From assembly GCA_016789905.1 (NCBI GenBank), contig JAEUQC010000114.1, forward strand, positions 1 through 64,000: a DNA stretch of 64,000 bases. The letters run 5' to 3'. Origin of the DNA: Bryobacterales bacterium. Lineage in GTDB: Bacteria; Acidobacteriota; Terriglobia; Bryobacterales; Bryobacteraceae. Shown here one piece after another: positions 1 through 64,000 of this stretch. Below the pieces are notes generated by a model, which searched no databases, was not told where the DNA came from, and saw only the letters and a program-made list of their open reading frames with translations. A program made the position numbers and the translations under genes. Within the stretch, counting starts at the first letter, position 1, and the number at the start of each line of letters is the position of its first letter.

Positions 1-257
1 TCGCGGCATTCAAACCCCATAGCAGCGGCCTCGCCGTGCGTTTTCGTTCACCGCCCGATCTCTCCACCTTTCGGCGATCCATTTTCGCCCGCTCCCCCGC
101 GTTCCCCCGCCGAAATGCTGGAGAGATCTTTGTCATTCACAACAGATCCGAATTTTTTTCCCAGCTAACAAGTCACACCACATCAATCAGTTAGGCCGAA
201 TCGAAAAAATTCCTCCGTCCAGATTGCTTGCCACGCCCCCGCTATTCTGAGGGTGCC
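1..257. other. Left-edge region, no supported gene
   Basis: No reading frame here has recognisable protein features. One + frame stays open from the window edge to about base 190 and could be the tail of a gene that begins outside the window, but its translation is low-complexity and resembles nothing known to me. The stretch includes a T-run near 151-158 and an A-run near 204-209, the most AT-rich sequence nearby, so it may carry the promoter of the HU/TIR unit. I could not identify a convincing -35/-10 pair. Confidence 0.4.
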
Positions 258-473
258 ATGAAACAGTCTGCTCTTGTTCGCCGCCTCGCTCGGGCAACCG
301 GCGTCACGCCCGCCGCCGCCGCCGATCAGCTCGATTCCATCGTGGCTCAGATCGTCGGCCGTCTGCGCCGAGGTCAATCCGCAAAAATCCCCGGTCTGGG
401 AGCCTTCCCGCCCGGCAATCGGAGTCAGTTCGATTTCGCTAAACCACTCAAACCAGGCAAGGTGCCGCAATGA
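258..473 (+). CDS. Small HU/IHF-like DNA-binding protein
   Basis: This 71-residue protein resembles the HU/IHF fold. It has a helical N-terminal part (LVRRLARATGVT, then a second helix ending REGQ-like at RRGQSAKI), then the characteristic turn PGLGAF, which corresponds to the PGFGxF signature of HU, and a short tail with FDFAKPLKPG resembling the FKPGKxLK end of HU. The long DNA-bending beta arm is missing, so the protein is about 20 residues shorter than normal HU. The start is taken at 258 because a GAGGG motif lies just upstream; an in-frame ATG at 228 lacks one. The stop overlaps the ATG of the HU/TIR gene (ATGA at 470-473), so the two are very probably translationally coupled. It may be the dimer partner of the half-HU domain in the next protein; that is inference. 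Confidence 0.75.
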   Translation: MKQSALVRRLARATGVTPAAAADQLDSIVAQIVGRLRRGQSAKIPGLGAFPPGNRSQFDFAKPLKPGKVPQ

Positions 474-1015
474 CTCGCGCCACTATGGATGAACTGGCGC
501 GCATTCTGCGCCAATGCCTAAGCGAAGGCCGCCGTGTCGAAATTGACGGGCTCGGCACGTTTCGCGCCGACGGCGGTGACTTTCAATTCGTGCCCGACAG
601 CCGCCGCCGGGTCTTTCTCGCCTACGCCGTGGAAGACGCCAGCAAAGTGGAACTGCTCTACGATGCCCTTGCCGTCAGGGGCTTCGAGCCTTGGATGGAC
701 CGCCGTAAACTGTTGCCCGGCCAAAACTGGCCTCGCGCCATTGAACGCGCCATCCGTAGTTGCGATTTCTTCGTGCCGTGCTTTTCCAACCTGTCCGGGG
801 AAAAGCGCGGACGATTTCACGCCGAACTCCGCTATGCCCTCGACTGCGCGCTGAACCAACCGCTCGACGGCGTTTATATCGTGCCGGTCCGGCTGGAAGA
901 ATGCCCGGTTCCTACTCAGATTCAGGAGCAATTGCAGTATGTCGATCTATTCCCGGACCTCGACGCCGGACTCGACCGGATGACCGAATCCATGCTGCGC
1001 CGTCGCTCTGGTTAA
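470..1015 (+). CDS. HU-like/TIR domain fusion protein
   Basis: The protein has 181 residues. Residues 6-43 look like the second half of an HU domain: a helix (ELARILRQCLSEG), then IDGLGTF, matching the HU PGFGxF turn, then FQFVP. Residues 47-165 are a TIR_2-type domain. Box 1 is VFLAYAVED, and the GFEPWMD...LLPGQNW stretch follows. Glu119 in FHAEL sits where catalytic Glu is expected in NAD-cleaving TIR domains. Bacterial TIR proteins of this type often act as NADases in anti-phage or conflict systems (established for the family). Coupling to a nucleic-acid-binding HU partner suggests that the HU module senses or anchors to DNA and the TIR domain is the effector; this is inference. An alternative start at codon 6 (485) is possible. 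Confidence 0.8.
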   Translation: MTRATMDELARILRQCLSEGRRVEIDGLGTFRADGGDFQFVPDSRRRVFLAYAVEDASKVELLYDALAVRGFEPWMDRRKLLPGQNWPRAIERAIRSCDFFVPCFSNLSGEKRGRFHAELRYALDCALNQPLDGVYIVPVRLEECPVPTQIQEQLQYVDLFPDLDAGLDRMTESMLRRRSG

Positions 1016-1393
1016 TCAGAGTTTCTTCTTGATCGCGGACGCATTCTTGGCATCGGGCGCCAATTCGAGGTACTTCGCATAAGCCTCCTTGGCGCCCTTG
1101 GTGTCCTTGCGTTTCTCCAAAGATTCACCTAAGAGTAACCATGCCTCCGGCAGTCCAGGATTCCACTTTGTGGCTTCCTGGTAGCGCAAGCTTGCCGCCT
1201 TGTGGTTGCCCTTCTTGGCATAGAACTTGCCGGTCCGCAATTCCTTCTCCGCCTGCAAAGGGTTGAAGGTGTACTCTTTGGGCTCAACGAGGGTTGAATC
1301 CTCTTCCGGCGGCTCCTGGGCAACCGGGGGCTGTTGCTGCGCCGTGAGTGTACAGGCCGCGAAAACGAAGAAAAGGCAAAGACGCCGTGCCAC
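1016..1393 (-). CDS. Exported TPR-repeat protein
   Basis: This is a 125-residue protein with an N-terminal signal sequence (ARRLCLFFVFAACTLTAQ), an acidic Pro-rich linker (QQPPVAQEPPEED), and about two tetratricopeptide repeats at residues 45-115 (ELRTGKFYAKKGNHKAASLRYQEA, read in two parts, then a second helix pair around LGESLEKRKDTKGAKEAY). The GTG start at 1393 places the signal peptide at the N-terminus; an upstream ATG at 1438 would overlap uvrC and add a basic extension. The Cys in FAAC is only a poor lipobox. The gene is divergent from uvrC and its stop abuts the stop of the TIR gene. It is probably a periplasmic scaffold; no specific partner can be named. Confidence 0.75.
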   Translation of the reverse strand: MARRLCLFFVFAACTLTAQQQPPVAQEPPEEDSTLVEPKEYTFNPLQAEKELRTGKFYAKKGNHKAASLRYQEATKWNPGLPEAWLLLGESLEKRKDTKGAKEAYAKYLELAPDAKNASAIKKKL

Positions 1394-1421
1394 AATGAAA
1401 TTATAGCGCCGCCGTGTGTTT

Positions 1422-3257
1422 ATGGACTTAAAAGACAAAGTTGCGCAACTTCCATTACTGCCCGGCGTGTACCTCTACAAAGACGCCCACGGCGAGGTGC
1501 TCTACGTCGGCAAAGCGAAAATCCTGCGTGCGCGTGTTCGCAACTATTTTTCGGAAGATTCGCTCACTCACTCAAAAACCGGCACTCTCATGGGCGTCGC
1601 GCGCGACCTGGATTACATCGTCGTCGACAACGAGAAAGAGGCGCTTGCGCTCGAAAACTCCCTCATCAAGCAATACAAGCCGCGGTTCAATATCCTGCTT
1701 CGCGACGACAAGACCTACCCCTACATCAAGGTAACCAACGAGAAGTTTCCCCGCGTTTTCGTCACGCGCCGCCTGCGGAAGGACGGCGGCACGTACTTCG
1801 GCCCCTACTTCCCCGGCAATCTGGCCTACCGCCTGGTCGACTTCATTCATCGCCACTTCAAAATTCCCTCCTGCAAAGTGGACCTCACCAGAGTTCACCC
1901 CAACCCGTGTCTGCAATATCACATCCACCGCTGCCTGGGCCCTTGCGCCGCCGGCCTTACTACAGATTTTGAATACGCCGCCGCCATCGCCAATGTACGG
2001 TTGTTTCTCGACGGCAGGCTGAAGGATCTTTCAAAACAACTCCGCCAGCGGATGGAAGCCGCCTCGGAGGACCTTCGATTTGAAGAGGCCGCCGCGCTTC
2101 GCGATGTCATCACCACCGTCGACGAGATCGAAGACCGTCAGAAAATGGCCGCCGCCTCCGGCGACGATGTGGACATCTACGCCTACTATGCCGAACCGCC
2201 TCTGCTGGCCGTCAACCTCTTCCACCTGCGCAATGGCAGAATCGTTGACCGCCGCGAATTCTACTGGGAAGATCAGTTCGAATTCCACCCTTCTGAGTTC
2301 ATGGCGGCGCTCATCAAGCAGGTCTACCTCAGCCAAACCTACATTCCCGCTATCATTCATGTCCCCGCGGAGTTCGATGATCGCGAAACTTTGGAGGAGC
2401 TGCTCTCAGAAAAGAAGAACCGCAAAGTGGAGATCCACACGCCCCAGCGCGGCCAGAAGAAGGCTCTTTACGATCTGGCGGAGACCAACGCCAAACACTG
2501 TTTCGACGCTCGATTTCGCGTTCTGAAACCCTCTTCAAAAGCCATCCTGGGCGCGTTTGAAGACGCAACCGGCGTGCCCCTTAATCCGGCTCGCATCGAA
2601 TGCTTCGACATCTCGCATGTACAAGGGACGGACAAAGTGGCCAGCATGGTGGTGTGGGAAGACGGCCGGATGAAGAAGGCCGACTACCGCAAGTTCATCA
2701 TCAAGACCGTGGAAGGCAATGACGACTTTGCCTCCATGCGAGAAGTTGTCACCCGCCGCTACACGCGCATCCGCGACGAAGGCGGCAAAATGCCGGGCCT
2801 TGTGCTCATTGACGGTGGACTGGGCCAACTCCACGCCGCCGCCGCCGCCCTGGAATCCATTGGCATCACCGACCAGCCGCTGGCCAGCATCGCCAAACGC
2901 GAAGAGTGGATCTACGTCTACGGAAGCGAAGAGGAGCCGGTCGTGCTCGATCGCTTCAACCCCGTCCTCCATCTGGTGCAGACCGTCCGCGACGAGGCCC
3001 ACCGCTTCGCCGTCACTTTCCACCGCAACAAACGCGATTCCAGCCGCTTGCGCAGCGAACTGCTGGCCGTGGATGGCGTCGGCCCCAGAACGGTCGAGAA
3101 ACTCCTTAAAAACCTCGGCAGTATGGAACGCGTGCGACAGGCGAGCGAAGAGAACCTGGCGCGGGAAGTCGGGCCCGCCGCCGCACGGCGCCTCCGCGAA
3201 CATTTCGAACGGGGACTATTGCCCGCGAGCCAGCCGCTCGGCGAGCATCGGCGGTAA
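1422..3257 (+). CDS. uvrC: UvrABC system protein C
   Basis: This is excinuclease subunit UvrC, which makes both incisions around DNA lesions in nucleotide excision repair. About 611 residues is normal for the family. Domains in order: GIY-YIG nuclease at roughly residues 10-90 (PGVYLYKD...VLYVGKA), a UVR motif near 200-235 (RFEEAAALRD), an RNase H-like second nuclease (ECFDISHVQGT ... LVLIDGGLGQLHAA), and a C-terminal helix-hairpin-helix pair (VDGVGPRTVEKLLKNLG). The ATG at 1422 is preferred; a GTG two codons upstream at 1416 is the alternative. The 3' end overlaps the convergent phosphoesterase by 42 bases. Confidence 0.97.
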   Translation: MDLKDKVAQLPLLPGVYLYKDAHGEVLYVGKAKILRARVRNYFSEDSLTHSKTGTLMGVARDLDYIVVDNEKEALALENSLIKQYKPRFNILLRDDKTYPYIKVTNEKFPRVFVTRRLRKDGGTYFGPYFPGNLAYRLVDFIHRHFKIPSCKVDLTRVHPNPCLQYHIHRCLGPCAAGLTTDFEYAAAIANVRLFLDGRLKDLSKQLRQRMEAASEDLRFEEAAALRDVITTVDEIEDRQKMAAASGDDVDIYAYYAEPPLLAVNLFHLRNGRIVDRREFYWEDQFEFHPSEFMAALIKQVYLSQTYIPAIIHVPAEFDDRETLEELLSEKKNRKVEIHTPQRGQKKALYDLAETNAKHCFDARFRVLKPSSKAILGAFEDATGVPLNPARIECFDISHVQGTDKVASMVVWEDGRMKKADYRKFIIKTVEGNDDFASMREVVTRRYTRIRDEGGKMPGLVLIDGGLGQLHAAAAALESIGITDQPLASIAKREEWIYVYGSEEEPVVLDRFNPVLHLVQTVRDEAHRFAVTFHRNKRDSSRLRSELLAVDGVGPRTVEKLLKNLGSMERVRQASEENLAREVGPAAARRLREHFERGLLPASQPLGEHRR

Positions 3258-3959
3258 CCCCGAATCCCGCACGCGCTGCTGCGCGCCGGCAATATCGTAG
3301 GGGATCCGCCGCAGCAATACGCGGTTTTCGGTGCTGTCATACAGGGCGCACGACGCGCGCCAGTCGCGATCCCGCGGCTGCCCCACGGAGCCCGGGTTGA
3401 TCAGATAATGGTCCCCCGCTTCCAACTGCACCAGCGCCGTTTCCTCATCCACGCCCACCGTCGGCAGCATCATTCCCTGGTCGCCATGGAAGCGGATGGC
3501 GCACTGCAGGTGCGTGTGCCCAAAAAAGACCAGCGGCGTTTGCATCACTTGGCGCGCCCGTATGATCTCCTGCGCGTCCAGTAAGTATTCGTCCTCGTGA
3601 AAGGGAGACCCATGCACCAGTTGGAACTTATCCTCAATCCAAACCGGCCCCTGCGGCAGCATCCGCAGCCATTCCAGGTTCTCCGGTGTGAGTTGCGTCA
3701 TCGTCCACTTCACCGCTGCCTGGGCCAGCGGATTGTAATCGTCCGTATCGTCCAGCCCGCAGCACGCCTTGTCGTGATTCCCGCGAATCACCACCGCGCA
3801 GTTGGCGCGGGCCCAATCGCAAATCTCATTCGGACTGGCACAGTAGTCGACAAAATCGCCGCAGCACAGTATCTGGTCGTACAGTCCTTCATTCGCCGCC
3901 AGCACGGCTTGCAGACCTTCAAAATTCGCATGGATATCGCTGACAATCAGGTAGCGCAC
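3216..3959 (-). CDS. Metallophosphoesterase (calcineurin-like)
   Basis: This cytoplasmic phosphoesterase has 247 residues. The dimetal-site motifs are present in order: DIHAN near the N-terminus (D-x-H), GDFVDYC (GD), RGNHDKA (GNHD), VHGSPF, and FGHTHLQ (GHTH). The fold and size fit the YfcE/DevT-like group that hydrolyses phosphodiesters or nucleotides; the substrate is unknown. The GTG at 3959 begins the beta-strand RYLIVSDIH that normally opens these proteins, so the longer upstream frame is rejected. It overlaps the 3' end of the upstream phosphoesterase gene by 13 bases, so the two are probably co-transcribed. Confidence 0.88.
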   Translation of the reverse strand: MRYLIVSDIHANFEGLQAVLAANEGLYDQILCCGDFVDYCASPNEICDWARANCAVVIRGNHDKACCGLDDTDDYNPLAQAAVKWTMTQLTPENLEWLRMLPQGPVWIEDKFQLVHGSPFHEDEYLLDAQEIIRARQVMQTPLVFFGHTHLQCAIRFHGDQGMMLPTVGVDEETALVQLEAGDHYLINPGSVGQPRDRDWRASCALYDSTENRVLLRRIPYDIAGAQQRVRDSGLPPMLAERLARGQ

Positions 3960-5077
3960 AGGCGGACCAGCGCAACCTCGGGCTCGGCGCCAATTCGCAA
4001 CGGCACACCCACTGTGCCAATGCCGCGCGTCACGTAGAGGTGCGACTTCTCTTTCTCGTAATGTCCGTACACGTACGGGGTAAAAAATCGGGCTAAATTC
4101 AAGTGCTGATTCAGATACTCTACCGTGACTTGGCCGCCGTGTGTGTGTCCGGCCAACGTAAGGTCCCACCCCTGGGCCGCCGCCGTTTCAAAAACATCCG
4201 GGTTATGCGACAACAATACCTGGAAACTCCCCGGCTCCCGCAGCGCCGCGGCGCCCGTCAAATAGTTCGTGTGCATTTTCTGGTAATCGACGCCGGCCAG
4301 CCGTAGCCGTGCGTCGCCAAACCGCAACGTCCGCGCCTCCCCGCGCAGAAACCGCACGCCGCGCTTGGCGCATTCCTCGGCCGCGTAGTCTTCGCACTTG
4401 GCGTAGATCTCATGGTTCCCCATGCAACCGAACACGCCCGCCTCCGCCCGCAGCCGGCCCAGTTCGCGGATACACGCATCCAGCGGGTCGCCGTCTCTGG
4501 TAATCAGGTCTCCTGTCACCACACTTAGGTGCGGGCGAAACGCATTGGCCATGTCCACCGCGTCCCCCAGTTCCCTTGGCGACAGAAAACTGCTCATGTG
4601 TATGTCACTGACTTGCGCAATCCGCAATCCCGCCAGGTCCTTCGGCAGCCCCGGCACCACCAGGTTCACTTCCAACGGTTTCAGCCGCCGACGTTCAATG
4701 AACGTTCCGTAGCCAAGCGCCGCCGCCGGCGCGGCCACAACGGCATTTCTCGCCGCCTGCAACACGCCCCGCCGCACCGGGTCCACAGGTGCCGCCGTCC
4801 GCCCCATCCACCGCGAAATCGCCAGTGCCACCGTCGTCCCGCATAGCGCGATCGCCCACAGCATCGGCATCGCCCGTAGCCAGTTGAACACCTCGCCCGG
4901 CGGCAGCAACTGCCATACGTACGGCATGTTCATCACCAGCCCAGCCACGCAAAACAACAGGCTGATAAGCAGCCATCGCCGCGCCGCCGGGAACCAGCCG
5001 CTCAGCATCCGGTGGCACAGCAACGTTAAACAGATTCCGAATAGTTCCGGCAATACCCGGGATAGGAGTGGCGACAT
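3947..5077 (-). CDS. Membrane-anchored metallophosphoesterase (YkuE/YaeI-like)
   Basis: The protein has 376 residues. The N-terminal ~110 residues carry about three hydrophobic segments (LFGICLTLLCH, LLISLLFCVAGLVM, LWAIALCGTTVALAI). A calcineurin-like phosphatase domain follows, with VSDIHMS, TGDLITRDGD, GCMGNHEIY, LLSHNPD and LAGHTHGGQ, the full dimetal set. This layout is typical of YkuE/YaeI proteins, some of which hydrolyse lipid-linked phosphates such as UDP-diacylglucosamine; the substrate here is not determined. Basic and Pro/Ala-rich sequence links the membrane part and the enzyme. It lies upstream of and overlaps a second phosphoesterase gene, and is divergent from the amidohydrolase gene. 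Confidence 0.88.
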   Translation of the reverse strand: MSPLLSRVLPELFGICLTLLCHRMLSGWFPAARRWLLISLLFCVAGLVMNMPYVWQLLPPGEVFNWLRAMPMLWAIALCGTTVALAISRWMGRTAAPVDPVRRGVLQAARNAVVAAPAAALGYGTFIERRRLKPLEVNLVVPGLPKDLAGLRIAQVSDIHMSSFLSPRELGDAVDMANAFRPHLSVVTGDLITRDGDPLDACIRELGRLRAEAGVFGCMGNHEIYAKCEDYAAEECAKRGVRFLRGEARTLRFGDARLRLAGVDYQKMHTNYLTGAAALREPGSFQVLLSHNPDVFETAAAQGWDLTLAGHTHGGQVTVEYLNQHLNLARFFTPYVYGHYEKEKSHLYVTRGIGTVGVPLRIGAEPEVALVRLCAT

Positions 5078-5160
5078 CGTCTATCACCAGTGTATCGGCA
5101 ATACTGGCCGTTTCCTTCTATCCATCCCCCTTCGCTTGCTTTTGCGCCATCCTGTATGCA

Positions 5161-7911
5161 GTGAAACCCGCGCTCCTGCTTCTCTTCTCTCTCGCCGCGT
5201 TCGCGCAGCCGCTCCTCATCCGCGGCGGCACCCTCATCGACGGCCAGGCCCGCCAAGCCGACCTTCTCATAGACAACGGCCGCATCAAGGCCATCGGCCC
5301 CAACCTGCCCTCGCCCCCCGGCGCCGACATCATCGACGCCCGCGGCAAGTCCGTCCTCCCCGGCCTCTTCGATCTCCACACCCACGTCAACTACCCCACG
5401 GTCGGCGGCTCTCGCCAGGATTGGGGCAAAAACCTCAAGGCTTATCTCCGTTCCGGCGTCACCTCGCTCGCCGATTTCGGAACCTACCCCGAAACCTACG
5501 AACCCGTCCGGCGCCTGCTCGCCGAAGGCAAATGGCAGGGGCCCCGCGTCCACTTCGCCGCCCGCTTCTCCACCCCGGGCGGCCACGGCGTGGAGGGCGG
5601 CCGCGGCGACTTTTTCACCAATGAAGTGCTCACCCCCCGCCAGGCCCACGCCGCCATGGCCCGCGTCCTGCCATACAAGCCGGACATCATCAAGGTATTC
5701 ACCGACGGTTGGCGCTACGCCCAGGCGCCCGACATGACCAGCATGGAGCTCGAAACCCTGCGGGCCATCGTCGAAGACGCGCACAAAGCCGGCATCCCCG
5801 TGCTCACCCATACCGTCACACTCGCTAAAGGCAAAATCGCCGCCAAAGCCGGTGTTGACGCCATCATGCACGGCATCCAGGATCAGCCCATCGACGACGA
5901 ACTTATCCAGTTGATGCGCGCGAACAACGTTGCCTACGGCCCCACCGCCGCCGTCTACGAACCCCGCGCGGGCTACATCAACGAACCGCTCCTCACCGAA
6001 CTCCTGGAGCCCGCCGCCATTGACTCTCTCAAGAATCGCCCAATGCTCGCCGCGCCTAGCGCCCAGCGCATCCGCAAGTACGAACTCCTGCGCCAGAACG
6101 TCGCCGCACTCCACAAAGCGGGCATCTCCATCGTCGCCGGAACGGACGCAGGCATCGTCGGCACCCACCACGGCTGGGCCTCCCTCCGCGAAATCAAACT
6201 GCTCGCCGGCGCCGGTCTCGGCCCCGCCGATGCGTTGAAAGCTGCCACAGCCAACGCCGCCCGCGTCCTTCGCGACAATGATCGCGGCTCTCTCGCCGAA
6301 GGCAAAATCGCCGACATCCTTATCGTCAACGGCCGGCCCGATCAGGACATCAACACCATCGACCGTATCGACACCGTTATCCACGCCGGCCGCATCGTTA
6401 ATCTCGCCGCGCTATCCAGCGCCATTCACGCCGATGGCCCTACGCCCACCCCCGCCATCCCCGCGCCCTCCCTCCTCGATGATTTCGAATCCCCCAATGG
6501 CCGCAGCCGTCTCGACACCCGTTGGGTCAATAGCACCGACACCGGGCACGACCGCACCACCATGCTCTACCAGCGCATCCAGCGGGCGCCCGGCAACCAC
6601 GCCCTCTCTGTCACCGCCAATTTCTCGGATTCCAACAGCCCCTACGCCCGCGTCAACCTTCCCCTCACAAAGGGCGCCGTAGAACCGATGGATGCCGGCG
6701 CCTTCGCCGGCATCGAGTTCGATGTCCGCGGCGAGGGTGCTTACAACTTCCGCATCTTCACCACAAAGTCCCCCTTTGAAGCCGGCCCTCAATGGTCCAC
6801 CGTCCGCATCCCGTTCGACGCCAAACTCGACCTTCACCGTCTCTCCCTTCTAACCTTCGAAATCGCCCGCTCCGGCGGTACCCGCGCCTGGCTCGAACTC
6901 GACAACATTCGCTTCTACAAGGCTGAATCCGCCGCGCTCTTCGAAGAGGAGATTCCCGCCTCCCGCAAGTACCGCGAGGAGAGCTACGCCCAGTTCCAAC
7001 GCTTTGCCTCCCGCCTGGAAAAGGAACAAGATGCCGAAAAGCTCCGCCGGGAGTTCCTGGGTAAACTCGGCTACCCGCCGCCGGGCTTCACCGGCCCTTA
7101 CGCCGAGCGCATGGAGAAGTTCGGCGAAGACAGCGTCGCCACCTATTACCGCGCCTGGGTGCCAGTCGCGCCGGACATGGAGGTCTACGGGCTCTACCTC
7201 GTCCCGAAAAATACTAAGCTCCCCGCGCCCCTCGTCATAGCGAAGCACGGCGGCGGCGGGTACCCCGAACTGGCCATTTTCAAGGGCGGTGGCAACTACA
7301 AGGACATGATCCGCGGCGCCGCGCAGCAGGGCTACGTCGTCTGGGCGCCCATCACACTCATGCACCCGTTCCGCGATCGCGACTCCGGCACTCCCATTCC
7401 CGCCGAAGTCCGCCGCGATATGGACGCGCAGTTCCGCAAACTCGGCACCAGCCTGATGGCCGTTGAAACCATGCGCATCTCCCGCTCGCTCGACGTCATG
7501 ATCCGCCGGCCCGAAGTGGACCCCAAACGCGTCGGCATGGTCGGCCTCTCCTACGGCGGCTACTTCACGCTCTACACCATGGCGCTCGACCCGCGCATAA
7601 AGGTGGGCGTCGCCTCCTGTTCCATCCGCGATCGCGACGCGATGGCGCAGGAGATGCCGGCGGGCAAAGCGCCCGAGGGCCGTCCCATGGATATGCCCGG
7701 CGCTGATCTGGCCAAGCTCATCGCCCCCCGCGCCCTGCAACTGCAAAACGGCGTAAACGACAAAGGCCTGCCTATCGACATGGTGCGCCGCGCCGCGGCC
7801 GAAGCTAAATCCCACTACGCCCCCGGTGGCGCCTTCGAGTTCATGGAGTTCGACGGCGGCCACGAGTGGCGCGGAGACATCGCATGGGCCTTCCTGCGCA
7901 AGCATCTCTAA
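5161..7911 (+). CDS. Exported amidohydrolase / CIA30-like / alpha-beta hydrolase fusion
   Basis: This 916-residue protein combines three modules. After a signal peptide (KPALLLLFSLAAFAQ), residues ~18-410 are an imidazolonepropionase-type amidohydrolase: metal ligands HTHVN, lysine region IIKVFTDG, HTVTLAK, MHGIQD and AGTDAGIVGTHHG. Residues ~435-610 resemble a CIA30/galactose-binding beta domain (FDVRGEGAYNFRIFT, then WLELDNIRFY). Residues ~630-916 are an alpha/beta hydrolase of the dipeptidyl-peptidase/acetyl-esterase type, with nucleophile elbow GLSYGGYF, an Asp around NGVNDKG and a His in DGGHEW. The GTG at 5161 gives a clean signal peptide; the upstream ATG at 5068 overlaps the divergent gene. 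It is likely a periplasmic enzyme for cyclic amides, dipeptides or esters; the substrate is unknown. Confidence 0.85.
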   Translation: MKPALLLLFSLAAFAQPLLIRGGTLIDGQARQADLLIDNGRIKAIGPNLPSPPGADIIDARGKSVLPGLFDLHTHVNYPTVGGSRQDWGKNLKAYLRSGVTSLADFGTYPETYEPVRRLLAEGKWQGPRVHFAARFSTPGGHGVEGGRGDFFTNEVLTPRQAHAAMARVLPYKPDIIKVFTDGWRYAQAPDMTSMELETLRAIVEDAHKAGIPVLTHTVTLAKGKIAAKAGVDAIMHGIQDQPIDDELIQLMRANNVAYGPTAAVYEPRAGYINEPLLTELLEPAAIDSLKNRPMLAAPSAQRIRKYELLRQNVAALHKAGISIVAGTDAGIVGTHHGWASLREIKLLAGAGLGPADALKAATANAARVLRDNDRGSLAEGKIADILIVNGRPDQDINTIDRIDTVIHAGRIVNLAALSSAIHADGPTPTPAIPAPSLLDDFESPNGRSRLDTRWVNSTDTGHDRTTMLYQRIQRAPGNHALSVTANFSDSNSPYARVNLPLTKGAVEPMDAGAFAGIEFDVRGEGAYNFRIFTTKSPFEAGPQWSTVRIPFDAKLDLHRLSLLTFEIARSGGTRAWLELDNIRFYKAESAALFEEEIPASRKYREESYAQFQRFASRLEKEQDAEKLRREFLGKLGYPPPGFTGPYAERMEKFGEDSVATYYRAWVPVAPDMEVYGLYLVPKNTKLPAPLVIAKHGGGGYPELAIFKGGGNYKDMIRGAAQQGYVVWAPITLMHPFRDRDSGTPIPAEVRRDMDAQFRKLGTSLMAVETMRISRSLDVMIRRPEVDPKRVGMVGLSYGGYFTLYTMALDPRIKVGVASCSIRDRDAMAQEMPAGKAPEGRPMDMPGADLAKLIAPRALQLQNGVNDKGLPIDMVRRAAAEAKSHYAPGGAFEFMEFDGGHEWRGDIAWAFLRKHL

Positions 7912-9209
7912 AGCGCGAGCAGCGCGCTTGGTTCGTCTATGACTGGGCTAACTCCGCCTATTTTTCCACTGTCGTTACGCTCTTCCTCGGTCCATACCTG
8001 ACGGCCATCGCCAAAGCTGCCGCCGGTCCCGATGGCTACATTCATCCCTTCGGCCTGCACATCGATCCCCGTTCGCTCTGGGGCTACCTCGTCTCTCTAT
8101 CGGTCCTGACGCAGGTTCTCGTGCTCCCGCTGGTCGGCGCCATTGCTGACTACGGCCACCGCAAGCGCGAAATGCTCGGCGCGCTCGCCTATACGGGCGC
8201 CATCGCCACCATGTGTCTCTTCTTCGTCGAAGGGACCAACTATCTGCTCGGCGCCGCGCTATTCCTGGTTGCCAACCTCGCCTTCGGCGCCTCCATGGTT
8301 GTCTACAACGCCTTCCTGCCGGAAATCTCAACGCCCGAGGAACGCGACAGCGTCTCGTCAAAAGGGTGGGGAATCGGCTATCTGGGCGGTGGATTGCTGC
8401 TCGCTCTGAACCTCGCGTTTCTCTCCAACGCCACCGCGCTTGGCATCACCAAGGGCATGGCCGTACGCATCAGCATGGGCAGCGCCGGCCTTTGGTGCGC
8501 CCTGTTCACGCTGGTTCCCATGGCCGGGTTGCGCAATCGCGGCGCGCAGCACGCACTGCCCCACGGCTCGTCCATTTTCAAGGTCGGCTTCCAGCAGTTC
8601 TCGCACACCGTCCGGAACCTCCGCCGCTATCCCAAGACGCTGCTCTTCCTGCTTGCCTATCTCACCTACAACGACGCCATTCAAACCGTCATCGCCATGG
8701 CCGGCCAGTTCGGCAGCGACGATCTGAAGATGCCAATGGAACAGCTAACGCTCGCCATTCTTATGGTCCAGTTCGTGGCCTTTGCCGGCGCCATGCTCTT
8801 CAACTGGCTCAGTATCAAGATCTCAGCTAAACGCGCCGTCCTGGTGGCGCTTGTCATTTGGACCGGCGTGCTGTTCTATATCTATCTCGCCGTCTCCACC
8901 CCGGCCGAGTTCTTCATCATGGCCGCGCTCGTCGGCATTGTTATGGGCGGTAGCCAGGCGCTCAGCCGTTCGCTATTCTCGCTCATGATCCCGGAAGGCA
9001 AGGAAGCCGAGTACTTCAGCCTCTACGAGATCAGCGACAAAGGCACCAGTTGGCTTGGGCCGCTGGTGTTCGGATTGGCCTTGCAAATGACCGGCAGCTA
9101 TCGCCTCGCCGCGCTCTCGCTCGCTGTCTTCTTCGTCATCGGCTTCGTGCTTCTGAGCCGCGTGAACATTGAGGAAGCCGCCGCTGAAGCCCATAGCAAT
9201 GTGGGATAA
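7884..9209 (+). CDS. MFS transporter, UMF1/Atg22-like family
   Basis: This is a 441-residue integral membrane protein with about twelve hydrophobic segments. The N-terminal signature WFVYDWANSAYFSTVV is characteristic of the UMF1 family related to fungal vacuolar Atg22. A conserved MFS-type loop follows TM2 (ADYGHRKREMLG). Members are predicted effluxers or transporters with unknown substrates. The ATG at 7884 is preferred; it overlaps the 3' end of the upstream hydrolase gene by 28 bases and suggests co-expression. The upstream in-frame ATG at 7866 is less likely. Confidence 0.88.
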   Translation: MGLPAQASLKREQRAWFVYDWANSAYFSTVVTLFLGPYLTAIAKAAAGPDGYIHPFGLHIDPRSLWGYLVSLSVLTQVLVLPLVGAIADYGHRKREMLGALAYTGAIATMCLFFVEGTNYLLGAALFLVANLAFGASMVVYNAFLPEISTPEERDSVSSKGWGIGYLGGGLLLALNLAFLSNATALGITKGMAVRISMGSAGLWCALFTLVPMAGLRNRGAQHALPHGSSIFKVGFQQFSHTVRNLRRYPKTLLFLLAYLTYNDAIQTVIAMAGQFGSDDLKMPMEQLTLAILMVQFVAFAGAMLFNWLSIKISAKRAVLVALVIWTGVLFYIYLAVSTPAEFFIMAALVGIVMGGSQALSRSLFSLMIPEGKEAEYFSLYEISDKGTSWLGPLVFGLALQMTGSYRLAALSLAVFFVIGFVLLSRVNIEEAAAEAHSNVG

Positions 9210-9210
9210 T
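9205..9210 (+). promoter_or_regulatory. Possible extended -10 box of the AbrB-like/PIN pair
   Basis: GATAAT is preceded by TG plus one base, an extended -10 pattern, 18 bases before the antitoxin ATG at 9229. No good -35 was seen, which is tolerable for extended -10 promoters. A GGAG ribosome-binding motif lies at 9217-9220. It is inside the last codons of the upstream transporter gene. Confidence 0.35.
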
Positions 9211-9228
9211 CTTACCGGAGTCTTACCT

Positions 9229-9498
9229 ATGGAAACCACGCGACTCTCGACAAAAGGCCAGATCATACTCCCGAAAGCAATTCGGACCTCCCGCGCCTGG
9301 GGCCCGGGCACGGAGTTCACCGTTGAGGAGACGAAGGAGGGAATTCTGCTCCGCCCCGCAAAGCCTTTTCCGGCCACGACGGTAGATGAAGTCTTCGGCT
9401 GCCTCAAGACCGATCGGAGGAAACCTGTCACCCTCGCGGAGATGGAGGCGGCGATTCCGAAAGAGGTCAGGGCTCGCCATGCTCGCGGTCGATACTAA
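9229..9498 (+). CDS. AbrB/MazE-like antitoxin
   Basis: This 89-residue protein begins with TRLSTKGQIILPKAIR, the hallmark of the SpoVT/AbrB swapped-hairpin DNA-binding domain (STKGQxxxPxxxR). The C-terminal half (TVDEVFGCLKT...VTLAEMEAAIPKE) matches the toxin-binding tail of antitoxins paired with PIN toxins. The start is set at 9229 by a GGAG motif eight bases upstream and by the position of the AbrB fold. It overlaps the PIN toxin gene by 20 bases. By analogy it neutralises the toxin and autoregulates the operon. Confidence 0.9.
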   Translation: METTRLSTKGQIILPKAIRTSRAWGPGTEFTVEETKEGILLRPAKPFPATTVDEVFGCLKTDRRKPVTLAEMEAAIPKEVRARHARGRY

Positions 9499-9874
9499 CG
9501 TCGTCGTCCGTTTCCTGGCGAACGATGACCCACGTCAATCGCCGCTCACTCGCGATTTGTTTCTTTCGCAACGTATCTGGATCGCCAAGTCGGTTTTACT
9601 GGAAACGGATTGGGTCCTGCGGAATTCATACGGCATGGACCGCGTTGCCATCCATTTCGCACTCACGCGTCTGCTGACTCTGCCGATGGTCATGGTGGAA
9701 GACGAACCTGCGGTAAACAAGGCACTGGTGCTTGGTGAACAGGGCTTGGACTTCGCCGATGCCCTCCATCTTGCCAGTCGCCCACCAGGCTCCCGCTTCG
9801 TCACGTTCGATCGCGCCCTCATCCGTCGCACAAAACGCCTCGGCGAATCCGCCGTCACGGACCTACCCCTCTAA
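9479..9874 (+). CDS. PIN-domain toxin (VapC-like RNase)
   Basis: This 131-residue PIN domain has the acidic active-site residues visible: Asp in AVDTNVVVRFL, Glu in VLLETDWVL, Asp in DFADALHLA and Asp in FVTFDRALI. VapC-type PIN proteins are metal-dependent ribonucleases that cleave tRNA or rRNA when freed from antitoxin. The ATG at 9479 begins MLAVDTN, the usual PIN N-terminus, and overlaps the antitoxin coding end. The 3' end overlaps the convergent reductase gene by 12 bases. All catalytic residues appear intact. Confidence 0.92.
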   Translation: MLAVDTNVVVRFLANDDPRQSPLTRDLFLSQRIWIAKSVLLETDWVLRNSYGMDRVAIHFALTRLLTLPMVMVEDEPAVNKALVLGEQGLDFADALHLASRPPGSRFVTFDRALIRRTKRLGESAVTDLPL

Positions 9875-10849
9875 AACCCGCACCACCACGCGCCCCCGTA
9901 CCTGCCCCCGCAGCACTTTCTCGCCCCACTCCGGCAACTCTTCCAGCCCAATCTCCGTCGTCAACGAATCCAACAAATCCCGGCCCAACAGGTCCGCCAG
10001 CAACCCCCAAATCCGTCGCCGCTCCGCGTTCTCAACCTCCACCGAATTCACGCCCAACAAACTAACGCCGCGCAGAATGAACGGCAGTACCGTCGTCTGC
10101 AACGACACTCCGCCTGCCAGTCCGCACGCCGCCACTGCGCACCCATGCCCCAGCGTCCGGATCAATCCCGCCAGCGTATCGCCGCCCACCGTATCCACCG
10201 CGCCGCCCCAACGTTCGCTTTCCATCGGTCGCGTAGCCGGCGCCGATAGCTCCGCCCGGTCCATCACCTCCGCTGCGCCCAGCCCCCGCAAATACTCCGC
10301 CTCTTCCAGCCGGCCCGTACTCGCCACCACCCGGTAGCCCTTCTTTGCTAACAGCGCCACCGCGATCGAGCCCACGCCCCCCGCCGCCCCGGTCACCACC
10401 ACCTCGCGCCCGCCCGGTCGCAGCCCGTGCCGCTCCAGCGCATCCACGCACTGCATCGCCGTGAACCCGGCCGTGCCAATCGCCATCGCCTGCCGCGCGC
10501 TGAACACCCCCGGCACCGGCACCAAAAACGATGCCGGTACGCGCGCCACCTCCGCATACCCGCCCCAGTGCTTCTCACTCAGTCCGCAGCCGGTAACGGC
10601 CACCAAATCGCCCGCCGCAAACCCGGCCACAGACGACTCTTCCACCACGCCCGCCAGGTCAATCCCCGGCACCATCGGAAACGCACGAATCACCCCCGGC
10701 GCGCCGGTAATCGCCAAGCCGTCCTTATAGTTCAGGCTCGACCACTGCACCCGCACCAACACATCGCCCGCGGGCAGCCAGGCCGCGTCGATCTCGCCAA
10801 AGCGGCTTTCGACACGGCCATCGGATTTCGTCACCAGCCAGCCGCGCAT
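9863..10849 (-). CDS. acuI: YhdH/AcuI-family NADPH-dependent quinone/acrylyl-CoA reductase
   Basis: This is a 328-residue zinc-free medium-chain dehydrogenase/reductase. The N-terminal catalytic fold includes LNYKDGLAITG and PGIDLAGVV, typical of the YhdH/YhfP subgroup, and the Rossmann segment has VTGAAGGVGSIAVALLAKKGY. The family includes AcuI acrylyl-CoA reductases, so a role in acrylyl-CoA detoxification or propionate assimilation is possible. The symbol rests on subfamily resemblance rather than proven substrate. The gene is convergent with the PIN toxin and lies seven bases after the NIPSNAP-like gene in the same direction. Confidence 0.85.
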   Translation of the reverse strand: MRGWLVTKSDGRVESRFGEIDAAWLPAGDVLVRVQWSSLNYKDGLAITGAPGVIRAFPMVPGIDLAGVVEESSVAGFAAGDLVAVTGCGLSEKHWGGYAEVARVPASFLVPVPGVFSARQAMAIGTAGFTAMQCVDALERHGLRPGGREVVVTGAAGGVGSIAVALLAKKGYRVVASTGRLEEAEYLRGLGAAEVMDRAELSAPATRPMESERWGGAVDTVGGDTLAGLIRTLGHGCAVAACGLAGGVSLQTTVLPFILRGVSLLGVNSVEVENAERRRIWGLLADLLGRDLLDSLTTEIGLEELPEWGEKVLRGQVRGRVVVRVLEG

Positions 10850-10855
10850 GGCGGC

Positions 10856-11302
10856 CTACTTCTTTTTATTCTTGGCCTTCATGCCGGCCGTGAAGTAGTT
10901 CACCTCGCCCATGTAAATGGATTCGGCCTTCTCCACCAGCTTGCCGTTCACTTCCGACGCCTTCCGCGCTTCCACCCACACGGGATCGGCCTGGAACGCT
11001 TTCCAGGAAGCCTCGCGCGCCTCGCGGCTCGGGTATGCCAGCACGTAGTAGAGGTCTTTGTCGGCACCCTTTTCTTTATCCGTCGGCCCCCAGAAGCCAA
11101 CAATTTCCATGCCATGCTTCACAAACAGCGCGTTCGTATGGTTCCGGAAGCGGTTATGCAGATCTTCCAGCTTGCCGGGCATGGCGTGATAGATCCGCAG
11201 TTCATAAAACTTGCCGGTCGTCTTCAGCGAAGGCGATGGCGCAGGCGTCTGGGCAAAAGTCGCAGCCACGAAGGCGGTGCAGAGCAGCAGCAGGGTACGC
11301 AT
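10856..11302 (-). CDS. Exported NIPSNAP-family protein
   Basis: This 148-residue protein has a signal peptide (MRTLLLLCTAFVAATFAQ) followed by one ferredoxin-like alpha/beta barrel module of NIPSNAP type: FYELRIYHAMPGKLEDL at the first strand and helix, GFWGPTD, then YYVLAYPSREAREASWKAF. The function of bacterial NIPSNAP proteins is not established. The C-terminus is Lys-rich. The ATG at 11302 is chosen because it places the signal peptide at the N-terminus; upstream codons would overlap the divergent nuclease gene. Confidence 0.82.
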   Translation of the reverse strand: MRTLLLLCTAFVAATFAQTPAPSPSLKTTGKFYELRIYHAMPGKLEDLHNRFRNHTNALFVKHGMEIVGFWGPTDKEKGADKDLYYVLAYPSREAREASWKAFQADPVWVEARKASEVNGKLVEKAESIYMGEVNYFTAGMKAKNKKK

Positions 11303-11344
11303 AGGCTTCGAGTATATCGCCACAGCTACAATGAAGTCTCCAGG

Positions 11345-13849
11345 ATGCAGGACGCCCTTCTTAGCGCGCTCGCCCAGGGTGCGCTGCTGCTCACCGCCAA
11401 CCGGCGCCTTGCGCGCCACTGGCGCCGTGTCTACGACGCCGGTCAACAAGCCAACGGCGCCACCGCCTGGCCCGCCCCCGCCATCCGCGCCTGGCCCGAT
11501 TGGGTCAACGAATCCATAGACGCGTTACTGCCAGACCGAGCCACTCCCACCCCCTTCGCTGAACGCCGCGAATGGAGCAAGATCATCGACGCCGGGCCGC
11601 TGCTCGATCAACAGGCAACCGCAGAAGGCGCCGCGCAGGCCTGGGCGCTCTGCCAGCAGTACCAACTCCCGCTCGAGCATCCCTCGTTCGATCACGCCGA
11701 AGACACCGCCAAATTTCGCACCTGGGCCGTGGAGTTTGATCGCCGCGCCAGCCGCAACCGTTGGCTGGCCGCCGCGCGTCGCGAACAATGGCTCGCCGGT
11801 CAACTGGAACCCGCCATGCGCGAAGTCTGGCTCGACGGATTTGACGAAATCACCCCCGCCCAACGCGCGCTGCTCAAGAAGCTCAACCATCGAACCTATG
11901 CGGGCACCGCACAGCCCGCATCGAACATAACCCGCGCCAGCTACCCCGACGCCCGCGCCGAAATTCACGCCGCCGCCTGCTGGGCGCGGACCCTTCTCGA
12001 AACGCGCCAGGCGCAAACGGTTGGCGTCGTCGTCCAAAACCTCAACAGCCTCCGTCCCACGGTAGAGGCTGTGTTTGAGGACGTGCTCGGCGCGCCGTTA
12101 TTCAATATCTCGCTCGGCCGCCCACTCACCGATTGGCCCATCATTGCTGACGCGCTCCTCTGGCTCCGCTGGCTCGCGCGCCCGCTGCCCATCGGCGAGG
12201 CAGGCGTCCTGCTCCGCTCCCCTTTCTTCCACGGTGCGGAAGAAGAATTCGCCGCCCGCGCCGCCTTGGACGTGAAGTTCCGCGAAAACAACGTTCTCGA
12301 AGTCGCCCCTACGGGCCCGCCGCTGCTCGCCGAATCCGTCCAGCGCGCCACGGCACTGCTGCACGCCCAGGCGCGCCAGCAGTCGCCCAGCGCCTGGTCC
12401 CGGCTCGTCCCAAGCATTCTGGAGGCCAGCGGCTGGCCCGGCGGCCGCACGCAATCCAGCCCCGAACGCCAGGCGCTGGCCCGCTGGCAGCAGGTTCTGC
12501 GAGAGTTCGCCGCGCTCGATATTGTCGAGACCTCCATGCCCTTTGCCCAAGCCATGACGCTTCTCACCGATTTCGCCAAAGAGGCGATTTTCCAACCCGA
12601 AACCGCAGAAATGCCCGTGCAGATTCTGGAAGCGTTGCAAGCCGCCGGGTCCAGCTTCGACGCGCTGTGGGCCATGGGCATGACCGATACCGCCTGGCCC
12701 GCGCCCGCAAAACCCAACTCGTTCCTGCCCCGCGCCCTGCAACGCGATCTCGACCTGCCGCACGCCACCCCGGAGCGTGAACTGCGCTTTGCCCGCGAGG
12801 TGACGGACCGTCTACTGCATAGCGCCCGTACCGTCATCTTTAGCCACCCCGAACGCGACGGTGACGAAGAACTGCGCGCCAGCCGGCTCATCCTGCAGTA
12901 CCCGGAGGCGCCTCCAGCCGCGAACGCCTATCCCGGCTACCAGATCGCCGCGCCACTCGATGAGACGCGGGATGCCACTTCGCCGGCCCTGTCGCCGGCC
13001 GAACCTGTGCGCGGCGGAACCAGTGTTCTGTCGTGGCAATCGGTGTGCCCGTTCAAAGCCTTCGCCACCGTTCGCCTGCAAGCCGGCGAGTGGAAGGAGC
13101 CGGAGCCAGGCCTGTCCGCGCTGGAGCGGGGCAATGCGCTGCACAGCGCGCTGGCCGCGCTTTGGAAGCGGTTCCGGACGCGCGCGGCACTCGCCCGCGT
13201 CTCCCATCAGGAGCGCCGCGATGCCATCGCCGAAGCCGTGGAGATCGGCCTGACGGAGACCAGCAGGGCCGGCCGCGAACGGCTCGTCGAACTCGAACAC
13301 ATCCGGCTGCGAGCCGTTTTGGAAGATTGGATCGAACTCGACTTCGCGCGCGACGAATTCACTGTCGAATCCATCGAGCGTGGAGTGGATCTCACTCCGG
13401 CCGGTCCGCCGATCCACGCCCGTGCGGATCGGATTGATCGTCTCCCTGGCGGCGAACTCGTTCTGATCGACTACAAGAGCACCGCACCCGGTAAGCGCGT
13501 TTGGAGCGGCGAACGGCCCGACAACCTGCAACTGCCCCTGTACGCCGTCGCCCTTCCGGAAACGCCCAGTGCGATAGTCTTCGCGCAGATGAAGCGCGGC
13601 GAGCACAAGTTTGACGGCTTGGCAGCGGCGCCGGGCCTGATGCCCGGCGTGAAGCCGCCCCCGCAGGGCTGGGACGCGCAACTCGCCGAGTGGCGCACGG
13701 TGATCGCCCGCATCTGGAAAGAGTTCACCGAAGGCCGCGCCGAGGTGGACCCGAAGGAGGGCGGCAAGCCCTGCCGCCAGTGCCATCTGCACTCGCTGTG
13801 TCGGGTGTACGATATGGCCATCTCGCTGGACGCGGAGGAGGCGGGCTAG
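11345..13849 (+). CDS. AddB-like helicase-nuclease subunit with iron-sulfur nuclease domain
   Basis: The 834-residue protein resembles the AddB-like 'probable DNA repair' proteins that pair with UvrD/AddA-like helicases. The N-terminus (LLLTANRRLARHW) opens an inactivated helicase-like region. The C-terminus is a PD-(D/E)XK nuclease with ADRIDRLPGGELVLIDYKS-type motif near residues 693-712. Cys568, Cys810, Cys813 and Cys819 are spaced as in the 4Fe-4S cluster that staples the AddB nuclease domain. The ATG at 11345 is used because upstream in-frame sequence is antisense to the divergent genes. Its expected partner, the AddA-like helicase, lies 6.7 kb downstream (20594-23740). Together they probably process double-strand breaks for RecA loading. 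Confidence 0.85.
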   Translation: MQDALLSALAQGALLLTANRRLARHWRRVYDAGQQANGATAWPAPAIRAWPDWVNESIDALLPDRATPTPFAERREWSKIIDAGPLLDQQATAEGAAQAWALCQQYQLPLEHPSFDHAEDTAKFRTWAVEFDRRASRNRWLAAARREQWLAGQLEPAMREVWLDGFDEITPAQRALLKKLNHRTYAGTAQPASNITRASYPDARAEIHAAACWARTLLETRQAQTVGVVVQNLNSLRPTVEAVFEDVLGAPLFNISLGRPLTDWPIIADALLWLRWLARPLPIGEAGVLLRSPFFHGAEEEFAARAALDVKFRENNVLEVAPTGPPLLAESVQRATALLHAQARQQSPSAWSRLVPSILEASGWPGGRTQSSPERQALARWQQVLREFAALDIVETSMPFAQAMTLLTDFAKEAIFQPETAEMPVQILEALQAAGSSFDALWAMGMTDTAWPAPAKPNSFLPRALQRDLDLPHATPERELRFAREVTDRLLHSARTVIFSHPERDGDEELRASRLILQYPEAPPAANAYPGYQIAAPLDETRDATSPALSPAEPVRGGTSVLSWQSVCPFKAFATVRLQAGEWKEPEPGLSALERGNALHSALAALWKRFRTRAALARVSHQERRDAIAEAVEIGLTETSRAGRERLVELEHIRLRAVLEDWIELDFARDEFTVESIERGVDLTPAGPPIHARADRIDRLPGGELVLIDYKSTAPGKRVWSGERPDNLQLPLYAVALPETPSAIVFAQMKRGEHKFDGLAAAPGLMPGVKPPPQGWDAQLAEWRTVIARIWKEFTEGRAEVDPKEGGKPCRQCHLHSLCRVYDMAISLDAEEAG

Positions 13850-13995
13850 GGGCGGGGCCAATCCCCCTGCGGCCGTCCAACGGAATTGACGCGAGAGTTT
13901 TCCGAGCGGCCGAAGCCAGTGTCCCGCCGGCACATCAACCGTGCAATCACAGAACCGCGGGAATCGCGTTCCCGGCCCGGCCATCCTGTCCTGGC

Positions 13996-14024
13996 TTGAT
14001 TGACCCGGCAGACAGCGGTATGAT
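13996..14024 (+). promoter_or_regulatory. Sigma70-like promoter of the RHH/PIN pair
   Basis: A -35 box TTGATT (13996-14001) and -10 box TATGAT (14019-14024) are separated by exactly 17 bases. Transcription would be expected to start about seven bases after the -10, at or next to the A of the antitoxin ATG (14031), giving an essentially leaderless mRNA; no Shine-Dalgarno motif lies between. The upstream stretch from 13850 has no gene and includes a GC-rich inverted pattern (CGCGGGAATCGCGTTCCCG). Confidence 0.6.
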
Positions 14025-14030
14025 CTCGGT

Positions 14031-14267
14031 ATGACTAGGTCGAAGATTGCCATTAGTCTCCCCAAGGATCAGCTAGCGAACATCCACCGTGAAGTCCGGG
14101 CAGGGCGCGCCGATTCGGTTTCCGGCTACATCTCCAGCGTCCTGGCGGAAAGTGAGCGGCGCGAGTCTCTCCGGACACTACTGCGAGACCTCGTCGAGCA
14201 GTTTGGCGAACCGGCGGCTGAGGACATTGAATGGGCAGAACGCGCACTCCCGTCGCGACGGGGATAG
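14031..14267 (+). CDS. Ribbon-helix-helix/ParD-like antitoxin
   Basis: The protein has 78 residues. The N-terminal strand KIAISLPKDQLANIHREV followed by GRADSVSGYISSVL has the ribbon-helix-helix pattern of CopG/ParD antitoxins, while the C-terminal acidic helical tail (LRDLVEQFGEP, then EDIEWAERAL) fits toxin binding. It overlaps the PIN toxin gene by 37 bases, a common arrangement. It is expected to repress its own promoter and neutralise the PIN protein. Confidence 0.85.
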   Translation: MTRSKIAISLPKDQLANIHREVRAGRADSVSGYISSVLAESERRESLRTLLRDLVEQFGEPAAEDIEWAERALPSRRG

Positions 14268-14632
14268 TACTGGACGCCGGCGCGCTGATCGCTTTGGATC
14301 GCGCGGACAAGCGCATGATCGCGATGATCCGTCGCGCCTTAGTGCAGGGCCGTACCTTTCGCGTCCCTGCCGGAGTTATTGGACAAGCTTGGCGCGACGG
14401 TCGAGTTCAGGTTGCTTTAGCGCGTTTTCTGCGCAGTGAAGAAGTGGAGATTGTTCCTCTCGATGGTCGACTTTCCTTTGCCTGTGGAGAACTCTGCGCC
14501 GCCGCCGGCACCGCGGATGTCATCGACGCTTCGGTCGTGATCCTCGCCAGGGTGCGCCGGGACCCGATCATTACAAGCGATCCGAATGATCTGCGGCGAC
14601 TGGATCCGGCCGCCCAAATTATCGCTCTCTGA
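14231..14632 (+). CDS. PIN-domain toxin (VapC-like RNase)
   Basis: This 133-residue protein has PIN-domain hallmarks: Asp in IVLDAGALIALD, Asp in ADVIDASVVILA and Asp in IITSDPNDLRRL. The segment PAGVIGQAWRDGRVQ is typical of one PIN subgroup, which has Gln in place of the usual second acidic residue. It is partner to the preceding RHH antitoxin, with overlapping reading frames. It lies at the left edge of the accessory island that separates the two AddAB-like genes and is convergent with the HicB-like gene. Confidence 0.88.
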   Translation: MGRTRTPVATGIVLDAGALIALDRADKRMIAMIRRALVQGRTFRVPAGVIGQAWRDGRVQVALARFLRSEEVEIVPLDGRLSFACGELCAAAGTADVIDASVVILARVRRDPIITSDPNDLRRLDPAAQIIAL

Positions 14633-14683
14633 AATGAGTCCGTGGAGGTTTGCCGTAGCCCTCCCCGCTGGGCGCAAACTCGG

Positions 14684-14893
14684 CTACGCGAACAGCAGAC
14701 GCCCCTTCGGCTCCGGCACCGAGCGTCCAAGCTCTTGCGCGGTCTCTATCCACTCGCCAATAACGGTCTCCACATTCGCCAGCGCCTCCTGGCGCGTCGC
14801 ACCATCCGCCGCGCAACCAGCCAGTTCCGGGACCTCGGCGATGAACGCCTCGTCCTCGGCGCTCCAGTACAGAATGACCTCGTATTTTGTCAT
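14684..14893 (-). CDS. HicB-like protein (orphan antitoxin)
   Basis: This 69-residue protein has the HicB partial RNase H-like fold: YEVILYWSAEDEAFIAEVPE, then GCAADGATRQEALANVETVI. No C-terminal DNA-binding domain and no adjacent HicA mRNA interferase is present, so it is an orphan. The start at 14893 has a GAGGAA motif upstream; an alternative ATG at 14908 overlaps the DUF4276 stop as ATGA. It therefore reads as the third gene of the ATPase/DUF4276 operon. Confidence 0.8.
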   Translation of the reverse strand: MTKYEVILYWSAEDEAFIAEVPELAGCAADGATRQEALANVETVIGEWIETAQELGRSVPEPKGRLLFA

Positions 14894-14904
14894 GCCAGCG
14901 TTCC

Positions 14905-15513
14905 TCATAACGGCGTTCCCCCGCTCAACTGGAGCAGTGTGTTCAGAAACGCCTTCAATTCCGGGCACTGCGCGGCCGCGTGTTCCAGGTTCTGCCCGTC
15001 AAGGATTCTGTCCGCGTCGCGCACCTTCGAGTAGTCTCGTCCACACCGGCCGATTCTGAAAATCTCGCGAATATGGTACGAGGGAGGTTTGCCATGGTCT
15101 ACAGATTCCGGTAGCCCCGGCGGCGCGGACCTGTTGTGCCCGGCGATTTATTGGATAGCCTGCCAGTACGGCAGCAACCACGCTTCAAAATCATACTGCG
15201 CCGCATGAGGGAAGAACTTCTCCTTCTGTCCCACCCACTGCCGCATCTTTGCCTTCGCGTCCGCGGCATCTTTGAAGTCGCTGGATCCGGTGTACACGTC
15301 GGTTAAAGCGATCACATAGTCCGCTTGAGACTTTCCATTTGCAAGAAGTCCCTCCACAGTTCTCCGCAGTTTGCCTTCTTTGTGGACACGTCCATCACAG
15401 CAGAAGAAGTCTAACTTAGGCCTCCGGCCAGGAACGCGAACCTTCAAAAATTCCAGGATATGTCGCTTGAACGCCTTCTCCGTCCTTCCCTCCACGATGA
15501 TCGCTATTCTCAA
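14905..15513 (-). pseudogene. DUF4276 Toprim-like protein, interrupted by an in-frame TAA
   Basis: The frame opens with a TTG at 15513 that overlaps the ATPase stop (TTGA). It starts LRIAIIVEGRTEKAFKR, a Toprim-like motif with VEGxTE, then YVIALTDVYTGSSDF and YDFEAWLLPYW. An in-frame TAA at 15148-15150 stops it after about 121 codons. The same frame then continues without any shift for 81 more codons (AGHNRSAAPGLPESVDHGKP ... PSYHIREIF ... CPELKAFLNTLL), matching the usual C-terminal part of DUF4276 proteins, to a TGA at 14905. One point mutation therefore explains the break. DUF4276 proteins often pair with AAA ATPases in putative defence modules. Either this copy is recently inactivated, or a truncated 121-residue product is made. 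Confidence 0.8.
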
Positions 15514-16670
15514 GCGCGCGCTCCCAGGCGCCCATTCCGCCATAGCTCGTCGAGTGAATAATCCTTCAGCCACTGGTCCAGGTCCAGCTCATCGGCTCGC
15601 GTCAACTGCGTCATGCCGTCCTCGTCTGCGTCCATCACAACCACTTCTTCCGGGTTCAGGAAGCGAATGAGGGTATCGGAATGTGTCGCCACGACGATCT
15701 GCGTTCGTCGCGATGCTTCCCGCAATTGATCCGCCAACAAACTCAAGAGTTCGGGATGCAGGCTGACTTCGGGTTCGTCAAGCAGCGTTAGCGCGGTCAG
15801 TCCAGGGCTCTGCAGCAGGGTGGTCAGCCAAAGAAATCGGAGTGTCCCCTCGGACAGTTGATGGGAATAGAGCGGTTTTGAAAACCCCTTCTCCCGCCAG
15901 GCCAGCGCCAATGTCCCCGCGGCCACTGGCGGGAAGTCCAGCCGCTCAAACCTGGGGAAGGCGGCGCGCAGAGAGTCTTCTATCGCTTCAAAGCGATCCC
16001 GATTCGTTTCCCGAAGATAGAACAGGCAGGAAACAAGTTCCTCTCCATTTCGCCCCGGTAACTCCGCCGGACCCATCGGCTGCGGGAGCCGCACGGGCGA
16101 TCGCGGATCCACATTCAGCACATGATAGAAGGTCGATGAGGCCAACCGCCTCCGAAAGTCCTCAGGCTCTTGGAACATCTTTGGCACCTGAGCCAGAGAT
16201 GTTTCCAAGGGGTTATGCTCCCACGTTGGGCCCGACAATCGCTTCTCAATCGGATCGTAGTACTGAACGTTGCGATCCACAGACCGGATATGGAAGAAAG
16301 GGGAAGCGGACTGCGTTCGCTGTTGGCTTAGGCTCTCTTCGCGTATTGTGTGAGACAACCCCTGTGGTTGCATCCTTGCCGAATAGACAAGAGGCGCGTG
16401 GCCAGGAACCACCATTGTGATGCCCAAGGCCAACTCCGTGGCATGGTCATAGGTGAGGATGTTTCCCAATCCCGAGAGTTCCGAGAGCGTCGGAAACAAG
16501 TTCGCCTGCGCGGAGCGGGCGAGAAGCGATAACACGTCAAGTACCGACGTTTTCCCCACGCCATTCGCTCCAATCAGGACTGAGAGCGGGCGAAGATTTA
16601 GGCGCGTATCGCGTAAGCGGCGAAATCCCTGAACGGTGAGATCGCCAAAACGGATGGAGGGGTTAGCCAT
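15510..16670 (-). CDS. AAA_21/OLD-like ATPase of a putative defence module
   Basis: This 386-residue ABC/SMC-type ATPase has Walker A GANGVGKTS near residue 35, a signature-like LSEGTLRFLWL, Walker B LTLLDEPEVSLHPELL and switch His in VVATHSDT. This matches ATPases found beside DUF4276 or DUF4435 Toprim-like partners, and resembles the ATPase of OLD, PARIS and related anti-phage systems. The start at 16670 (MANPSIRFGDLTVQGFRRL) is preferred over a basic extension from 16748. Its stop overlaps the start of the Toprim-like gene, so the two form one operon whose effector is now interrupted. Confidence 0.88.
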   Translation of the reverse strand: MANPSIRFGDLTVQGFRRLRDTRLNLRPLSVLIGANGVGKTSVLDVLSLLARSAQANLFPTLSELSGLGNILTYDHATELALGITMVVPGHAPLVYSARMQPQGLSHTIREESLSQQRTQSASPFFHIRSVDRNVQYYDPIEKRLSGPTWEHNPLETSLAQVPKMFQEPEDFRRRLASSTFYHVLNVDPRSPVRLPQPMGPAELPGRNGEELVSCLFYLRETNRDRFEAIEDSLRAAFPRFERLDFPPVAAGTLALAWREKGFSKPLYSHQLSEGTLRFLWLTTLLQSPGLTALTLLDEPEVSLHPELLSLLADQLREASRRTQIVVATHSDTLIRFLNPEEVVVMDADEDGMTQLTRADELDLDQWLKDYSLDELWRNGRLGARA

Positions 16671-16748
16671 GATTACGAGGGGCGGTTCATTTGAATCGCG
16701 ATCAGACACCACTTTAACGCGATTGGTCCGAAAGAAGGCCCGCTTCAC

Positions 16749-17507
16749 CTACGTCGTCCGAAACAAATACCAGCCATCGCCAATCCGCTCCACATGGATG
16801 AACGCTTCCGGTGTAACGGCCGGAACCGCTACACCCTCCGGGACGAACAAATAGCCCACCGTATTATCAGTCACACCGCCGAATGTGAACACAACATACC
16901 CAGCCCCGGCCCGCTCCGCCGACTGCAAGTGAAGCGCCTTCCCATCCGCCCGGCGATCCCCAAGCACACGGCTGGCAAGCGCCGCGAACCCGGCCCGGTT
17001 AGCAAGAAAGTGCTTCGTTAACTCCGCGTCGCTACTCAGGACCAACTCCAGGTTGCGCAAATTCCACTCCTGCTCCGCCGTACGTTGGCGCATTCCGCGC
17101 AGGCCTTCCAGCCCCCGATGCAGCACCCCCGTCTGCGCCAGCGTCCGCACCGCGCTCAGCTTCCAGCGGCCGTCGACGCGCGCCAGAAACAGATACCAGT
17201 CTTGCGTCGCCCCCCGGCTTCGCACCTCCGCCCCGAACCGGGCCGTATCGGCGGTGGCGGCCAGTTCGCGGATGCTCACCGTGGCCGAAGTGCCGAAGTA
17301 CTCCCCGAGTGTCTTCTGGTTCTGGGACTTCAGCATCTCTCCCGTGTAAACGTTGCCCTTTTCCGGAATGCCCGCTGGTGAAAAAAAGGCGTCCACAACG
17401 CTCCGCGCGCCCGTCTGTGCCGCCGCGCTCCCAGCGCTTGCGCAGAGCATTAAAAGGTACACTCGTAGGAAGTCTTTTCGCCCGCCCGCGCCTATATTCA
17501 ACTTCAT
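16749..17507 (-). CDS. Exported protein of unknown function
   Basis: This 252-residue protein has a hydrophobic N-terminal segment (VYLLMLCASAGSAAAQ), suggesting export. I do not recognise the family. The mature part has two similar-looking halves: WYLFLARVDGRWKLSAVRTL near residue 100 and HVERIGDGWYLFRTT at the C-terminus, both of NTF2/SnoaL-like flavour (a W-x-L/F after a positively charged loop). A GTG start at 17462 would give a shorter signal peptide. Only 14 bases separate its ATG from the divergent SRPBCC gene. Confidence 0.6.
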   Translation of the reverse strand: MKLNIGAGGRKDFLRVYLLMLCASAGSAAAQTGARSVVDAFFSPAGIPEKGNVYTGEMLKSQNQKTLGEYFGTSATVSIRELAATADTARFGAEVRSRGATQDWYLFLARVDGRWKLSAVRTLAQTGVLHRGLEGLRGMRQRTAEQEWNLRNLELVLSSDAELTKHFLANRAGFAALASRVLGDRRADGKALHLQSAERAGAGYVVFTFGGVTDNTVGYLFVPEGVAVPAVTPEAFIHVERIGDGWYLFRTT

Positions 17508-17521
17508 AAGGAGTACCCAAA

Positions 17522-17980
17522 ATGATAACCGACCGCGACCTCACCATCACCCGTCTCATCGACGCGCCGCCCGCGAATGTCTACCGCTGCTGGACCGAGC
17601 CCGAACTAGTCAAACAGTGGTTCGCCCCCCTTCCCTACACCACCCCCTCCGCCGAAATGGACGTACGGCCCGGCGGCGCCAGCATCATCACCATGCGCAG
17701 TCCCGACGGCGTCGACATGCCCAACCCCGGCGTCTTCCTCGAAGTCGTCCCCAACAGGAAAATCGTCGTCACCGACGCCTATACCTCCGCCTGGGAACCC
17801 TCCCCAAAGCCCTTCCTCACCATCATCCTCACTTTTGAGGAGGAGGCCGGCAAAACCCGCTACACTGCGCTGGCCCGCCATTGGACCGTCGCCGATCGCG
17901 AGGCCCACGAACAAATGGGCTTCCACACCGGCTGGGGCATCTGCACCGATCAACTCGCCGCCCTCGCCTCCCGCCTTTAG
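17522..17980 (+). CDS. SRPBCC/AHSA1-family protein
   Basis: This 152-residue protein has the START-like fold of the Aha1 C-terminal homologue family: ITRLIDAPPANVYRCWTEPE at the N-terminus, VKQWFAP, then MDVRPGGASIITMRSPDG and FLTIILTFEEEAGKT. A strong AAGGAG motif stands at 17508-17513. Such proteins bind hydrophobic ligands; the specific role is unknown. A frameshifted partial copy lies on the other side of the YhcG gene at about 19320-19550. Confidence 0.9.
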   Translation: MITDRDLTITRLIDAPPANVYRCWTEPELVKQWFAPLPYTTPSAEMDVRPGGASIITMRSPDGVDMPNPGVFLEVVPNRKIVVTDAYTSAWEPSPKPFLTIILTFEEEAGKTRYTALARHWTVADREAHEQMGFHTGWGICTDQLAALASRL

Positions 17981-18118
17981 CCTTTTGAAACACCGGAAAA
18001 CAGGGCGCATTTTGGCATTAGCTCGACCATCCGATCAAGACAGGTGCCTGGAGGTGTTGACGGCGGGGCGTTCATGCGCAACAAACGGCCAAGTGATCCG
18101 TGGCGGTCGCTATGGCTG
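17981..18118. other. Short intergenic region between SRPBCC and DUF1016 genes
   Basis: No gene is supported here. Because both flanking genes converge it may hold terminators, but no clear hairpin with a T-run was found. Confidence 0.4.
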
Positions 18119-19168
18119 TTACTCGTTGGACCCTTCAGGCGTTCTCAGCTCCGCCTCGATCTCCTCAATCGTCGGCAAGCTGCCTTTGAGTTCCGCAGGC
18201 AGGTTCTCCAGGTGCCGGAACTCCGCGATGCCCATCGGTGTTGCCGTGTTGCGAAGTGCGTACTCGACGATCAGTTCCTTCTTGCTCTTGCAGAGAATGA
18301 GTCCGATGCTCGGGTTGTCGCTTGGGTGCTTCAGGATGTCATCCACGGCCGCCAGGTAGAAATTCATTTTCCCGGTGTACTCCGGCTTGAACGGGCCGCT
18401 TTTCAGGTCGATGATCACGAAGCAACGAAGCTTCAGGTGGTAGAAGAGAAGATCGAGCCGATAATCCTCGCCCGCAATCTCCAATGGATACTGGCGGCCG
18501 GCGAAACAGAACCCCGCACCCAGTTCCAGCAGGAACTTCTGGATGTGCTCCACAAGGCCGGCCTCCACGTCTCGCTCATCGGCGTCGTTAGACAGCGTGA
18601 GGAAATCGAAGCTGTAGGGATCTTTCAAGAGTTGGTGAGCTAAATCGGACTGCGGGGCCGGCAGCGCCTTGGTAAAGGTGGTAATCGCCTTCCCTTGGCG
18701 CCGGTAGAGGCCCGCCTCGATCTGGATCACCAGATTGTTTCGGCTCCAGCCGTGCTCGATGGCGGCGCGAGCGTACCAGAGTCGCTCTTCACGTGCTTTC
18801 ACCAAATCCAGGAGCCGGATATTGTGCCCCCAAGGAATTTGTCCAACAACCTGTTGGACAATTGCTTCTTCCGGCCAAGCCTCTGAAAACGCACGCATAT
18901 ACAGCAGATTCGTCCGGGACAGGCCCTTCATATGCGGGAAACCCGAAGAGAGGTCTTTGGCCAGGCGCTCAATGACCTTTGTCCCCCACCCTTCCGCCTC
19001 TTGCCGCGCCAGAATCTCCTTACCGATCCCCCAGTAGAGGAGAACTAATTCCTGGTTGACGGCGACGGCAGAACGAACCTGGGCAGACTGAATTCGCTGC
19101 TTGATTGCAGAAAGAAGCTGGGCGTACACCTTCCGGTTTCGTGTCTCCTCGACGATCTCTTCTTCCAT
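18119..19168 (-). CDS. YhcG/DUF1016 PD-(D/E)XK nuclease
   Basis: This 349-residue protein has an N-terminal DUF1016 helical domain (LVLLYWGIGKEILARQEAEG ... LSRTNLLYMRAF) and a C-terminal nuclease domain (YRLDLLFYHLKLRCFVIIDLK, then FKPEYTGKMNFYL). The D...xIDLK pattern matches the PD-(D/E)XK active site. YhcG-type proteins are predicted endonucleases found in mobile and defence contexts. An ATG at 19204 is an alternative start. The gene lies between an intact SRPBCC gene and its broken duplicate, suggesting insertion. Confidence 0.85.
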   Translation of the reverse strand: MEEEIVEETRNRKVYAQLLSAIKQRIQSAQVRSAVAVNQELVLLYWGIGKEILARQEAEGWGTKVIERLAKDLSSGFPHMKGLSRTNLLYMRAFSEAWPEEAIVQQVVGQIPWGHNIRLLDLVKAREERLWYARAAIEHGWSRNNLVIQIEAGLYRRQGKAITTFTKALPAPQSDLAHQLLKDPYSFDFLTLSNDADERDVEAGLVEHIQKFLLELGAGFCFAGRQYPLEIAGEDYRLDLLFYHLKLRCFVIIDLKSGPFKPEYTGKMNFYLAAVDDILKHPSDNPSIGLILCKSKKELIVEYALRNTATPMGIAEFRHLENLPAELKGSLPTIEEIEAELRTPEGSNE

Positions 19169-19319
19169 GGTCTCCTTCTGTCGCACCAAATCAAGCGAGT
19201 CCACTTCAAAGCCCTACTGCTTGGCAGTCAACGCTACGCGAAGCGCGCCGCGCCAGCGGCTTTAGGCCTTGACTGCAGCCCTCAAGCATAGAGTGGGCAA
19301 TGTGTGCAGAAGCGCCTTC

Positions 19320-19550
19320 AGCCCCCCTCCGCCACAATGGACGTGCGCCCCAGCGCCGCCAGCATCATCACCATGCGCAGCCCCGATGGCGTCGGAATGC
19401 CCAACCCCGGCGTCTTTCTCGAAGCCGTTCCAATCGCAAACTCGTCGTCACCGGCGCCTGCGCCTCCGCCGGGGAACCCTCCCCCCAAGTCCTTCCTCAC
19501 CATCGTCCTCACCTTTGAAGAGGAGGCTGGCAAAACTCGCTACGCCGCCC
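19320..19550 (+). pseudogene. Degenerate partial copy of the SRPBCC/AHSA1 gene
   Basis: About 230 bases closely match the central part of the intact gene at 17522-17980, beginning with a copy of the MDVRP...ASIITMRSPDG segment. A one-base deletion around GAAGCCGTTCCAA shifts the frame, and a one-base insertion at the CCCTCCCCCCAAG run restores it so that FLTIVLTFEEEAGKTRY is again readable. The first ~40 and last ~35 codons are absent. This is a fragmentary duplication, not a functional gene. Confidence 0.8.
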
Positions 19551-19577
19551 CCGCCCGTGTTTAACCTATGTAACCTA

Positions 19578-19606
19578 TTGACACGCGGACCGGCGAGGCG
19601 TATTCT
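19578..19606 (+). promoter_or_regulatory. Strong sigma70-like promoter
   Basis: TTGACA (19578-19583) and TATTCT (19601-19606) are separated by exactly 17 bases. The -35 is a perfect consensus. Transcription should start near 19613 and serve the membrane protein and winged-helix regulator genes at 19651-20567. Confidence 0.7.
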
Positions 19607-19625
19607 TATCGCAGACTGGTTTGCG

Positions 19626-19643
19626 CCACAGACCAATCTGTGG
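19626..19643 (+). promoter_or_regulatory. Perfect inverted repeat overlapping a ribosome-binding site
   Basis: CCACAGA, four bases, TCTGTGG: a perfect 7-bp dyad. Its right arm runs into the GGAGG Shine-Dalgarno of the gene at 19651. Placed just after the predicted transcription start, it could be an operator for the winged-helix regulator encoded two genes on, or an RNA hairpin that hides the ribosome-binding site. Confidence 0.5.
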
Positions 19644-19650
19644 AGGAAAA

Positions 19651-20271
19651 ATGACTGATCCCCTTTTCGACGCTACCCGCCGCGTCCAACGCGCCTGGTC
19701 GGCCGACGGCTTGTCCGAACTAACCGCGGGTTTTCTTTTCCTGGCGCCGGCATTGCTCGAATGGAGCAAGCTAGGGTTCGACAAACAAGACCCCGCCTGG
19801 CGCGTCCTGAACGTTTTGCAGATGCTAGTCGTGTTTCCCGGCGTCTGGATCGCGCAGTGGGCGCTGCCGCGCCTGCGCAACCGGTTCTTTGGCAGCCGGG
19901 AGGGCATCATGATCCCCCGGTTGGCGCCGGAGGGCGTTGCGAAGGCCGCCGCCATCGCCATCGTGGCAGCCATGACGGCGGCCGTTTTCGTTGCCATGCG
20001 TAGCGCCGCTCATTGGGTCACTCTCACCATCCTGTTGAGCGGCTTCGGCGCCGGCTTCATCCTATTCCTCATCGGGAGATCCACCGGACTCACCCGCTAC
20101 CTCGTCGCCGGGCCAGTCATCGTCCTGATCTCCGCGGCCATTGCCGCGCTGGACCGCAGCTTCGAATCTCTGTTCGTGGCGGAGTTCGGCATCATCGGCG
20201 CCATTCTCACCGCGATGGGCGTGATGAGTCTGAGACGTTTCCTGCAAACTCCACCGAGTGCGGCACAATGA
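19651..20271 (+). CDS. Polytopic membrane protein of unknown function
   Basis: This 206-residue protein starts MTDPLFDATRRVQRAWSADG, followed by about five to six membrane segments (FLFLAPALLEW, VLQMLVVFPGVWIAQWAL, AAAIAIVAAMTAAVFV, TLTILLSGFGAGFILFLIG, VAGPVIVLISAAIAAL, IIGAILTAMGVMSL). GGAGG lies directly upstream. The stop overlaps the ATG of the winged-helix regulator (ATGA at 20268-20271). Membrane protein plus small winged-helix partner is a recurring bacterial pair, where the regulator commonly controls the operon; the membrane protein's function is unknown. Confidence 0.8.
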   Translation: MTDPLFDATRRVQRAWSADGLSELTAGFLFLAPALLEWSKLGFDKQDPAWRVLNVLQMLVVFPGVWIAQWALPRLRNRFFGSREGIMIPRLAPEGVAKAAAIAIVAAMTAAVFVAMRSAAHWVTLTILLSGFGAGFILFLIGRSTGLTRYLVAGPVIVLISAAIAALDRSFESLFVAEFGIIGAILTAMGVMSLRRFLQTPPSAAQ

Positions 20272-20567
20272 GCGATACACTCCGCGGACTCACCGAGCTT
20301 GACCGCACCATTCATGAGCCGGCCCGGCTGTTGATCGTTTCGCTGCTGTACCTTTCCAAGGAGGCAGACTTCCTGTGGCTCCTCAACCAGACCGAGTTGA
20401 CCAAAGGGAACCTTTCAACACACCTCGGCAAACTGGAACAGGCCGGCTATCTGGAGGTAAAGAAGCAGTTTCGCGGGAAGGTCCCGTGGACCCTCTATCG
20501 CCTGACGGACCAAGGGCGCCAGGAGTTCGAGCGATATCGGAAGGCCATGCGCGCCGCGCTGCGGTAG
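20268..20567 (+). CDS. Winged-helix transcriptional regulator (HTH_34-type)
   Basis: This 99-residue protein is a single winged helix-turn-helix: EPARLLIVSLLYL (helix 1), TELTKGNLSTHLGKLEQAGY (recognition region) and VPWTLYRLTDQGRQEFERY (wing and last helix). It matches small ArsR/MarR-like regulators with no effector domain. It is coupled to the membrane-protein gene by an ATGA overlap. The dyad at 19626-19643 is a candidate binding site. Confidence 0.9.
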   Translation: MSDTLRGLTELDRTIHEPARLLIVSLLYLSKEADFLWLLNQTELTKGNLSTHLGKLEQAGYLEVKKQFRGKVPWTLYRLTDQGRQEFERYRKAMRAALR

Positions 20568-20593
20568 CAATCTTTGAATCGATCCGCGCGAGA

Positions 20594-23500
20594 ATGGAAG
20601 GTATGCGGCCTCCCGACGCGAACGTTCGCGAACGCGCGCTCGATATCAGCGAGTCCTTCCTCGTCCAGGCCCCCGCCGGTTCGGGAAAGACGGAGCTGCT
20701 AACCCAGCGCTTTCTCGCCCTGCTCGCCGCTGTCGACACGCCCGAGTCCATCATCGCCATCACCTTCACTCGCAAGGCCGCCGGCGAAATGCGCAACCGT
20801 ATCAGCGGCGCGCTGCGCAAAGCGTTGGAACCGGCGCCCGAAGAGCCGCACGCCCAACGCACCTGGAACCTTGCCCGCGCCGCGCTTGATCGAGATACCG
20901 ACGCCAGTTGGGGCCTCCTCGATAACCCCTCCCGGCTGCGCGTCATGACCATCGACTCGCTCTGCGCCTCGCTGACCAGCCAAATGCCCTGGATGAGCCG
21001 TATGGGCGGCACACCCACACTCGTCGACGACCCCGGCGAACTGCACCGCCTCGCCGCGCTCCGCACGCTCGCCCTGCTGGAACAGGACACGGAGTATCAA
21101 CCGCTGCTCGCGCGCCTTCTGCTCCACATCGACAACAACCTGCCCCGTACCGCCGAACTGCTTATGCAGATGCTCGCGCGCCGCGACCAGTGGCTGCGGC
21201 ACATCGCCGGCGGGCTGAATCGCGCCCATCTTGAAGCGAGTCTTGCCGCCATTTCCGAGGCCGCTCTGGAGCAAATTCGCCATCGCGTCCCCTTCAACGC
21301 GTGGGACCTTATGGCCTACGCGCAAATCAACACCAATGGCGCCACCGACCTTGAACGCCATCAAGCGCTGGCCGGCTTCCTGCTCACGCAGGAAGGCCTG
21401 CCCCGCAAGCGCATCACCAAGAACGAGGGCTTCCCGGCGAAAGACCCGCGCAAGCCGGAAATGGAGTCGCTTTGCGCCAATCTCGACCCCGCCTTTGCCG
21501 CCGGCCTGTACTCGCTTCGCGCGCTTCCGCCCGGCCAATATAGCGACAAACAGTGGGCCATCATCGAAGCGCTTAGTAATGTTCTGCACCTGGCCGTGGC
21601 CCAGCTACGCCTGGTATTCCAGGAACGTCGCGCCACCGATTTTGTCGAACTCACCCTCAGCGCCACTCAAGCCCTCGGCACCGACGCCGAACCCACCCCG
21701 CTCGCCTACGCCCTCGACTTCCGCATTCAGCATCTGCTGCTCGATGAGTTCCAGGACACCTCCCGCTCCAAGCTCGCGCTGCTGGAACGTCTGGTCGCCG
21801 ATTGGATGCCCGGTGATGGCCGCACCGTCTTCGCTGTCGGCGATCCGATGCAATCCATCTACAGCTTCCAGGAAGCGGATGTTTCCCTGTTCGAACAGTG
21901 CCGCCGGCGCGGCCTGGGCCGGCTCCCGCTCGAATCGCTTGTTCTGCGCGCCAACTTCCGCTCCAGCCGGAATCTGGTGGATTGGTTCAACTCGACTTTC
22001 CCCGGCGTGCTGGCACCCGAGGACGATCCGGCCTCCGGCGCCGTAGCCTACTCGCCCAGCACCGCCCAGCGCGGAGAGTTCGACGGACCGCCCGTCGAGT
22101 GCCACCCGGTAACGCCGGAAGACGAGCCGGGCGCTGTTGCCGACGCCGTGGAGAAGGCCGAGGGCCGTGTGGCCATCCTGGTTCGACGTCGTGCTGACGC
22201 CCACGCCATTGTGGCCGAATTGAAGCGCCGCCACATTCTGTTTCAGGCCGTCGAAATGGACCCGCTCGCCGAGCGCTCCATCATTCAGGATCTCCGCGCC
22301 CTTACTCGCGCCCTGCTTCATCCAGCGGACCGCGTGGCCTGGCTCAGCGTCCTCCGCGCACCTTGGTGCGGGCTGGAACTGGTGGACCTGATCGCCATCG
22401 CCGCCAGTGCTTCCATTCCCGGCGTGCTGCCATCCCAGCCTTCGCCACGCGTTCAACGCGTAGCGCCCATTCTGATTGCCGCGCTGGAAAACCGCCGCCG
22501 CCGTCCCCTGCGACGTCATGTGGAAGAGACCTGGCGCGCGCTCGGCGGCCCCGCCTGCCTGCGGGATCGCGCCGAGGAGGAGGACGCAAACACCTTCTTC
22601 GGCCTGCTCGACAAGTTGGACAAGGCCGGCGATCTGCCCGATCTCAAAGCGCTCGACGACGCCCTCGCCAAACTCTGCGCCACTGCCGATCCCACCGCCA
22701 CAGACCGCATCCAGGTGATGACTATGCATAAGAGCAAGGGCCTGGAGTTCGACAATGTGATTCTGCCCGGTCTTTCCAACAGACCGCGTGTTGGGAATTC
22801 GGCGCTGCTGCGTTGGCGCGAGACCGATGACCTGGTCATCGGTTGCATTCGGGAATCCGGCGCGGATCGCGACGCCGTCTACGACTATCTCGGCGCCCAC
22901 GAAAAGGGAAAGGCGGAGCACGAGGCCGGGCGCCTGCTCTACGTCGCCGCCACCCGCGCCAAGAAGCGGCTGCACCTGTTTGGCGGCCAAGCGCAGAACG
23001 GCAGCTTTCTCGCCCGGCTCTGGCACGCCGTGGGCGACCAGTTCCCCGCCCCCGCCAACGCGCAGGCCGCGGCCGCCGTGGCCTTATCCGCCGGGGTTCC
23101 GCTACGGCGCGTTCCGGAGGGCTTCGCCGCCCCTGCCCCGCCGCCGGCGCTCGAATGGCACGTGGCGGAGCGGCGCGTGGATGAATCGGCGGAGCCCTAC
23201 AGCGCCGACAACGAGACCTTTCGCATCATTGGGACGCTGGTGCATCGGGTATTGCAGATTGTCGCCCAGCAAGGGCTGGCCGTCTGGAGCCCGGAACGTG
23301 TGGCCGAGCGGGAACCGGCATTGCGGGCCCAGCTATCGGTATTGGGCGTTCCCAGGGCGGAATTGGACGCAGCGGTTACGCGCACGGCAGAGATTTTGCG
23401 TCAAACCCTCGCCAGTGAGCGTGGCCGCTGGGTACTGGCCGCCCATCCGGAGGCGGTCAGCGAGTGGGAATTGAGCGGCGTCTTCGGCGGCGATATCTAC

Positions 23501-23740
23501 AGCCGCAAGCTGGACCGGTCATTCGTCGCCGATGGCATCCGATGGATCGTGGACTACAAAACGGGCGGCAATGATGCGCGATACCGCGCCCAACTCGAGC
23601 AGTATGCCGAACTGGTTTCACGGCTCGACAGCCGTCCCATTCGCCTGGGGCTGTATTTTCCGCTGACGGGAGCGTGGCACGAATGGGAGCCTACACTCGT
23701 TCGGCGAGCAGGATCAGCCACTGGCCAAGCGCTAGATTGA
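20594..23740 (+). CDS. AddA-like UvrD-family helicase-nuclease
   Basis: The 1048-residue protein has superfamily 1A helicase motifs: Walker A APAGSGKTELLTQRFL near residue 28, ITFTRKAAGEM (Ia), LLLDEFQDTSRSKLALL (II), VGDPMQSIYSFQEADVSLF (III), VMTMHKSKGLEFDNV (V) and LLYVAATRAKKRLHLF (VI). The C-terminus has a PD-(D/E)XK nuclease core with FVADGIRWIVDYKTG. It is the expected partner of the AddB-like protein at 11345-13849. The gene's last 17 codons read into a sequence that is a duplicate of the downstream methyltransferase 3' end, so the extreme C-terminus (after HEWEP) may not be native. An ATG at 20603 is an alternative start. Confidence 0.9.
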   Translation: MEGMRPPDANVRERALDISESFLVQAPAGSGKTELLTQRFLALLAAVDTPESIIAITFTRKAAGEMRNRISGALRKALEPAPEEPHAQRTWNLARAALDRDTDASWGLLDNPSRLRVMTIDSLCASLTSQMPWMSRMGGTPTLVDDPGELHRLAALRTLALLEQDTEYQPLLARLLLHIDNNLPRTAELLMQMLARRDQWLRHIAGGLNRAHLEASLAAISEAALEQIRHRVPFNAWDLMAYAQINTNGATDLERHQALAGFLLTQEGLPRKRITKNEGFPAKDPRKPEMESLCANLDPAFAAGLYSLRALPPGQYSDKQWAIIEALSNVLHLAVAQLRLVFQERRATDFVELTLSATQALGTDAEPTPLAYALDFRIQHLLLDEFQDTSRSKLALLERLVADWMPGDGRTVFAVGDPMQSIYSFQEADVSLFEQCRRRGLGRLPLESLVLRANFRSSRNLVDWFNSTFPGVLAPEDDPASGAVAYSPSTAQRGEFDGPPVECHPVTPEDEPGAVADAVEKAEGRVAILVRRRADAHAIVAELKRRHILFQAVEMDPLAERSIIQDLRALTRALLHPADRVAWLSVLRAPWCGLELVDLIAIAASASIPGVLPSQPSPRVQRVAPILIAALENRRRRPLRRHVEETWRALGGPACLRDRAEEEDANTFFGLLDKLDKAGDLPDLKALDDALAKLCATADPTATDRIQVMTMHKSKGLEFDNVILPGLSNRPRVGNSALLRWRETDDLVIGCIRESGADRDAVYDYLGAHEKGKAEHEAGRLLYVAATRAKKRLHLFGGQAQNGSFLARLWHAVGDQFPAPANAQAAAAVALSAGVPLRRVPEGFAAPAPPPALEWHVAERRVDESAEPYSADNETFRIIGTLVHRVLQIVAQQGLAVWSPERVAEREPALRAQLSVLGVPRAELDAAVTRTAEILRQTLASERGRWVLAAHPEAVSEWELSGVFGGDIYSRKLDRSFVADGIRWIVDYKTGGNDARYRAQLEQYAELVSRLDSRPIRLGLYFPLTGAWHEWEPTLVRRAGSATGQALD

Positions 23741-23836
23741 CCCCGGCCCGCAGCGGGCCTGGCAGAAGCCTGTCAAGCCAAGGGACAACCGGGCGAACAC
23801 CGCTCTCCGGACTCCCGCCCAGCCGGGCCACCGCCG
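23691..23836 (-). repeat. Partial duplicate of the methyltransferase 3' end
   Basis: This segment matches 24303-24470, the 3' part of the methyltransferase gene, with scattered mismatches and a deletion of roughly 20 bases. On the reverse strand it still reads GGSPESGVRPVVPWLDRLL and ends LILLAERV plus stop, as the intact gene does. It overlaps the end of the AddA-like gene. Confidence 0.8.
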
Positions 23837-23859
23837 GCGCCTGGTTGGACAAGCTGCAA

Positions 23860-24290
23860 CCCGCCGTGTCGTACGGCTTTGCGGACCGGTAGGCGAAGGG
23901 GGGACACGCCAAGGCGATGTCCCCGCAGTCGCGTTGCGAGTCGGGTGCTGGCTGATCCGGGCGGCAGGGCTACAACCCAGCCTGGCCACCGGATGGGCCG
24001 GATTGCACAACCTGTCACCCGCCGTGTTGTACGGAGTTGTAGAGAAGCACGGGAAAGGGGGGACACGCCGAGGCGATGTCCCCGCAGTCGCGTTGCGAGT
24101 CGGGTGCTGGCTGATCCGGGGGCAGGGCTACGGACCAGCCCGGCCACCGGATGGGCCGGATTGCACAACCTGTCACCCGCCGTGTTGTACGGAGTTGTGG
24201 AGAAGCACGGGAAAGGGGGGACACGCCAAGGCGATACCCCCGCAGTCGGGCTGCGAGTCGGGTGCTGGCTGATCGTTGTGGCGGAGTCAT
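23860..24290. repeat. 158-bp tandem repeat array, about 2.7 copies
   Basis: Copies begin at about 23860, 24018 and 24176, each with CCCGCCGTGT near the start, a GGGGGGACACGCC motif 38-39 bases on, then a shared stretch ending in GTCGGGTGCTGGCTGATC. Spacing is 158 bases between copies. The third copy is truncated at about 24290 and the first begins in divergent sequence. The GGGGACACGCC / GGCGATGTCCCC part folds as a hairpin in each copy (GGGGACA pairs with TGTCCCC); the third copy has a changed arm (ATACCCCC). Short reading frames through the array are not genes. Confidence 0.85.
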
Positions 24291-24303
24291 AGATCAGCAG
24301 AGC

Positions 24304-25053
24304 CTACACTCGTTCGGCGAGCAGGATCAGCGACTGGCCAAGCGGTAGATTGACCCCGGCAGGAATCAGCCGCGCCTCGGCCTGCAGCGGGCCGAGCAGA
24401 AGCCGGTCCAGCCAAGGAGCAACCGGGCGAACGCCGCTCTCCGGACTCCCGCCCAGCAGCGGCTCCACAATTCGGAACTTGAACAGCGCTACGGGCAACA
24501 GCAGCGAGTTGGCGTAGGTGCAGCGAAGTACTTTAAAGCCATTCTTTTCCGCGAGTTGAGTGAGGCGCGAGCGAGTAAACCGCTGGCGTTCCATGGCGTG
24601 AATCGAGTGATGGCTGCGCAGAATATTCAGCGCCGACGCGCGAAGAGCCAGGAATCCGCCCGGCCGTAGCACGCGGCGGAACTCGGCCATCGGCTTCCCC
24701 TCATCGCCCAACGGCATATGGACGATTACGTCCATGCTTACCACCGCGTCAAAGACTTGATCACGGTACGGCAGCGATTGAATATCGCCCTGCGTTAAGT
24801 TGCTTATTCCCAGGCCTTTGCCATACTCCAGGCCTTCCCAGCCCAGGTCGAGCGGGACCATCGGCCAGTGATAACGATCGGCAAGCTCTTTGGCAAAGTG
24901 GCCCGTTCCGCAGCCGGCTTCCAACACCCTTCCGAATTTCCGCTGCCGGGCCACCGGATCCAGCAGGCCAAACATGATGTGCCGCATGCCGCGGTACCAC
25001 CAGAAGTCGTTCTCGGCCTTGGCGATATTGGCGAATTCGGCTGGATTCATCAT
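24304..25053 (-). CDS. Class I SAM-dependent methyltransferase
   Basis: This 249-residue protein contains the SAM-binding motif I VLEAGCGTGHFAKEL, motif II region FDAVVSMDVIVHMPLGDEG and FRRVLRPGGFLALRA. The N-terminal FWWYRGMRHIM matches methyltransferases found in polysaccharide clusters, where they methylate sugar or lipid intermediates. Its start overlaps the stop of the epimerase gene (ATGATGA), so the two are coupled. Part of its 3' end is duplicated at 23691-23836 beyond the repeat array. Confidence 0.85.
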   Translation of the reverse strand: MMNPAEFANIAKAENDFWWYRGMRHIMFGLLDPVARQRKFGRVLEAGCGTGHFAKELADRYHWPMVPLDLGWEGLEYGKGLGISNLTQGDIQSLPYRDQVFDAVVSMDVIVHMPLGDEGKPMAEFRRVLRPGGFLALRASALNILRSHHSIHAMERQRFTRSRLTQLAEKNGFKVLRCTYANSLLLPVALFKFRIVEPLLGGSPESGVRPVAPWLDRLLLGPLQAEARLIPAGVNLPLGQSLILLAERV

Positions 25054-26030
25054 GGCAGGTAGTGCTCCCGGTGTTCGCGGTAATAGGCAAGCGTAAGGCG
25101 GGCGCCGGATGCGAACGGCACTCGCGGCTCCCAGCCTAATGTCTCTCGAATGAAGGAGTTATCGGTCGAAAAGCTGCCGATGTCGATGGACTTGTGCCCT
25201 TCCGGAAATGGCCGGTACACCAGTTGGCCCGCGCCCTCGGCCACCAGGATACGAGCGATTTCTTCAAGGGAAAGCGCGTCGCGCCCGCCGACGTTCATAT
25301 TGGGCGAAGGCAGCCCTTTGCGCGCCCCTGCAAGCAGGAAAGCCTCAACGATATCATCAACATAGACGGGATCCCGGACCTGTTTGCCGTCGCCGAAGAG
25401 TTCAATATCCTGGCCAAGCAAGGCACGGCGGAAGAAATGGCCAAGGACACCCTGTTCTGGAATATTGAGCGCCATACGCGGACCATAGATGTTGGTCAGG
25501 CGGAGAATGGAAGCGTCGATGTCGCCGCTGGCGGTCAGCAGACGGTGGTACGACGCGGCGGCGTGTTTGTGTATCCCATTGAAATCAATAGGGTTTATTG
25601 GGTGCGATTCGTTGATCGGCAGGAACTGCGGCACACCGTAAACCTGCCGCGTCGAAGCGTACACGACGCGAATACCGGGGCAGATTTCACGAAGCGCCAA
25701 CAAGAAACACAACTGGGACGTGGTGTTTAATTGAAGATCCCGAACAGGATCTCTCATACTGTTGACGTGACTGATCTCGCCGGCCATGTTGAAGACAATT
25801 TCAGTGCCCTCGATGGCCTTTCGGTGCGCAAAAAGTGCACAAATATCGTCCTTTATGACGCTTATTTGCGTCAAACAGGGGGTTAAATTGTGCCAATTGG
25901 CACCGCATCCTGGCACTGCGGAGTCGATTATGGTCACGCGCGCGCCGTCGCGGGCCAAGCGTACCGCCAGATTACTTCCGATGAATCCCAGTCCACCCGT
26001 GACCAGGACGCGTTTCCCCGCGTAGTTCAT
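25050..26030 (-). CDS. NAD-dependent sugar epimerase/dehydratase (extended SDR)
   Basis: This 326-residue protein begins with the Rossmann motif VLVTGGLGFIGSNLAVRLA. It has YASTRQVYG (Ser/Thr region), DPVYVDDIVEAFLLAG and an NVGG near the C-terminal domain. The usual catalytic YxxxK is replaced by NGIHK in PIDFNGIHKHAAA; a subgroup of nucleotide-sugar SDRs carries Asn at this position. It is likely a UDP- or dTDP-sugar modifying enzyme for surface glycans. It is coupled to the downstream methyltransferase and 12 bases after the hypothetical gene upstream. Confidence 0.85.
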   Translation of the reverse strand: MNYAGKRVLVTGGLGFIGSNLAVRLARDGARVTIIDSAVPGCGANWHNLTPCLTQISVIKDDICALFAHRKAIEGTEIVFNMAGEISHVNSMRDPVRDLQLNTTSQLCFLLALREICPGIRVVYASTRQVYGVPQFLPINESHPINPIDFNGIHKHAAASYHRLLTASGDIDASILRLTNIYGPRMALNIPEQGVLGHFFRRALLGQDIELFGDGKQVRDPVYVDDIVEAFLLAGARKGLPSPNMNVGGRDALSLEEIARILVAEGAGQLVYRPFPEGHKSIDIGSFSTDNSFIRETLGWEPRVPFASGARLTLAYYREHREHYLP

Positions 26031-26042
26031 TATGTGTTGTAG

Positions 26043-27116
26043 CTAGTCTACCGCTTCCAGCGCCCGTACGGCTTCCAGCAAAAGGCGGGAGCCAAAAGCC
26101 GCGTGGGGCCGCCGTTGATAGAAGTTGCGGAGATGGATCTCGACTTTCTCCCACTCTTCGCGGACCTCGCGGTAAATGCGGGCCGGGTTGGCGGCCTGGC
26201 GGGTGCGCCAGCCCGGAAGGCGGGAGCAAAGGCCAACGAGCGCGGCGATGAGCCGGAACTCGTTGGAAAACAGCAGGTGGAGGTAACGTTTCCGTCGCTG
26301 GCAGTATTGGACGATAGTGCGCGCCTTGCCGGGTTCATAGGAACCGCGGATGAGTGGGCGTACCTGGAGGCGGTCGAGGATTTCGCTCACCTCGGCAAGG
26401 CGGGACGTCAAGCGCTTTTGCGCGCCGGCAAAGGCGCGGTCCACGGAATCGGCATTGAGGACGTCGACCCCGAGGGCGTCGACGTGAGCGCCGACTATAG
26501 GCAGGGCGGAACTCCAGACAAGCAGTGCCAGTGCTTTTTCGCGATCCTCGAATTGGCTGACCGAAGTAATATGCGCCGGAGGGAGGCAATCGCGGATGGC
26601 GGCCTGGACGGCGAGGGAAACGGCGCTGTAGCGGCGCTGATAGGCGTGGCCGCGCTCTGAGGGCGCGGCCAACAGACCGCCGCGGGGTGCGCAGACATGG
26701 CGGACGGGCAGGGCACGGCGCAGCAATGGAGAGCGCGGCGATTCGGCGACCAGAGTGAGTGGTGTTTCGTCACCAGTAACCGCGCGAAAAACGAGCACAA
26801 CGGCATGGTGGAAAGCCAGGGTTGCGAGCGGATCCGGATCACCGGTGCGAGACGCAACGAGACGGCCGGCGGCGTCCTGGCGGAAGACGAGGGCTTCGAG
26901 CCAGGCATCAAAACTGGGCGATTCGATGGGCCGGAACGGCGGCAAGTGCAGTTCAACGGATGCCAAACCGGTGGCTAAAACGGCGGTCCGGACACACTGG
27001 GGCAACGCATCGAGCGAAGGCAAAGTGGTGGACACAGGCAGAATGAGAGCGCGCGAAGGCGTCTCGCGCACCCAATGCAGGTGAACCTGCGGGGCCGCAA
27101 GGACTTGGACAGACAT
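26043..27116 (-). CDS. Protein of unknown function, SprT-type or similar not recognised
   Basis: This 357-residue soluble protein starts MSVQVLAAPQVHLHWVRETP. I do not recognise the family. Visible features: an Arg-rich region near RTIVQYCQRRKRYLHLLFSN, an Arg/Trp-rich C-terminal helix pair (ARIYREVREEWEKVEIHLRN) and no signal peptide or membrane segment. It is the first gene of a three-gene reverse-strand cluster with the sugar epimerase and methyltransferase. It may be involved in the same glycan pathway, but only gene order suggests this. Confidence 0.5.
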   Translation of the reverse strand: MSVQVLAAPQVHLHWVRETPSRALILPVSTTLPSLDALPQCVRTAVLATGLASVELHLPPFRPIESPSFDAWLEALVFRQDAAGRLVASRTGDPDPLATLAFHHAVVLVFRAVTGDETPLTLVAESPRSPLLRRALPVRHVCAPRGGLLAAPSERGHAYQRRYSAVSLAVQAAIRDCLPPAHITSVSQFEDREKALALLVWSSALPIVGAHVDALGVDVLNADSVDRAFAGAQKRLTSRLAEVSEILDRLQVRPLIRGSYEPGKARTIVQYCQRRKRYLHLLFSNEFRLIAALVGLCSRLPGWRTRQAANPARIYREVREEWEKVEIHLRNFYQRRPHAAFGSRLLLEAVRALEAVD

Positions 27117-27367
27117 AGTGGTTTCCGCGCCTTGATTTTAGCAATCGCGGTTCAAAAAACGGCTCGGCGAAGGGCGAATGAAGGGAAAGGGCGCGGCAGT
27201 AATCTATTGATTCGTCGCGGGTTACAAAAAATTTGCGTGAATTTCAAAAAACTGTGACTGATAAAGGTCGCATTCGTTTTGGAGGGTGGCCGGCCTATTG
27301 GGAGTTGTACGGCCGGCTTGGCGATAATGCCGAGGGTATCGGGATGGCTGGGCGGACCCGTCGATTT
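27117..27367. other. Intergenic region, AT-richer than its surroundings
   Basis: No gene is supported. A-rich runs occur at about 27226-27251. A hairpin GGCCGGCC...GGCCGGC (about 27289-27318) lies downstream of the PfkB stop, without the T-run expected of an intrinsic terminator. Promoter elements for the gene at 27116 (reverse) are probably here, but none is clear. Confidence 0.4.
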
Positions 27368-28306
27368 TCAGGTGGTGATGACACGGAGTTCGACGCGGGA
27401 GTACATTTTCTCGGTTTGTGAAAGAGTGGGGAATGCAATGCCTGGGAGAGCGGCGGAGGCGGTGCCGCAGGCGACGCCCCAGCGGAGAGCGTCATCGAAG
27501 GACCTTTTTTCGGTGAGGGCCCAGACGAAGGCGGCGGCCAGCGCGTCGCCGGCGCCAATGGGGCATACAGCGTCGATGTTCGGAGGCACGGCCTCTACAA
27601 GCCGTGTGCCGATTGCACCCACGGCGCCCCGGCTACCGAGCGACATCACCACCGATTCGGCGCCCATGGCGACAATTCGCAGCGCGGCTTCGCGAAAATG
27701 GGCCTGGGTGATAAGCGCGCGGTTCAACAACCGCTCCGCTTCGGCCTGGTTTGGCGCGACGGCGGTTGGGCCGGCGTCGAGGCCGTGGAGCAGGGCGTCG
27801 CCATCGGTATCAAGCAGCGTCTTCACACCCGCTTTTTGGGCCAACAGGATGAGCCGGGCATAGAAATCCGTTGGGATGCCAGGGGGCAGACTGCCGCAGA
27901 GCATGAGCCAGGATGCACCTTCGAGGTTTTCGGCCACGGTTTTTTCAAAGCGGGCGAGTTCCGAAGCTTGTATGTGGGGTCCGCGCTCGTTGAGTTTCAC
28001 GGCGAGGCCTTGCTTATCGACGATGGTCAAATTGGTACGAATGCTGTGGCGGATGCGTACGAAGTGGGTGGGAAAACCGGAATCGGAGAGGAGTTCCTCA
28101 AAACGTTTGCCCGCCTTGCCGCCAGAGCAGGCAATGGCCTTGGTGGCTCCGTTAAAGGCGTGAATGACAATAGAGGCGTTAATGCCGCGGCCGCCGGCGG
28201 ATTCATTGGTCGAGAGAATATAGGCCCGATCCTCGAACACGAGCCGATCGGCCTGGACGTTGCGATCAATGGCGGGGTTGAGTGTGAGGGTGAGAATCAA
28301 GCCCAT
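27368..28306 (-). CDS. PfkB-family sugar kinase (1-phosphofructokinase-like)
   Basis: This 312-residue protein has the PfkB fold of the FruK/LacC group: LTLNPAIDRNV at the N-terminus, AGGRGINASIV (binding loop), CGSLPPGIP (first signature) and PIGAGDALAAAF with the catalytic Asp (second signature). It phosphorylates a phosphorylated or free hexose, most likely fructose-1-phosphate or tagatose-6-phosphate; the exact substrate cannot be told. No PTS genes are nearby. It is divergent from the EamA transporter gene. Confidence 0.88.
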   Translation of the reverse strand: MGLILTLTLNPAIDRNVQADRLVFEDRAYILSTNESAGGRGINASIVIHAFNGATKAIACSGGKAGKRFEELLSDSGFPTHFVRIRHSIRTNLTIVDKQGLAVKLNERGPHIQASELARFEKTVAENLEGASWLMLCGSLPPGIPTDFYARLILLAQKAGVKTLLDTDGDALLHGLDAGPTAVAPNQAEAERLLNRALITQAHFREAALRIVAMGAESVVMSLGSRGAVGAIGTRLVEAVPPNIDAVCPIGAGDALAAAFVWALTEKRSFDDALRWGVACGTASAALPGIAFPTLSQTEKMYSRVELRVITT

Positions 28307-28351
28307 ATCATAACAATGGGATCATGCCAGGTGCGGGTGTTAAGATGACGA

Positions 28352-29293
28352 ATGGGATCACGAGGGCACCTGCTGCCATATGCGGCGTTGATCGCTATTT
28401 GTTTTTTCTGGGGTACGACGTACCTTGGGATCCGAATGGCGCTGGAGAGCTTTCCGCCGCTGCTACTGGTGGCGCTGCGATTCCTGCTATCGGGGACCGT
28501 TCTGCTGGCGTGGGCACGATGGAAGGGATGGACGATGCCTGGCGGGTGGGAGTTGGTGCGAACGTGCCTGTTTGGACTCATGCTGCTAGGTGTGGCCAAC
28601 GGTTGCCTGACGTTCGCTGAGACGTGGATTCCGTCGAGTTTGGCGGCGCTGTTTTTGACCACCGCACCGTTTTGGCTGGTGGGATTGGAGGCGCTGATGC
28701 CGAACGGGGAGCGGTTGACGGCGACGGTGGTGGCAGGACTGGCACTGGGGCTGGCCGGAGTGGTGATTCTGGTGATGCCAGGGAGCGGCACGCTGGTAAT
28801 GGGGCCGAACCTGTGGAAGGGGTTTCTGGTGTTGCAGGTGGGGTCGTTCTTCTGGAACGCGGGGTCGATTTTTCAGCGGCGCTGGCGGGCGAAAACGCAC
28901 CCGCTATTGACGGGCGCGGTGCAGCAACTGGCGGCGGGAGTCGTTTACCTTGCGGCGACGCTGGTGGTGCCGGAGCGGCCGGTAACGCTATCGGCAAACG
29001 GGGTGGCGGGGCTGTTGTGGCTGGTGACGTTCGGGTCGATTGTCGGTTACAGCGCTTACATTTACGCACTGGAGACGCTGCCTGTCTCCCTGGTTTCGAT
29101 CTACACGTTCATCAATCCGGTGGTGGCGGTTGCGCTGGGGAAGCTGTTCTACGATGAGCCTTTTGGGAGGAAAGAGATCACGGCGATGGTGATTATTTTC
29201 GCCGGCGTGTTGATAGTGAAGGCGCGGACGGCGCTGGGGCCGGCTGTGTTGCGGTTGATGGGCCGGGGAGGGGCGGGAAGTTCCGCCGGCTAA
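28352..29293 (+). CDS. EamA/DMT-superfamily transporter
   Basis: This 313-residue membrane protein has ten predicted hydrophobic segments in two EamA repeats. The first begins YAALIAICFFWGTTYLGIR, the second YSAYIYALETLPVSLVSIY after a central loop, with FINPVVAVALGKLFYDEP and FAGVLIVKAR in the last helices. Substrates in the family include amino acids and metabolites; none can be assigned. The last part of the gene lies in a 192-bp tandem duplication (29140-29523), but the first copy retains the full C-terminus. Confidence 0.9.
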   Translation: MGSRGHLLPYAALIAICFFWGTTYLGIRMALESFPPLLLVALRFLLSGTVLLAWARWKGWTMPGGWELVRTCLFGLMLLGVANGCLTFAETWIPSSLAALFLTTAPFWLVGLEALMPNGERLTATVVAGLALGLAGVVILVMPGSGTLVMGPNLWKGFLVLQVGSFFWNAGSIFQRRWRAKTHPLLTGAVQQLAAGVVYLAATLVVPERPVTLSANGVAGLLWLVTFGSIVGYSAYIYALETLPVSLVSIYTFINPVVAVALGKLFYDEPFGRKEITAMVIIFAGVLIVKARTALGPAVLRLMGRGGAGSSAG

Positions 29294-29523
29294 TCCCGCC
29301 CCATGGCTTTGGCGGCGGCGGCTCCGCCGAGGAAGCTGTTCTACGATGAGCCTTTTGGGAGGAAAGAGATCACGGCGATGGTGATTATTTTCGCCGGCGT
29401 GTTGATAGTGAAGGCGCGGACGGCGCTGGGGCCGGCTGTGTTGCGGTTGATGGGCCGGGGAAGTGCGGGAAGTTCCGCCGGCTAATCCCGCCCCATGGCT
29501 TTGGCGGCGGCGGCTCCGCCGAG
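29140..29523. repeat. 192-bp tandem duplication at a convergent gene junction
   Basis: Copy 1 is 29140-29331 and copy 2 is 29332-29523, differing at about two positions near 29270/29462 (GGAGGGGCGGG versus GGAAGTGCGGG). The unit covers the last ~51 codons of the EamA gene and the last ~13 codons of the convergent zinc-ribbon gene. The EamA protein uses copy 1 while the zinc-ribbon protein ends in copy 2, so the extra unit sits harmlessly between the two stops. The near identity indicates a recent event. The reading frame at 29303-29485 is a duplicate tail, not a gene. Confidence 0.9.
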
Positions 29524-30159
29524 GATCATCGGCAGGGTCACCATGATGAACATGACGATCAGCATGATGACGATGAAGACACCAAACGCCTCCGGAGAGT
29601 TCATTATTTCGGTCATTTGCTGGACGGAGTCGGCAGGGTAGTTGGCCTCTTTCAGTTGCTTGCGGGAAAGCTCGATGAGGCCACCTTGTTCCTGAACGGC
29701 GACGATGGTGACGGTGAAAAACAGCATCCAGATGACGTAGAAAAGAACGCCGGTGATCCAGCCAAGGCGCGCGCCGGCGGCGACGGAGAGGATTTGGCCG
29801 GTGCGGCGCGAATAGAAGATCACCGCAAGCGAACCGCCGCCGAGGAGGACGAACATCTTGAGTAGAAATCCAGCCAGGCCGCCAAGGGGAATCACCATGA
29901 GAATCCAGATAAGGATCGCCGTGTAGAAAGCGGCGCTAACGGCGCGTGTATTGTGAAAACTGATGTGGGCTAGAGACTCCGGAGGAGGCCCGGCAAGGGC
30001 GCGTAGATCGTCAGCGGAGTGCTGAATGCCTGGAGGCCGGACGAAGGCGCCGGAATCCTCGATTTCCGGTGGCGCTTCGGCAAATAGCGGCCTGCCACAG
30101 CGATGACAGAAGCGGGCGTCAACCGGCAACTGGGCGCCGCAAGTACAAAAATCAGCCAC
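29482..30159 (-). CDS. Zinc-ribbon membrane protein
   Basis: This 225-residue protein has an N-terminal zinc ribbon FCTCGAQLPVDARFCHRCGR (CxC then CxxC), a Pro/Ala-rich linker, and a C-terminal membrane part of four or so helices (AFYTAILIWILMVIPLGGL, FLLKMFVLLGGGSLAVIFY, WITGVLFYVIWMLFFTVTI, FGVFIVIMLIVMFIMVTLPM). The C-terminus AAAAKAMGRD lies in copy 2 of the 192-bp duplication. Function unknown; such proteins often have regulatory or stress roles at the membrane. Confidence 0.8.
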   Translation of the reverse strand: MADFCTCGAQLPVDARFCHRCGRPLFAEAPPEIEDSGAFVRPPGIQHSADDLRALAGPPPESLAHISFHNTRAVSAAFYTAILIWILMVIPLGGLAGFLLKMFVLLGGGSLAVIFYSRRTGQILSVAAGARLGWITGVLFYVIWMLFFTVTIVAVQEQGGLIELSRKQLKEANYPADSVQQMTEIMNSPEAFGVFIVIMLIVMFIMVTLPMILGGAAAAKAMGRD

Positions 30160-30201
30160 GAATTCAGTGTGTCACAAATGGGCCGTGTTACGTTGGAGGC
30201 A

Positions 30202-31170
30202 ATGTCTTCCATGACCTTGCTGGTTGTATCCAATCCAAGCGCGCCCTATTTGAAGTGGCTGCGCGAACTGCCGACCGATGTGAATTATGTGGTGGGGAAC
30301 ACAGTGGAGACGTTGTCCACCGTGGCCGATAGCGCGGATGCCATCCTCTACTGCATGGGCCCAGGGATTCCGCTAAAAACTGTCTGGGACCTGGCGCCGC
30401 GGGTGCAATGGGTGCATTCGCTATCGGCGGGCCTGGAGAGCATTCTGTTTCCGGCGCTGGCGGAAAGCACGGTGCCGATGACGAACGGGCGGGGGGTGTT
30501 CAAAGAGTCGCTGGGCGAGTTTGTGGTGGCCTCGATTCTGCATTTCGCGAAGGATCTGCGGCGGATGGTACGGAACCAGGAGGCGGGGCGGTGGGAGCAG
30601 TTCGACGTGGAGATGGTGGCGGGGAAAACGCTGGGCATCATCGGATACGGAGAGATTGGCCGGGCGGCGGCGGTGCGCGCCCATGCGTTGGGGATGAAGA
30701 TTCACGTGATCCGGCGGCGGCCGCAACTATCCGAGGAAGACCCGATTGTGGAGAAGAGCTTCACGACGGCGCAGCGAGGGGAGATGATGGCCGGGGTGGA
30801 TTATCTGCTGGTGGCGGCGCCGTTGACAGGAGAGACGAAAGGACTGGTGGGAGCGGCGGAACTGGCGCGGCTGCAACCGAACGCGGTGGTAATGAACGTG
30901 GGGCGGGGGCCGGTGATTGATGAAGCGGCGCTGGTGGAGGCGCTGCGCAGCGGAGCGATCAAGGGCGCCGCGCTGGACGTTTTCGATAAAGAGCCGCTGC
31001 CGGACGGGCATGCGTTCTATGGGCTGGAAAACGTACTGCTAAGCCCGCATTGCGCGGATCACACGGCGACGTGGACGGACGAGGCGATGCAGTTTTTCCT
31101 TGGGAATCTGCAACGATTCCAGGGCGGGCAGCCGCTGCTGAACCTGGTGGATAAGAAGAGCGGGTACTAG
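30202..31170 (+). CDS. D-2-hydroxyacid dehydrogenase
   Basis: This 322-residue NAD(P)-dependent dehydrogenase has the nucleotide-binding motif GIIGYGEIGRAAAVRAHA, catalytic Arg in MNVGRGPVID, Glu in DVFDKEPLP and His in LLSPHCADHT, the triad of the family. It interconverts 2-oxo acids and D-2-hydroxyacids; the substrate is not determined (glyoxylate or hydroxypyruvate reductase-like are candidates). TTGGAGG at 30193-30199 supports the ATG at 30202. It is followed by a strong terminator. Confidence 0.9.
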   Translation: MSSMTLLVVSNPSAPYLKWLRELPTDVNYVVGNTVETLSTVADSADAILYCMGPGIPLKTVWDLAPRVQWVHSLSAGLESILFPALAESTVPMTNGRGVFKESLGEFVVASILHFAKDLRRMVRNQEAGRWEQFDVEMVAGKTLGIIGYGEIGRAAAVRAHALGMKIHVIRRRPQLSEEDPIVEKSFTTAQRGEMMAGVDYLLVAAPLTGETKGLVGAAELARLQPNAVVMNVGRGPVIDEAALVEALRSGAIKGAALDVFDKEPLPDGHAFYGLENVLLSPHCADHTATWTDEAMQFFLGNLQRFQGGQPLLNLVDKKSGY

Positions 31171-31211
31171 AAAAGCGAAAGGGCCGGCTGCGGCCGGCCC
31201 TTTCGCTTTTT
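31171..31211. terminator. Bidirectional intrinsic terminator
   Basis: AAAAGCGAAAGGGCCGGC, a TGC loop, then the complementary arm ending CGCTTTTT: an 18-bp almost perfect stem with flanking A- and T-runs on both strands. It separates the hydroxyacid dehydrogenase and the convergent desaturase gene. Confidence 0.93.
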
Positions 31212-31224
31212 GTGGATTTGACGG

Positions 31225-32091
31225 CTAGGCTACTTTGCGAGCCAGCGACGATTCCATATCGACCGTCGCCACTTTGACTTTGGTGGCGACCCCGATCAGT
31301 TGCAGAAAGCGGATCTGCATCCAGGTGAAGTCCACTTCGTACCAGGCCAAGCCATGGCGCGCGGAATTGGGATGAGCGTGATGGTTGTTATGCCAGCCTT
31401 CGCCGAAGGTGAGGAGGGCGACCCACCAGGAGTTGCGGGAGTCGTCGCGGATGTCGAAGCGGCGAGGGCCCCAGAGGTGGGTGGCAGAGTTGACGAGCCA
31501 AGTGGAATGCAGGCCCAGGGTGATGCGCATGCAGACGGCCCAGAGGAACATGGACAGGCCGCCAAAGTACCAGATGAGAATGGACGTGGCCGCGACAGGG
31601 AGGAAGTGCCAGGTGTTCAACCAGCGGTAGAAGGGGTCCTTGGCCAGATCGGGGGTGTAACGGGCCAGTTCTTCGGTCTTGTTATGTTTGGATTCGCCGA
31701 AGATGATCCAGCCCATATGGGACCACCATTTGCCGTCGCGGGGCGAATGGGGATCGCCTTCCTGATCGGATTTTTGATGGTGGATGCGGTGGGTGGCGAC
31801 CCAGAAGATGGGCCCGCCTTCCAACGTGAGCGTTCCGCAGATAGCGAAGAGATACTCAATCCACTTCGGCACGATATAGGAACGGTGGGTGTGGAGGCGA
31901 TGGTAGCCCATGCCAATGCCCCAACCGATGGTAATCCAGTAGAGCAGAACCATTACAGCCAACGATTTCCACTCGAAATAAAACGGGGCGGCCAGTGCGC
32001 CCGCGTGGAAGAAGGCCAGGAAAATGATGGTTATCCAGTTCAGATGCCGAGCCTTGGTGATGGGGGTGACCCCTTTTGCAGTACTTTCCAT
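31225..32091 (-). CDS. Acyl-CoA/acyl-lipid delta-9-type fatty acid desaturase
   Basis: This 288-residue membrane desaturase has the three histidine boxes in order: HRLHTHRS (HxxxxH), HRIHHQKSD (HxxHH) and GEGWHNNHHAHP (HxxHH), with membrane segments WITIIFLAFFHAGALAAPF, AVMVLLYWITIGWG and others. It inserts a cis double bond into acyl chains, using two irons held by the boxes, and tunes membrane fluidity. Divergent from the TIM-barrel isomerase gene. Confidence 0.93.
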   Translation of the reverse strand: MESTAKGVTPITKARHLNWITIIFLAFFHAGALAAPFYFEWKSLAVMVLLYWITIGWGIGMGYHRLHTHRSYIVPKWIEYLFAICGTLTLEGGPIFWVATHRIHHQKSDQEGDPHSPRDGKWWSHMGWIIFGESKHNKTEELARYTPDLAKDPFYRWLNTWHFLPVAATSILIWYFGGLSMFLWAVCMRITLGLHSTWLVNSATHLWGPRRFDIRDDSRNSWWVALLTFGEGWHNNHHAHPNSARHGLAWYEVDFTWMQIRFLQLIGVATKVKVATVDMESSLARKVA

Positions 32092-32174
32092 AGAGGGATG
32101 AACCTCTTTAGCCTATCAGTTTGCGTTAAGGCGCGCCGCAGCGCGTTGTTTACCTGATGCGTCACAATAAGAAT

Positions 32175-33086
32175 ATGATTTCTCGTCGTTCGGTACTCGG
32201 ATCGGTGGCATTGGGCGCGGCAGGCGTACCCGCGCTGGAGGCGACACCATTTACAGGGCGTATTCCCCTGGCGGTTTCCAGCTACAGCTATTGGCATTTC
32301 AAGACCGAAAAGTATCCGATTGAAAAGGTGATTGAGCACGCCGCGACACTTGGGTTCGACGGCGTGGAAATTCTGCACCGGCAGATGGCGGACGAATCAC
32401 CGGCCTACTGCGCGAAGCTGAAAAAGATGGCGTTTGAGCGCGGTTTGTCGTTCCCGATGCTTTCGATTCATCAAGACTTCGTGTCGCCGGACGCAGCGGA
32501 ACGGCAGAAGATGATCGACCACACCGTGCGGTGTTTGCAGTTGGCGGCGCGACTGGGCATTCCATGCGTGCGGCTGAACAGCGGGCGGTGGAAGACGATC
32601 AAATCGTTCGATGATCTGATGAAAGTGAAGGGCGACGAGCCGGCGCTGCCGGGGTACACGGATAAAGACGCCTTTGCGTGGTGCACGGATTCGATCCAGA
32701 AGTGTCTGGGGACGTGCGAAAAAGAGGGCGTGATGCTGGCGCTGGAGAACCACTGGGGCTTGACGACGCGGGTGGACAATCTGTTGACGATTCACAAGGC
32801 GGTGAATTCTCCGTGGCTGGGAATCAACATGGACACGGGGAACTATCCGGGCGACCCGTACGAAGGGATAGGGCGGCTGGCGGGACTGGCGACGATCGTG
32901 CAGGCCAAGACTTATTACGGCGGCGGCGAGTGGTACACGCTGGACCTGGATTACCCACGGATTGCCGGGATATTGCGGAAGGCCGGATTCAAGGGCTGGG
33001 TCTCACTGGAGATGGAGGGGAAGGAAGACCCGGCGACTGCGGTGGCGAAGAGCTACGCGGTGTTGCGGAAGGCGTTTGGGGGCTAG
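32175..33086 (+). CDS. Tat-exported sugar phosphate isomerase/epimerase-like TIM barrel
   Basis: This 303-residue protein begins [16 protein letters not shown], a twin-arginine signal, then an AP endonuclease 2/xylose isomerase-like TIM barrel: [19 protein letters not shown]-like pattern, LHR at metal site, [11 protein letters not shown] with the metal-binding Glu and Asn, [14 protein letters not shown] and LEMEGKEDP. Such proteins isomerise or epimerise sugars or cleave polyols; exported forms are common in Acidobacteria and Planctomycetes. The ATG at 32175 follows an AGAAT-rich leader and gives the Tat signal. Confidence 0.88.
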
Positions 33087-33179
33087 GCCGCCGGGCTTGT
33101 TCGCGCTACGGTTGGACAGTACGCAAGTCGCCCGCGGGTGATGACACGCCGCCGGATTGGATGATGACGGCGTGGTCAC

Positions 33180-33410
33180 CAGCGGCGGCGGGGTTGGTAG
33201 AGCCGAGGCGGTTGCAATGTGACATGTTCGGCTTGAGCAATCGTTCCAAACAGGTCCGAAACGGGGAATCGGCGGATGCATTGGACTCGTGGCCCGCGGA
33301 CAAAGAACTGATAGCCGGCTCTGGTTGACCGGCCACCATCGAAGCGGTTGAATGGGCGGCTAGTAGAAAGCCATCAGCCGTTTCGGTGCCGAAATTCTCG
33401 GCATACCAAA
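33180..33410 (-). pseudogene. Degenerate ParE/RelE-like toxin trace
   Basis: On the reverse strand a segment reads YAENFGTETADGFLLAA then AGQPEP, resembling the ParE pattern of helix two followed by LAxxP. After a frameshift the sequence continues FVRGPRVQCIRRFPVSD, resembling the lRxFPV strand of ParE. It is downstream of the ParD-like remnant, the expected order. Several frame breaks and stops rule out function. Confidence 0.35.
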
Positions 33411-33492
33411 CCCATTACGCGGTGAGGTGGCGCCTGGCAGATTCCCGCTTGCGCACCGTCGCCACTAAACCGACTTACGCACTTTCCGTGAT

Positions 33493-33687
33493 TCAATCTG
33501 CCGCGAGGCTTCCGCCCTGGAGCCCTTCCATCCAAAGAGCTTGGAGCCGATCTTGCGCCCTACGCTTTTCTTCGTCTCGAATGAGGTCCCGGACATACTC
33601 GATAACGCTGCTGTATCAGCCTGAGGGTATTTGGCCACCGACGAGGTCCTTGCGTTGGTCCGGAAGCGAGGTGTTCATCGTTCGCAT
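33493..33687 (-). pseudogene. ParD-like antitoxin with in-frame TGA
   Basis: From ATG at 33687 (or 33678) the frame reads MRTMNTSLPDQRKDLVGGQ, IPSG, stop, then YSSVIEYVRDLIRDEEKRRA, QDRLQALWMEGLQGG. This matches the ParD ribbon-helix-helix consensus MNxSLP...V..GrYSSxSEYVRDLIR exactly across a TGA at 33616-33618, where Arg (CGA) is expected. A single C-to-T change would explain it. It is a recently broken antitoxin gene of a ParDE module. Confidence 0.75.
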
Positions 33688-33702
33688 GAGAACGGCCAAC
33701 GT

Positions 33703-33855
33703 CTAAGCCCACTCATAGATTTTGTCCCGGCTACGGTCCTCCAATGAGAGGATGGGCATGGTCGCAGGAAAGCTCTTTGCCCATGTCCGGAAGGCCTCGG
33801 CCTTCTGTGGACCAGTCATTGCACGGGGGCCATTCGCATCTGCCGGTGTGGACAT
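33703..33855 (-). CDS. Possible remnant of a VapB-like antitoxin
   Basis: This 50-codon reading frame on the reverse strand reads QKAEAFRTWAKSFPATMP, ILSLEDRSRDKIYEWA near its end. The W..S...P.LS....SRE.IY pattern resembles small antitoxins paired with PIN toxins. No PIN gene follows; the ParD-like remnant is 15 bases away. It may be inactive. Confidence 0.3.
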   Translation of the reverse strand: MSTPADANGPRAMTGPQKAEAFRTWAKSFPATMPILSLEDRSRDKIYEWA

Positions 33856-34024
33856 TTCCTGTTCCGGTAGCCGCTGCACGTATTCTTCAAGGGATTCGCC
33901 AATGAAGCGGCACTTGCGGTCATAGACTTCCCTGCTTCCAGCGTACTAACTCGATTCTACAAGCAGGCGCTTGCGATGCTGCACGCCATTGGTCTACCGA
34001 ATGCAGCGTGCCGGGGCCCAACGG

Positions 34025-34444
34025 TTAGCTGGACAGTGCTTCCATGGCGCGGCGATATTTGTCGAGGCGGGCGCGATCGCGTTCGGTGATTTCGGGGAGG
34101 CGGGTGAGATCGGAGTTGTCTTCAAGGTCAGCCATTTTCACGAGACGGCCGATGGAGTGGGATTTGGCGCGGAGAACGAACTCTTCGTAGGACTCGGCTT
34201 CGCGGCGGGTGACAGCATCGACACCGGTAACAACAGCTTCAGAGAAGCCTTCGGCGCGGAGGCGATCGAGGGTCCAGCCGCAGTCCTCAACGATATCGTG
34301 GAGCACGGCGGCCATGCGCTCCTCCGGGGTTTGCAGGCGGAGCATGACACGGAGGACGTGGAGAATGTAGGGAGCGCCGGCCTTGTCGATCTGGCCTTCG
34401 TGCGCGGTGGCGGCGAGGGCAATGGCACGTTCGAGGGTACTCAT
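34025..34444 (-). CDS. HD-domain phosphohydrolase (SpoT/MESH1-like)
   Basis: This 139-residue single-domain protein has HD-superfamily motifs of the RelA/SpoT hydrolase type: AHEGQIDKAGAPYILHVLRV (first His), AVLHDIVED (HD) and VKMADLEDN (Asp-x-x-N). Small HD proteins of this type can hydrolyse (p)ppGpp or other nucleotides. Its start overlaps the stop of the symporter gene (ATGA), so it is co-translated with it. The link is not obvious; alarmone or nucleotide clearance is the likeliest role. Confidence 0.85.
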   Translation of the reverse strand: MSTLERAIALAATAHEGQIDKAGAPYILHVLRVMLRLQTPEERMAAVLHDIVEDCGWTLDRLRAEGFSEAVVTGVDAVTRREAESYEEFVLRAKSHSIGRLVKMADLEDNSDLTRLPEITERDRARLDKYRRAMEALSS

Positions 34445-35628
34445 TGGCCAAGTGTATCGCGGGGTTCGGCGACGACGGCGGCGACGGTCATGTGGGCAGT
34501 GACGTTGGCCATGGTTTTGAACATGTCGGGAATGGCGTCGGCGGCGACGAGCAGACCGAGACCTTCGGGCGGGAGGCCTAGCTGTTGATAGAGCGGCAGA
34601 GCGACGAGGAGAGCGCTGCTGGGAATGCCGGGGGCGCTATAGGTAAGCAGCACCGATGTGACGACCATGAGGACTGACTGCGTGGCGGTGAGCGGGATGC
34701 TGTAGAGATAGGCGACGAAGAAGGCGCCTGCGACCTGGGCGACGGTGGCGGTATAACGGAAGACGGAGGCGGCGAGAGGGAGAACGAAACCGGTGATGGC
34801 GGGGCCCTGGCCGAGCGATTCGGCAGCGGCGACTTCAGCGGGGAGGGCGGCGAGCGAGGAGCGGGAGCCGAAGGCGAGTGCCTGCACGGGGACGATGGCT
34901 TTGACCCATTGGAAAAAGCCGACGCGGCCGCGGAGAAGCACGACGACGTACAGGGCGGCGGAGACGATGAGGACGATGGCGCATATGGTGAGGATGTAAT
35001 AGCCAAAGATGCCGGTGACAGCGGCGCCAAGGCGGGCGACCAGGACCATGGCGAGAACGCCGACGCCGTAGGGGCCGAGGCGGAGCATCCAGTGGACGAT
35101 GACGAGCATGGCGTCGTTAACGGCGGCGAGGGCTTGGAGGAGCGTTGCTCGCTTCCCTGCTTCCACGTGACGGAGAGCGGCGCCGAAGAGGAGGGCGAAG
35201 AGGATGAGGGCGAGCAGTTGGCCGGAGGAGGCAGCGGCGAGGATGTTGGAGGGCAGCAAATTGGCGACCCAATCGCCGAAGCCAGGGACGGGGCCTGGGG
35301 CTTTTGCGTCCATCGGGGCGGAGGGCGCGGGGAACCAGCGGAGCACTTGCGGCATGGCGACGGCGGAGAAGCCGGCAGCCATCAACAAAAGCCCGGTGAA
35401 CCAGGCGAAGGCACGGAGGCCGAGAGAGCCGAGGGCACGGGCGTCAAGGCCAGTATTGAGGCCGAGGATGAGTTGGGCCATGACGATGGGGATGACGGTC
35501 ATGCGAACGCCGTTAAACCAAAGCAGGCCGAGGGGTTCGGCGGCGAGGGAGAGACTGGCGGGCAGCAGGGCGCCGGCGGCCATGCCGAGGGCGAGGCCGA
35601 GGAGCATTCCGAAGCTTGCGTGCATCAT
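34441..35628 (-). CDS. Dicarboxylate/amino acid:cation symporter (DAACS/SDF family)
   Basis: This 395-residue protein shows the family hallmarks: N-terminal GLALGMAAGALLP, then VRMTVIPIVMAQLILGL, SRSSLAALPAEV (the serine-rich hairpin), VLPLAASVFRYTATV and the C-terminal substrate/cation region TYSAPGIPSSALLVALPL and DAIPDMFKTMANV. It imports C4-dicarboxylates or acidic/neutral amino acids with protons or sodium. The start is at MMHASFGMLLG (35628); the long open frame upstream is antisense to the sigma factor operon. Linked by overlap to the HD gene. Confidence 0.9.
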   Translation of the reverse strand: MMHASFGMLLGLALGMAAGALLPASLSLAAEPLGLLWFNGVRMTVIPIVMAQLILGLNTGLDARALGSLGLRAFAWFTGLLLMAAGFSAVAMPQVLRWFPAPSAPMDAKAPGPVPGFGDWVANLLPSNILAAASSGQLLALILFALLFGAALRHVEAGKRATLLQALAAVNDAMLVIVHWMLRLGPYGVGVLAMVLVARLGAAVTGIFGYYILTICAIVLIVSAALYVVVLLRGRVGFFQWVKAIVPVQALAFGSRSSLAALPAEVAAAESLGQGPAITGFVLPLAASVFRYTATVAQVAGAFFVAYLYSIPLTATQSVLMVVTSVLLTYSAPGIPSSALLVALPLYQQLGLPPEGLGLLVAADAIPDMFKTMANVTAHMTVAAVVAEPRDTLGQ

Positions 35629-35670
35629 GAGTAGCGTATCCTTTTCCCGTTGAGCCGGTAATATCCAGTT

Positions 35671-36165
35671 GTGGACGACGTCAACTTTGAAATGCTGTAC
35701 CGGGAGCACCGGAATAGCGTCTACAGGTACGCACGGATATTGACGGGATCGCCTGATGCCGGAGAGGACATAACTCAGGAGTGCTTTCTGGCGCTGGCGC
35801 GGGGGAACTTCGAACCGGGCCGGGGGGAGGCGCGGGCCTACCTGTTTGGCGCGGCGCGGCGGTTGGCGTGCAGGCGTTTCCGGAAACTGGAGCGCGAAGT
35901 GGAATTGGAGGAAATGACCGTTTCGCCAGTGCATAGCGACTTGCCAAGAGCGGTGGGGGAGGCCGTGGCCGCGCTGCCGCCGATGCAGAGGGAGGCCGTG
36001 CTGCTGTTTACCTGGGAGGGATTCACGTTGGAAGAGATTGCGGGAATGACGGGCGTGGATACGGGAACGATTAAGTCCCGGCTGGCGCGGGGAAGGGAGA
36101 CGTTGCGCCGGACTCTGGCGGCGTATCGCAGCTATGTGGGAGGGCTGAATGGAACCGTTGCGTGA
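35671..36165 (+). CDS. ECF-type RNA polymerase sigma factor
   Basis: This 164-residue sigma70-family protein has region 2 (MLYREHRNSVYRYARILTGS, then DAGEDITQECFLAL) and region 4 (LPPMQREAVLLFTWEGFTLE, then AGMTGVDTGTIKSRLARGRE). It starts with GTG at 35671. It overlaps a single-membrane-span small protein and a secreted protein, the layout of an ECF sigma with a membrane-bound regulator. Confidence 0.93.
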   Translation: MDDVNFEMLYREHRNSVYRYARILTGSPDAGEDITQECFLALARGNFEPGRGEARAYLFGAARRLACRRFRKLEREVELEEMTVSPVHSDLPRAVGEAVAALPPMQREAVLLFTWEGFTLEEIAGMTGVDTGTIKSRLARGRETLRRTLAAYRSYVGGLNGTVA

Positions 36166-36430
36166 CGATGAATTGGACGTATTGTTGCGGGAGGGCGAGC
36201 CGGATTGGCGGCCGGGCCCTGGGCTGGATGCCGGGGTGCGGGCAGGGCGGCAACGGCCGTGGGAGTGGCTGTGGCGAGGATCCATCCGGGTGCCGGTGCC
36301 GGTGATTCTGGCGCTGCTGCTGGGGTTGCTTTGGTGGCGGAGCAGCCGGCAGGAGACCGACCTGAACCAGTTTCGGCCGGTGGAGCAGTTGGAAATCAAA
36401 CTCTTGAGGAGTGGCGATGCGGCGCGTTAG
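36149..36430 (+). CDS. Small single-span membrane protein, putative anti-sigma factor
   Basis: This 93-residue protein has an acidic N-terminal part (MEPLRDDELDVLLREGEPDW), one membrane helix (IRVPVPVILALLLGLLWW) and a short basic C-terminal end. It overlaps the sigma factor gene by 17 bases. No zinc-binding HxxxCxxC motif of ZAS anti-sigma factors is present. Position and topology suggest it holds or tunes the sigma factor; this is inference. Confidence 0.65.
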   Translation: MEPLRDDELDVLLREGEPDWRPGPGLDAGVRAGRQRPWEWLWRGSIRVPVPVILALLLGLLWWRSSRQETDLNQFRPVEQLEIKLLRSGDAAR

Positions 36431-37226
36431 GACAATCCTGTTACTCAGCATCGGGCTGCTGCGAGCGCAGCAGGTGCATCTGATGGACGGCGTGAACTCG
36501 GTGGAGAACGGTGTGTTCGTGAACTATCGAACACTATTGGAACCGGCGACCGCTGGGGGAACGGTCCCGAGACTCAGCGGGGGCGTCATTACGGCCCGGC
36601 AGTCGATCCACCGGTATGTGGAGGTGGGGGAGTTGGCCTTCGGCTATGACTTGTCAGTGAGGCCTGTGCAGAGCGGACGTGACATCGAGATCCGCATCGG
36701 GCCGTTGACGTTGACGCCGGAAGAGATGGCGCGGTTCAGTCAGAAAAACCTGCGCATGGCTCCTCTGGCTAAGTATCCAAGCGTGACAACCGTGCGATCC
36801 GGATCCACGATTGAGGTGGAAATCCTGCGGCATTCGGGGACCGGGCAACGGGTCTTCGATCTGCTGACACTCACCGTGGAACCAACGCGAATGGCAAGCA
36901 ATTGGGGGCTGCGGCTGGTGGCGCCCGTTGCGATGGCGGGAAAATTGACCGCGAAGTTTCCCGCAACGCTTTCGGGTGATCTGGTGACGGTGCAGGTGCC
37001 GGAGATGGGAGTTCTGACGGTTGGGGTACACGCGCTGCGGGGGCGCGGCTATCAAAGGGTGGGCGAAGTGGACGGCAGCGTGATGCGGGTGCGGTGGGCG
37101 GGGACCGAAATTGAAGTGACTTCGACAGAGAACGTTGTGCCGGGCGGGGGAAAGTGGACGCTGTATGGGCGGTTGACGTCTAAGAACGGCGGCAGTGAAC
37201 TGCAGTTGGGCATCAGCGATTTATAG
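36417..37226 (+). CDS. Exported protein of unknown function in the ECF sigma operon
   Basis: This 269-residue protein has a short signal sequence (RRVRTILLLSIGLLRAQQ) and a beta-rich mature part (LTPEEMARFSQKNLRMAPL, FPATLSGDLVTVQVPEMG, WTLYGRLTSKNGGSEL) with no family I recognise. TTGAGGAG upstream supports the ATG at 36417. It overlaps the small membrane protein gene by 14 bases. As third gene of the sigma operon it may be a periplasmic or cell-surface output or sensor. Confidence 0.65.
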   Translation: MRRVRTILLLSIGLLRAQQVHLMDGVNSVENGVFVNYRTLLEPATAGGTVPRLSGGVITARQSIHRYVEVGELAFGYDLSVRPVQSGRDIEIRIGPLTLTPEEMARFSQKNLRMAPLAKYPSVTTVRSGSTIEVEILRHSGTGQRVFDLLTLTVEPTRMASNWGLRLVAPVAMAGKLTAKFPATLSGDLVTVQVPEMGVLTVGVHALRGRGYQRVGEVDGSVMRVRWAGTEIEVTSTENVVPGGGKWTLYGRLTSKNGGSELQLGISDL

Positions 37227-39008
37227 GGCGACGCGGGAATCGCCGTCGCGGCGGGTGAGGCGTTCCCGGTCGAGGAATTCGAGGAGCGGGATAGCGTACT
37301 TGCGGGAGCAGCCCGTCCAGTCCTTGAACTCGCCGACGGCGAAGGGCTTTCCTTTGTGGGTGGCCAATAGGGCCTTAAGGGCGTCGATGGCGGTGTGGTG
37401 GAAGACGAGATCGGCACTCACGCGGACGAGCTTTTTCTCCTTGAGCAGCGTGGCGAGGAGGATGGCGGCGCGAGTGCCATCGACGCCGCTGGCGGCGAGG
37501 ACCTCCCGCTGGCTGGGGACGGCAAGGCCGCCTTGTTCAAATGCGCTCTCGATTTTGGCGCGGGCGTCCTGTTCGTCCTGTTGCAACTCCACTTTGTGAC
37601 TGGTGAGGCGGACCATGTCGCCTTGGGCGGTGATCTTTTTGTTGCGAGTCAGGAGCGCTTCAAAGAGCGCGGGCGGGGCCTTGGGGATCACCCGGGTGCG
37701 CAGCTCTTCGCGGGGCATGGCGGGTTTGAGCGGGTTGTCCTTGTGGTAGGCAGTAAGGGTCCTTTCGAGCTCGGGATGCTTGGATTCGAGCCAGGCTGAA
37801 TCGACGCACCAGGCGCCGATTTCGACCCCGGCGGTGGCGGGTTCGCCGAGGCGCCAGAGGAGGTCCGCTTTGGAGATGCCGTGAATGGATTCTTTGATCA
37901 GGAGGGCGGCGCGACCGGGGGTGGCGAGGGGTGCGAGACGAGCGACGCGCGACTTGCGGGGCGGATCGATTTCGATGACTTCCCCGCCGCCGATGGTGAT
38001 GACGGGGGAAAATTTGCGGACGATGAAGCGATCGCCGGGGAGTAGAAGAAGGGGTTCGCGGAGGCGGATGCGCGCGAAGCCGTCCGCGAGAGGACGGGCG
38101 CTGCCGACAACCTCCGCAGTGCCAGCATGGAAATGGATTGGCGTGCGGCTGCGGAGGGGTTTGACGCCAGGGAGGAGGGATAACTGGCAATCGAGGACGG
38201 AGACGGGGCGGAGGGCGCCGGGGGTGGTGAGCACCATGCCGCGGGTGAGATCGGTGTGTTCGATGCCGGCGAGATTGACGGCGGTGCGCTGACCGGCGTG
38301 TGCGGCCTTGGCTGGTTTGCCGTGGACCTGGACGCCTCGGACGCGTAGGCGGCGCTGGGCGGGCTGAAGCTCCACTTCCTGTTCGGGCTGGATGGCGCCC
38401 GCGGTGAGCGTGCCGGTGACGACGGCGCCAAAGCCTTTCATGGCGAAGGCACGATCGATGGGCAGGCGGAGGGGCTGGCGGGAGGCGCGGCTGGGAGAGT
38501 TGGCGGCGAGTTTACGAATGGCAAGTTTGAGATCGTCAAGGCCGGCGCCGGTGCGCGCACTGACAGCAAGAATAGGGGCGCCTTCGAGGAACGAACCCGA
38601 GACGAACTCTTCGGCTTCGAGCTTGACGAGTTCGACTATATCGGGGTCTACCGCGTCTGCTTTGGTGATGACGACGATGCCTTGCCTGACGCCGAGGAGG
38701 CGGCAGATGTCGAAGTGCTCGCGAGTTTGGGGCTTGATGGATTCATCGGCGGAGATGACGAGGAGGACAATATCGATACCGGTTACGCCGGCGACCATGG
38801 TTTTGACGAAGCGTTCGTGGCCGGGAACGTCGACGAAGCCGGCGAGGAGGCCGGCGCCGAGGTCGAGATGGGCAAAGCCGAGCTCAATGGAGATGCCGCG
38901 GCGCTTCTCTTCGGCGAGACGATCGGTCTCCATGCCGGTGAGCGCGCCGACGAGAGTGGTTTTTCCGTGATCAATGTGTCCGGCAGTACCGAGGATAATG
39001 GATGACAT
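37221..39008 (-). CDS. selB: Selenocysteine-specific elongation factor SelB
   Basis: This 595-residue GTPase delivers Sec-tRNA to UGA codons that have a SECIS element. It has G1 GHIDHGKTTL, switch region EEKRRGISIELGFAHL, G3 DVPGHERFVK, G4 TKAD and G5 SARTG, three beta-barrel domains and C-terminal winged helices ending FKDWTGCSRKYAIPLLEFLD. The start at 39008 (MSSIILGTAGHIDHG) is the standard N-terminus. No selA, selD or tRNA-Sec was seen in the window. It implies that this organism makes selenoproteins. Confidence 0.95.
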   Translation of the reverse strand: MSSIILGTAGHIDHGKTTLVGALTGMETDRLAEEKRRGISIELGFAHLDLGAGLLAGFVDVPGHERFVKTMVAGVTGIDIVLLVISADESIKPQTREHFDICRLLGVRQGIVVITKADAVDPDIVELVKLEAEEFVSGSFLEGAPILAVSARTGAGLDDLKLAIRKLAANSPSRASRQPLRLPIDRAFAMKGFGAVVTGTLTAGAIQPEQEVELQPAQRRLRVRGVQVHGKPAKAAHAGQRTAVNLAGIEHTDLTRGMVLTTPGALRPVSVLDCQLSLLPGVKPLRSRTPIHFHAGTAEVVGSARPLADGFARIRLREPLLLLPGDRFIVRKFSPVITIGGGEVIEIDPPRKSRVARLAPLATPGRAALLIKESIHGISKADLLWRLGEPATAGVEIGAWCVDSAWLESKHPELERTLTAYHKDNPLKPAMPREELRTRVIPKAPPALFEALLTRNKKITAQGDMVRLTSHKVELQQDEQDARAKIESAFEQGGLAVPSQREVLAASGVDGTRAAILLATLLKEKKLVRVSADLVFHHTAIDALKALLATHKGKPFAVGEFKDWTGCSRKYAIPLLEFLDRERLTRRDGDSRVAL

Positions 39009-39927
39009 GAAGGCGCTAATACTCAGTGCCGCCGCGATCATGATGATCGCGCGAGGCCAAGAGCCGGCGGAGCCGGCGACATTCCAAACGGGCGTTGCAA
39101 GTGTACGGGTGGATGCCCAGGTCTTTGAAGGGACGCGAGCGGTGGCGGGGCTGACCCAAACCGACTTCCTTCTCTACGATAACAACGCGGCGCAAGCGAT
39201 CACCTATTTTGAACAGGAGCGGGAGCCGGTGACGCTGCTGCTGGTGCTGGACGTGAGCGGGAGCATGACGCGATACCTGGAGCAATTGACAGCGGCGAGC
39301 CGGACGGCGATGCAGGGACTGCGGGCGGGCGACCAGGTGGGCGTGATGGTGTTTTCACGGCACGCGAGATTGACGACGCCATTTACGAGTGACCTGGGGC
39401 GTGTGACGGAGGAGTTGAAAACGGCGATACGCGAGCGGGACCTGGGGAGCGGAACGCAGATCAACGCGGCGCTGCAGGAGGCGGCGAAGGTGTTCGCCGA
39501 GAATGGGCCGGCGACGGGGAGGCGGGCGGTGCTGATCGTCACCGACAACTTGGGCGTGAACTATCAGCTTTCCGATGAGACGGTGGTGCGGGCGCTGCAC
39601 GACGCGAACACGGTGTGCAATTCGATTGTGGTGGGGAAGAGCAAGAAGGCGGAGAAGGAGAGCCGGTTCCGGAACCCGGATTTCAGCTACGCCGATGTGT
39701 TTGGGATTTCAGAAGAGACGGGAGGCGACGCCATTAAAAGCGACAAGGCGGGAGAGGCGTTTGGACAGATCCTGGAACGGATTCGGTCGCGCTACAGCCT
39801 GCACTACGGATCGCCCGGGGGAGAGGCGGGAAAGTTCCATCAGATCCGGCTGGAGCTTACGACAACGGCCAAGGCGCGGTATCCGAGAGCGACGATGCGA
39901 TACCGTAAGGGCTATTACTCGCGCTGA
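39007..39927 (+). CDS. Exported VWFA-domain protein
   Basis: This 306-residue protein has a signal peptide (MKALILSAAAIMMIARG), an N-terminal segment of the acidobacterial VWFA-related type (VASVRVDAQVFEGTRAVAGL, TQTDFLLYDNN) and a von Willebrand A domain with metal site LVLDVSGSMTRYLEQL and TDNLGVNYQLSD. VWFA domains bind metal and partner proteins; here probably in the periplasm or at the surface. Its start codon overlaps the divergent selB start codon. It heads a + strand cluster with a carboxylase subunit and a PQQ-propeller protein. Confidence 0.88.
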   Translation: MKALILSAAAIMMIARGQEPAEPATFQTGVASVRVDAQVFEGTRAVAGLTQTDFLLYDNNAAQAITYFEQEREPVTLLLVLDVSGSMTRYLEQLTAASRTAMQGLRAGDQVGVMVFSRHARLTTPFTSDLGRVTEELKTAIRERDLGSGTQINAALQEAAKVFAENGPATGRRAVLIVTDNLGVNYQLSDETVVRALHDANTVCNSIVVGKSKKAEKESRFRNPDFSYADVFGISEETGGDAIKSDKAGEAFGQILERIRSRYSLHYGSPGGEAGKFHQIRLELTTTAKARYPRATMRYRKGYYSR

Positions 39928-39948
39928 TCCTGCTACGCTCTGAAGGGA

Positions 39949-41478
39949 ATGTCGACACTGGACGAAGTACGGCGGCGCCACGCGGCGGCGGAGGCGGGCG
40001 GAGGCGCGGAACGGCGCGAACGGCAGCACCGGGAGGGGAAACTTTCGGCGCGCGAGCGGATTGATTTGTTGTTGGACGAGGGCTCGTTTGAAGAGACCGG
40101 CAAGCTGGTGCGGCACCGGTGCCGGGACTTCGGCATGGACGCGCAGACCATTGACGGCGACGGGTTCGTTACCGGGTATGGGACCGTGCATGGACGGCTG
40201 GTGTATGTTTTTGCGCAGGATTTCACGGTTTTCGGCGGGTCGCTATCGGAGAGTAACGCGCAGAAGATTTGCCTGCTGATGGACATGGCGCTGAAGAATG
40301 GCGCGCCTGTGATCGGGCTGAACGATAGCGGCGGGGCGCGGATTCAGGAAGGCGTGCTGTCGCTGGCCGGGTACACGGATATCTTTCTGCGCAACACGCT
40401 GGCGTCGGGCGTGGTGCCGCAGATATCAGCGATTATGGGGCCGTGCGCGGGCGGGGCGGTGTATTCGCCGGCCATCACGGATTTCGTGTTTATGGTGGAC
40501 AAGACGAGCTACATGTTTGTCACCGGGCCGGACGTGATTAAGACTGTGACGCATGAGGACGTGACGAAGGAAGACCTGGGCGGGGCGATGGCGCACAACG
40601 CGACGAGCGGCGTGGCGCATTTTCTGGCGCAGGACGATGCCGACTGCTGCGCGCGGATTCGAGAGTTACTGCGATTTCTGCCGCAAAATAACGTGGATGG
40701 CGTGCCGGCAGTGGCGGGCGCGGATTCGGCCGAAAGAGAAGACGCGGCGCTGGACACGCTGGTGCCGGCGGAATCGAACGTGCCGTACGAGATGAAGGAC
40801 GTGATCCGGCGCGTGGTGGACGATGGTGAATTCGTGGAAGTGCATGAGCACTATGCGCAGAACATCGTGGTGGGATTTGCGCGGATGGACGGACGCGCCG
40901 TGGGCATTGTGGGGAACAATCCGGCGGTGCTGGCCGGATGCCTGGACATCAATTCGTCGTTGAAAGGCGCACGATTCGTGCGGTTCTGCGATGCGTTCGG
41001 GATTCCGATTCTGACCTTTGAGGATGTACCGGGATTTCTGCCGGGGACGGAGCAGGAGTGGGGCGGGATTATCAAGCATGGCGCGAAGCTGCTGTACGCG
41101 TACGCGGAGGCGACGGTGCCGAAGGTGACAGTGATCACGCGGAAGGCATACGGCGGTGCGTACTGCGTGATGGGTTCGAAACATTTGCGGACCGATGTGA
41201 ATTTCGCGTGGCCAACGGCGGAGATTGCCGTGATGGGCGCCGAAGGCGCGGTGAACATTTTATACCGGCGCGAAATGGCCGATGAGACGGCGCGGGCGGA
41301 GAAGATTGCGGAGTACAAAGAGCGCTTCGCGAATCCGTTCAGCGCGGCGGAGCGCGGGTTTGTGGATGACGTAATTGAGCCTCGGACGACGCGGCGACGG
41401 GTGATCCGGGCGCTGCGAATGCTGGAGAACAAGGTGGACACAATGCCGAAGAAGAAGCACGGGAACATACCGCTGTGA
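39949..41478 (+). CDS. pccB: Acyl-CoA (propionyl-CoA) carboxylase beta subunit
   Basis: This 509-residue carboxyltransferase matches PccB. It has [18 protein letters not shown] near the N-terminus, [16 protein letters not shown] and [19 protein letters not shown] in the first crotonase half, and [33 protein letters not shown] and [19 protein letters not shown] in the second. It transfers the carboxyl from biotin to propionyl-CoA or a related acyl-CoA. No biotin carboxylase alpha subunit is in the window. It is followed with overlap by a PQQ-propeller gene. Confidence 0.93.
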
Positions 41479-42773
41479 GGTATCTGTTGCTGTTCGCCCT
41501 GGCGCTGCCGGCGCAGAACTGGCCGCAGTTTCGCGGGCCGGGGGCACGGGGCGTGGCGGAGAGACAGAACCTGCCGGTTTCTTGGGATGTGGCTAGTGGG
41601 CGGAATATCGCTTGGAAGACCGTGATTCCGGGGCTGGGACTTTCAAGCCCGATTGTGTGGGGTTCGCAGGTGTTCGTCACGACAGCCGTGAGCAGCGATC
41701 CGGCGATGGTGTTCGAAGCAACGCTGAAGGGCGAACTGGACCGCCGGCAGGACGGAGCGGAACAAGAGTTCCGCTTGCTGGCGCTGGACAAGAAGACCGG
41801 GCGCGTGAACTGGAATGTGTTGGCCGGGAAGGCAAAGCCGAGGGTGTTGCGGCATCCGCATAACTCGTACGCATCGCCGACGCCGGCGACGGATGGCAAA
41901 TACCTGGTGGCATTTTTCGGGTCGGAAGGGCTGTATTGTTTCGATTTGAAGGGGAAGCTGCTTTGGCAGAAAGACCTGGGGGCGATGGATCAGGGGGCGT
42001 TCGACTTGCCGGACTATCAATGGGGATCGGCGTCGTCACCGGTGTTGTGGCAGGGGAAAGTGTACCTGCAAGTGGACATGCACAAGGGGTCGTTCCTGGC
42101 GGCGTTCGACGCTGCGAGCGGCCGAGAGCTTTGGCGGACGCCGAGGGATTCGATGCCGTCGTGGTCGACTCCGACGATTGTGGAGGGGCCGAAACGGACG
42201 GAGCTGGTGGCGAATGGCGTGGAGCACGTTTGCGGGTACGACGCCGAGACGGGACGCGAGTTGTGGCGACTGAAGGGCACGTCGATGATCTCTGTGCCAA
42301 CGCCGTTTGTGGCGAATGGACTGATCTACGTATTCAGCGGCTACTTCCGCAACATTCGCCGGGCGTATGCGATCCGGCCGGGGGCGACGGGTGACATCAC
42401 GGCGTCGAAAGAGTCGATTGCGTGGATGCGGGAAGAGGCGCCGTATTTATCGACGCCGGTGATTGTGGGCGAGCAGTTGTTCACGTATTCGACGCGGGGC
42501 GGGATCATGGCGAGCTATAATGCGCTAACTGGCATGACGCTGTACCAACAGCGGCTGGGCATGGGCACGCCGGCGAGCGCGTCGATGGTGGCGGCGGATG
42601 GAGTGGTCTACGCGGCGAATGAGGACGGCGAAGTGTACGTGTTCCGACCAGGGGCGAAGTACGAACAGGCGGCGGTGAACCCGATGGGAGAGACGGTGAT
42701 GGCGACGCCGGCGATATCGGACGGGACTCTCTTCATCCGCGGGGCGCACCACCTGTTCGCGGTGCGGCGCTAA
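41475..42773 (+). CDS. Exported PQQ-type beta-propeller protein
   Basis: This 432-residue protein has a short signal ([13 protein letters not shown]) and repeated PQQ_2 propeller blades: [12 protein letters not shown] at the start, [50 protein letters not shown]. It is of the BamB-like quinoprotein-dehydrogenase fold without a recognisable PQQ active site. GTG at 41475 overlaps the end of the carboxylase gene. Such exported propellers are numerous in Acidobacteria and Planctomycetes; role unknown. Confidence 0.85.
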
Positions 42774-43954
42774 TTGGCGGAGCGGAGCGTGGAGCGAACG
42801 CGATAGCGCATGGCGATGACGGAGATGCGCTCGGCTTCGGCGGCTTCGCGCTTCTGGCGGAGGAGTTGTTCATAGTCGAACAGGTAGCGGGCGACGACGG
42901 GTTCATCGGCCGGGAGCGCGAGCGGAAGCAGTTGCAGGAGTTGCTGAAACTGTGCGCTTGCTTCATCAGGGCGGCGCTGCTGGGAGAGGAAGATGGCGTA
43001 GTTGCCGTGAAGCTGGATGGCGTCGCGAGAGGGACGTTCAAATTGCGCGAGCGCTTGCTGATAGAGGGCCTCGGCTTCGGCGTGGCGGGCGCGATCGTGC
43101 AGGAGCGCGGCGAGGTTGTTGAGCAGACGCGGGTCCGGATTCATGGCGATGGCCTCGCGGTAGAGTGATTCGGCGAAGGCGTGCCGTTTGCGGGCAACAA
43201 GGTGCGCGGCAAGGTTATTGAGGGCGCGGCCGACGGTAGGGTGTGCCGGGCCGTACGCTTCACGGAAGGCGGCGATGGCCTCATGCCACCGTTGTTCTGC
43301 TTCGCGATGAGCACCTCGGCGCGCAGCCAGAGAGGCGAGGTTGTTGGCGACGGCGCCGCGGATTTGCGCGGGAAGATTGCCGGCGGGCATCGCCTGCAGG
43401 ATTCGCTCGGCGTCGCGCGGGCGGCCCTGCATGCGCCGCAGTTCGGCGAGGTTTAGGTAGTAAGCGGAGGGACGGTCGTGCTGCCAGTTGGGTTGTTCCA
43501 GCGCGAGTTCGGCTTCGCGGAGCAGGCCTTGCTTCAGACGGAGGCGCGCAAAGTTGGTCCAGGCCTGCATCGCGAGGCGGGCAGGCGTGGCCGGGGTCAA
43601 CAGTGCCTGCGCGCGGCGATAGGCGGCTTCCGCTTGCGTGGCGCGGCCCGTGTGCTCTTCAAGCAGGGCGAGACAGTTCCAAAACGTGATTTGGATTTCG
43701 ACGGGAAGATTGGCAACCGTGGAAGCTTCGGGTAGCTGTTGTTTTGCTTCGGCGAACAGGTTGCGTTCGCGGAGCGTGGCGGCAAGATTGATTTGATCGG
43801 CGACGCGTTGCGCGGGGCCGCAGGGTTGCGCGACGGCGCGTCGAAAGTGTTGTTCGGCGAGAGCGAAGCGCCCTTGTTCAAAGAGTCGTTTTCCTTCCAG
43901 GGCTGGCGCTGGATCACACAGAGATGCCAATACAAACAGGGGCCAGAAAGTCAT
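42770..43954 (-). CDS. Exported tetratricopeptide-repeat protein
   Basis: This 394-residue protein begins with a signal peptide (TFWPLFVLASLCDPAPAL) and is built almost wholly of TPR repeats: GKRLFEQGRFALAEQHFRRA, LAALLHDRARHAEAEALYQQ and YREAIAMNPDPRLLNNLA among at least seven helical pairs, including Kinesin-light-chain-type repeats (AYGPAHPTVGRALNNLA). It is a protein-interaction scaffold, probably periplasmic. It is convergent with the PQQ-propeller gene, overlapping it by four bases. Confidence 0.85.
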   Translation of the reverse strand: MTFWPLFVLASLCDPAPALEGKRLFEQGRFALAEQHFRRAVAQPCGPAQRVADQINLAATLRERNLFAEAKQQLPEASTVANLPVEIQITFWNCLALLEEHTGRATQAEAAYRRAQALLTPATPARLAMQAWTNFARLRLKQGLLREAELALEQPNWQHDRPSAYYLNLAELRRMQGRPRDAERILQAMPAGNLPAQIRGAVANNLASLAARRGAHREAEQRWHEAIAAFREAYGPAHPTVGRALNNLAAHLVARKRHAFAESLYREAIAMNPDPRLLNNLAALLHDRARHAEAEALYQQALAQFERPSRDAIQLHGNYAIFLSQQRRPDEASAQFQQLLQLLPLALPADEPVVARYLFDYEQLLRQKREAAEAERISVIAMRYRVRSTLRSAN

Positions 43955-44001
43955 GTGCCAGTGTGCGGTGTACCACGCTCCGGCCCAAGAGCCACTCCTC
44001 G

Positions 44002-45522
44002 CTAACGCGGGGGAACCACTTCGCGCTCGAGGATAGCGGCCATTCTTTCAACCCCGGTTTCTATGGCGCGTTGATCAAAGGGCGCATAGCCAAGCAGGAG
44101 GCCGCCAGGATTGAAGGGCTCGCTGGCGAACCGGGTCAGCGGAAGGGATTCGATTCCATTTGCGTGGAGCGTGGCGGCGCAGGCGTCATCGTCGATCCCC
44201 TTGGGCAGCCAGCCCAGCAGATGCATGCCGCAGGCACGCGGAGAAATATCCAGCAGGCCGCGCAGATGTCTGCGGCCTGCCTCGACGAGGATCTGCTGGC
44301 GTTCCGCGTAGAGAGCACGGTTGCGGCGGATGAGACGGGCAAAGTGGCCTTCGTTCATGAACTCAGCGAGGGTGGCTTGGTCGATGACCGGGGAACTCCA
44401 ATCGTAGTGAGCGCGGGCGGCGATGAAGGAATCGACCAAATCCGGCGGTACGATCAGATAGCCCAGGCGGAGCGAGGGCATGAGCACTTTGCTAAACGTG
44501 CCCACGTAGAGGACGCGGCCTTCCCGATCGAGCCCTTGGAGAGAAGCGACAGGGCGGCCGCTGAAGCGGAACTCGCTGTCGTAGTCATCTTCGAGAATGA
44601 AGCCATCGCGGCGACGGGCCCAATCGAGGAGGGCGAGGCGGCGATTGAGCGACATGGTGGAGCCGAGCGGGTATTGATTGGACGGGGTGACGTAGACCAG
44701 ACGGGCCTCGGGGCAAAGTTGTTCGGCGGCGGCGATGTCGAGGCCGTCGTGATCGACTGGAACAGGCCGCATGACGGCGCCGGAGAGCAGGAAGGCCATG
44801 CGGATACCGTTGTAGCTGGGGTTTTCGATAAGAACGGGGTCGCCGGGGTCAGTCATTGTCTGGGCAACAAGATGCATGGCCTGTTTGGCGCCACTGGTGA
44901 CGATGACTTGTTGCCAATCGCAGCGAACGGCACGAGAAGCGCGGACGTAGTGGGCGATGGCTTCGCGGAGCGGCCGCCAACCGGCGGGACTGCCGTAGCC
45001 GAGCATTTCGGGACGGATGCGGTCCCAGGTACGCTGGGACATTTTGCGCCAGACATCGTATGGGAACGCATCGAACGATGGCGCGTGAACGCGAAAGGTT
45101 TTTGGTTTGGCGGGAGCGGGAACGACGTGGGCGATGGAGGTGGAGGTCATGCTATCGCACATACGTCGGCCGCGGGCGGAGATTCGCGCGGGGGGACGGC
45201 CATAGCCGGGCGCGGAAGCCTGGGGCCGGGCGTCGAGACAAGCCTCCGGCAGGGCGTGCGCGACATAGGAACCGGAGCCGGTGCGGCCTTCCAGGTACCC
45301 TTCGGCGAGCAACTGTTCAAACGCAGCGATGACGGTGTTGCGGCTGACGCGGAGAGATTCGGAAAGGGCGCGGGTGGAGGGAAGCTTTGCGCCGCGCGGA
45401 ATGCGGCAATCGTCGACAATGGCGGCGCGCAGCTGTTCGTAGAGCTGCAGGTACATGGGCAGCTCCGAGGACGGTTCGAACTGCAGAAGCAGGTCGGAGA
45501 CCGGAAAAGGCGTGTCTCCCAT
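44002..45522 (-). CDS. MocR/PdxR-type GntR regulator with aminotransferase domain
   Basis: This 506-residue regulator has an N-terminal GntR winged helix (YLQLYEQLRAAIVDDCRIPR, then KLPSTRALSESLRVSRNTVI) joined to a fold-type I aminotransferase domain with PLP lysine in YVGTFSKVLMPSLRLGYLIV and EDDYDSEFRF. MocR proteins sense PLP, amino acids or amines; PdxR controls PLP synthesis. The target is not clear from the neighbours. Confidence 0.9.
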   Translation of the reverse strand: MGDTPFPVSDLLLQFEPSSELPMYLQLYEQLRAAIVDDCRIPRGAKLPSTRALSESLRVSRNTVIAAFEQLLAEGYLEGRTGSGSYVAHALPEACLDARPQASAPGYGRPPARISARGRRMCDSMTSTSIAHVVPAPAKPKTFRVHAPSFDAFPYDVWRKMSQRTWDRIRPEMLGYGSPAGWRPLREAIAHYVRASRAVRCDWQQVIVTSGAKQAMHLVAQTMTDPGDPVLIENPSYNGIRMAFLLSGAVMRPVPVDHDGLDIAAAEQLCPEARLVYVTPSNQYPLGSTMSLNRRLALLDWARRRDGFILEDDYDSEFRFSGRPVASLQGLDREGRVLYVGTFSKVLMPSLRLGYLIVPPDLVDSFIAARAHYDWSSPVIDQATLAEFMNEGHFARLIRRNRALYAERQQILVEAGRRHLRGLLDISPRACGMHLLGWLPKGIDDDACAATLHANGIESLPLTRFASEPFNPGGLLLGYAPFDQRAIETGVERMAAILEREVVPPR

Positions 45523-45591
45523 TTACTCACTGTGGCAAATCGAACGATGGGTTGGGAACAAGTGGCCCCTTCCGCGCGAGGCGAAGTGGTT

Positions 45592-45996
45592 CTATTCGAT
45601 GGGGAAGGGCCCGTTGTTGGTGAGGTTGATGTCCCGCTGGTCTTTGTCGCGGGCTTCCAGTTTGAGTTCAACGGCACGGGTGGGATATTTCACTTGCAGG
45701 TGGAATTCGGCGGTGTCGCCAGGTTCGACAGCGGCCGCTTCGATGGGTCCGCTTTGAATGGTGAGCGATTCCTTGTTGGGGGCGTAGAACTCAAAGTGAA
45801 GTGTCATGTCCTGGATGAACTTGCCGCCGGTGTTTTTGACAACGCCATCGAGCAGCACGACGTCACCCTCGCGACGCACCTCAATCTTCTCGACGTTCGC
45901 ATCCCATCCTTTCGATTTCTTGCTTTTCTTCGCCTGCGGATACAACAATGTGGCAATCAGCAAAAGCGCCGCGATGAGGCGAACTCCCGTGGTCAT
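45592..45996 (-). CDS. Exported FxLYD-like domain protein
   Basis: This 134-residue protein has a signal peptide (GVRLIAALLLIATLLYPQ), a Lys-rich spacer (AKKSKKSKGWD) and a beta-sandwich resembling FxLYD: LLDGVVKNTGGKFIQDMTLH, EFYAPNKE, then VEPGDTAEFHLQVKYPT. Such domains occur in bacterial extracytoplasmic proteins with unclear roles. Divergent from the glycosylasparaginase gene. Confidence 0.75.
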   Translation of the reverse strand: MTTGVRLIAALLLIATLLYPQAKKSKKSKGWDANVEKIEVRREGDVVLLDGVVKNTGGKFIQDMTLHFEFYAPNKESLTIQSGPIEAAAVEPGDTAEFHLQVKYPTRAVELKLEARDKDQRDINLTNNGPFPIE

Positions 45997-46032
45997 GCTG
46001 TTCAGTTTAACGCTTCAGGAGGGTTTTGACTT

Positions 46033-47142
46033 ATGTTGAACCGGCGAAATTGGATGGTGGGTGCCGTGGCGTTGCCAGCGGCGGCACAGGCGCAAACGGC
46101 GGGAAAGCCGAAGAACATCGTGATTTCCAGCGCCAATGGATTGACGTGTTGCGACATTGCGATGAGTTGGATCCGATCCGGCAAAGACACGCTGGACGCA
46201 GTGGTGGCAGGTGTCAACGTGAATGAACTGGACCCGAACGACAATTCGGTGGGCTACGGCGGATTGCCGAATGAAGAGGGCGTGGTGGAACTGGACGCGT
46301 GCGTAATGCACGGGCCGACGCGGCGCGCCGGGAGCGTGGCGTCGATACGGGGGATTAAGACGCCGTCGAAAATCGCCAAGCTGGTAATGGAAGAAACCGA
46401 CCATGTGATGCTGGCGGGCGAGGGCGCGCTGCGGTTCGCGAAGGCGATGGGATTCACGGAAGAGAATTTGTTGACGGAGAAATCGCGCCTCGCGTTTCTG
46501 GTGTGGAAGCGGACGTTGAAGGATCAGAACGGGCATTCCAACTGGTCCGACGGCGTGGATGCGCCGCCGGGAAAATCGCCAAAGGCGCTGTTGCGGCTGT
46601 TTCCAAACGTCGATGAGGAGACGCTGGCATGGGCGCATGAAATGGCGGTGCGGCCGCCGACGGGCACTATTAATTGCCTGGCGTTGAATGAAAAGGGCGA
46701 GATGAGCGGATGCACGACGACAAGCGGGCTGGCATGGAAACTGCCCGGGCGCGTTGGCGATTCGCCGATTATTGGCGCGGGTTTGTATGTGGACCAGGAG
46801 GTGGGCGCGGCCGGGTCGACCGGGCGCGGGGAGGAGAATATCCGCACCGCCGGGGCGCACACGATTGTGGAGAATATGCGGCACGGGATGAGCCCGGCAG
46901 AAGCGGTGATGGATGCGTTGAAACGGGTGTCTCGCAACTATGACCATGACCTGAAGCGGCTGGACAAGTTCGACATCAATTTCTACGCGCTGCGGAAGGA
47001 TGGAGCGTTCGCGGGCGGATCGTTGTGGAGCGGGCAGATGCGGGGCACGGGTTTCGTGTCGCGGCAGTTCGCAGTGAACGATGGGACGGGCAACAGCCGC
47101 CTGATGGATTGCGCGTACCTGCACGAGAGGCGCCGTCCGTAA
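46033..47142 (+). CDS. Exported glycosylasparaginase (N-terminal nucleophile hydrolase)
   Basis: This 369-residue enzyme cleaves GlcNAc-Asn or Asp-X bonds. It begins LNRRNWMVGAVALPAAAQAQ, a Tat-like signal. It shows the family's N-terminal GGLPNEEGVVELDACVMHGP, the autocleavage site PPTGTINCLALN (nucleophile Thr after Gly) and GDSPIIGAGLYVDQEVGAAG in the beta subunit. It is active after self-cleavage. It heads a + strand run with an MFS transporter and two putative iron-sulfur or Cys-rich genes; this might import a peptide or amino sugar released by the enzyme. Confidence 0.9.
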   Translation: MLNRRNWMVGAVALPAAAQAQTAGKPKNIVISSANGLTCCDIAMSWIRSGKDTLDAVVAGVNVNELDPNDNSVGYGGLPNEEGVVELDACVMHGPTRRAGSVASIRGIKTPSKIAKLVMEETDHVMLAGEGALRFAKAMGFTEENLLTEKSRLAFLVWKRTLKDQNGHSNWSDGVDAPPGKSPKALLRLFPNVDEETLAWAHEMAVRPPTGTINCLALNEKGEMSGCTTTSGLAWKLPGRVGDSPIIGAGLYVDQEVGAAGSTGRGEENIRTAGAHTIVENMRHGMSPAEAVMDALKRVSRNYDHDLKRLDKFDINFYALRKDGAFAGGSLWSGQMRGTGFVSRQFAVNDGTGNSRLMDCAYLHERRRP

Positions 47143-47155
47143 TAGACTCTGTGGG

Positions 47156-48439
47156 ATGCAGCAGCGTCCGACCCGAGTGCGCCACCTGGTGCTGTGGCTC
47201 ACGGTAGCCGCATACATGATCACGTACATGGACCGCGTGGTGATCTCGTCGGCGGCGCCGAAAATTCGCGAAGAGTTTGGCTTCAGCCTGGAGACGATGG
47301 GGCTGATACTCGGCGCGTTTCGGTGGGGCTATGCGTTCTTCCAAATTCCGGGCGGTTGGTTGGGCGACCGGTTCGGGCCGCGGCGGGCGTTGACGCTAAT
47401 TGTGATCTGGTGGAGTGCGTTTACATCGTTGACGGCCGTAATGACCGGATCGGTAACTATGGCCATGTGCCGGTTTCTGTTTGGTGTGGGGGAGGCGGGG
47501 GCCTTCCCGATCGCTACGCGAAGCCTGTCACGATGGATGCTGCCATCGGAGCGAGGGTGGGCGCAGGGCGTTACGCACGCGGGGTCGCGACTGGGCGCGG
47601 CGTTCACGCCACCGATCGTGGCTTGGATGATATTGGCTTACGGATGGCGGATGCCCTTCCTGGTGTTTGGCTGCATGGGGATTGGCTGGGCGCTGCTGTG
47701 GTTCTACTGGTACCGGGACACGCCGGAGGAGCACAGGCAAGTGAACGCGGCAGAGCGGGAGTTGATTCAAAGTTCGCTTGGGGGCCCACGGCCCGCGCGC
47801 GCCGGGAACGTACCGTGGAAGCTGATTCTAGGAAGCCGAATGACTTGGACGTTGGGACTGATGTATCTCTGCTATGGGTGGACGCTGGCGATCTATTTGG
47901 ACTGGCTGCCAACGTATTTGAAGGAATTCCGCGGGTACGATTTGAAGAAGATGGGGCTGTATGCGTCGCTGCCGCTTTTGGCGGGGGTGGTGGGTGACTT
48001 GCTGGGCGGATGGATTACAGATTGGTGGGCGGAGCGGAGCGGTAATCTGAAACTGGCGCGCCAGGGCGTGGGCGCGGCCGGGTTCGCGATCGCGGCGTTG
48101 GGGATTGTGCCGGCGACGATGACGGGGAACGCAGAGATGTGCGTCGTCTACACATGCCTGGCGGTGTTTGGGCTGGAACTGACGGTGGGCGTATCGTGGG
48201 CGATTCCGCTGGACATCGGCGGGGACTTCGCGGGGTCCGTGTCGGCGGTGATGAACACGTTTGGGAATATCGGCGGGGCCATCTCTACCGTGGCGCTGGG
48301 CTTTCTTGTGAAATCATTCGGCTGGAACGTGCCCTTCTACACAGCCGCGGTATTTTGTGTCGCGGGCGCAATTTTATATCTTGGTATCGACGCATCGCGT
48401 CATGTGATCAGGACCGAAGCAGGAGCAATATCGAAATGA
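47156..48439 (+). CDS. MFS transporter, anion:cation symporter (ACS) family
   Basis: This 427-residue protein has twelve membrane segments. ACS/hexuronate-transporter-like motifs include YMDRVVISSAAPKIREEFGF, GYAFFQIPGGWLGDRFGPRR and MCRFLFGVGEAGAFPIATRS. Substrates in the family are organic anions such as hexuronates, glucarate or tartrate. It begins 13 bases after the asparaginase gene and its stop overlaps the ferredoxin start (ATGA). Confidence 0.9.
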   Translation: MQQRPTRVRHLVLWLTVAAYMITYMDRVVISSAAPKIREEFGFSLETMGLILGAFRWGYAFFQIPGGWLGDRFGPRRALTLIVIWWSAFTSLTAVMTGSVTMAMCRFLFGVGEAGAFPIATRSLSRWMLPSERGWAQGVTHAGSRLGAAFTPPIVAWMILAYGWRMPFLVFGCMGIGWALLWFYWYRDTPEEHRQVNAAERELIQSSLGGPRPARAGNVPWKLILGSRMTWTLGLMYLCYGWTLAIYLDWLPTYLKEFRGYDLKKMGLYASLPLLAGVVGDLLGGWITDWWAERSGNLKLARQGVGAAGFAIAALGIVPATMTGNAEMCVVYTCLAVFGLELTVGVSWAIPLDIGGDFAGSVSAVMNTFGNIGGAISTVALGFLVKSFGWNVPFYTAAVFCVAGAILYLGIDASRHVIRTEAGAISK

Positions 48440-49284
48440 AGATCAATCCCGACAAATGCGTGGCCTGCGGCAACTGCACCTACGTGTGCCCGATGGGCGC
48501 CATCTTTGTGGACCCGGTGATCAAGCGCGCTACTATCGACCGCGAGGAATGCGTGGAATGCTACGCCTGCTACAACGGCCTGAGCAAAGAAAGCCTGAAC
48601 CCGACGATCGTGCGCACCATGCGGAAGGTGTTCCAGATGATGCGCCTGCGATTTGAGCCGGAGCCGGACGTTTGCCCAACGTCGGCGTTTGAACCGGACG
48701 AGTTGGTTTGGCCGCGGGTGGTGCGGCGGGCATTCAGCGATCCGCGCGTGCCGCATGAATCGACTGGAATTGAGGGGCGCGGCACCGAAGAGGTGAAGAC
48801 GAACGACATCAGCGGGCGTGTGAAAGAGGGCGAGGTTGGGTTCACAATTGAATTCGGCCGGCCGGGCGTTGGCGCGCGATTCCATGAGATTGAAAAGATG
48901 TCGATGAAGCTGGCCAAGGCTGGGGTGGACTTTGAAAAGAAAAACCCCGTGACGACTCTGATGAAGGATCAAAAGACGGGCGAGATTCGGGAAGACATAT
49001 TGAACGAAAAAGTGATGTCGGCGATTCTTGAGATCAAGACCACGGTGGACAAGACGGAAGAGATCATCCGGCTGGTGAAGGAAGTGGAAAAAGAGATTGA
49101 TACGGTGGTGGTGCTGGGCGTGGGCGTGCGGTGCGACGCCAAGGGAGACGAAACTGTGGTGGCGCCGATCCTGGAAAAACTTGGCTACGAACTGCACCGC
49201 GCGAAGACCAATGTGGGCCTGGGCCGTGTGACCAATCCCGAGGCGATTGCCGAACAAAATGTACCCGCTGGAGCCGCAAAATGA
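48436..49284 (+). CDS. Dicluster 4Fe-4S ferredoxin fused to a domain of unknown function
   Basis: This 282-residue protein starts with a bacterial ferredoxin motif, Cys8-x2-Cys11-x2-Cys14-x3-Cys18-Pro. A second cluster site Cys39, Cys42, Cys45 is split, its fourth ligand likely Cys80 in DVCPTSAFEP 35 residues on. Residues ~120-280 have no family I recognise: VGFTIEFGRPGVGARFHEIE, VTTLMKDQKTGEI, and DTVVVLGVGVRCDAKGD. The ATG overlaps the transporter stop, and its stop overlaps the next gene's ATG (ATGA). The layout suggests an electron-transfer subunit of an oxidoreductase with the next gene. Confidence 0.8.
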   Translation: MKINPDKCVACGNCTYVCPMGAIFVDPVIKRATIDREECVECYACYNGLSKESLNPTIVRTMRKVFQMMRLRFEPEPDVCPTSAFEPDELVWPRVVRRAFSDPRVPHESTGIEGRGTEEVKTNDISGRVKEGEVGFTIEFGRPGVGARFHEIEKMSMKLAKAGVDFEKKNPVTTLMKDQKTGEIREDILNEKVMSAILEIKTTVDKTEEIIRLVKEVEKEIDTVVVLGVGVRCDAKGDETVVAPILEKLGYELHRAKTNVGLGRVTNPEAIAEQNVPAGAAK

Positions 49285-49958
49285 CAAATACACTGCACCG
49301 GTTTGGACCTGCTTCTTCGTTCCGAGATGACTACGTTGTGTTCGCGATCTGTTCGCGCGGGAAGAACGATAAAGACGCGCTGCCGAAGCTGCGGCAGTTC
49401 CTGGCAATGGCGATTCCGTTTAAGCCGGTGAACCTGGGAGACGCGCGCCACGGCGGCTGCTTGCGGCCATCGAGCGAGATGAGCCCGTTGAACCATTGGA
49501 ACCGTGACATGACGCCGGACCTGGAAGAGGTGGTGCGCGGGCTGGATGCGCCGACGACCGTGGCGGCGGTGTTCGACAACCGCGCGGCGGCGGTGGACTT
49601 CCTGAAAAAAGTGAAAGAGGCCGACCTGGGGATGAGCATCAACATCTCCACATCGGTGGAGAACGCCGAGGCGTGTTGCCACGAGGTGGGCATTCCGAGG
49701 CATTCGGTGGGCTATTCACTGGGCTTTGAAGGCAAGACGGAAAAGTTGCCCAATACGCAGACGATGCTGCTGTCCACGATGTGCGGGCATGGAATGGTAA
49801 GCCATTCGCTGGCGAAGAAGATGATCGACTGGGTGAAAGAAGGACGGCGAACGCCGGAACAGGCAGTGACGTATATGGCGCGCTTCTGCTCTTGCGGGGT
49901 ATTCAACCCGAGCCGCGCGAAGCGGGTATTGGAGGACGCGCGGCACGCAATGAAATAG
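49281..49958 (+). CDS. Cys-rich protein of unknown function, coupled to ferredoxin
   Basis: This 225-residue soluble protein has no family I recognise. Conserved-looking Cys clusters are FAICSRGKND, DARHGGCLRPS, NAEACCHEVGIPRH, STMCGHGMVS and MARFCSCGVFNPSRA: eight Cys and adjacent His residues, suggesting a metal or Fe-S centre or redox-active thiols. It is translationally coupled to the dicluster ferredoxin and ends an operon with a terminator, so the two are very likely one enzyme. No function is assigned. Confidence 0.75.
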   Translation: MTNTLHRFGPASSFRDDYVVFAICSRGKNDKDALPKLRQFLAMAIPFKPVNLGDARHGGCLRPSSEMSPLNHWNRDMTPDLEEVVRGLDAPTTVAAVFDNRAAAVDFLKKVKEADLGMSINISTSVENAEACCHEVGIPRHSVGYSLGFEGKTEKLPNTQTMLLSTMCGHGMVSHSLAKKMIDWVKEGRRTPEQAVTYMARFCSCGVFNPSRAKRVLEDARHAMK

Positions 49959-49983
49959 GCCACCCGGTGAAGGGTGGCCTATT
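49954..49983. terminator. Intrinsic hairpin terminator between convergent genes
   Basis: AATAGGCCACCC (49954-49965), six-base loop, GGGTGGCCTATT (49972-49983): a perfect 12-bp stem. It sits over the stop of the Cys-rich protein gene and near the stop of gapA (reverse strand). The T-run is short, so termination may be partial. Confidence 0.8.
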
Positions 49984-49998
49984 CGGGTTCATTGGGTT

Positions 49999-51353
<1,355 letters not shown>

Positions 51354-51356
51354 GAT

Positions 51357-54300
51357 CTATTTCACCTGCTTCCGGACCTGGAAATCCACCCCAAAGGCGC
51401 CGTTTTCGTCGCGCAGCGCGATAAGCGACCACTGCTTGCTCAGGTTCCATTCAAAACGCACCACCTGCTGCTGGGAACGGTTCAGGTTGGTGACGAAGGT
51501 GATGGTGACGTCCTTCGACACCTGCTGTTCCACGGTGACACGGGCCTGCGGGGTACCTTCGAGGCCGGCGATGGTGGGATCGATTTTGATGCGGCTAACG
51601 CCGAAGAAGCGCTGCAACTGGCTGGAAATGGGGGCGGAGATGGCGGAGCCGAGCAGAGAATTGGCGCCGCTTTCAAGGAACGATCCACGGGCGCCGCTTT
51701 GGCTGCTGCCGACGGTGGAAGCGGTGGGCGAACGGCCCACGGTGAGCAGGGCGATGATCTCGCCGGGCTGGAGAGGCGGGTCCGACCGGTAGCTGACGTT
51801 GAGTTTGTTGATAGGCCCGGTGAAGTTGACGGTGACATCGACACCGCGGACGCGGGTTTCGAGATCGAGGTCGAGCGAAGGTTCAAGTTTAGAGGGGTTG
51901 TAGAAGCTGACTTCGCCGCGCTTGATGGTGTATTTGTTGCCGAAGAAGTTGATGTCGCCCTGACTGATGGTGATGCGTCCGATGGCGGCTGGGCGCGCAC
52001 CTGTGCCTCGAATTTGGAGATTGGCTTCGGCTTGCAAATCGTTGGTGAGCGAGGTGGTGAACTGGGTCTCCGAGGAGGTGCGGACCTTGACGTCGATCTG
52101 CATATTGGCCAGGAACTTATTGGCTTCGGCGGGGGCGCTTTCGCCACGGCCGGATTCGGCAAGAAGACTGCCGAGATCGGTCCGGGGTGTGAAGCCGGAG
52201 CGAAGGACAGTGACGGTGCCGGCGAGCAGGCTGCGCTCCGTGGTGCCGCTCAGGCTGATATTGGCGTCGGCGACGGTGGAAACACCTTCCGGGTAGCGGA
52301 TGCGGACGCGACTCGCTTCGGCCTGGAGACGATAGAACGTGTCGTCACTGGAGAAATCGATGAAGCCGCCGAGGGCGAGCGCGCCGCCACCGGATTCGGC
52401 GGTCAGCCGGTTTTCAATGGTGGCACGGCGGCGGTCGAAGAGGACGCGGCCGTTGACTTTGTCGAGGCCATTGGGAACGCCATCCACGTTCAGCGTGGCA
52501 TTTTTCATTTCCAACGCGCCGAAAACCTGCGGGCTGGCGAGTTCCCCGCGAATATTGGCCTGTAGCGTGGCAACACCGCTGGCAACAATATCGGGGCTGA
52601 ACGCGCGGAGCCCCGCAAGATTCAGAAGCCCGTTGACTCTGAGATCCCAAGGGCGCTTTTCCGCAAGCGAAAACGTGCCGGCGGCAGACAGATTCGTATC
52701 CTTCGCCATGAAGCGTGCAGAGCGGATGGTGACCGTGCGGCCTTCGGCGGTAAAGTGAATCCGACCATCATTGCGGAGTTCAAAATCCTGGGCAATGGCC
52801 CGGCCCGGAAGCACGGAGCGGCGGGCGGGCCGCGCGTAAACATCATTGAGCTTCACGTCGACTTTCCAGCGGTCAATATCCGCGGCGGGTCCGGCAAAAT
52901 CGACGGCGGCGCGGAAGGCGCCGACAAAGGGCCAGGATTCCGCGGCGACGTGCGAAGGGCGAAGTTCATTGAGAACGGAAAAGGGAAGTTCGCCTACTTC
53001 GAGATGGGCTGTACCTGGGTAGCCAGGTTCAAGGCGCCAACGGGATGTGGCAGTAATGGGGGAACCGCGGAGCGCGCCTTTCATGTTTAGGGCCACTTCA
53101 CCGTTGGCGGTGGTGGCGGCGTTGAGGGTAACGTCGCCATAGGGCCGGTTGTCAATGACGACATTGGCCAGCTTGCTATCGCCGTCAATCGAGGTGACGC
53201 GGGCCGCGCCGTTCACTACGCGGGCCTGCAGCTTGCCGCTGGCGGTGAGCAGCCCACGTGTTCCTTTGCGCAGGGATTGTATGGCCGGGATTTCAAGCAG
53301 GTCGAGCCCGGCCAGTCGAAAGGCTCCGGAGGCGGAGCCGTTGCGCCAATCGGCGCGGCCGTGCGTGAAAAATCCTGCGCCAGTGAGGCGTGCGGCACCC
53401 CGGGCAGCGTCGAAGGATTTGATTTGCAGCGTGTTTTGGCCGTGTTGGAGGGTGGCGCGAATGCGGTCCAGGTGTTCGTCGCCATGGGAGGGGCGGAACC
53501 AATCGATTTGCAGTTCGCCGCGAGGGTCATCGACGGTACCTTCCATTTGGGCAGTGGCGTGGAGGAGGCCTTCGATGGGTTCGGTGATGCCAGCCTGGGC
53601 GCGCAGGTTGCCGACGTTCAAGTTGCGGGCTTCGGCGCGCAGATCGATGGCGCTGGCGCCGCTGGCCTTCCAGCCCTGCAGCGAAATGGTGCCGTTGCCG
53701 GTAGCCGTGGCACCGGCGTGGGTGACGCTGAACCGGGTGAGCGTCAACTTGCCGGCGGAGGCGAGGACGGTGGTGCTTAGCGCATCGGCCTGCAGCTTGT
53801 CCCAACGGGCACGAATGGCGCGGAACTGGCCGGCGATAAGAGGTTCCTGGAGCGCGCCGGAGACAGTGCCTTCAAAAAGGACGGACCCATTCGTTTCCAA
53901 GTTTACAGGTAAGGGCGTAGCGACGCCCGTGAAAGCGAGCGCGGGGAGAATGTCGTCCAGATTCGTGGTGGCGAATTTGACGCGAAGGGTTTGCATCAAC
54001 GTGCCGGCAACATCCAGGCGTGAGTGCGGGGTGGTGACATGGGAGTCCCTGAAGACGATTTGCTTCAGGGTTTTGTCATAACGAACAGCCACTTGGCCCT
54101 CAATGGGCACGCCACCTTCGCCACGACTAAGTGCGAGATCGGCATCTACCATCAGCCCGCCAGACCAGGCGCCTTCCAAGCGCAAGGGACCCGCCATGAC
54201 GCCGCTGTACCCAAGCGGCTTGTTGCCGCTCCGCTCCAGAACAGTGCGGAGAGAGAGTCCTTCCACGCGTCCATCAACCAGGTAGCCTTCGTAGCGCGGC

Positions 54301-55343
54301 AGAGAAACCGCGCCGGCAAAAGAGCCTTCGGCGGTATGCGCGCGGAGGTCTGTGAGGACCAGATCCTTTTCCGTGGCCACAACGTGGGCCCTCACGGCGA
54401 CGGGCCGCACGCGGATGCCCCCGATAACGGCGTCCAGCGCCGGGCCATGCAGTTCACCTTCATAGCGCACATGGGCGCCGCCAAGCCAGGTGAATTTGCC
54501 CTCCGTGTGAACCGCGCCATTTCCGGCCGGAGCACGGAAGAGCCGTTCCGATTCGGAGAGATTGGTATCGGCTTTCAAAGCGAATTCGCCATGCGCGGCA
54601 CGGAAATTTTCGATTCGGCCGGTGCCGGTGACGGTGCTGGCCTGCGACCGCAGCCGGATGGCGGAGAAATCCACCGCGTCCTTTTCGACTGTGACGGTAA
54701 CCGCCATGTCAACCGGGAGACGCGGCAACTTGCCCACCTGGACTTCCAAGGAATCAGAGGCCACCGACCCCCTGTAGACGGGGCCTTTCGCATCGTAGTC
54801 GAAATGCGCCTGGAGGTTGCGGCCGCTGGCGGAGAACTTGTATATCTTGGCGTCGTAGGAGAACTCGCCGTCGCGAATTTCGTAGACATCGGCAGCGAGG
54901 CGGAGGATCTCCTCCACCGGCCCGCGGCCCGACGGCGGACGCGGCACGGCAGGCGAGGGCAAATTGGTTTTGCCATCAGCACCGACGATGATATTGACGC
55001 GCGGCTTCACGATTTCGATGCGGCCAACGTCGACATTGGGTTTGAGGAACGACAGGATCTTGAGGCCGACCTGGATCCGCTCCGCCTGCACAAGAGGCGC
55101 GGCGCCGGTTGGTTCAGTTCCATGGAGCACGAAGCGGTCTATGCTGGCGCCGAGCAGCGAGGGATCGAAATCGAGGCGGCCGAGTTCCACTCTTCCGCCG
55201 GTTGCTTTTTCGATTTCCTGCACGGCGCGGGCACGCAATTTTTCCCGCAGCCACTCACTGCGAAGAAGCCAATACCAAGCGCCATAGAGCAGCAGAGCAA
55301 GTACACCGGCGGCAATCAGAAAACGGCGCGCAAAGCGCTTCAT
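51357..55343 (-). CDS. tamB: TamB-like translocation/assembly protein (DUF490)
   Basis: This 1328-residue protein has an N-terminal membrane anchor (FLIAAGVLALLLYGAWYWLL) and a very long periplasmic beta-rich repeat body, ending in the conserved TamB C-terminal domain (INFFGNKYTIKRGEVSFYNP, RGVDVTVNFTGPINKLNVSY, PLQPGEIIALLTVGRSP). TamB-like proteins form a hydrophobic groove that carries phospholipids or substrates to the outer membrane with an Omp85 partner. It overlaps the SurA-like gene by four bases in the Omp85/SurA-like/TamB operon. Confidence 0.92.
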   Translation of the reverse strand: MKRFARRFLIAAGVLALLLYGAWYWLLRSEWLREKLRARAVQEIEKATGGRVELGRLDFDPSLLGASIDRFVLHGTEPTGAAPLVQAERIQVGLKILSFLKPNVDVGRIEIVKPRVNIIVGADGKTNLPSPAVPRPPSGRGPVEEILRLAADVYEIRDGEFSYDAKIYKFSASGRNLQAHFDYDAKGPVYRGSVASDSLEVQVGKLPRLPVDMAVTVTVEKDAVDFSAIRLRSQASTVTGTGRIENFRAAHGEFALKADTNLSESERLFRAPAGNGAVHTEGKFTWLGGAHVRYEGELHGPALDAVIGGIRVRPVAVRAHVVATEKDLVLTDLRAHTAEGSFAGAVSLPRYEGYLVDGRVEGLSLRTVLERSGNKPLGYSGVMAGPLRLEGAWSGGLMVDADLALSRGEGGVPIEGQVAVRYDKTLKQIVFRDSHVTTPHSRLDVAGTLMQTLRVKFATTNLDDILPALAFTGVATPLPVNLETNGSVLFEGTVSGALQEPLIAGQFRAIRARWDKLQADALSTTVLASAGKLTLTRFSVTHAGATATGNGTISLQGWKASGASAIDLRAEARNLNVGNLRAQAGITEPIEGLLHATAQMEGTVDDPRGELQIDWFRPSHGDEHLDRIRATLQHGQNTLQIKSFDAARGAARLTGAGFFTHGRADWRNGSASGAFRLAGLDLLEIPAIQSLRKGTRGLLTASGKLQARVVNGAARVTSIDGDSKLANVVIDNRPYGDVTLNAATTANGEVALNMKGALRGSPITATSRWRLEPGYPGTAHLEVGELPFSVLNELRPSHVAAESWPFVGAFRAAVDFAGPAADIDRWKVDVKLNDVYARPARRSVLPGRAIAQDFELRNDGRIHFTAEGRTVTIRSARFMAKDTNLSAAGTFSLAEKRPWDLRVNGLLNLAGLRAFSPDIVASGVATLQANIRGELASPQVFGALEMKNATLNVDGVPNGLDKVNGRVLFDRRRATIENRLTAESGGGALALGGFIDFSSDDTFYRLQAEASRVRIRYPEGVSTVADANISLSGTTERSLLAGTVTVLRSGFTPRTDLGSLLAESGRGESAPAEANKFLANMQIDVKVRTSSETQFTTSLTNDLQAEANLQIRGTGARPAAIGRITISQGDINFFGNKYTIKRGEVSFYNPSKLEPSLDLDLETRVRGVDVTVNFTGPINKLNVSYRSDPPLQPGEIIALLTVGRSPTASTVGSSQSGARGSFLESGANSLLGSAISAPISSQLQRFFGVSRIKIDPTIAGLEGTPQARVTVEQQVSKDVTITFVTNLNRSQQQVVRFEWNLSKQWSLIALRDENGAFGVDFQVRKQVK

Positions 55344-55963
55344 GGTTTGAAGCCCCCGGGTTGCAGCGTTTCAATCCGCGTCTGCTGGCGCACTTCGTTC
55401 AGCCAACGGTCCAGATAGCGGGCCGACTCTTCGGCGATGAATTCGGCTTCCAGACGGTCGCGCGCGGCTTCAAACGGAGGCTTCTCGCCGGCCGGACGCC
55501 ACTTCTGATGGTAAGCGCGAAGAGCGTCGTCGGTCATTTGAACGGCGGGGCGAAAGCGATAGGTGATGAAGCGGGAAAAGGTGATCTGCCACGCGACATT
55601 TTCGGCTACGTCGGCCTCGGCAAGCCGGTACTCGCGCAGTTTCGCGGCGAAGGCGGCGGGGCCGCCGAACTGGGCGCGGATCTGCTCCATGGAGTTCCGG
55701 ACCTCGTCGGGTTGAGCCACCTGGTATCGGCTGATGCGAATCTCCTCTTTCACCAGGGCCTGTTCGATGAGCCGGCCGCGGCTTTCCTCCCAAGCTTTCG
55801 GCGATTCATCAAGCGGCGCCTTCGCCAGCAGCGCGGCGGTGCGCAGAGAGCGGCGGACCATGCTGTCGGTGATCACCACGCGGCCAACGGTGGCCACAAT
55901 GCCATCGACGATGGCCGCCGCCGCGGCGAGCGAGAAAACCAGGCATAGGGCGAGGTGTCTCAA
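55340..55963 (-). CDS. SurA-like periplasmic chaperone lacking PPIase domains
   Basis: This 207-residue protein has a signal sequence (RHLALCLVFSLAAAAAI), then VDGIVATVGRVVITDSMV, a typical SurA N-terminal start, and a helical SurA-N fold. No parvulin PPIase domain follows, so it is half the usual SurA length or less. Positioned between Omp85 and TamB with ATGA overlaps on both sides, it is probably a dedicated outer-membrane protein chaperone. Confidence 0.8.
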   Translation of the reverse strand: MRHLALCLVFSLAAAAAIVDGIVATVGRVVITDSMVRRSLRTAALLAKAPLDESPKAWEESRGRLIEQALVKEEIRISRYQVAQPDEVRNSMEQIRAQFGGPAAFAAKLREYRLAEADVAENVAWQITFSRFITYRFRPAVQMTDDALRAYHQKWRPAGEKPPFEAARDRLEAEFIAEESARYLDRWLNEVRQQTRIETLQPGGFKP

Positions 55964-58917
55964 AATGTCTGCCCCAGGGAGAAGTGAAACTGCAGTTGGT
56001 TGATCCGCTGCACCAGGCGGGTACCGCCACCCTGAACGAGTTCCTCTCGGGTTCCCTTGAAACCGAAGAAGCGCGGCGAATTGGGGGAGTAGCCGATATC
56101 GAAACGTACGGGGCCGACCGGTGTGCGATAACGGATGCCGAAACCGACGGTGTGGACCATATAGTCGAAGTCCTGCACGTTCCGTTGGGAGGTACGGAAC
56201 GAGATTTTGTCGAGGTCGCGAAAGACGTTGCCCATGTCGTGATAGGCGACGCCGCCGATGGTATCGCCAATGAGCGGGAAGCGGAGTTCGAGTGTGTTCA
56301 TCGCCAGTGCTTTGCCGCCGAGTGGGAAACCGGTGGAAAGATCCCGCGGACCGGCCTGATTATCAGGGAAGCCGCGATGGGTGGCGCCGCCGCCGGAGAA
56401 GTAGCGCTCCGGCAGGGGCACATCACGCGCCGGAGTGCGGCCGCTCAGGCTGTACATGCCGCCAAGCGTTGTGAGCCGGGCAAGGACAAGATCGCGCCTG
56501 ACGCGGTGGTACGTGGAGTTCCGGAAGATGAGACGCAGAAAGTCCGACTGGGATCCGAACGCACTGCCGGCGTAGCCGAAATCGACCGTGTTGTAGGTGC
56601 CTCGACGGGAGTCAATGGGATCGTCGCGTTTGTCCTGCACAAACGAGGCCGAGACGATTCCAAGGCGAACGGGCTGAGAGAAAAGAGGGATGAGAGCCGG
56701 GTCAATGGAGAGCGTGGATTCGTCGATCTGCACGCGCCGGAAGGTAAACCGGTATTGAAAGGTGTTGGCCTTGGAGAGCCGCTGTCCAAGCTGGATGCTG
56801 CTTTCCAGGCGTTGGGCGGCGAACGTGCGGATGTCGCGAGAATCATCAAAAAGAGAGGTGAAGCTCAGATTCAAGCGGTCGTTTCCGGTGAACTGCGGCG
56901 CGTAGTAGTTGGCCACAACCCGCTTTTGGAAGTTGGACAACTGGCTGCGAAAGCTGACGGTATGGCCGAGGCCCATGAAGTTGACGCGGCTGACGCCGAA
57001 GTTGACACGAGGGGAGAATCCTGGCGCACCCGCCGGAGAATCAAAGGTTCCCAAACCGCCGCCGATGCGGGCCAATTGCGCGCCAAAGCCAAAGGTGTAG
57101 CTGTAGCGGCTGGCCTCTTCCAGGCGGTAGAGGACGTTTTTGTCGCGCTCTTTTCCCTGCGGATTCTGGAGCGCAATATCGACCTTGGCGAAGATACCGA
57201 GATCGTAAAGCCGGCGTTGCGCGTCAATAATGGCGCTTTGCGAGAGCGGATCGCCGGTTTCCAGCGGAATCCGATCGTAGATAAGCCGGGGGCGGGTGGT
57301 GCGATAGCCGCCAACTAAAACCCGGCGAACGAAGTTGCGGCGGCCTTCAGTCACTTCGATTTTTATGCTGACGCGATGCGCTTCCTCGTCGGTGGTTGTG
57401 CGCAGTTCCAACGTGGCGTCCGGGTAACCGCTATTGAAATAGAAGTTCAGAATGGAATCGCGGTCGGAGACAAGAGCAGTGTCGGAGTAGGGCTGGCCTT
57501 CGGTGGTTTGCAGACTCCCCTTCACGAAATCGAAATCGCGCAGATTGACACCGCTGATTTCGACGTTGTTGACGAACCACTGCGGGCCTTCAACGATCGT
57601 GATTCGCAGCGTGACTTCTTCGCCTTTGCCCTGGGCATTACTTTCCACCTGGGTATTGACCTTGACGTCGCGAAACCCGTTGGCGCGGTAGAGATACTGA
57701 ATGGATTCGACATCCTTACGCAGCAGTTCCTCACTATAGCGGCCGTTGCGGTAGCGCAGAAGCGTGGCGGGTGTGATGGTCATCCGTTCGCGGATGGTTT
57801 TCTTGTCGAAGTATTCGTTGCCCTTGATTTCGAGCGCGGTGAGTTTGTAGCGCGGGCCGCGATCGACGGAATAGAGAATCGTCTGTTCGCCGTTAGCGGC
57901 CACCGGAGAGGATTCGAATTCGACCGACGCGTCAAAGTAGCCGCGAGCCTGGAAATACTGGGCGATGTTGCGGCCGCCTTCGGAGAGCAAGTCCCGGTCC
58001 ACGGTGCGCTCCTGAAAGACAGGAACCAATTGGCGAAGCTTTCCGCGGCTTAGGCGTGCGCCATCGGCCCGGATACGGATGCGCGGGCCTTCGTCGATAC
58101 GCAGATGGGGCTGAACGCGGTTGGTCTCCGGCTGATAGACCAGCTTTTCCAGTGCCACCTTTGCCATTAGAAAATCGCGCGCCTGAAAGGAGTAGCGAAT
58201 GCGCTCCAGGCCAGTTTGGGCGCGGCTTTCCGTAAGGTGTTTGTAGCCGGCGAGGCCCCACAACCGCTGCCAGCGGGTGGAGCGAAGGATGGCGGCGGCG
58301 GAGCGGCCATAGGTACCTGTGATGACGGGTTGGGTGAACCGCGCGCGCGGTCCGTGGTCCAAATTGAAGGTTAGGTTTACCTGCTGGGTTAGCGGTTCAT
58401 ACTCGAAGCGCGGATTCACTTTGGCCCGGTAGAGCCCGTTGGAACGCATCAGCGAGATGATGTTCTGGCTGGACTGCAACAGGTAGTCTTCAGTGAAGTC
58501 CTGTCCAAGTTCGAGTTGCGAGGAGGCGATCAACTGGCTGTCGTTGGGCGGATCGGCAGAGCCATTGACCGTCACCTTGCCGACGAACCATGCCGGTTCC
58601 GTGCGGAATTCGAGGATAACGTCCTCACCCGAAAGCGTGGCATCGACATCGACGGTGTAAAAACGGCCCGTTTCGTAGAGCCTGGCGATGGCGGTGCTGA
58701 TTTGGCGGCTGTCGAAAAGATCCCCGGCCTTAACGGGATTCATCTGCTCCAGCATCGACAGCGAGTAGGGCTGCGTTTCCGGCGCGTACCGAATGGTGCT
58801 GATCCTGCGTCCGGCGTAAGGCGCCTCCGGCGCCGGTTCCTGCGCGTGGCTGCTGGCGGCGCAAATGAAGACAACAAGCACCGTCACGGTTCTCTGAGAG
58901 CGGGTGCGCAGCGCCAC
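55960..58917 (-). CDS. Omp85-family outer-membrane assembly protein (BamA/TamA-like)
   Basis: This 985-residue protein has a signal peptide (RTVTVLVVFICAASSHAQ), several POTRA domains (for example RRISTIRYAPETQPYSLSML, and a last one ending YDLGIFAKVDIALQNP) and a C-terminal 16-strand barrel beginning near SRYSYTFGFGAQLARIGG, with the lid motif GGATHRGFPDN (equivalent of VRGF) and a final Phe (FHFSLGQTF). The terminal Phe is the usual barrel-targeting signal. It heads the operon with SurA-like and TamB. Whether it is the general BamA or a TamA-like paralogue cannot be decided here; linkage to TamB favours TamA. Confidence 0.92.
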   Translation of the reverse strand: MALRTRSQRTVTVLVVFICAASSHAQEPAPEAPYAGRRISTIRYAPETQPYSLSMLEQMNPVKAGDLFDSRQISTAIARLYETGRFYTVDVDATLSGEDVILEFRTEPAWFVGKVTVNGSADPPNDSQLIASSQLELGQDFTEDYLLQSSQNIISLMRSNGLYRAKVNPRFEYEPLTQQVNLTFNLDHGPRARFTQPVITGTYGRSAAAILRSTRWQRLWGLAGYKHLTESRAQTGLERIRYSFQARDFLMAKVALEKLVYQPETNRVQPHLRIDEGPRIRIRADGARLSRGKLRQLVPVFQERTVDRDLLSEGGRNIAQYFQARGYFDASVEFESSPVAANGEQTILYSVDRGPRYKLTALEIKGNEYFDKKTIRERMTITPATLLRYRNGRYSEELLRKDVESIQYLYRANGFRDVKVNTQVESNAQGKGEEVTLRITIVEGPQWFVNNVEISGVNLRDFDFVKGSLQTTEGQPYSDTALVSDRDSILNFYFNSGYPDATLELRTTTDEEAHRVSIKIEVTEGRRNFVRRVLVGGYRTTRPRLIYDRIPLETGDPLSQSAIIDAQRRLYDLGIFAKVDIALQNPQGKERDKNVLYRLEEASRYSYTFGFGAQLARIGGGLGTFDSPAGAPGFSPRVNFGVSRVNFMGLGHTVSFRSQLSNFQKRVVANYYAPQFTGNDRLNLSFTSLFDDSRDIRTFAAQRLESSIQLGQRLSKANTFQYRFTFRRVQIDESTLSIDPALIPLFSQPVRLGIVSASFVQDKRDDPIDSRRGTYNTVDFGYAGSAFGSQSDFLRLIFRNSTYHRVRRDLVLARLTTLGGMYSLSGRTPARDVPLPERYFSGGGATHRGFPDNQAGPRDLSTGFPLGGKALAMNTLELRFPLIGDTIGGVAYHDMGNVFRDLDKISFRTSQRNVQDFDYMVHTVGFGIRYRTPVGPVRFDIGYSPNSPRFFGFKGTREELVQGGGTRLVQRINQLQFHFSLGQTF

Positions 58918-59015
58918 TATTTGTCATGATACCCCGCGCAAGGCGTGGCGTTACCGCGAGTTTACATAGAGGTACTGTGCGCTATGGCATAATGTGGCCA
59001 TTCTGGAGGGAGTCC

Positions 59016-60866
59016 GTGCGACTTTCAGCGATTCTTTTCGTCCTTTCGATTCCGGCGGCGCTATTGGCGCAAACACCACCCGCGGCAGGCGGCGGCGCGG
59101 GGGCAACCACACCCACCAATCCTGGCGGCGGGGGCGGCGGACTGGGGGGCAACACGAACCCCACGAATCCAGGCGGGTTGGGCGGCAATAACCCGACCAA
59201 TCCTGGCCGCAGTCCATTCCCCGGACAGGACCCAATGGACCGGAACCGGTTCCCGGACATGCAGCAGAACCGGCCCATTTTCATCTCCGGGAAAGTAATG
59301 CTTGCCGATGGCACTCCGCCGCCGGACTCGGTGACCATTGAGCGCGTCTGCAACGGGACGGTGAGACCGGAAGGCTACACCAATTCGAAGGGCCACTTCA
59401 GCATAGAACTCGGGCGCAACAATGCCATTATGGCCGACGCGAGCACATCGGGTGGCTTGGATGACGGATTGTTCGGAAGATCGACAATGGGCGGTAACCG
59501 GAACACAGGCTTCGGCGGGCAAGGCGCGGGCATTTCGGAGCGGGACCTGATGGGCTGCGAAATTCGGGCCAACCTGCCCGGATTCCGGGCGGATGTTGTT
59601 AACCTTTCCGGGCGCCGGTTCATGGACAACCCGGATATCGGGACGATTATCCTGCATCGTCTGGCCAACGTGGAGGGGTTCACCTTTTCCATGACCACGG
59701 CCATGGCACCCAAAGAGGCGAAGAAGAGCTACGAAAAGGGACTGGATCTGATCAAGAAGAAGAAGCTTCCTGAGGCGCTGGTGGAAATCGAGAAGGCCAC
59801 CGCGGCATATCCGAAGTACGCCATTGCCTGGTTCGACCAGGGGCGCCTGTACGAAATGCAACAGCGGCCCGGCGATGCCCAGAAAGCGTTTGAAGCCGCA
59901 ATCGCCGCCGATCCGAAGTATGTGAAACCGTATGTGAATCTGGCAATGATTCATGGCACAAAGAAGGATTGGGAAAAGACGGCGGAAGTGAGCGCCAAAG
60001 GAATTAAGTTGAACCCGTTCGAGTATCCGCAACTGCATTATGTGAACGCGGTATCCAACCTGAATCTGGGCAAGCTTGACGACGCGGAGAAATCGGCGAC
60101 GGAGGCCGGAAAGCTGGATTCCAGAAAGCAACTGTCGCAGTTGGGCCAACTGCTTGGGGCGATCAGTTCGCAGCGGAAGATGAAGGTTACCGTGGAGCCG
60201 GCGGCCAGCACGGCACCGCCGCAACGGGAGGCCGCGCCGCCTCCACCGCCCCCCACCGTTTCCGCGCGTACGTCGTGGCCATCGTGGTCCAACGGCATCT
60301 CGGATTTGCCGCCGGGCACACTTTCGAAGAACCTGGACGGCGCCGCTCTATGGAAGGAAGTTGGCAACTCGGTCTACGCGCTGGTAACGGCGGGGGACGC
60401 GTCGCAATTGAAGCCGGAAGCCTCAGAATTCCAGGGCGCGGCGGTGGCCGTGTCGAATACACTGTTGTTGACGAACTGCGATGTGCTGGAAAACACCGGA
60501 TCGACGGGGCTGTATCAGAATGGCAAACTGATCACTACCAGCGTGCGGCTGATTAAGGCGAAGCGCGCGGCGGGCCTTTGTGTTTTGGAAGTGGGCGGGA
60601 CGCACCTGCAGCCAGTGAACGGCGTGCGCTACGCGCAGGACCTGGCGGCCGGCGAAAAGACGTTCACCGTGCGGGCCGGCACGCTGGCCGAGGGCGCGTT
60701 GCAATCGGCGAAAACACAAGGAAACATCAAGCTATTGGTCTCCAACGCACCGGTCTCCGCCGCAACAGCGGGCGGGGGTTTGTTCGATAGTATGGGCAAC
60801 CTGATCGGCGTGACGACGCTACGTTCACAGACCGCCGTCATCGCCGTTGAGGAGTTCTATCAGTAG
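59016..60866 (+). CDS. Exported TPR protein with degenerate trypsin-like domain
   Basis: This 616-residue protein has a signal peptide (RLSAILFVLSIPAALLAQ), a Gly/Asn/Pro low-complexity region (repeats of PTNPGG), a carboxypeptidase-regulatory-like domain (FISGKVMLADGTPPPDSVTI), three or four TPRs (ALVEIEKATAAYPKYAIAWF, and so on) and a C-terminal domain resembling HtrA-like serine protease without the catalytic residues: LLLTNCDVLE in place of LTAAHV, AAGLCVLEV in place of DLAVLKV, and ATAGGGLFDSMGNLIGVTT in place of GNSGGPL. GGAGGG at 59003-59008 supports a GTG start at 59016. Confidence 0.8.
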   Translation: MRLSAILFVLSIPAALLAQTPPAAGGGAGATTPTNPGGGGGGLGGNTNPTNPGGLGGNNPTNPGRSPFPGQDPMDRNRFPDMQQNRPIFISGKVMLADGTPPPDSVTIERVCNGTVRPEGYTNSKGHFSIELGRNNAIMADASTSGGLDDGLFGRSTMGGNRNTGFGGQGAGISERDLMGCEIRANLPGFRADVVNLSGRRFMDNPDIGTIILHRLANVEGFTFSMTTAMAPKEAKKSYEKGLDLIKKKKLPEALVEIEKATAAYPKYAIAWFDQGRLYEMQQRPGDAQKAFEAAIAADPKYVKPYVNLAMIHGTKKDWEKTAEVSAKGIKLNPFEYPQLHYVNAVSNLNLGKLDDAEKSATEAGKLDSRKQLSQLGQLLGAISSQRKMKVTVEPAASTAPPQREAAPPPPPPTVSARTSWPSWSNGISDLPPGTLSKNLDGAALWKEVGNSVYALVTAGDASQLKPEASEFQGAAVAVSNTLLLTNCDVLENTGSTGLYQNGKLITTSVRLIKAKRAAGLCVLEVGGTHLQPVNGVRYAQDLAAGEKTFTVRAGTLAEGALQSAKTQGNIKLLVSNAPVSAATAGGGLFDSMGNLIGVTTLRSQTAVIAVEEFYQ

Positions 60867-60868
60867 GG

Positions 60869-61927
60869 CTATTGCTCGCGGCCGAACTTCAGGAAACCCG
60901 CGCCCTGGTAGAGAATCAGCAGTTTGTTCGCAGGCGTGAGGTCGATGATGGGTTTAGAAAATACGCCGCTCGCGTCGACTGTCTCCCAGATCCCGTTACG
61001 CCACAAGCGGACAACGTCAGCCGTTGACGTGTAGGCGATTACAGGAACATTCGCTGCCAGCATCTGGATGGAGCAGTGCGGCCGCACGGTTTCTCCCGTT
61101 TCGTTCGCGTTCTGAATCCCCTGCCACTGGCCTGTATTCGGGCTGCGGTGTACCATGCGCACATTTAATGAAGCGTTCGTGAAGCAGAAGTGCGTTGGGG
61201 CGGTGGACTTCTGCATGTCGGCGCTGGTAATGTTGCTCGCCGGCAATTGCCCGAAAATGGCTGAGAATGTCCCGGCGTTCCCGCTCACAGTGGCCGCACC
61301 GTTGTTGCCCGCGGCCAAAAACCGGATACTCGATTCCGAGACCAATTCAATGGCCACCGGACTCATCCCATCGATCTCCGTGAGGTTGATCTTCAGCGGG
61401 GTGGTCCATGTGCCGGCCGGGGTCCGTTTGGTGTAGAAGACGCCGTTGTTGACACCGTTCGTCGTGCGCAACCTGTAGATGAAGTAGCTATTGCCGAGTG
61501 CGTCAGCCTGACCGACAATGGTGTCGGCCACCTGCGTCAATGTGTTATTCGGAAGCTTAACGCTGCCACAGGCCCAGTTGGCGCTGGGCCCGCAGTTCCC
61601 GGCGCCGGGTGTTACCTGGAGTGCGAAACGGAATACACTGCCGTTCCAATAGCTGATAAGGCCCGCACCACGTGTGCCAACGGAGGCAAATATCTTGCTG
61701 GGATTGGCGAAGTTGAGAACTGTCTCCGGAACAAGAGCCCCACCGTTGGAGGTAGCGGCCATGAGTGTGTTCGCGTTGTGATAGGCCACCAGGGTTCGTT
61801 CCCCGTTCAGAACGACACGCGAGGCCATGTGGCCTTCGGTGGCGTTGGAAATCGTTTCGAATGTCCAGGCGGCGTGCATGAGCGGAGCGGCCAACAGGAG
61901 AGAGCAGATGCCACGGATTGGGTTCAT
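60869..61927 (-). CDS. Exported protein of unknown function, beta-propeller-like
   Basis: This 352-residue protein has a signal peptide (MNPIRGICSLLLAAPLMHA) and a Thr/Asn/Ser-rich beta-structured body with repeated motifs such as LVAYHNANTLMAATSNGG, GNSYFIYRLRTTNGV, VIAYTSTADVVRLWRNG and LLILYQGAGFLKFGREQ, suggesting a propeller. No family I recognise. The stop lies three bases from the end of the convergent TPR gene. Confidence 0.65.
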   Translation of the reverse strand: MNPIRGICSLLLAAPLMHAAWTFETISNATEGHMASRVVLNGERTLVAYHNANTLMAATSNGGALVPETVLNFANPSKIFASVGTRGAGLISYWNGSVFRFALQVTPGAGNCGPSANWACGSVKLPNNTLTQVADTIVGQADALGNSYFIYRLRTTNGVNNGVFYTKRTPAGTWTTPLKINLTEIDGMSPVAIELVSESSIRFLAAGNNGAATVSGNAGTFSAIFGQLPASNITSADMQKSTAPTHFCFTNASLNVRMVHRSPNTGQWQGIQNANETGETVRPHCSIQMLAANVPVIAYTSTADVVRLWRNGIWETVDASGVFSKPIIDLTPANKLLILYQGAGFLKFGREQ

Positions 61928-61964
61928 ACTCCGAGAAGCGGAATTGGCTGGCGTAATTTTTCAG

Positions 61965-63071
61965 TCACTTCCGTCGCGCCACTACCGCCGCCGCAAACGC
62001 CGCCCTCTCCTCCGCCCGCACATGCGAACCCATCCGTGCAATCGCACCCAGCACCGCCGCTTCGTCCACCTCCCCGCACTTCTCCAGCACCATCCGGAAA
62101 CACTCCAGGTACCCTCCCCGGTCCCACTCCAAATGGCACCACGGACCTACCCAGTGATTCCAAAAATGCAGCGGCGCCCCCAGCAGTCTTTGCCATCGCG
62201 GATCACCATTTGGAATTCCCGCCCGCTCCATCGCCAACCGCAGAATCGCCGGGTCCCCGCCCTTGGCAGCGGCGCCTAGCAGTTGCTCCGCCACCGTTCC
62301 CGAACTGAATCCGTCATCGGGCAACACCGCGTCCCCGTGTTTCTCCAACAACGCCAACGCCAAATCCATCCGCCGGTACAGCCCCGCCATTGACGCATTC
62401 GGCTCCCCTCCATACGCAATCAACAACGCGATCATCCGCTCATCGCGCTGCCCGTAGGCCTCCGATAACGGCGTGCCACTTGCATAGACGCGCCCATTCG
62501 CATCCGCGCCGTGGCGCAGCAACACCTCCGCCATCTCATGATCCCCACGCCGCACGCACGCATACAACGGCATCCCCCAGCTCTCTTCTCCGCCCCCCAC
62601 ATCCACACGCGCATCCGGATCCATGCCGCGCTCCAACAACTGTTCCAACACATCCGCGCGCCCAGCATCCACAGCCACGCGCAGCAACCCGCCTTCATCA
62701 TCCATCGGCGCGGCATCCGGAAGCGGTGGCCTCCCCGTCCGTACCGCATCATAGGCAGCCTCCGCGCCGAGCGCTTCCCGCATCGCCGCCATCAGCCTCT
62801 CCGCCGCCATTCGGTCCTCCCCGCTCACCAGCAGCAGGCACTCCACGCAATCCGTGGTCAACAGGAATCGCCAGACCGTCTCCTCTTCAGAGGCCCCGTC
62901 GAGGCCAGCAACAACCCGCCTCGCACCGGCCCGCACCAATTCCGCTTCCACCTCGGCCGGGGACTCCGCGCCCCACAACAGACACGCAAACGGCGCCGGA
63001 ATCGATGGCAAAGCCTCCCCCGCTCGCAACGGGCGCAGCCAGACTCTCCGCCCGCCGGCTTGCAGGATCAC
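61965..63071 (-). CDS. Ankyrin-repeat protein
   Basis: This 368-residue cytoplasmic protein has ankyrin-type repeats in its central part: LLRVAVDAGRADVLEQLLER, GMDPDARV, then PLYACVRRGDHEMAEVLLRH, GADANGRV and LSEAYGQRDERMIALLIAYG. The N-terminal third has no clear family. Ankyrin repeats mediate protein interactions. It is three bases downstream of the DUF1501 gene on the same strand. Confidence 0.85.
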   Translation of the reverse strand: MILQAGGRRVWLRPLRAGEALPSIPAPFACLLWGAESPAEVEAELVRAGARRVVAGLDGASEEETVWRFLLTTDCVECLLLVSGEDRMAAERLMAAMREALGAEAAYDAVRTGRPPLPDAAPMDDEGGLLRVAVDAGRADVLEQLLERGMDPDARVDVGGGEESWGMPLYACVRRGDHEMAEVLLRHGADANGRVYASGTPLSEAYGQRDERMIALLIAYGGEPNASMAGLYRRMDLALALLEKHGDAVLPDDGFSSGTVAEQLLGAAAKGGDPAILRLAMERAGIPNGDPRWQRLLGAPLHFWNHWVGPWCHLEWDRGGYLECFRMVLEKCGEVDEAAVLGAIARMGSHVRAEERAAFAAAVVARRK

Positions 63072-63073
63072 AG

Positions 63074-64000
63074 TTACGCCATGATCCCTTTCACGACATG
63101 ACCATGAATATCGGTCAGCCGGAAATCACGTCCCGACTGCCGGAACGTCAGCTTCAAATGGTCCATCCCCAGCAGGTGCAGCATGGTCGCATGCAGATCG
63201 TGGAAGTGAACCTTGTCGGTCACGGAATAGTATCCGTAGTCGTCAGTGGAGCCATACGACAGCCCGGCCTTCACGCCTCCGCCCGCCATCCACATCGTGA
63301 ACGCTTCCGGATTGTGATCCCGCCCATCGGAACCTTGCGCCGTTGGCGTACGGCCGAACTCGCCGCCCCACAAAACCAGCGTATCTTGCAGCAATCCGCG
63401 CGATTTCAAGTCCTGCAATAACGCGGCGATTGGCTTATCCACTTCGCGTGCATTCTGCTCGTGATCCCGTTTCAGCCGCTCGTGCTGGTCCCACTTATAG
63501 GTGTGGCTCACCTGCACAAACCGCACGCCCTTTTCCGAAAACCGCCGCGCCATCAGGCACTGCCGGCCAAAGTCCTCGGTGATGGGATTGTCCAATCCGT
63601 ACAGCTTCTTCGTCGCTTCGCTTTCTCCGCTCAGGTCCTGCAACTCAGGCGCCTCGGTCTGCATACGGAAGGCCAGTTCAAACGATTCAATCCGCCCTTC
63701 CAGCGCACGGTCCGGTCCGGTCATCTCCAGTTGCTTTCGGTTCAATTCCTGGCTGTAGTCGATCTCCTTCCGCTGTATTTCGCGCGGCGTCTCCGTGTTC
63801 GAAATAAATGGAATCTTTGCGTCCTTGGCCGCAATGCCCACAGACCCAATCGCCGTACCCGCATACGGCGCGGGCAAAAATGCCGACCCGAAATTGTTCG
63901 CGCCCCCGTGGCTCTGCGTCGGGCATATCGTAATAAAACCGGGCATGTTCTGGTTCTCGCTGCCGAGCCCGTAGGTGATCCACGATCCCATGCTCGGCCG
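63074..64000 (-). CDS. DUF1501-family protein, 5' end outside the window
   Basis: This gene reads in from the right edge and ends at 63074, giving about 309 C-terminal residues. It carries features of DUF1501 sulfatase/alkaline phosphatase-like proteins: SHTYKWDQHERLKRDHEQ, WGGEFGRTPTAQGSDGRDHN (metal-binding-site region), MWMAGGGVKAGLSYG and HFHDLHATMLHLLGMDH. They are usually Tat-exported and abundant in Planctomycetes and Acidobacteria, often next to DUF1553/DUF1549 genes. The start and signal lie outside. Confidence 0.88.
   Translation of the reverse strand, partial: RPSMGSWITYGLGSENQNMPGFITICPTQSHGGANNFGSAFLPAPYAGTAIGSVGIAAKDAKIPFISNTETPREIQRKEIDYSQELNRKQLEMTGPDRALEGRIESFELAFRMQTEAPELQDLSGESEATKKLYGLDNPITEDFGRQCLMARRFSEKGVRFVQVSHTYKWDQHERLKRDHEQNAREVDKPIAALLQDLKSRGLLQDTLVLWGGEFGRTPTAQGSDGRDHNPEAFTMWMAGGGVKAGLSYGSTDDYGYYSVTDKVHFHDLHATMLHLLGMDHLKLTFRQSGRDFRLTDIHGHVVKGIMA

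Follow-up and report, generated by a model that had tools for sequence, protein, structure and literature searches.

Paired P1 and P2 proteins of Acidobacteriota: a candidate two-subunit iron-sulfur oxidoreductase with a Cys3His site

The window, a stretch of 64,000 nucleotides from a Bryobacterales bacterium, contains two neighboring genes, here called P1 and P2, that raise the question of what a ferredoxin-domain protein and a protein without a recognizable family do together. The first-pass annotation had described them as two translationally coupled genes at 48436-49958, and both open reading frames are present there with an ATGA overlap (Table 1). The next sections discuss the locus, the conserved residues and predicted folds of the two proteins, their occurrence in other genomes, and the functions that may be proposed for them.

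The locus and the pairing of the two genes

P1 and P2 close a tight row of genes on the + strand (asparaginase, MFS transporter, P1, P2), in which ATGA overlaps occur at the MFS/P1 junction (47156-48439 / 48436) as well as between P1 and P2. The transporter belongs to MFS_1 and is closest to the organic-anion/galactonate transporters, yet with 278.8 bits it stays below the curated cut-off of 395 of TIGR00893 (D-galactonate/organic-anion MFS). The earlier placement of the pair behind a glycosylasparaginase and an organic-anion transporter is correct for the window, where Asparaginase_2 and MFS_1 genes lie upstream, but the asparaginase gene occurs in only 6 of 87 loci and is not a conserved partner. 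Likewise, the row was said to end at a terminator: an 11-bp hairpin (-21.9 kcal/mol) does span the end of P2, but a scan requiring a T-run called no terminator there. A convergent GAPDH-like gene follows beyond this hairpin; its name, like NuoA and mtnA elsewhere in this analysis, was given by eye.

Table 1. Features of the P1-P2 locus in the window
Feature	Coordinates	Strand	Evidence
Asparaginase_2-family gene, first in the row	46033..47142	+	Pfam PF01112, E 1.4e-60
MFS transporter	47156..48439	+	PF07690 (MFS_1), E 1.3e-63
P1, 282 aa, 2[4Fe-4S] ferredoxin domain and extension of about 200 residues	48436..49284	+	ORF, Fer4-type matches
P2, 225 aa, orphan	49281..49958	+	ORF; no family match
P2, C168-G-H170 half of the invariant site	49782..49790	+	alignment
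P2, C203-S-C205 half of the invariant site	49887..49895	+	alignment
11-bp hairpin across the P2 stop codon	49955..49982	.	fold -21.9 kcal/mol, z -3.6

Comparison with the related locus L050 gave 18, 5 and 100 differences at the first, second and third codon positions of P2, and 13, 13 and 122 over the first 240 codons of P1; both genes are therefore constrained by purifying selection.

The pairing was followed over 87 loci, which remained after 10 duplicates had been dropped. P1 adjoins P2 in 81 of the 84 loci that have at least 860 bp upstream, and in two of these 81 (L118 and L127) P1 is in pieces. Two of the three exceptions, L125 and L126 (genomes G616 and G617), have P1 elsewhere in the genome, each time behind an MFS gene (named by eye, as was the MFS beside P1 in L208 and L209). 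In G616, P1 shares a contig with P2 at a distance of about 12 kb, and in G617 it is on another contig. The third, L039 (G029), lacks P1, and its P2 is missing the first 20 residues. An exact ATGA overlap, as estimated from lengths, is found in 36 of 82 pairs. No P1 was found in two genomes of genus g7 that have the small domain only (see below), nor in what remains of the genome of G620, where the contig of L057 starts 48 bases before P2, and where an assembly gap would explain the missing gene. In the six loci measured in family f88, P1 and P2 are on opposite strands, separated by about 5-6 kb. Overall, the evidence for a joint role of P1 and full-length P2 is good. The annotation had gone further and seen in them a two-subunit redox enzyme; the pairing bears out that the two proteins belong together, whereas their enzymatic nature is something we infer.

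Conserved residues and predicted folds

P1 consists of a ferredoxin domain (about residues 1-82), a linker (92-124) and a ferredoxin-like C-terminal domain (about 131-250), the last being taken from the predicted model. The Fer4-type families of Pfam match only at the N-terminus, about residues 1-47, and the Fer4 score (E 1.5e-10, 40.9 bits versus a cut-off of 21.1) makes this region a member of the ferredoxin domains. It shares the motifs CxxCxxCxxxC and CxxCxxC with the 2[4Fe-4S] (dicluster) ferredoxins (Fer4/Fer4_10), unlike which it has 34 residues between the seventh ligand, C45, and the eighth, C80, and an extension of 200 residues. In an alignment of 60 rows (59 distinct) representing two classes, where the P1 of the window shares 54 and 61% identity with the two distant rows used for comparison, C8, C11, C14, C18, C39, C42, C45 and C80 are invariant (60/60), as is C233 outside the ferredoxin motifs. 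The eight cysteines fit two [4Fe-4S] clusters, and any allocation of individual ligands to one cluster or the other is presumptive. The linker is also strongly conserved, with 25 of its 33 positions invariant, including the motif GRGTEEVKTND, which is the same in all 60 rows and both classes.

Searched alone, the P1 extension gave no credible family match in Pfam, NCBIfam or the PDB sequences, so that the first description of P1, eight Fe-S cysteine ligands plus an unassigned domain, is upheld. The candidates rejected were PDDEXK_3 in Pfam (E 0.16 only), lysA (E 0.0017, 17 bits) and malyl-CoA lyase (E 0.0043) in NCBIfam, both far under the cut-off and from one of two queries, and glycerate kinase (E 0.016) and lumazine synthase (0.095) in the PDB. 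Among the NCBIfam matches listed for P1, the best is the HgcB ferredoxin (NF040864), in the ferredoxin region only; since it reaches 32.1 bits over residues 2-48 and the equivalog cut-off is 99, P1 is not considered an HgcB of mercury methylation. The sole PADLOC match, of BrxP to the ferredoxin motif, has 21.5 bits.

The AlphaFold model of P1 is poor overall (pLDDT 60.4). Residues 131-250 are modeled better, with 10-residue pLDDT means of 69-95 and the order beta-alpha-beta-beta-alpha-beta-alpha. Foldseek placed MJ1052 and TM0486, which we take to be of the Thiamine_BP/MTH1187 type, at the top for this part (E 0.016-0.05), and VIA-align listed ACT, GlnK and other common ferredoxin-like folds, with Z up to 8.1 for the ACT region of SerB2; in such lists, a family that is absent is not thereby excluded. 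The predicted C-terminus of P1 resembles the Thiamine_BP/MTH1187 and ACT-type proteins in fold, and no sequence relation to them was found: 18 of 100 shuffles reached the profile-comparison score of Thiamine_BP (PF01910), and PF01910 had no match in the two P1 extensions searched.

P2 has no Pfam or NCBIfam match at E<=1. When 77 aligned members were scanned singly, only scattered weak Pfam matches appeared (the commonest DEP, in 17 of 77; best E 0.0075), and the 77-row profile had no match among the PDB sequences at E<=10. A single-sequence search of the PDB returned two LysR-type regulators (E 1.3-1.4), which are not credible, and nothing credible was found in PHROGs or PADLOC either. The claim that the pair matches no known family has thus withstood the profile searches of Pfam, NCBIfam and PDB, none of which placed P2 in a characterized family. 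In the literature search, no title among those listed names a P1-P2-like pair, and 6-hydroxynicotinate reductase, considered as a lead, was dropped after no paper linking it to a ferredoxin was found.

The P2 of the window is 52 and 52% identical to the two distant rows compared. All 93 of the 93 rows retain C168, H170, C203 and C205, as well as H6 and H141; R7, R62, W73, R75, R140 and S142 are further residues invariant across two classes. Of the CC, CGHG and CSCG clusters noted in the first-pass annotation, the latter two are thus confirmed but the CC pair is not conserved (C132 in 74 and C133 in 79 of the 93 rows). C24 and C60 are kept in 25 and 7 rows, respectively. Because only C168, H170, C203 and C205 are invariant, the conserved C-terminal site is a Cys3His site, smaller than the set first proposed.

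The AlphaFold model of P2 (pLDDT 76.4) has a ferredoxin-like N-terminal part (about 15-136) and a C-terminal helical Cys3His domain (about 159-222), whose helices flank C168-G-H170-G and C203-S-C205-G. Fold comparison of the N-terminus gave SbtB/PII-like proteins, designed ferredoxin folds and other common folds, with Z of at most 7.2. The likeness to SbtB/PII-like proteins lies in the ferredoxin-like core (84 residues at 5.5 A); unlike them, P2 has no sequence match and an extra C-terminal domain, and the score is tied with designed ferredoxin folds. PF01910 gave P 0.005 over 39 columns of the P2 N-terminus in a single unplanned comparison without shuffles, a value on which we do not rely. 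The similarity between the C-terminus of P1 and the N-terminus of P2 is not significant, and a duplication was rejected.

Four genomes of genus g7 carry small stand-alone versions of the C-terminal domain of P2. GatB_Yqey, tried as a family for these small domains, reached E 0.0024 at best, under the cut-off.

Distribution and neighboring genes

In the family of the window, P2 is matched in 52 of 150 sampled genomes, the window's own included: 47 matches are of full or near-full length, one is a fragment at a contig edge, and four are the small C-terminal-like domain only. A draw across the phylum gave 4 of 396 genomes, again with the window's own, and one of the four is a 62-residue piece, which is also the single match among 38 genomes of the class of G321. 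The class of G553 has 13 matches in 193 genomes (nine in f88, two in f89, one in f76, namely G409, and one in f95 that is a fragment of 26 residues); in a previous draw of this class, listed in full, 9 of 10 f88 and 2 of 4 f89 genomes matched. The pair is therefore patchy within the Acidobacteriota, the phylum covered by the genome-wide searches. A scan of GTDB contigs found 386 relatives, and of the best 80 of these 386, 79 carry titles of Acidobacteriota taxa and one is titled Acidimicrobiia. The latter falls among Bryobacterales in the tree and is probably mislabeled.

A quick, midpoint-rooted tree of P2 has two clades, f88/f89 versus the rest. G409 belongs to the class of f88/f89 and has a window-type unit with MFS and amidohydrolase genes, which suggests transfer of the whole unit, although its branch is long. 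A search for distant P1 relatives in 297 Acidobacteriota returned matches at E<=0.1 in 29 genomes. Three are true; of the 26 others, which are weak, 8 had their loci inspected, and these 8 were judged to be chance. Neither P1 nor P2 had a plasmid match at the first limits, and one plasmid match to the P1 extension (E 2) was considered chance. One viral match, a 32-residue stretch, was not supported by the P2 profile, and two further scans found no viral relatives.

Within the window's family, the conserved neighbor seen most often is an MFS gene like that of the window, which precedes the pair in 47 of the 69 loci with enough upstream sequence. For the other 22, no such gene was called in the 4.5 kb upstream; in one of these, L122, an MFS match lies in a long ORF that starts just past this limit. 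An amidohydrolase gene follows the pair in 16 of 70 loci, and the complete MFS-P1-P2-amidohydrolase unit is also present in G409, which is in a different class from the window. In G616, the separated P1 and P2 are surrounded by genes for BKACE, an O-methyltransferase, an FCD/GntR-type regulator, an amidohydrolase, a lactonase, and PQQ and glucose/sorbosone dehydrogenases.

The second clade has other neighbors, and no MFS transporter was seen beside the pair in f88/f89. A gene for myo-inositol-1-phosphate synthase (MIPS) lies 3-11 bp before P1 in 7 of 7 f88 loci with both patterns (9 scanned). In the f88 locus L169, the genes after P2 are LysW-X-Y, one resembling a glutamine amidotransferase, and LysZ-J. 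LysX, LysY (as argC), LysZ and LysJ (as argD subfamily) pass their NCBIfam cut-offs; the amidotransferase match is far below its own, and the gene that we presume to be LysW, from its EDWGE-type tail, has no NCBIfam match. The LysW pattern occurs downstream of P2 in 6 of 9 f88 loci. As for f89, a MIPS-like gene, read by eye, is divergent from P1 in L165, and no such gene was seen in L164. With LysW-type genes after P2 and MIPS before P1, the f88 loci indicate that the pair is not bound to a single pathway. MIPS is also unsuited as a co-inherited partner, since 140 of the 150 genomes sampled from the window's family possess it and it cannot explain a patchy pair.

Possible functions of the pair

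We give a probability of roughly one in three to the reading in which P1 and P2 are two subunits of one cytosolic iron-sulfur complex, with putative activity as an oxidoreductase on an anionic metabolite. P1 would relay single electrons to or from P2, whose Cys3His site may bind a metal or a small Fe-S cluster. The many invariant Arg, His and Lys residues in P2 and in the P1 linker would hold an anionic substrate (carboxylate or phosphate), which the organic-anion-type MFS transporter encoded alongside would often import. The reaction might be a reduction or an oxidation with an external low-potential carrier, which is proposed because no flavin or NAD domain was recognized in P1 or P2.

Several observations favor this two-subunit model, namely the confinement of Fer4 to the N-terminus of P1, the adjacency in 81 of 84 loci, the residues invariant across two classes and the MFS gene in 47 of 69 loci. 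Other observations point away from it: the folds of the P1 C-terminus and the P2 N-terminus are generic ferredoxin-like/ACT/PII-like ones, which are often regulatory, no MFS gene was called upstream in 22 of 69 loci or seen beside the pair in f88/f89, the two genes are split on opposite strands in the f88 loci measured, and the P1 model is poor.

The generic folds bear on another explanation, which we consider unlikely: a redox-sensing regulatory pair, in which the P1 clusters and the P2 Cys3His site would sense redox state or a ligand and ACT/PII-like domains would control the transporter or nearby enzymes. The presence of PII-like SbtB in the fold lists of P2 (Z up to 7.2) and of ACT and GlnK in those of P1, a transporter as the commonest neighbor, and partner genes that vary between clades are all consistent with it. 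However, the Z values are in a range that the tool rates as a common arrangement, PII, PII-like and ACT fold similarity of this degree also occurs between unrelated proteins, and the neighbors in f88 are biosynthetic rather than a transporter. Such a pair would be, to our knowledge, a ferredoxin-coupled ACT-like sensor of a new kind.

Similarly improbable in our estimate is a module for metallocofactor assembly or sulfur transfer, to which P1 would give electrons, while P1 C233 and the P2 C-x-C would assemble a metal, an Fe-S cluster or sulfur, or pass it to a client enzyme. The invariant cysteines beyond the ferredoxin motifs in both proteins would suit this role, as would the stand-alone C-terminal domains in g7 and the f88 contexts (LysW-type genes after P2, MIPS before P1), which belong to no single pathway. 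On the other hand, no conserved client gene common to the two clades turned up, and no Fe-S assembly family is among the matches listed (for P1, 25 of 81 NCBIfam matches).

There is a slim chance that the C-terminus of P2 is a divergent Bfd-type helical [2Fe-2S] domain (C-x-H-x32-C-x-C), which would make P2 an electron-transfer partner and not a catalytic subunit. The BFD domain has a helical fold and the ligand motif C-x-C ... C-x2-C, and P2 resembles Fer2_BFD (PF04324) in its helix pattern, with two short pairs of ligands that are separated by about 32 residues and lie between helices. Most of the 16 Fer2_BFD members compared have the family motif; two have C-x-H, a variant that L195 and L196 show in the second of their tandem BFD copies, and the four small stand-alone domains gave P 0.015 in hhalign, without shuffles. 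However, the P2 pairs are C-x-H and C-x-C (C168-x-H170 ... C203-x-C205 in 93/93 rows), the second thus not being C-x2-C, none of the 77 members matches PF04324 at E<=1, and the hhalign comparison of P2 itself is not significant (P 0.043, probability 1.2%, 5 of 100 column-shuffled profiles as high). The catalytic chain of ferredoxin:thioredoxin reductase, which has three C-x-C motifs including CHC, was rejected for P2, with its three invariant cysteines and one invariant C-x-C.

To return to the two-subunit complex, we tentatively suggest that it may represent a new class of Fe-S oxidoreductases in the Acidobacteriota, in which a previously undescribed helical Cys3His site of P2 would be fed by the ferredoxin domain of P1, with an imported organic anion as the possible substrate (in the second clade, one related to inositol or sugar phosphates). 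None of the profile libraries searched describes the Cys/His site of P2. Should P1 and P2 prove to be an enzyme, they would account for an unassigned redox step in about one-third of the genomes sampled from the window's family and in 9 of the 10 sampled from f88, and these two compact genes, with the transporter as a clue to the substrate, would be a target for finding a new reaction or cofactor.

Gene context of P2-like sequences

Besides its full gene for P2, the orphan partner of the ferredoxin-domain protein P1, L020 carries a partial copy of the P2 C-terminus nearby. The likeness of the four stand-alone proteins of genus g7 to the P2 C-terminal domain lies in the pattern MC-x-HG ... C-x-CG; genes named by eye adjoin two of the four (mtnA-like) or are divergent from two (NuoA-like). 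In the f88 family locus, P2 stands ahead of the LysW-type row, into which a glutamine amidotransferase gene, weakly EgtC-like, is inserted.

Coordinates of features in relatives
Locus	Taxon	Positions	Feature
L020		3181-3459	additional incomplete P2 C-terminus (P2 residues 175-225)
L043	g7	7902-8192	stand-alone short protein like P2 C-terminal domain
L044	g7	4089-4586	same
L045	g7	8168-8524	same
L046	g7	8026-8493	same
L169	f88	3279-8659	LysW-type amino-group-carrier gene row

Assemblies and labels

P1 is split into pieces in two assemblies: in L127 as two overlapping frames (a frameshift or sequencing error), and in L118 with a match to its N-terminal part on a different contig of the same genome. 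L093, whose contig title reads Acidimicrobiia, is placed among Bryobacterales in the P2 tree; it is probably a mislabeled MAG.

Histidine in Fer2_BFD

L195 and L196 encode, in open frames of ~1045-1087 aa, a tandem of the [2Fe-2S] domain Fer2_BFD whose second copy has C-x-H in place of C-x-C, and a histidine variant of this domain may therefore exist.
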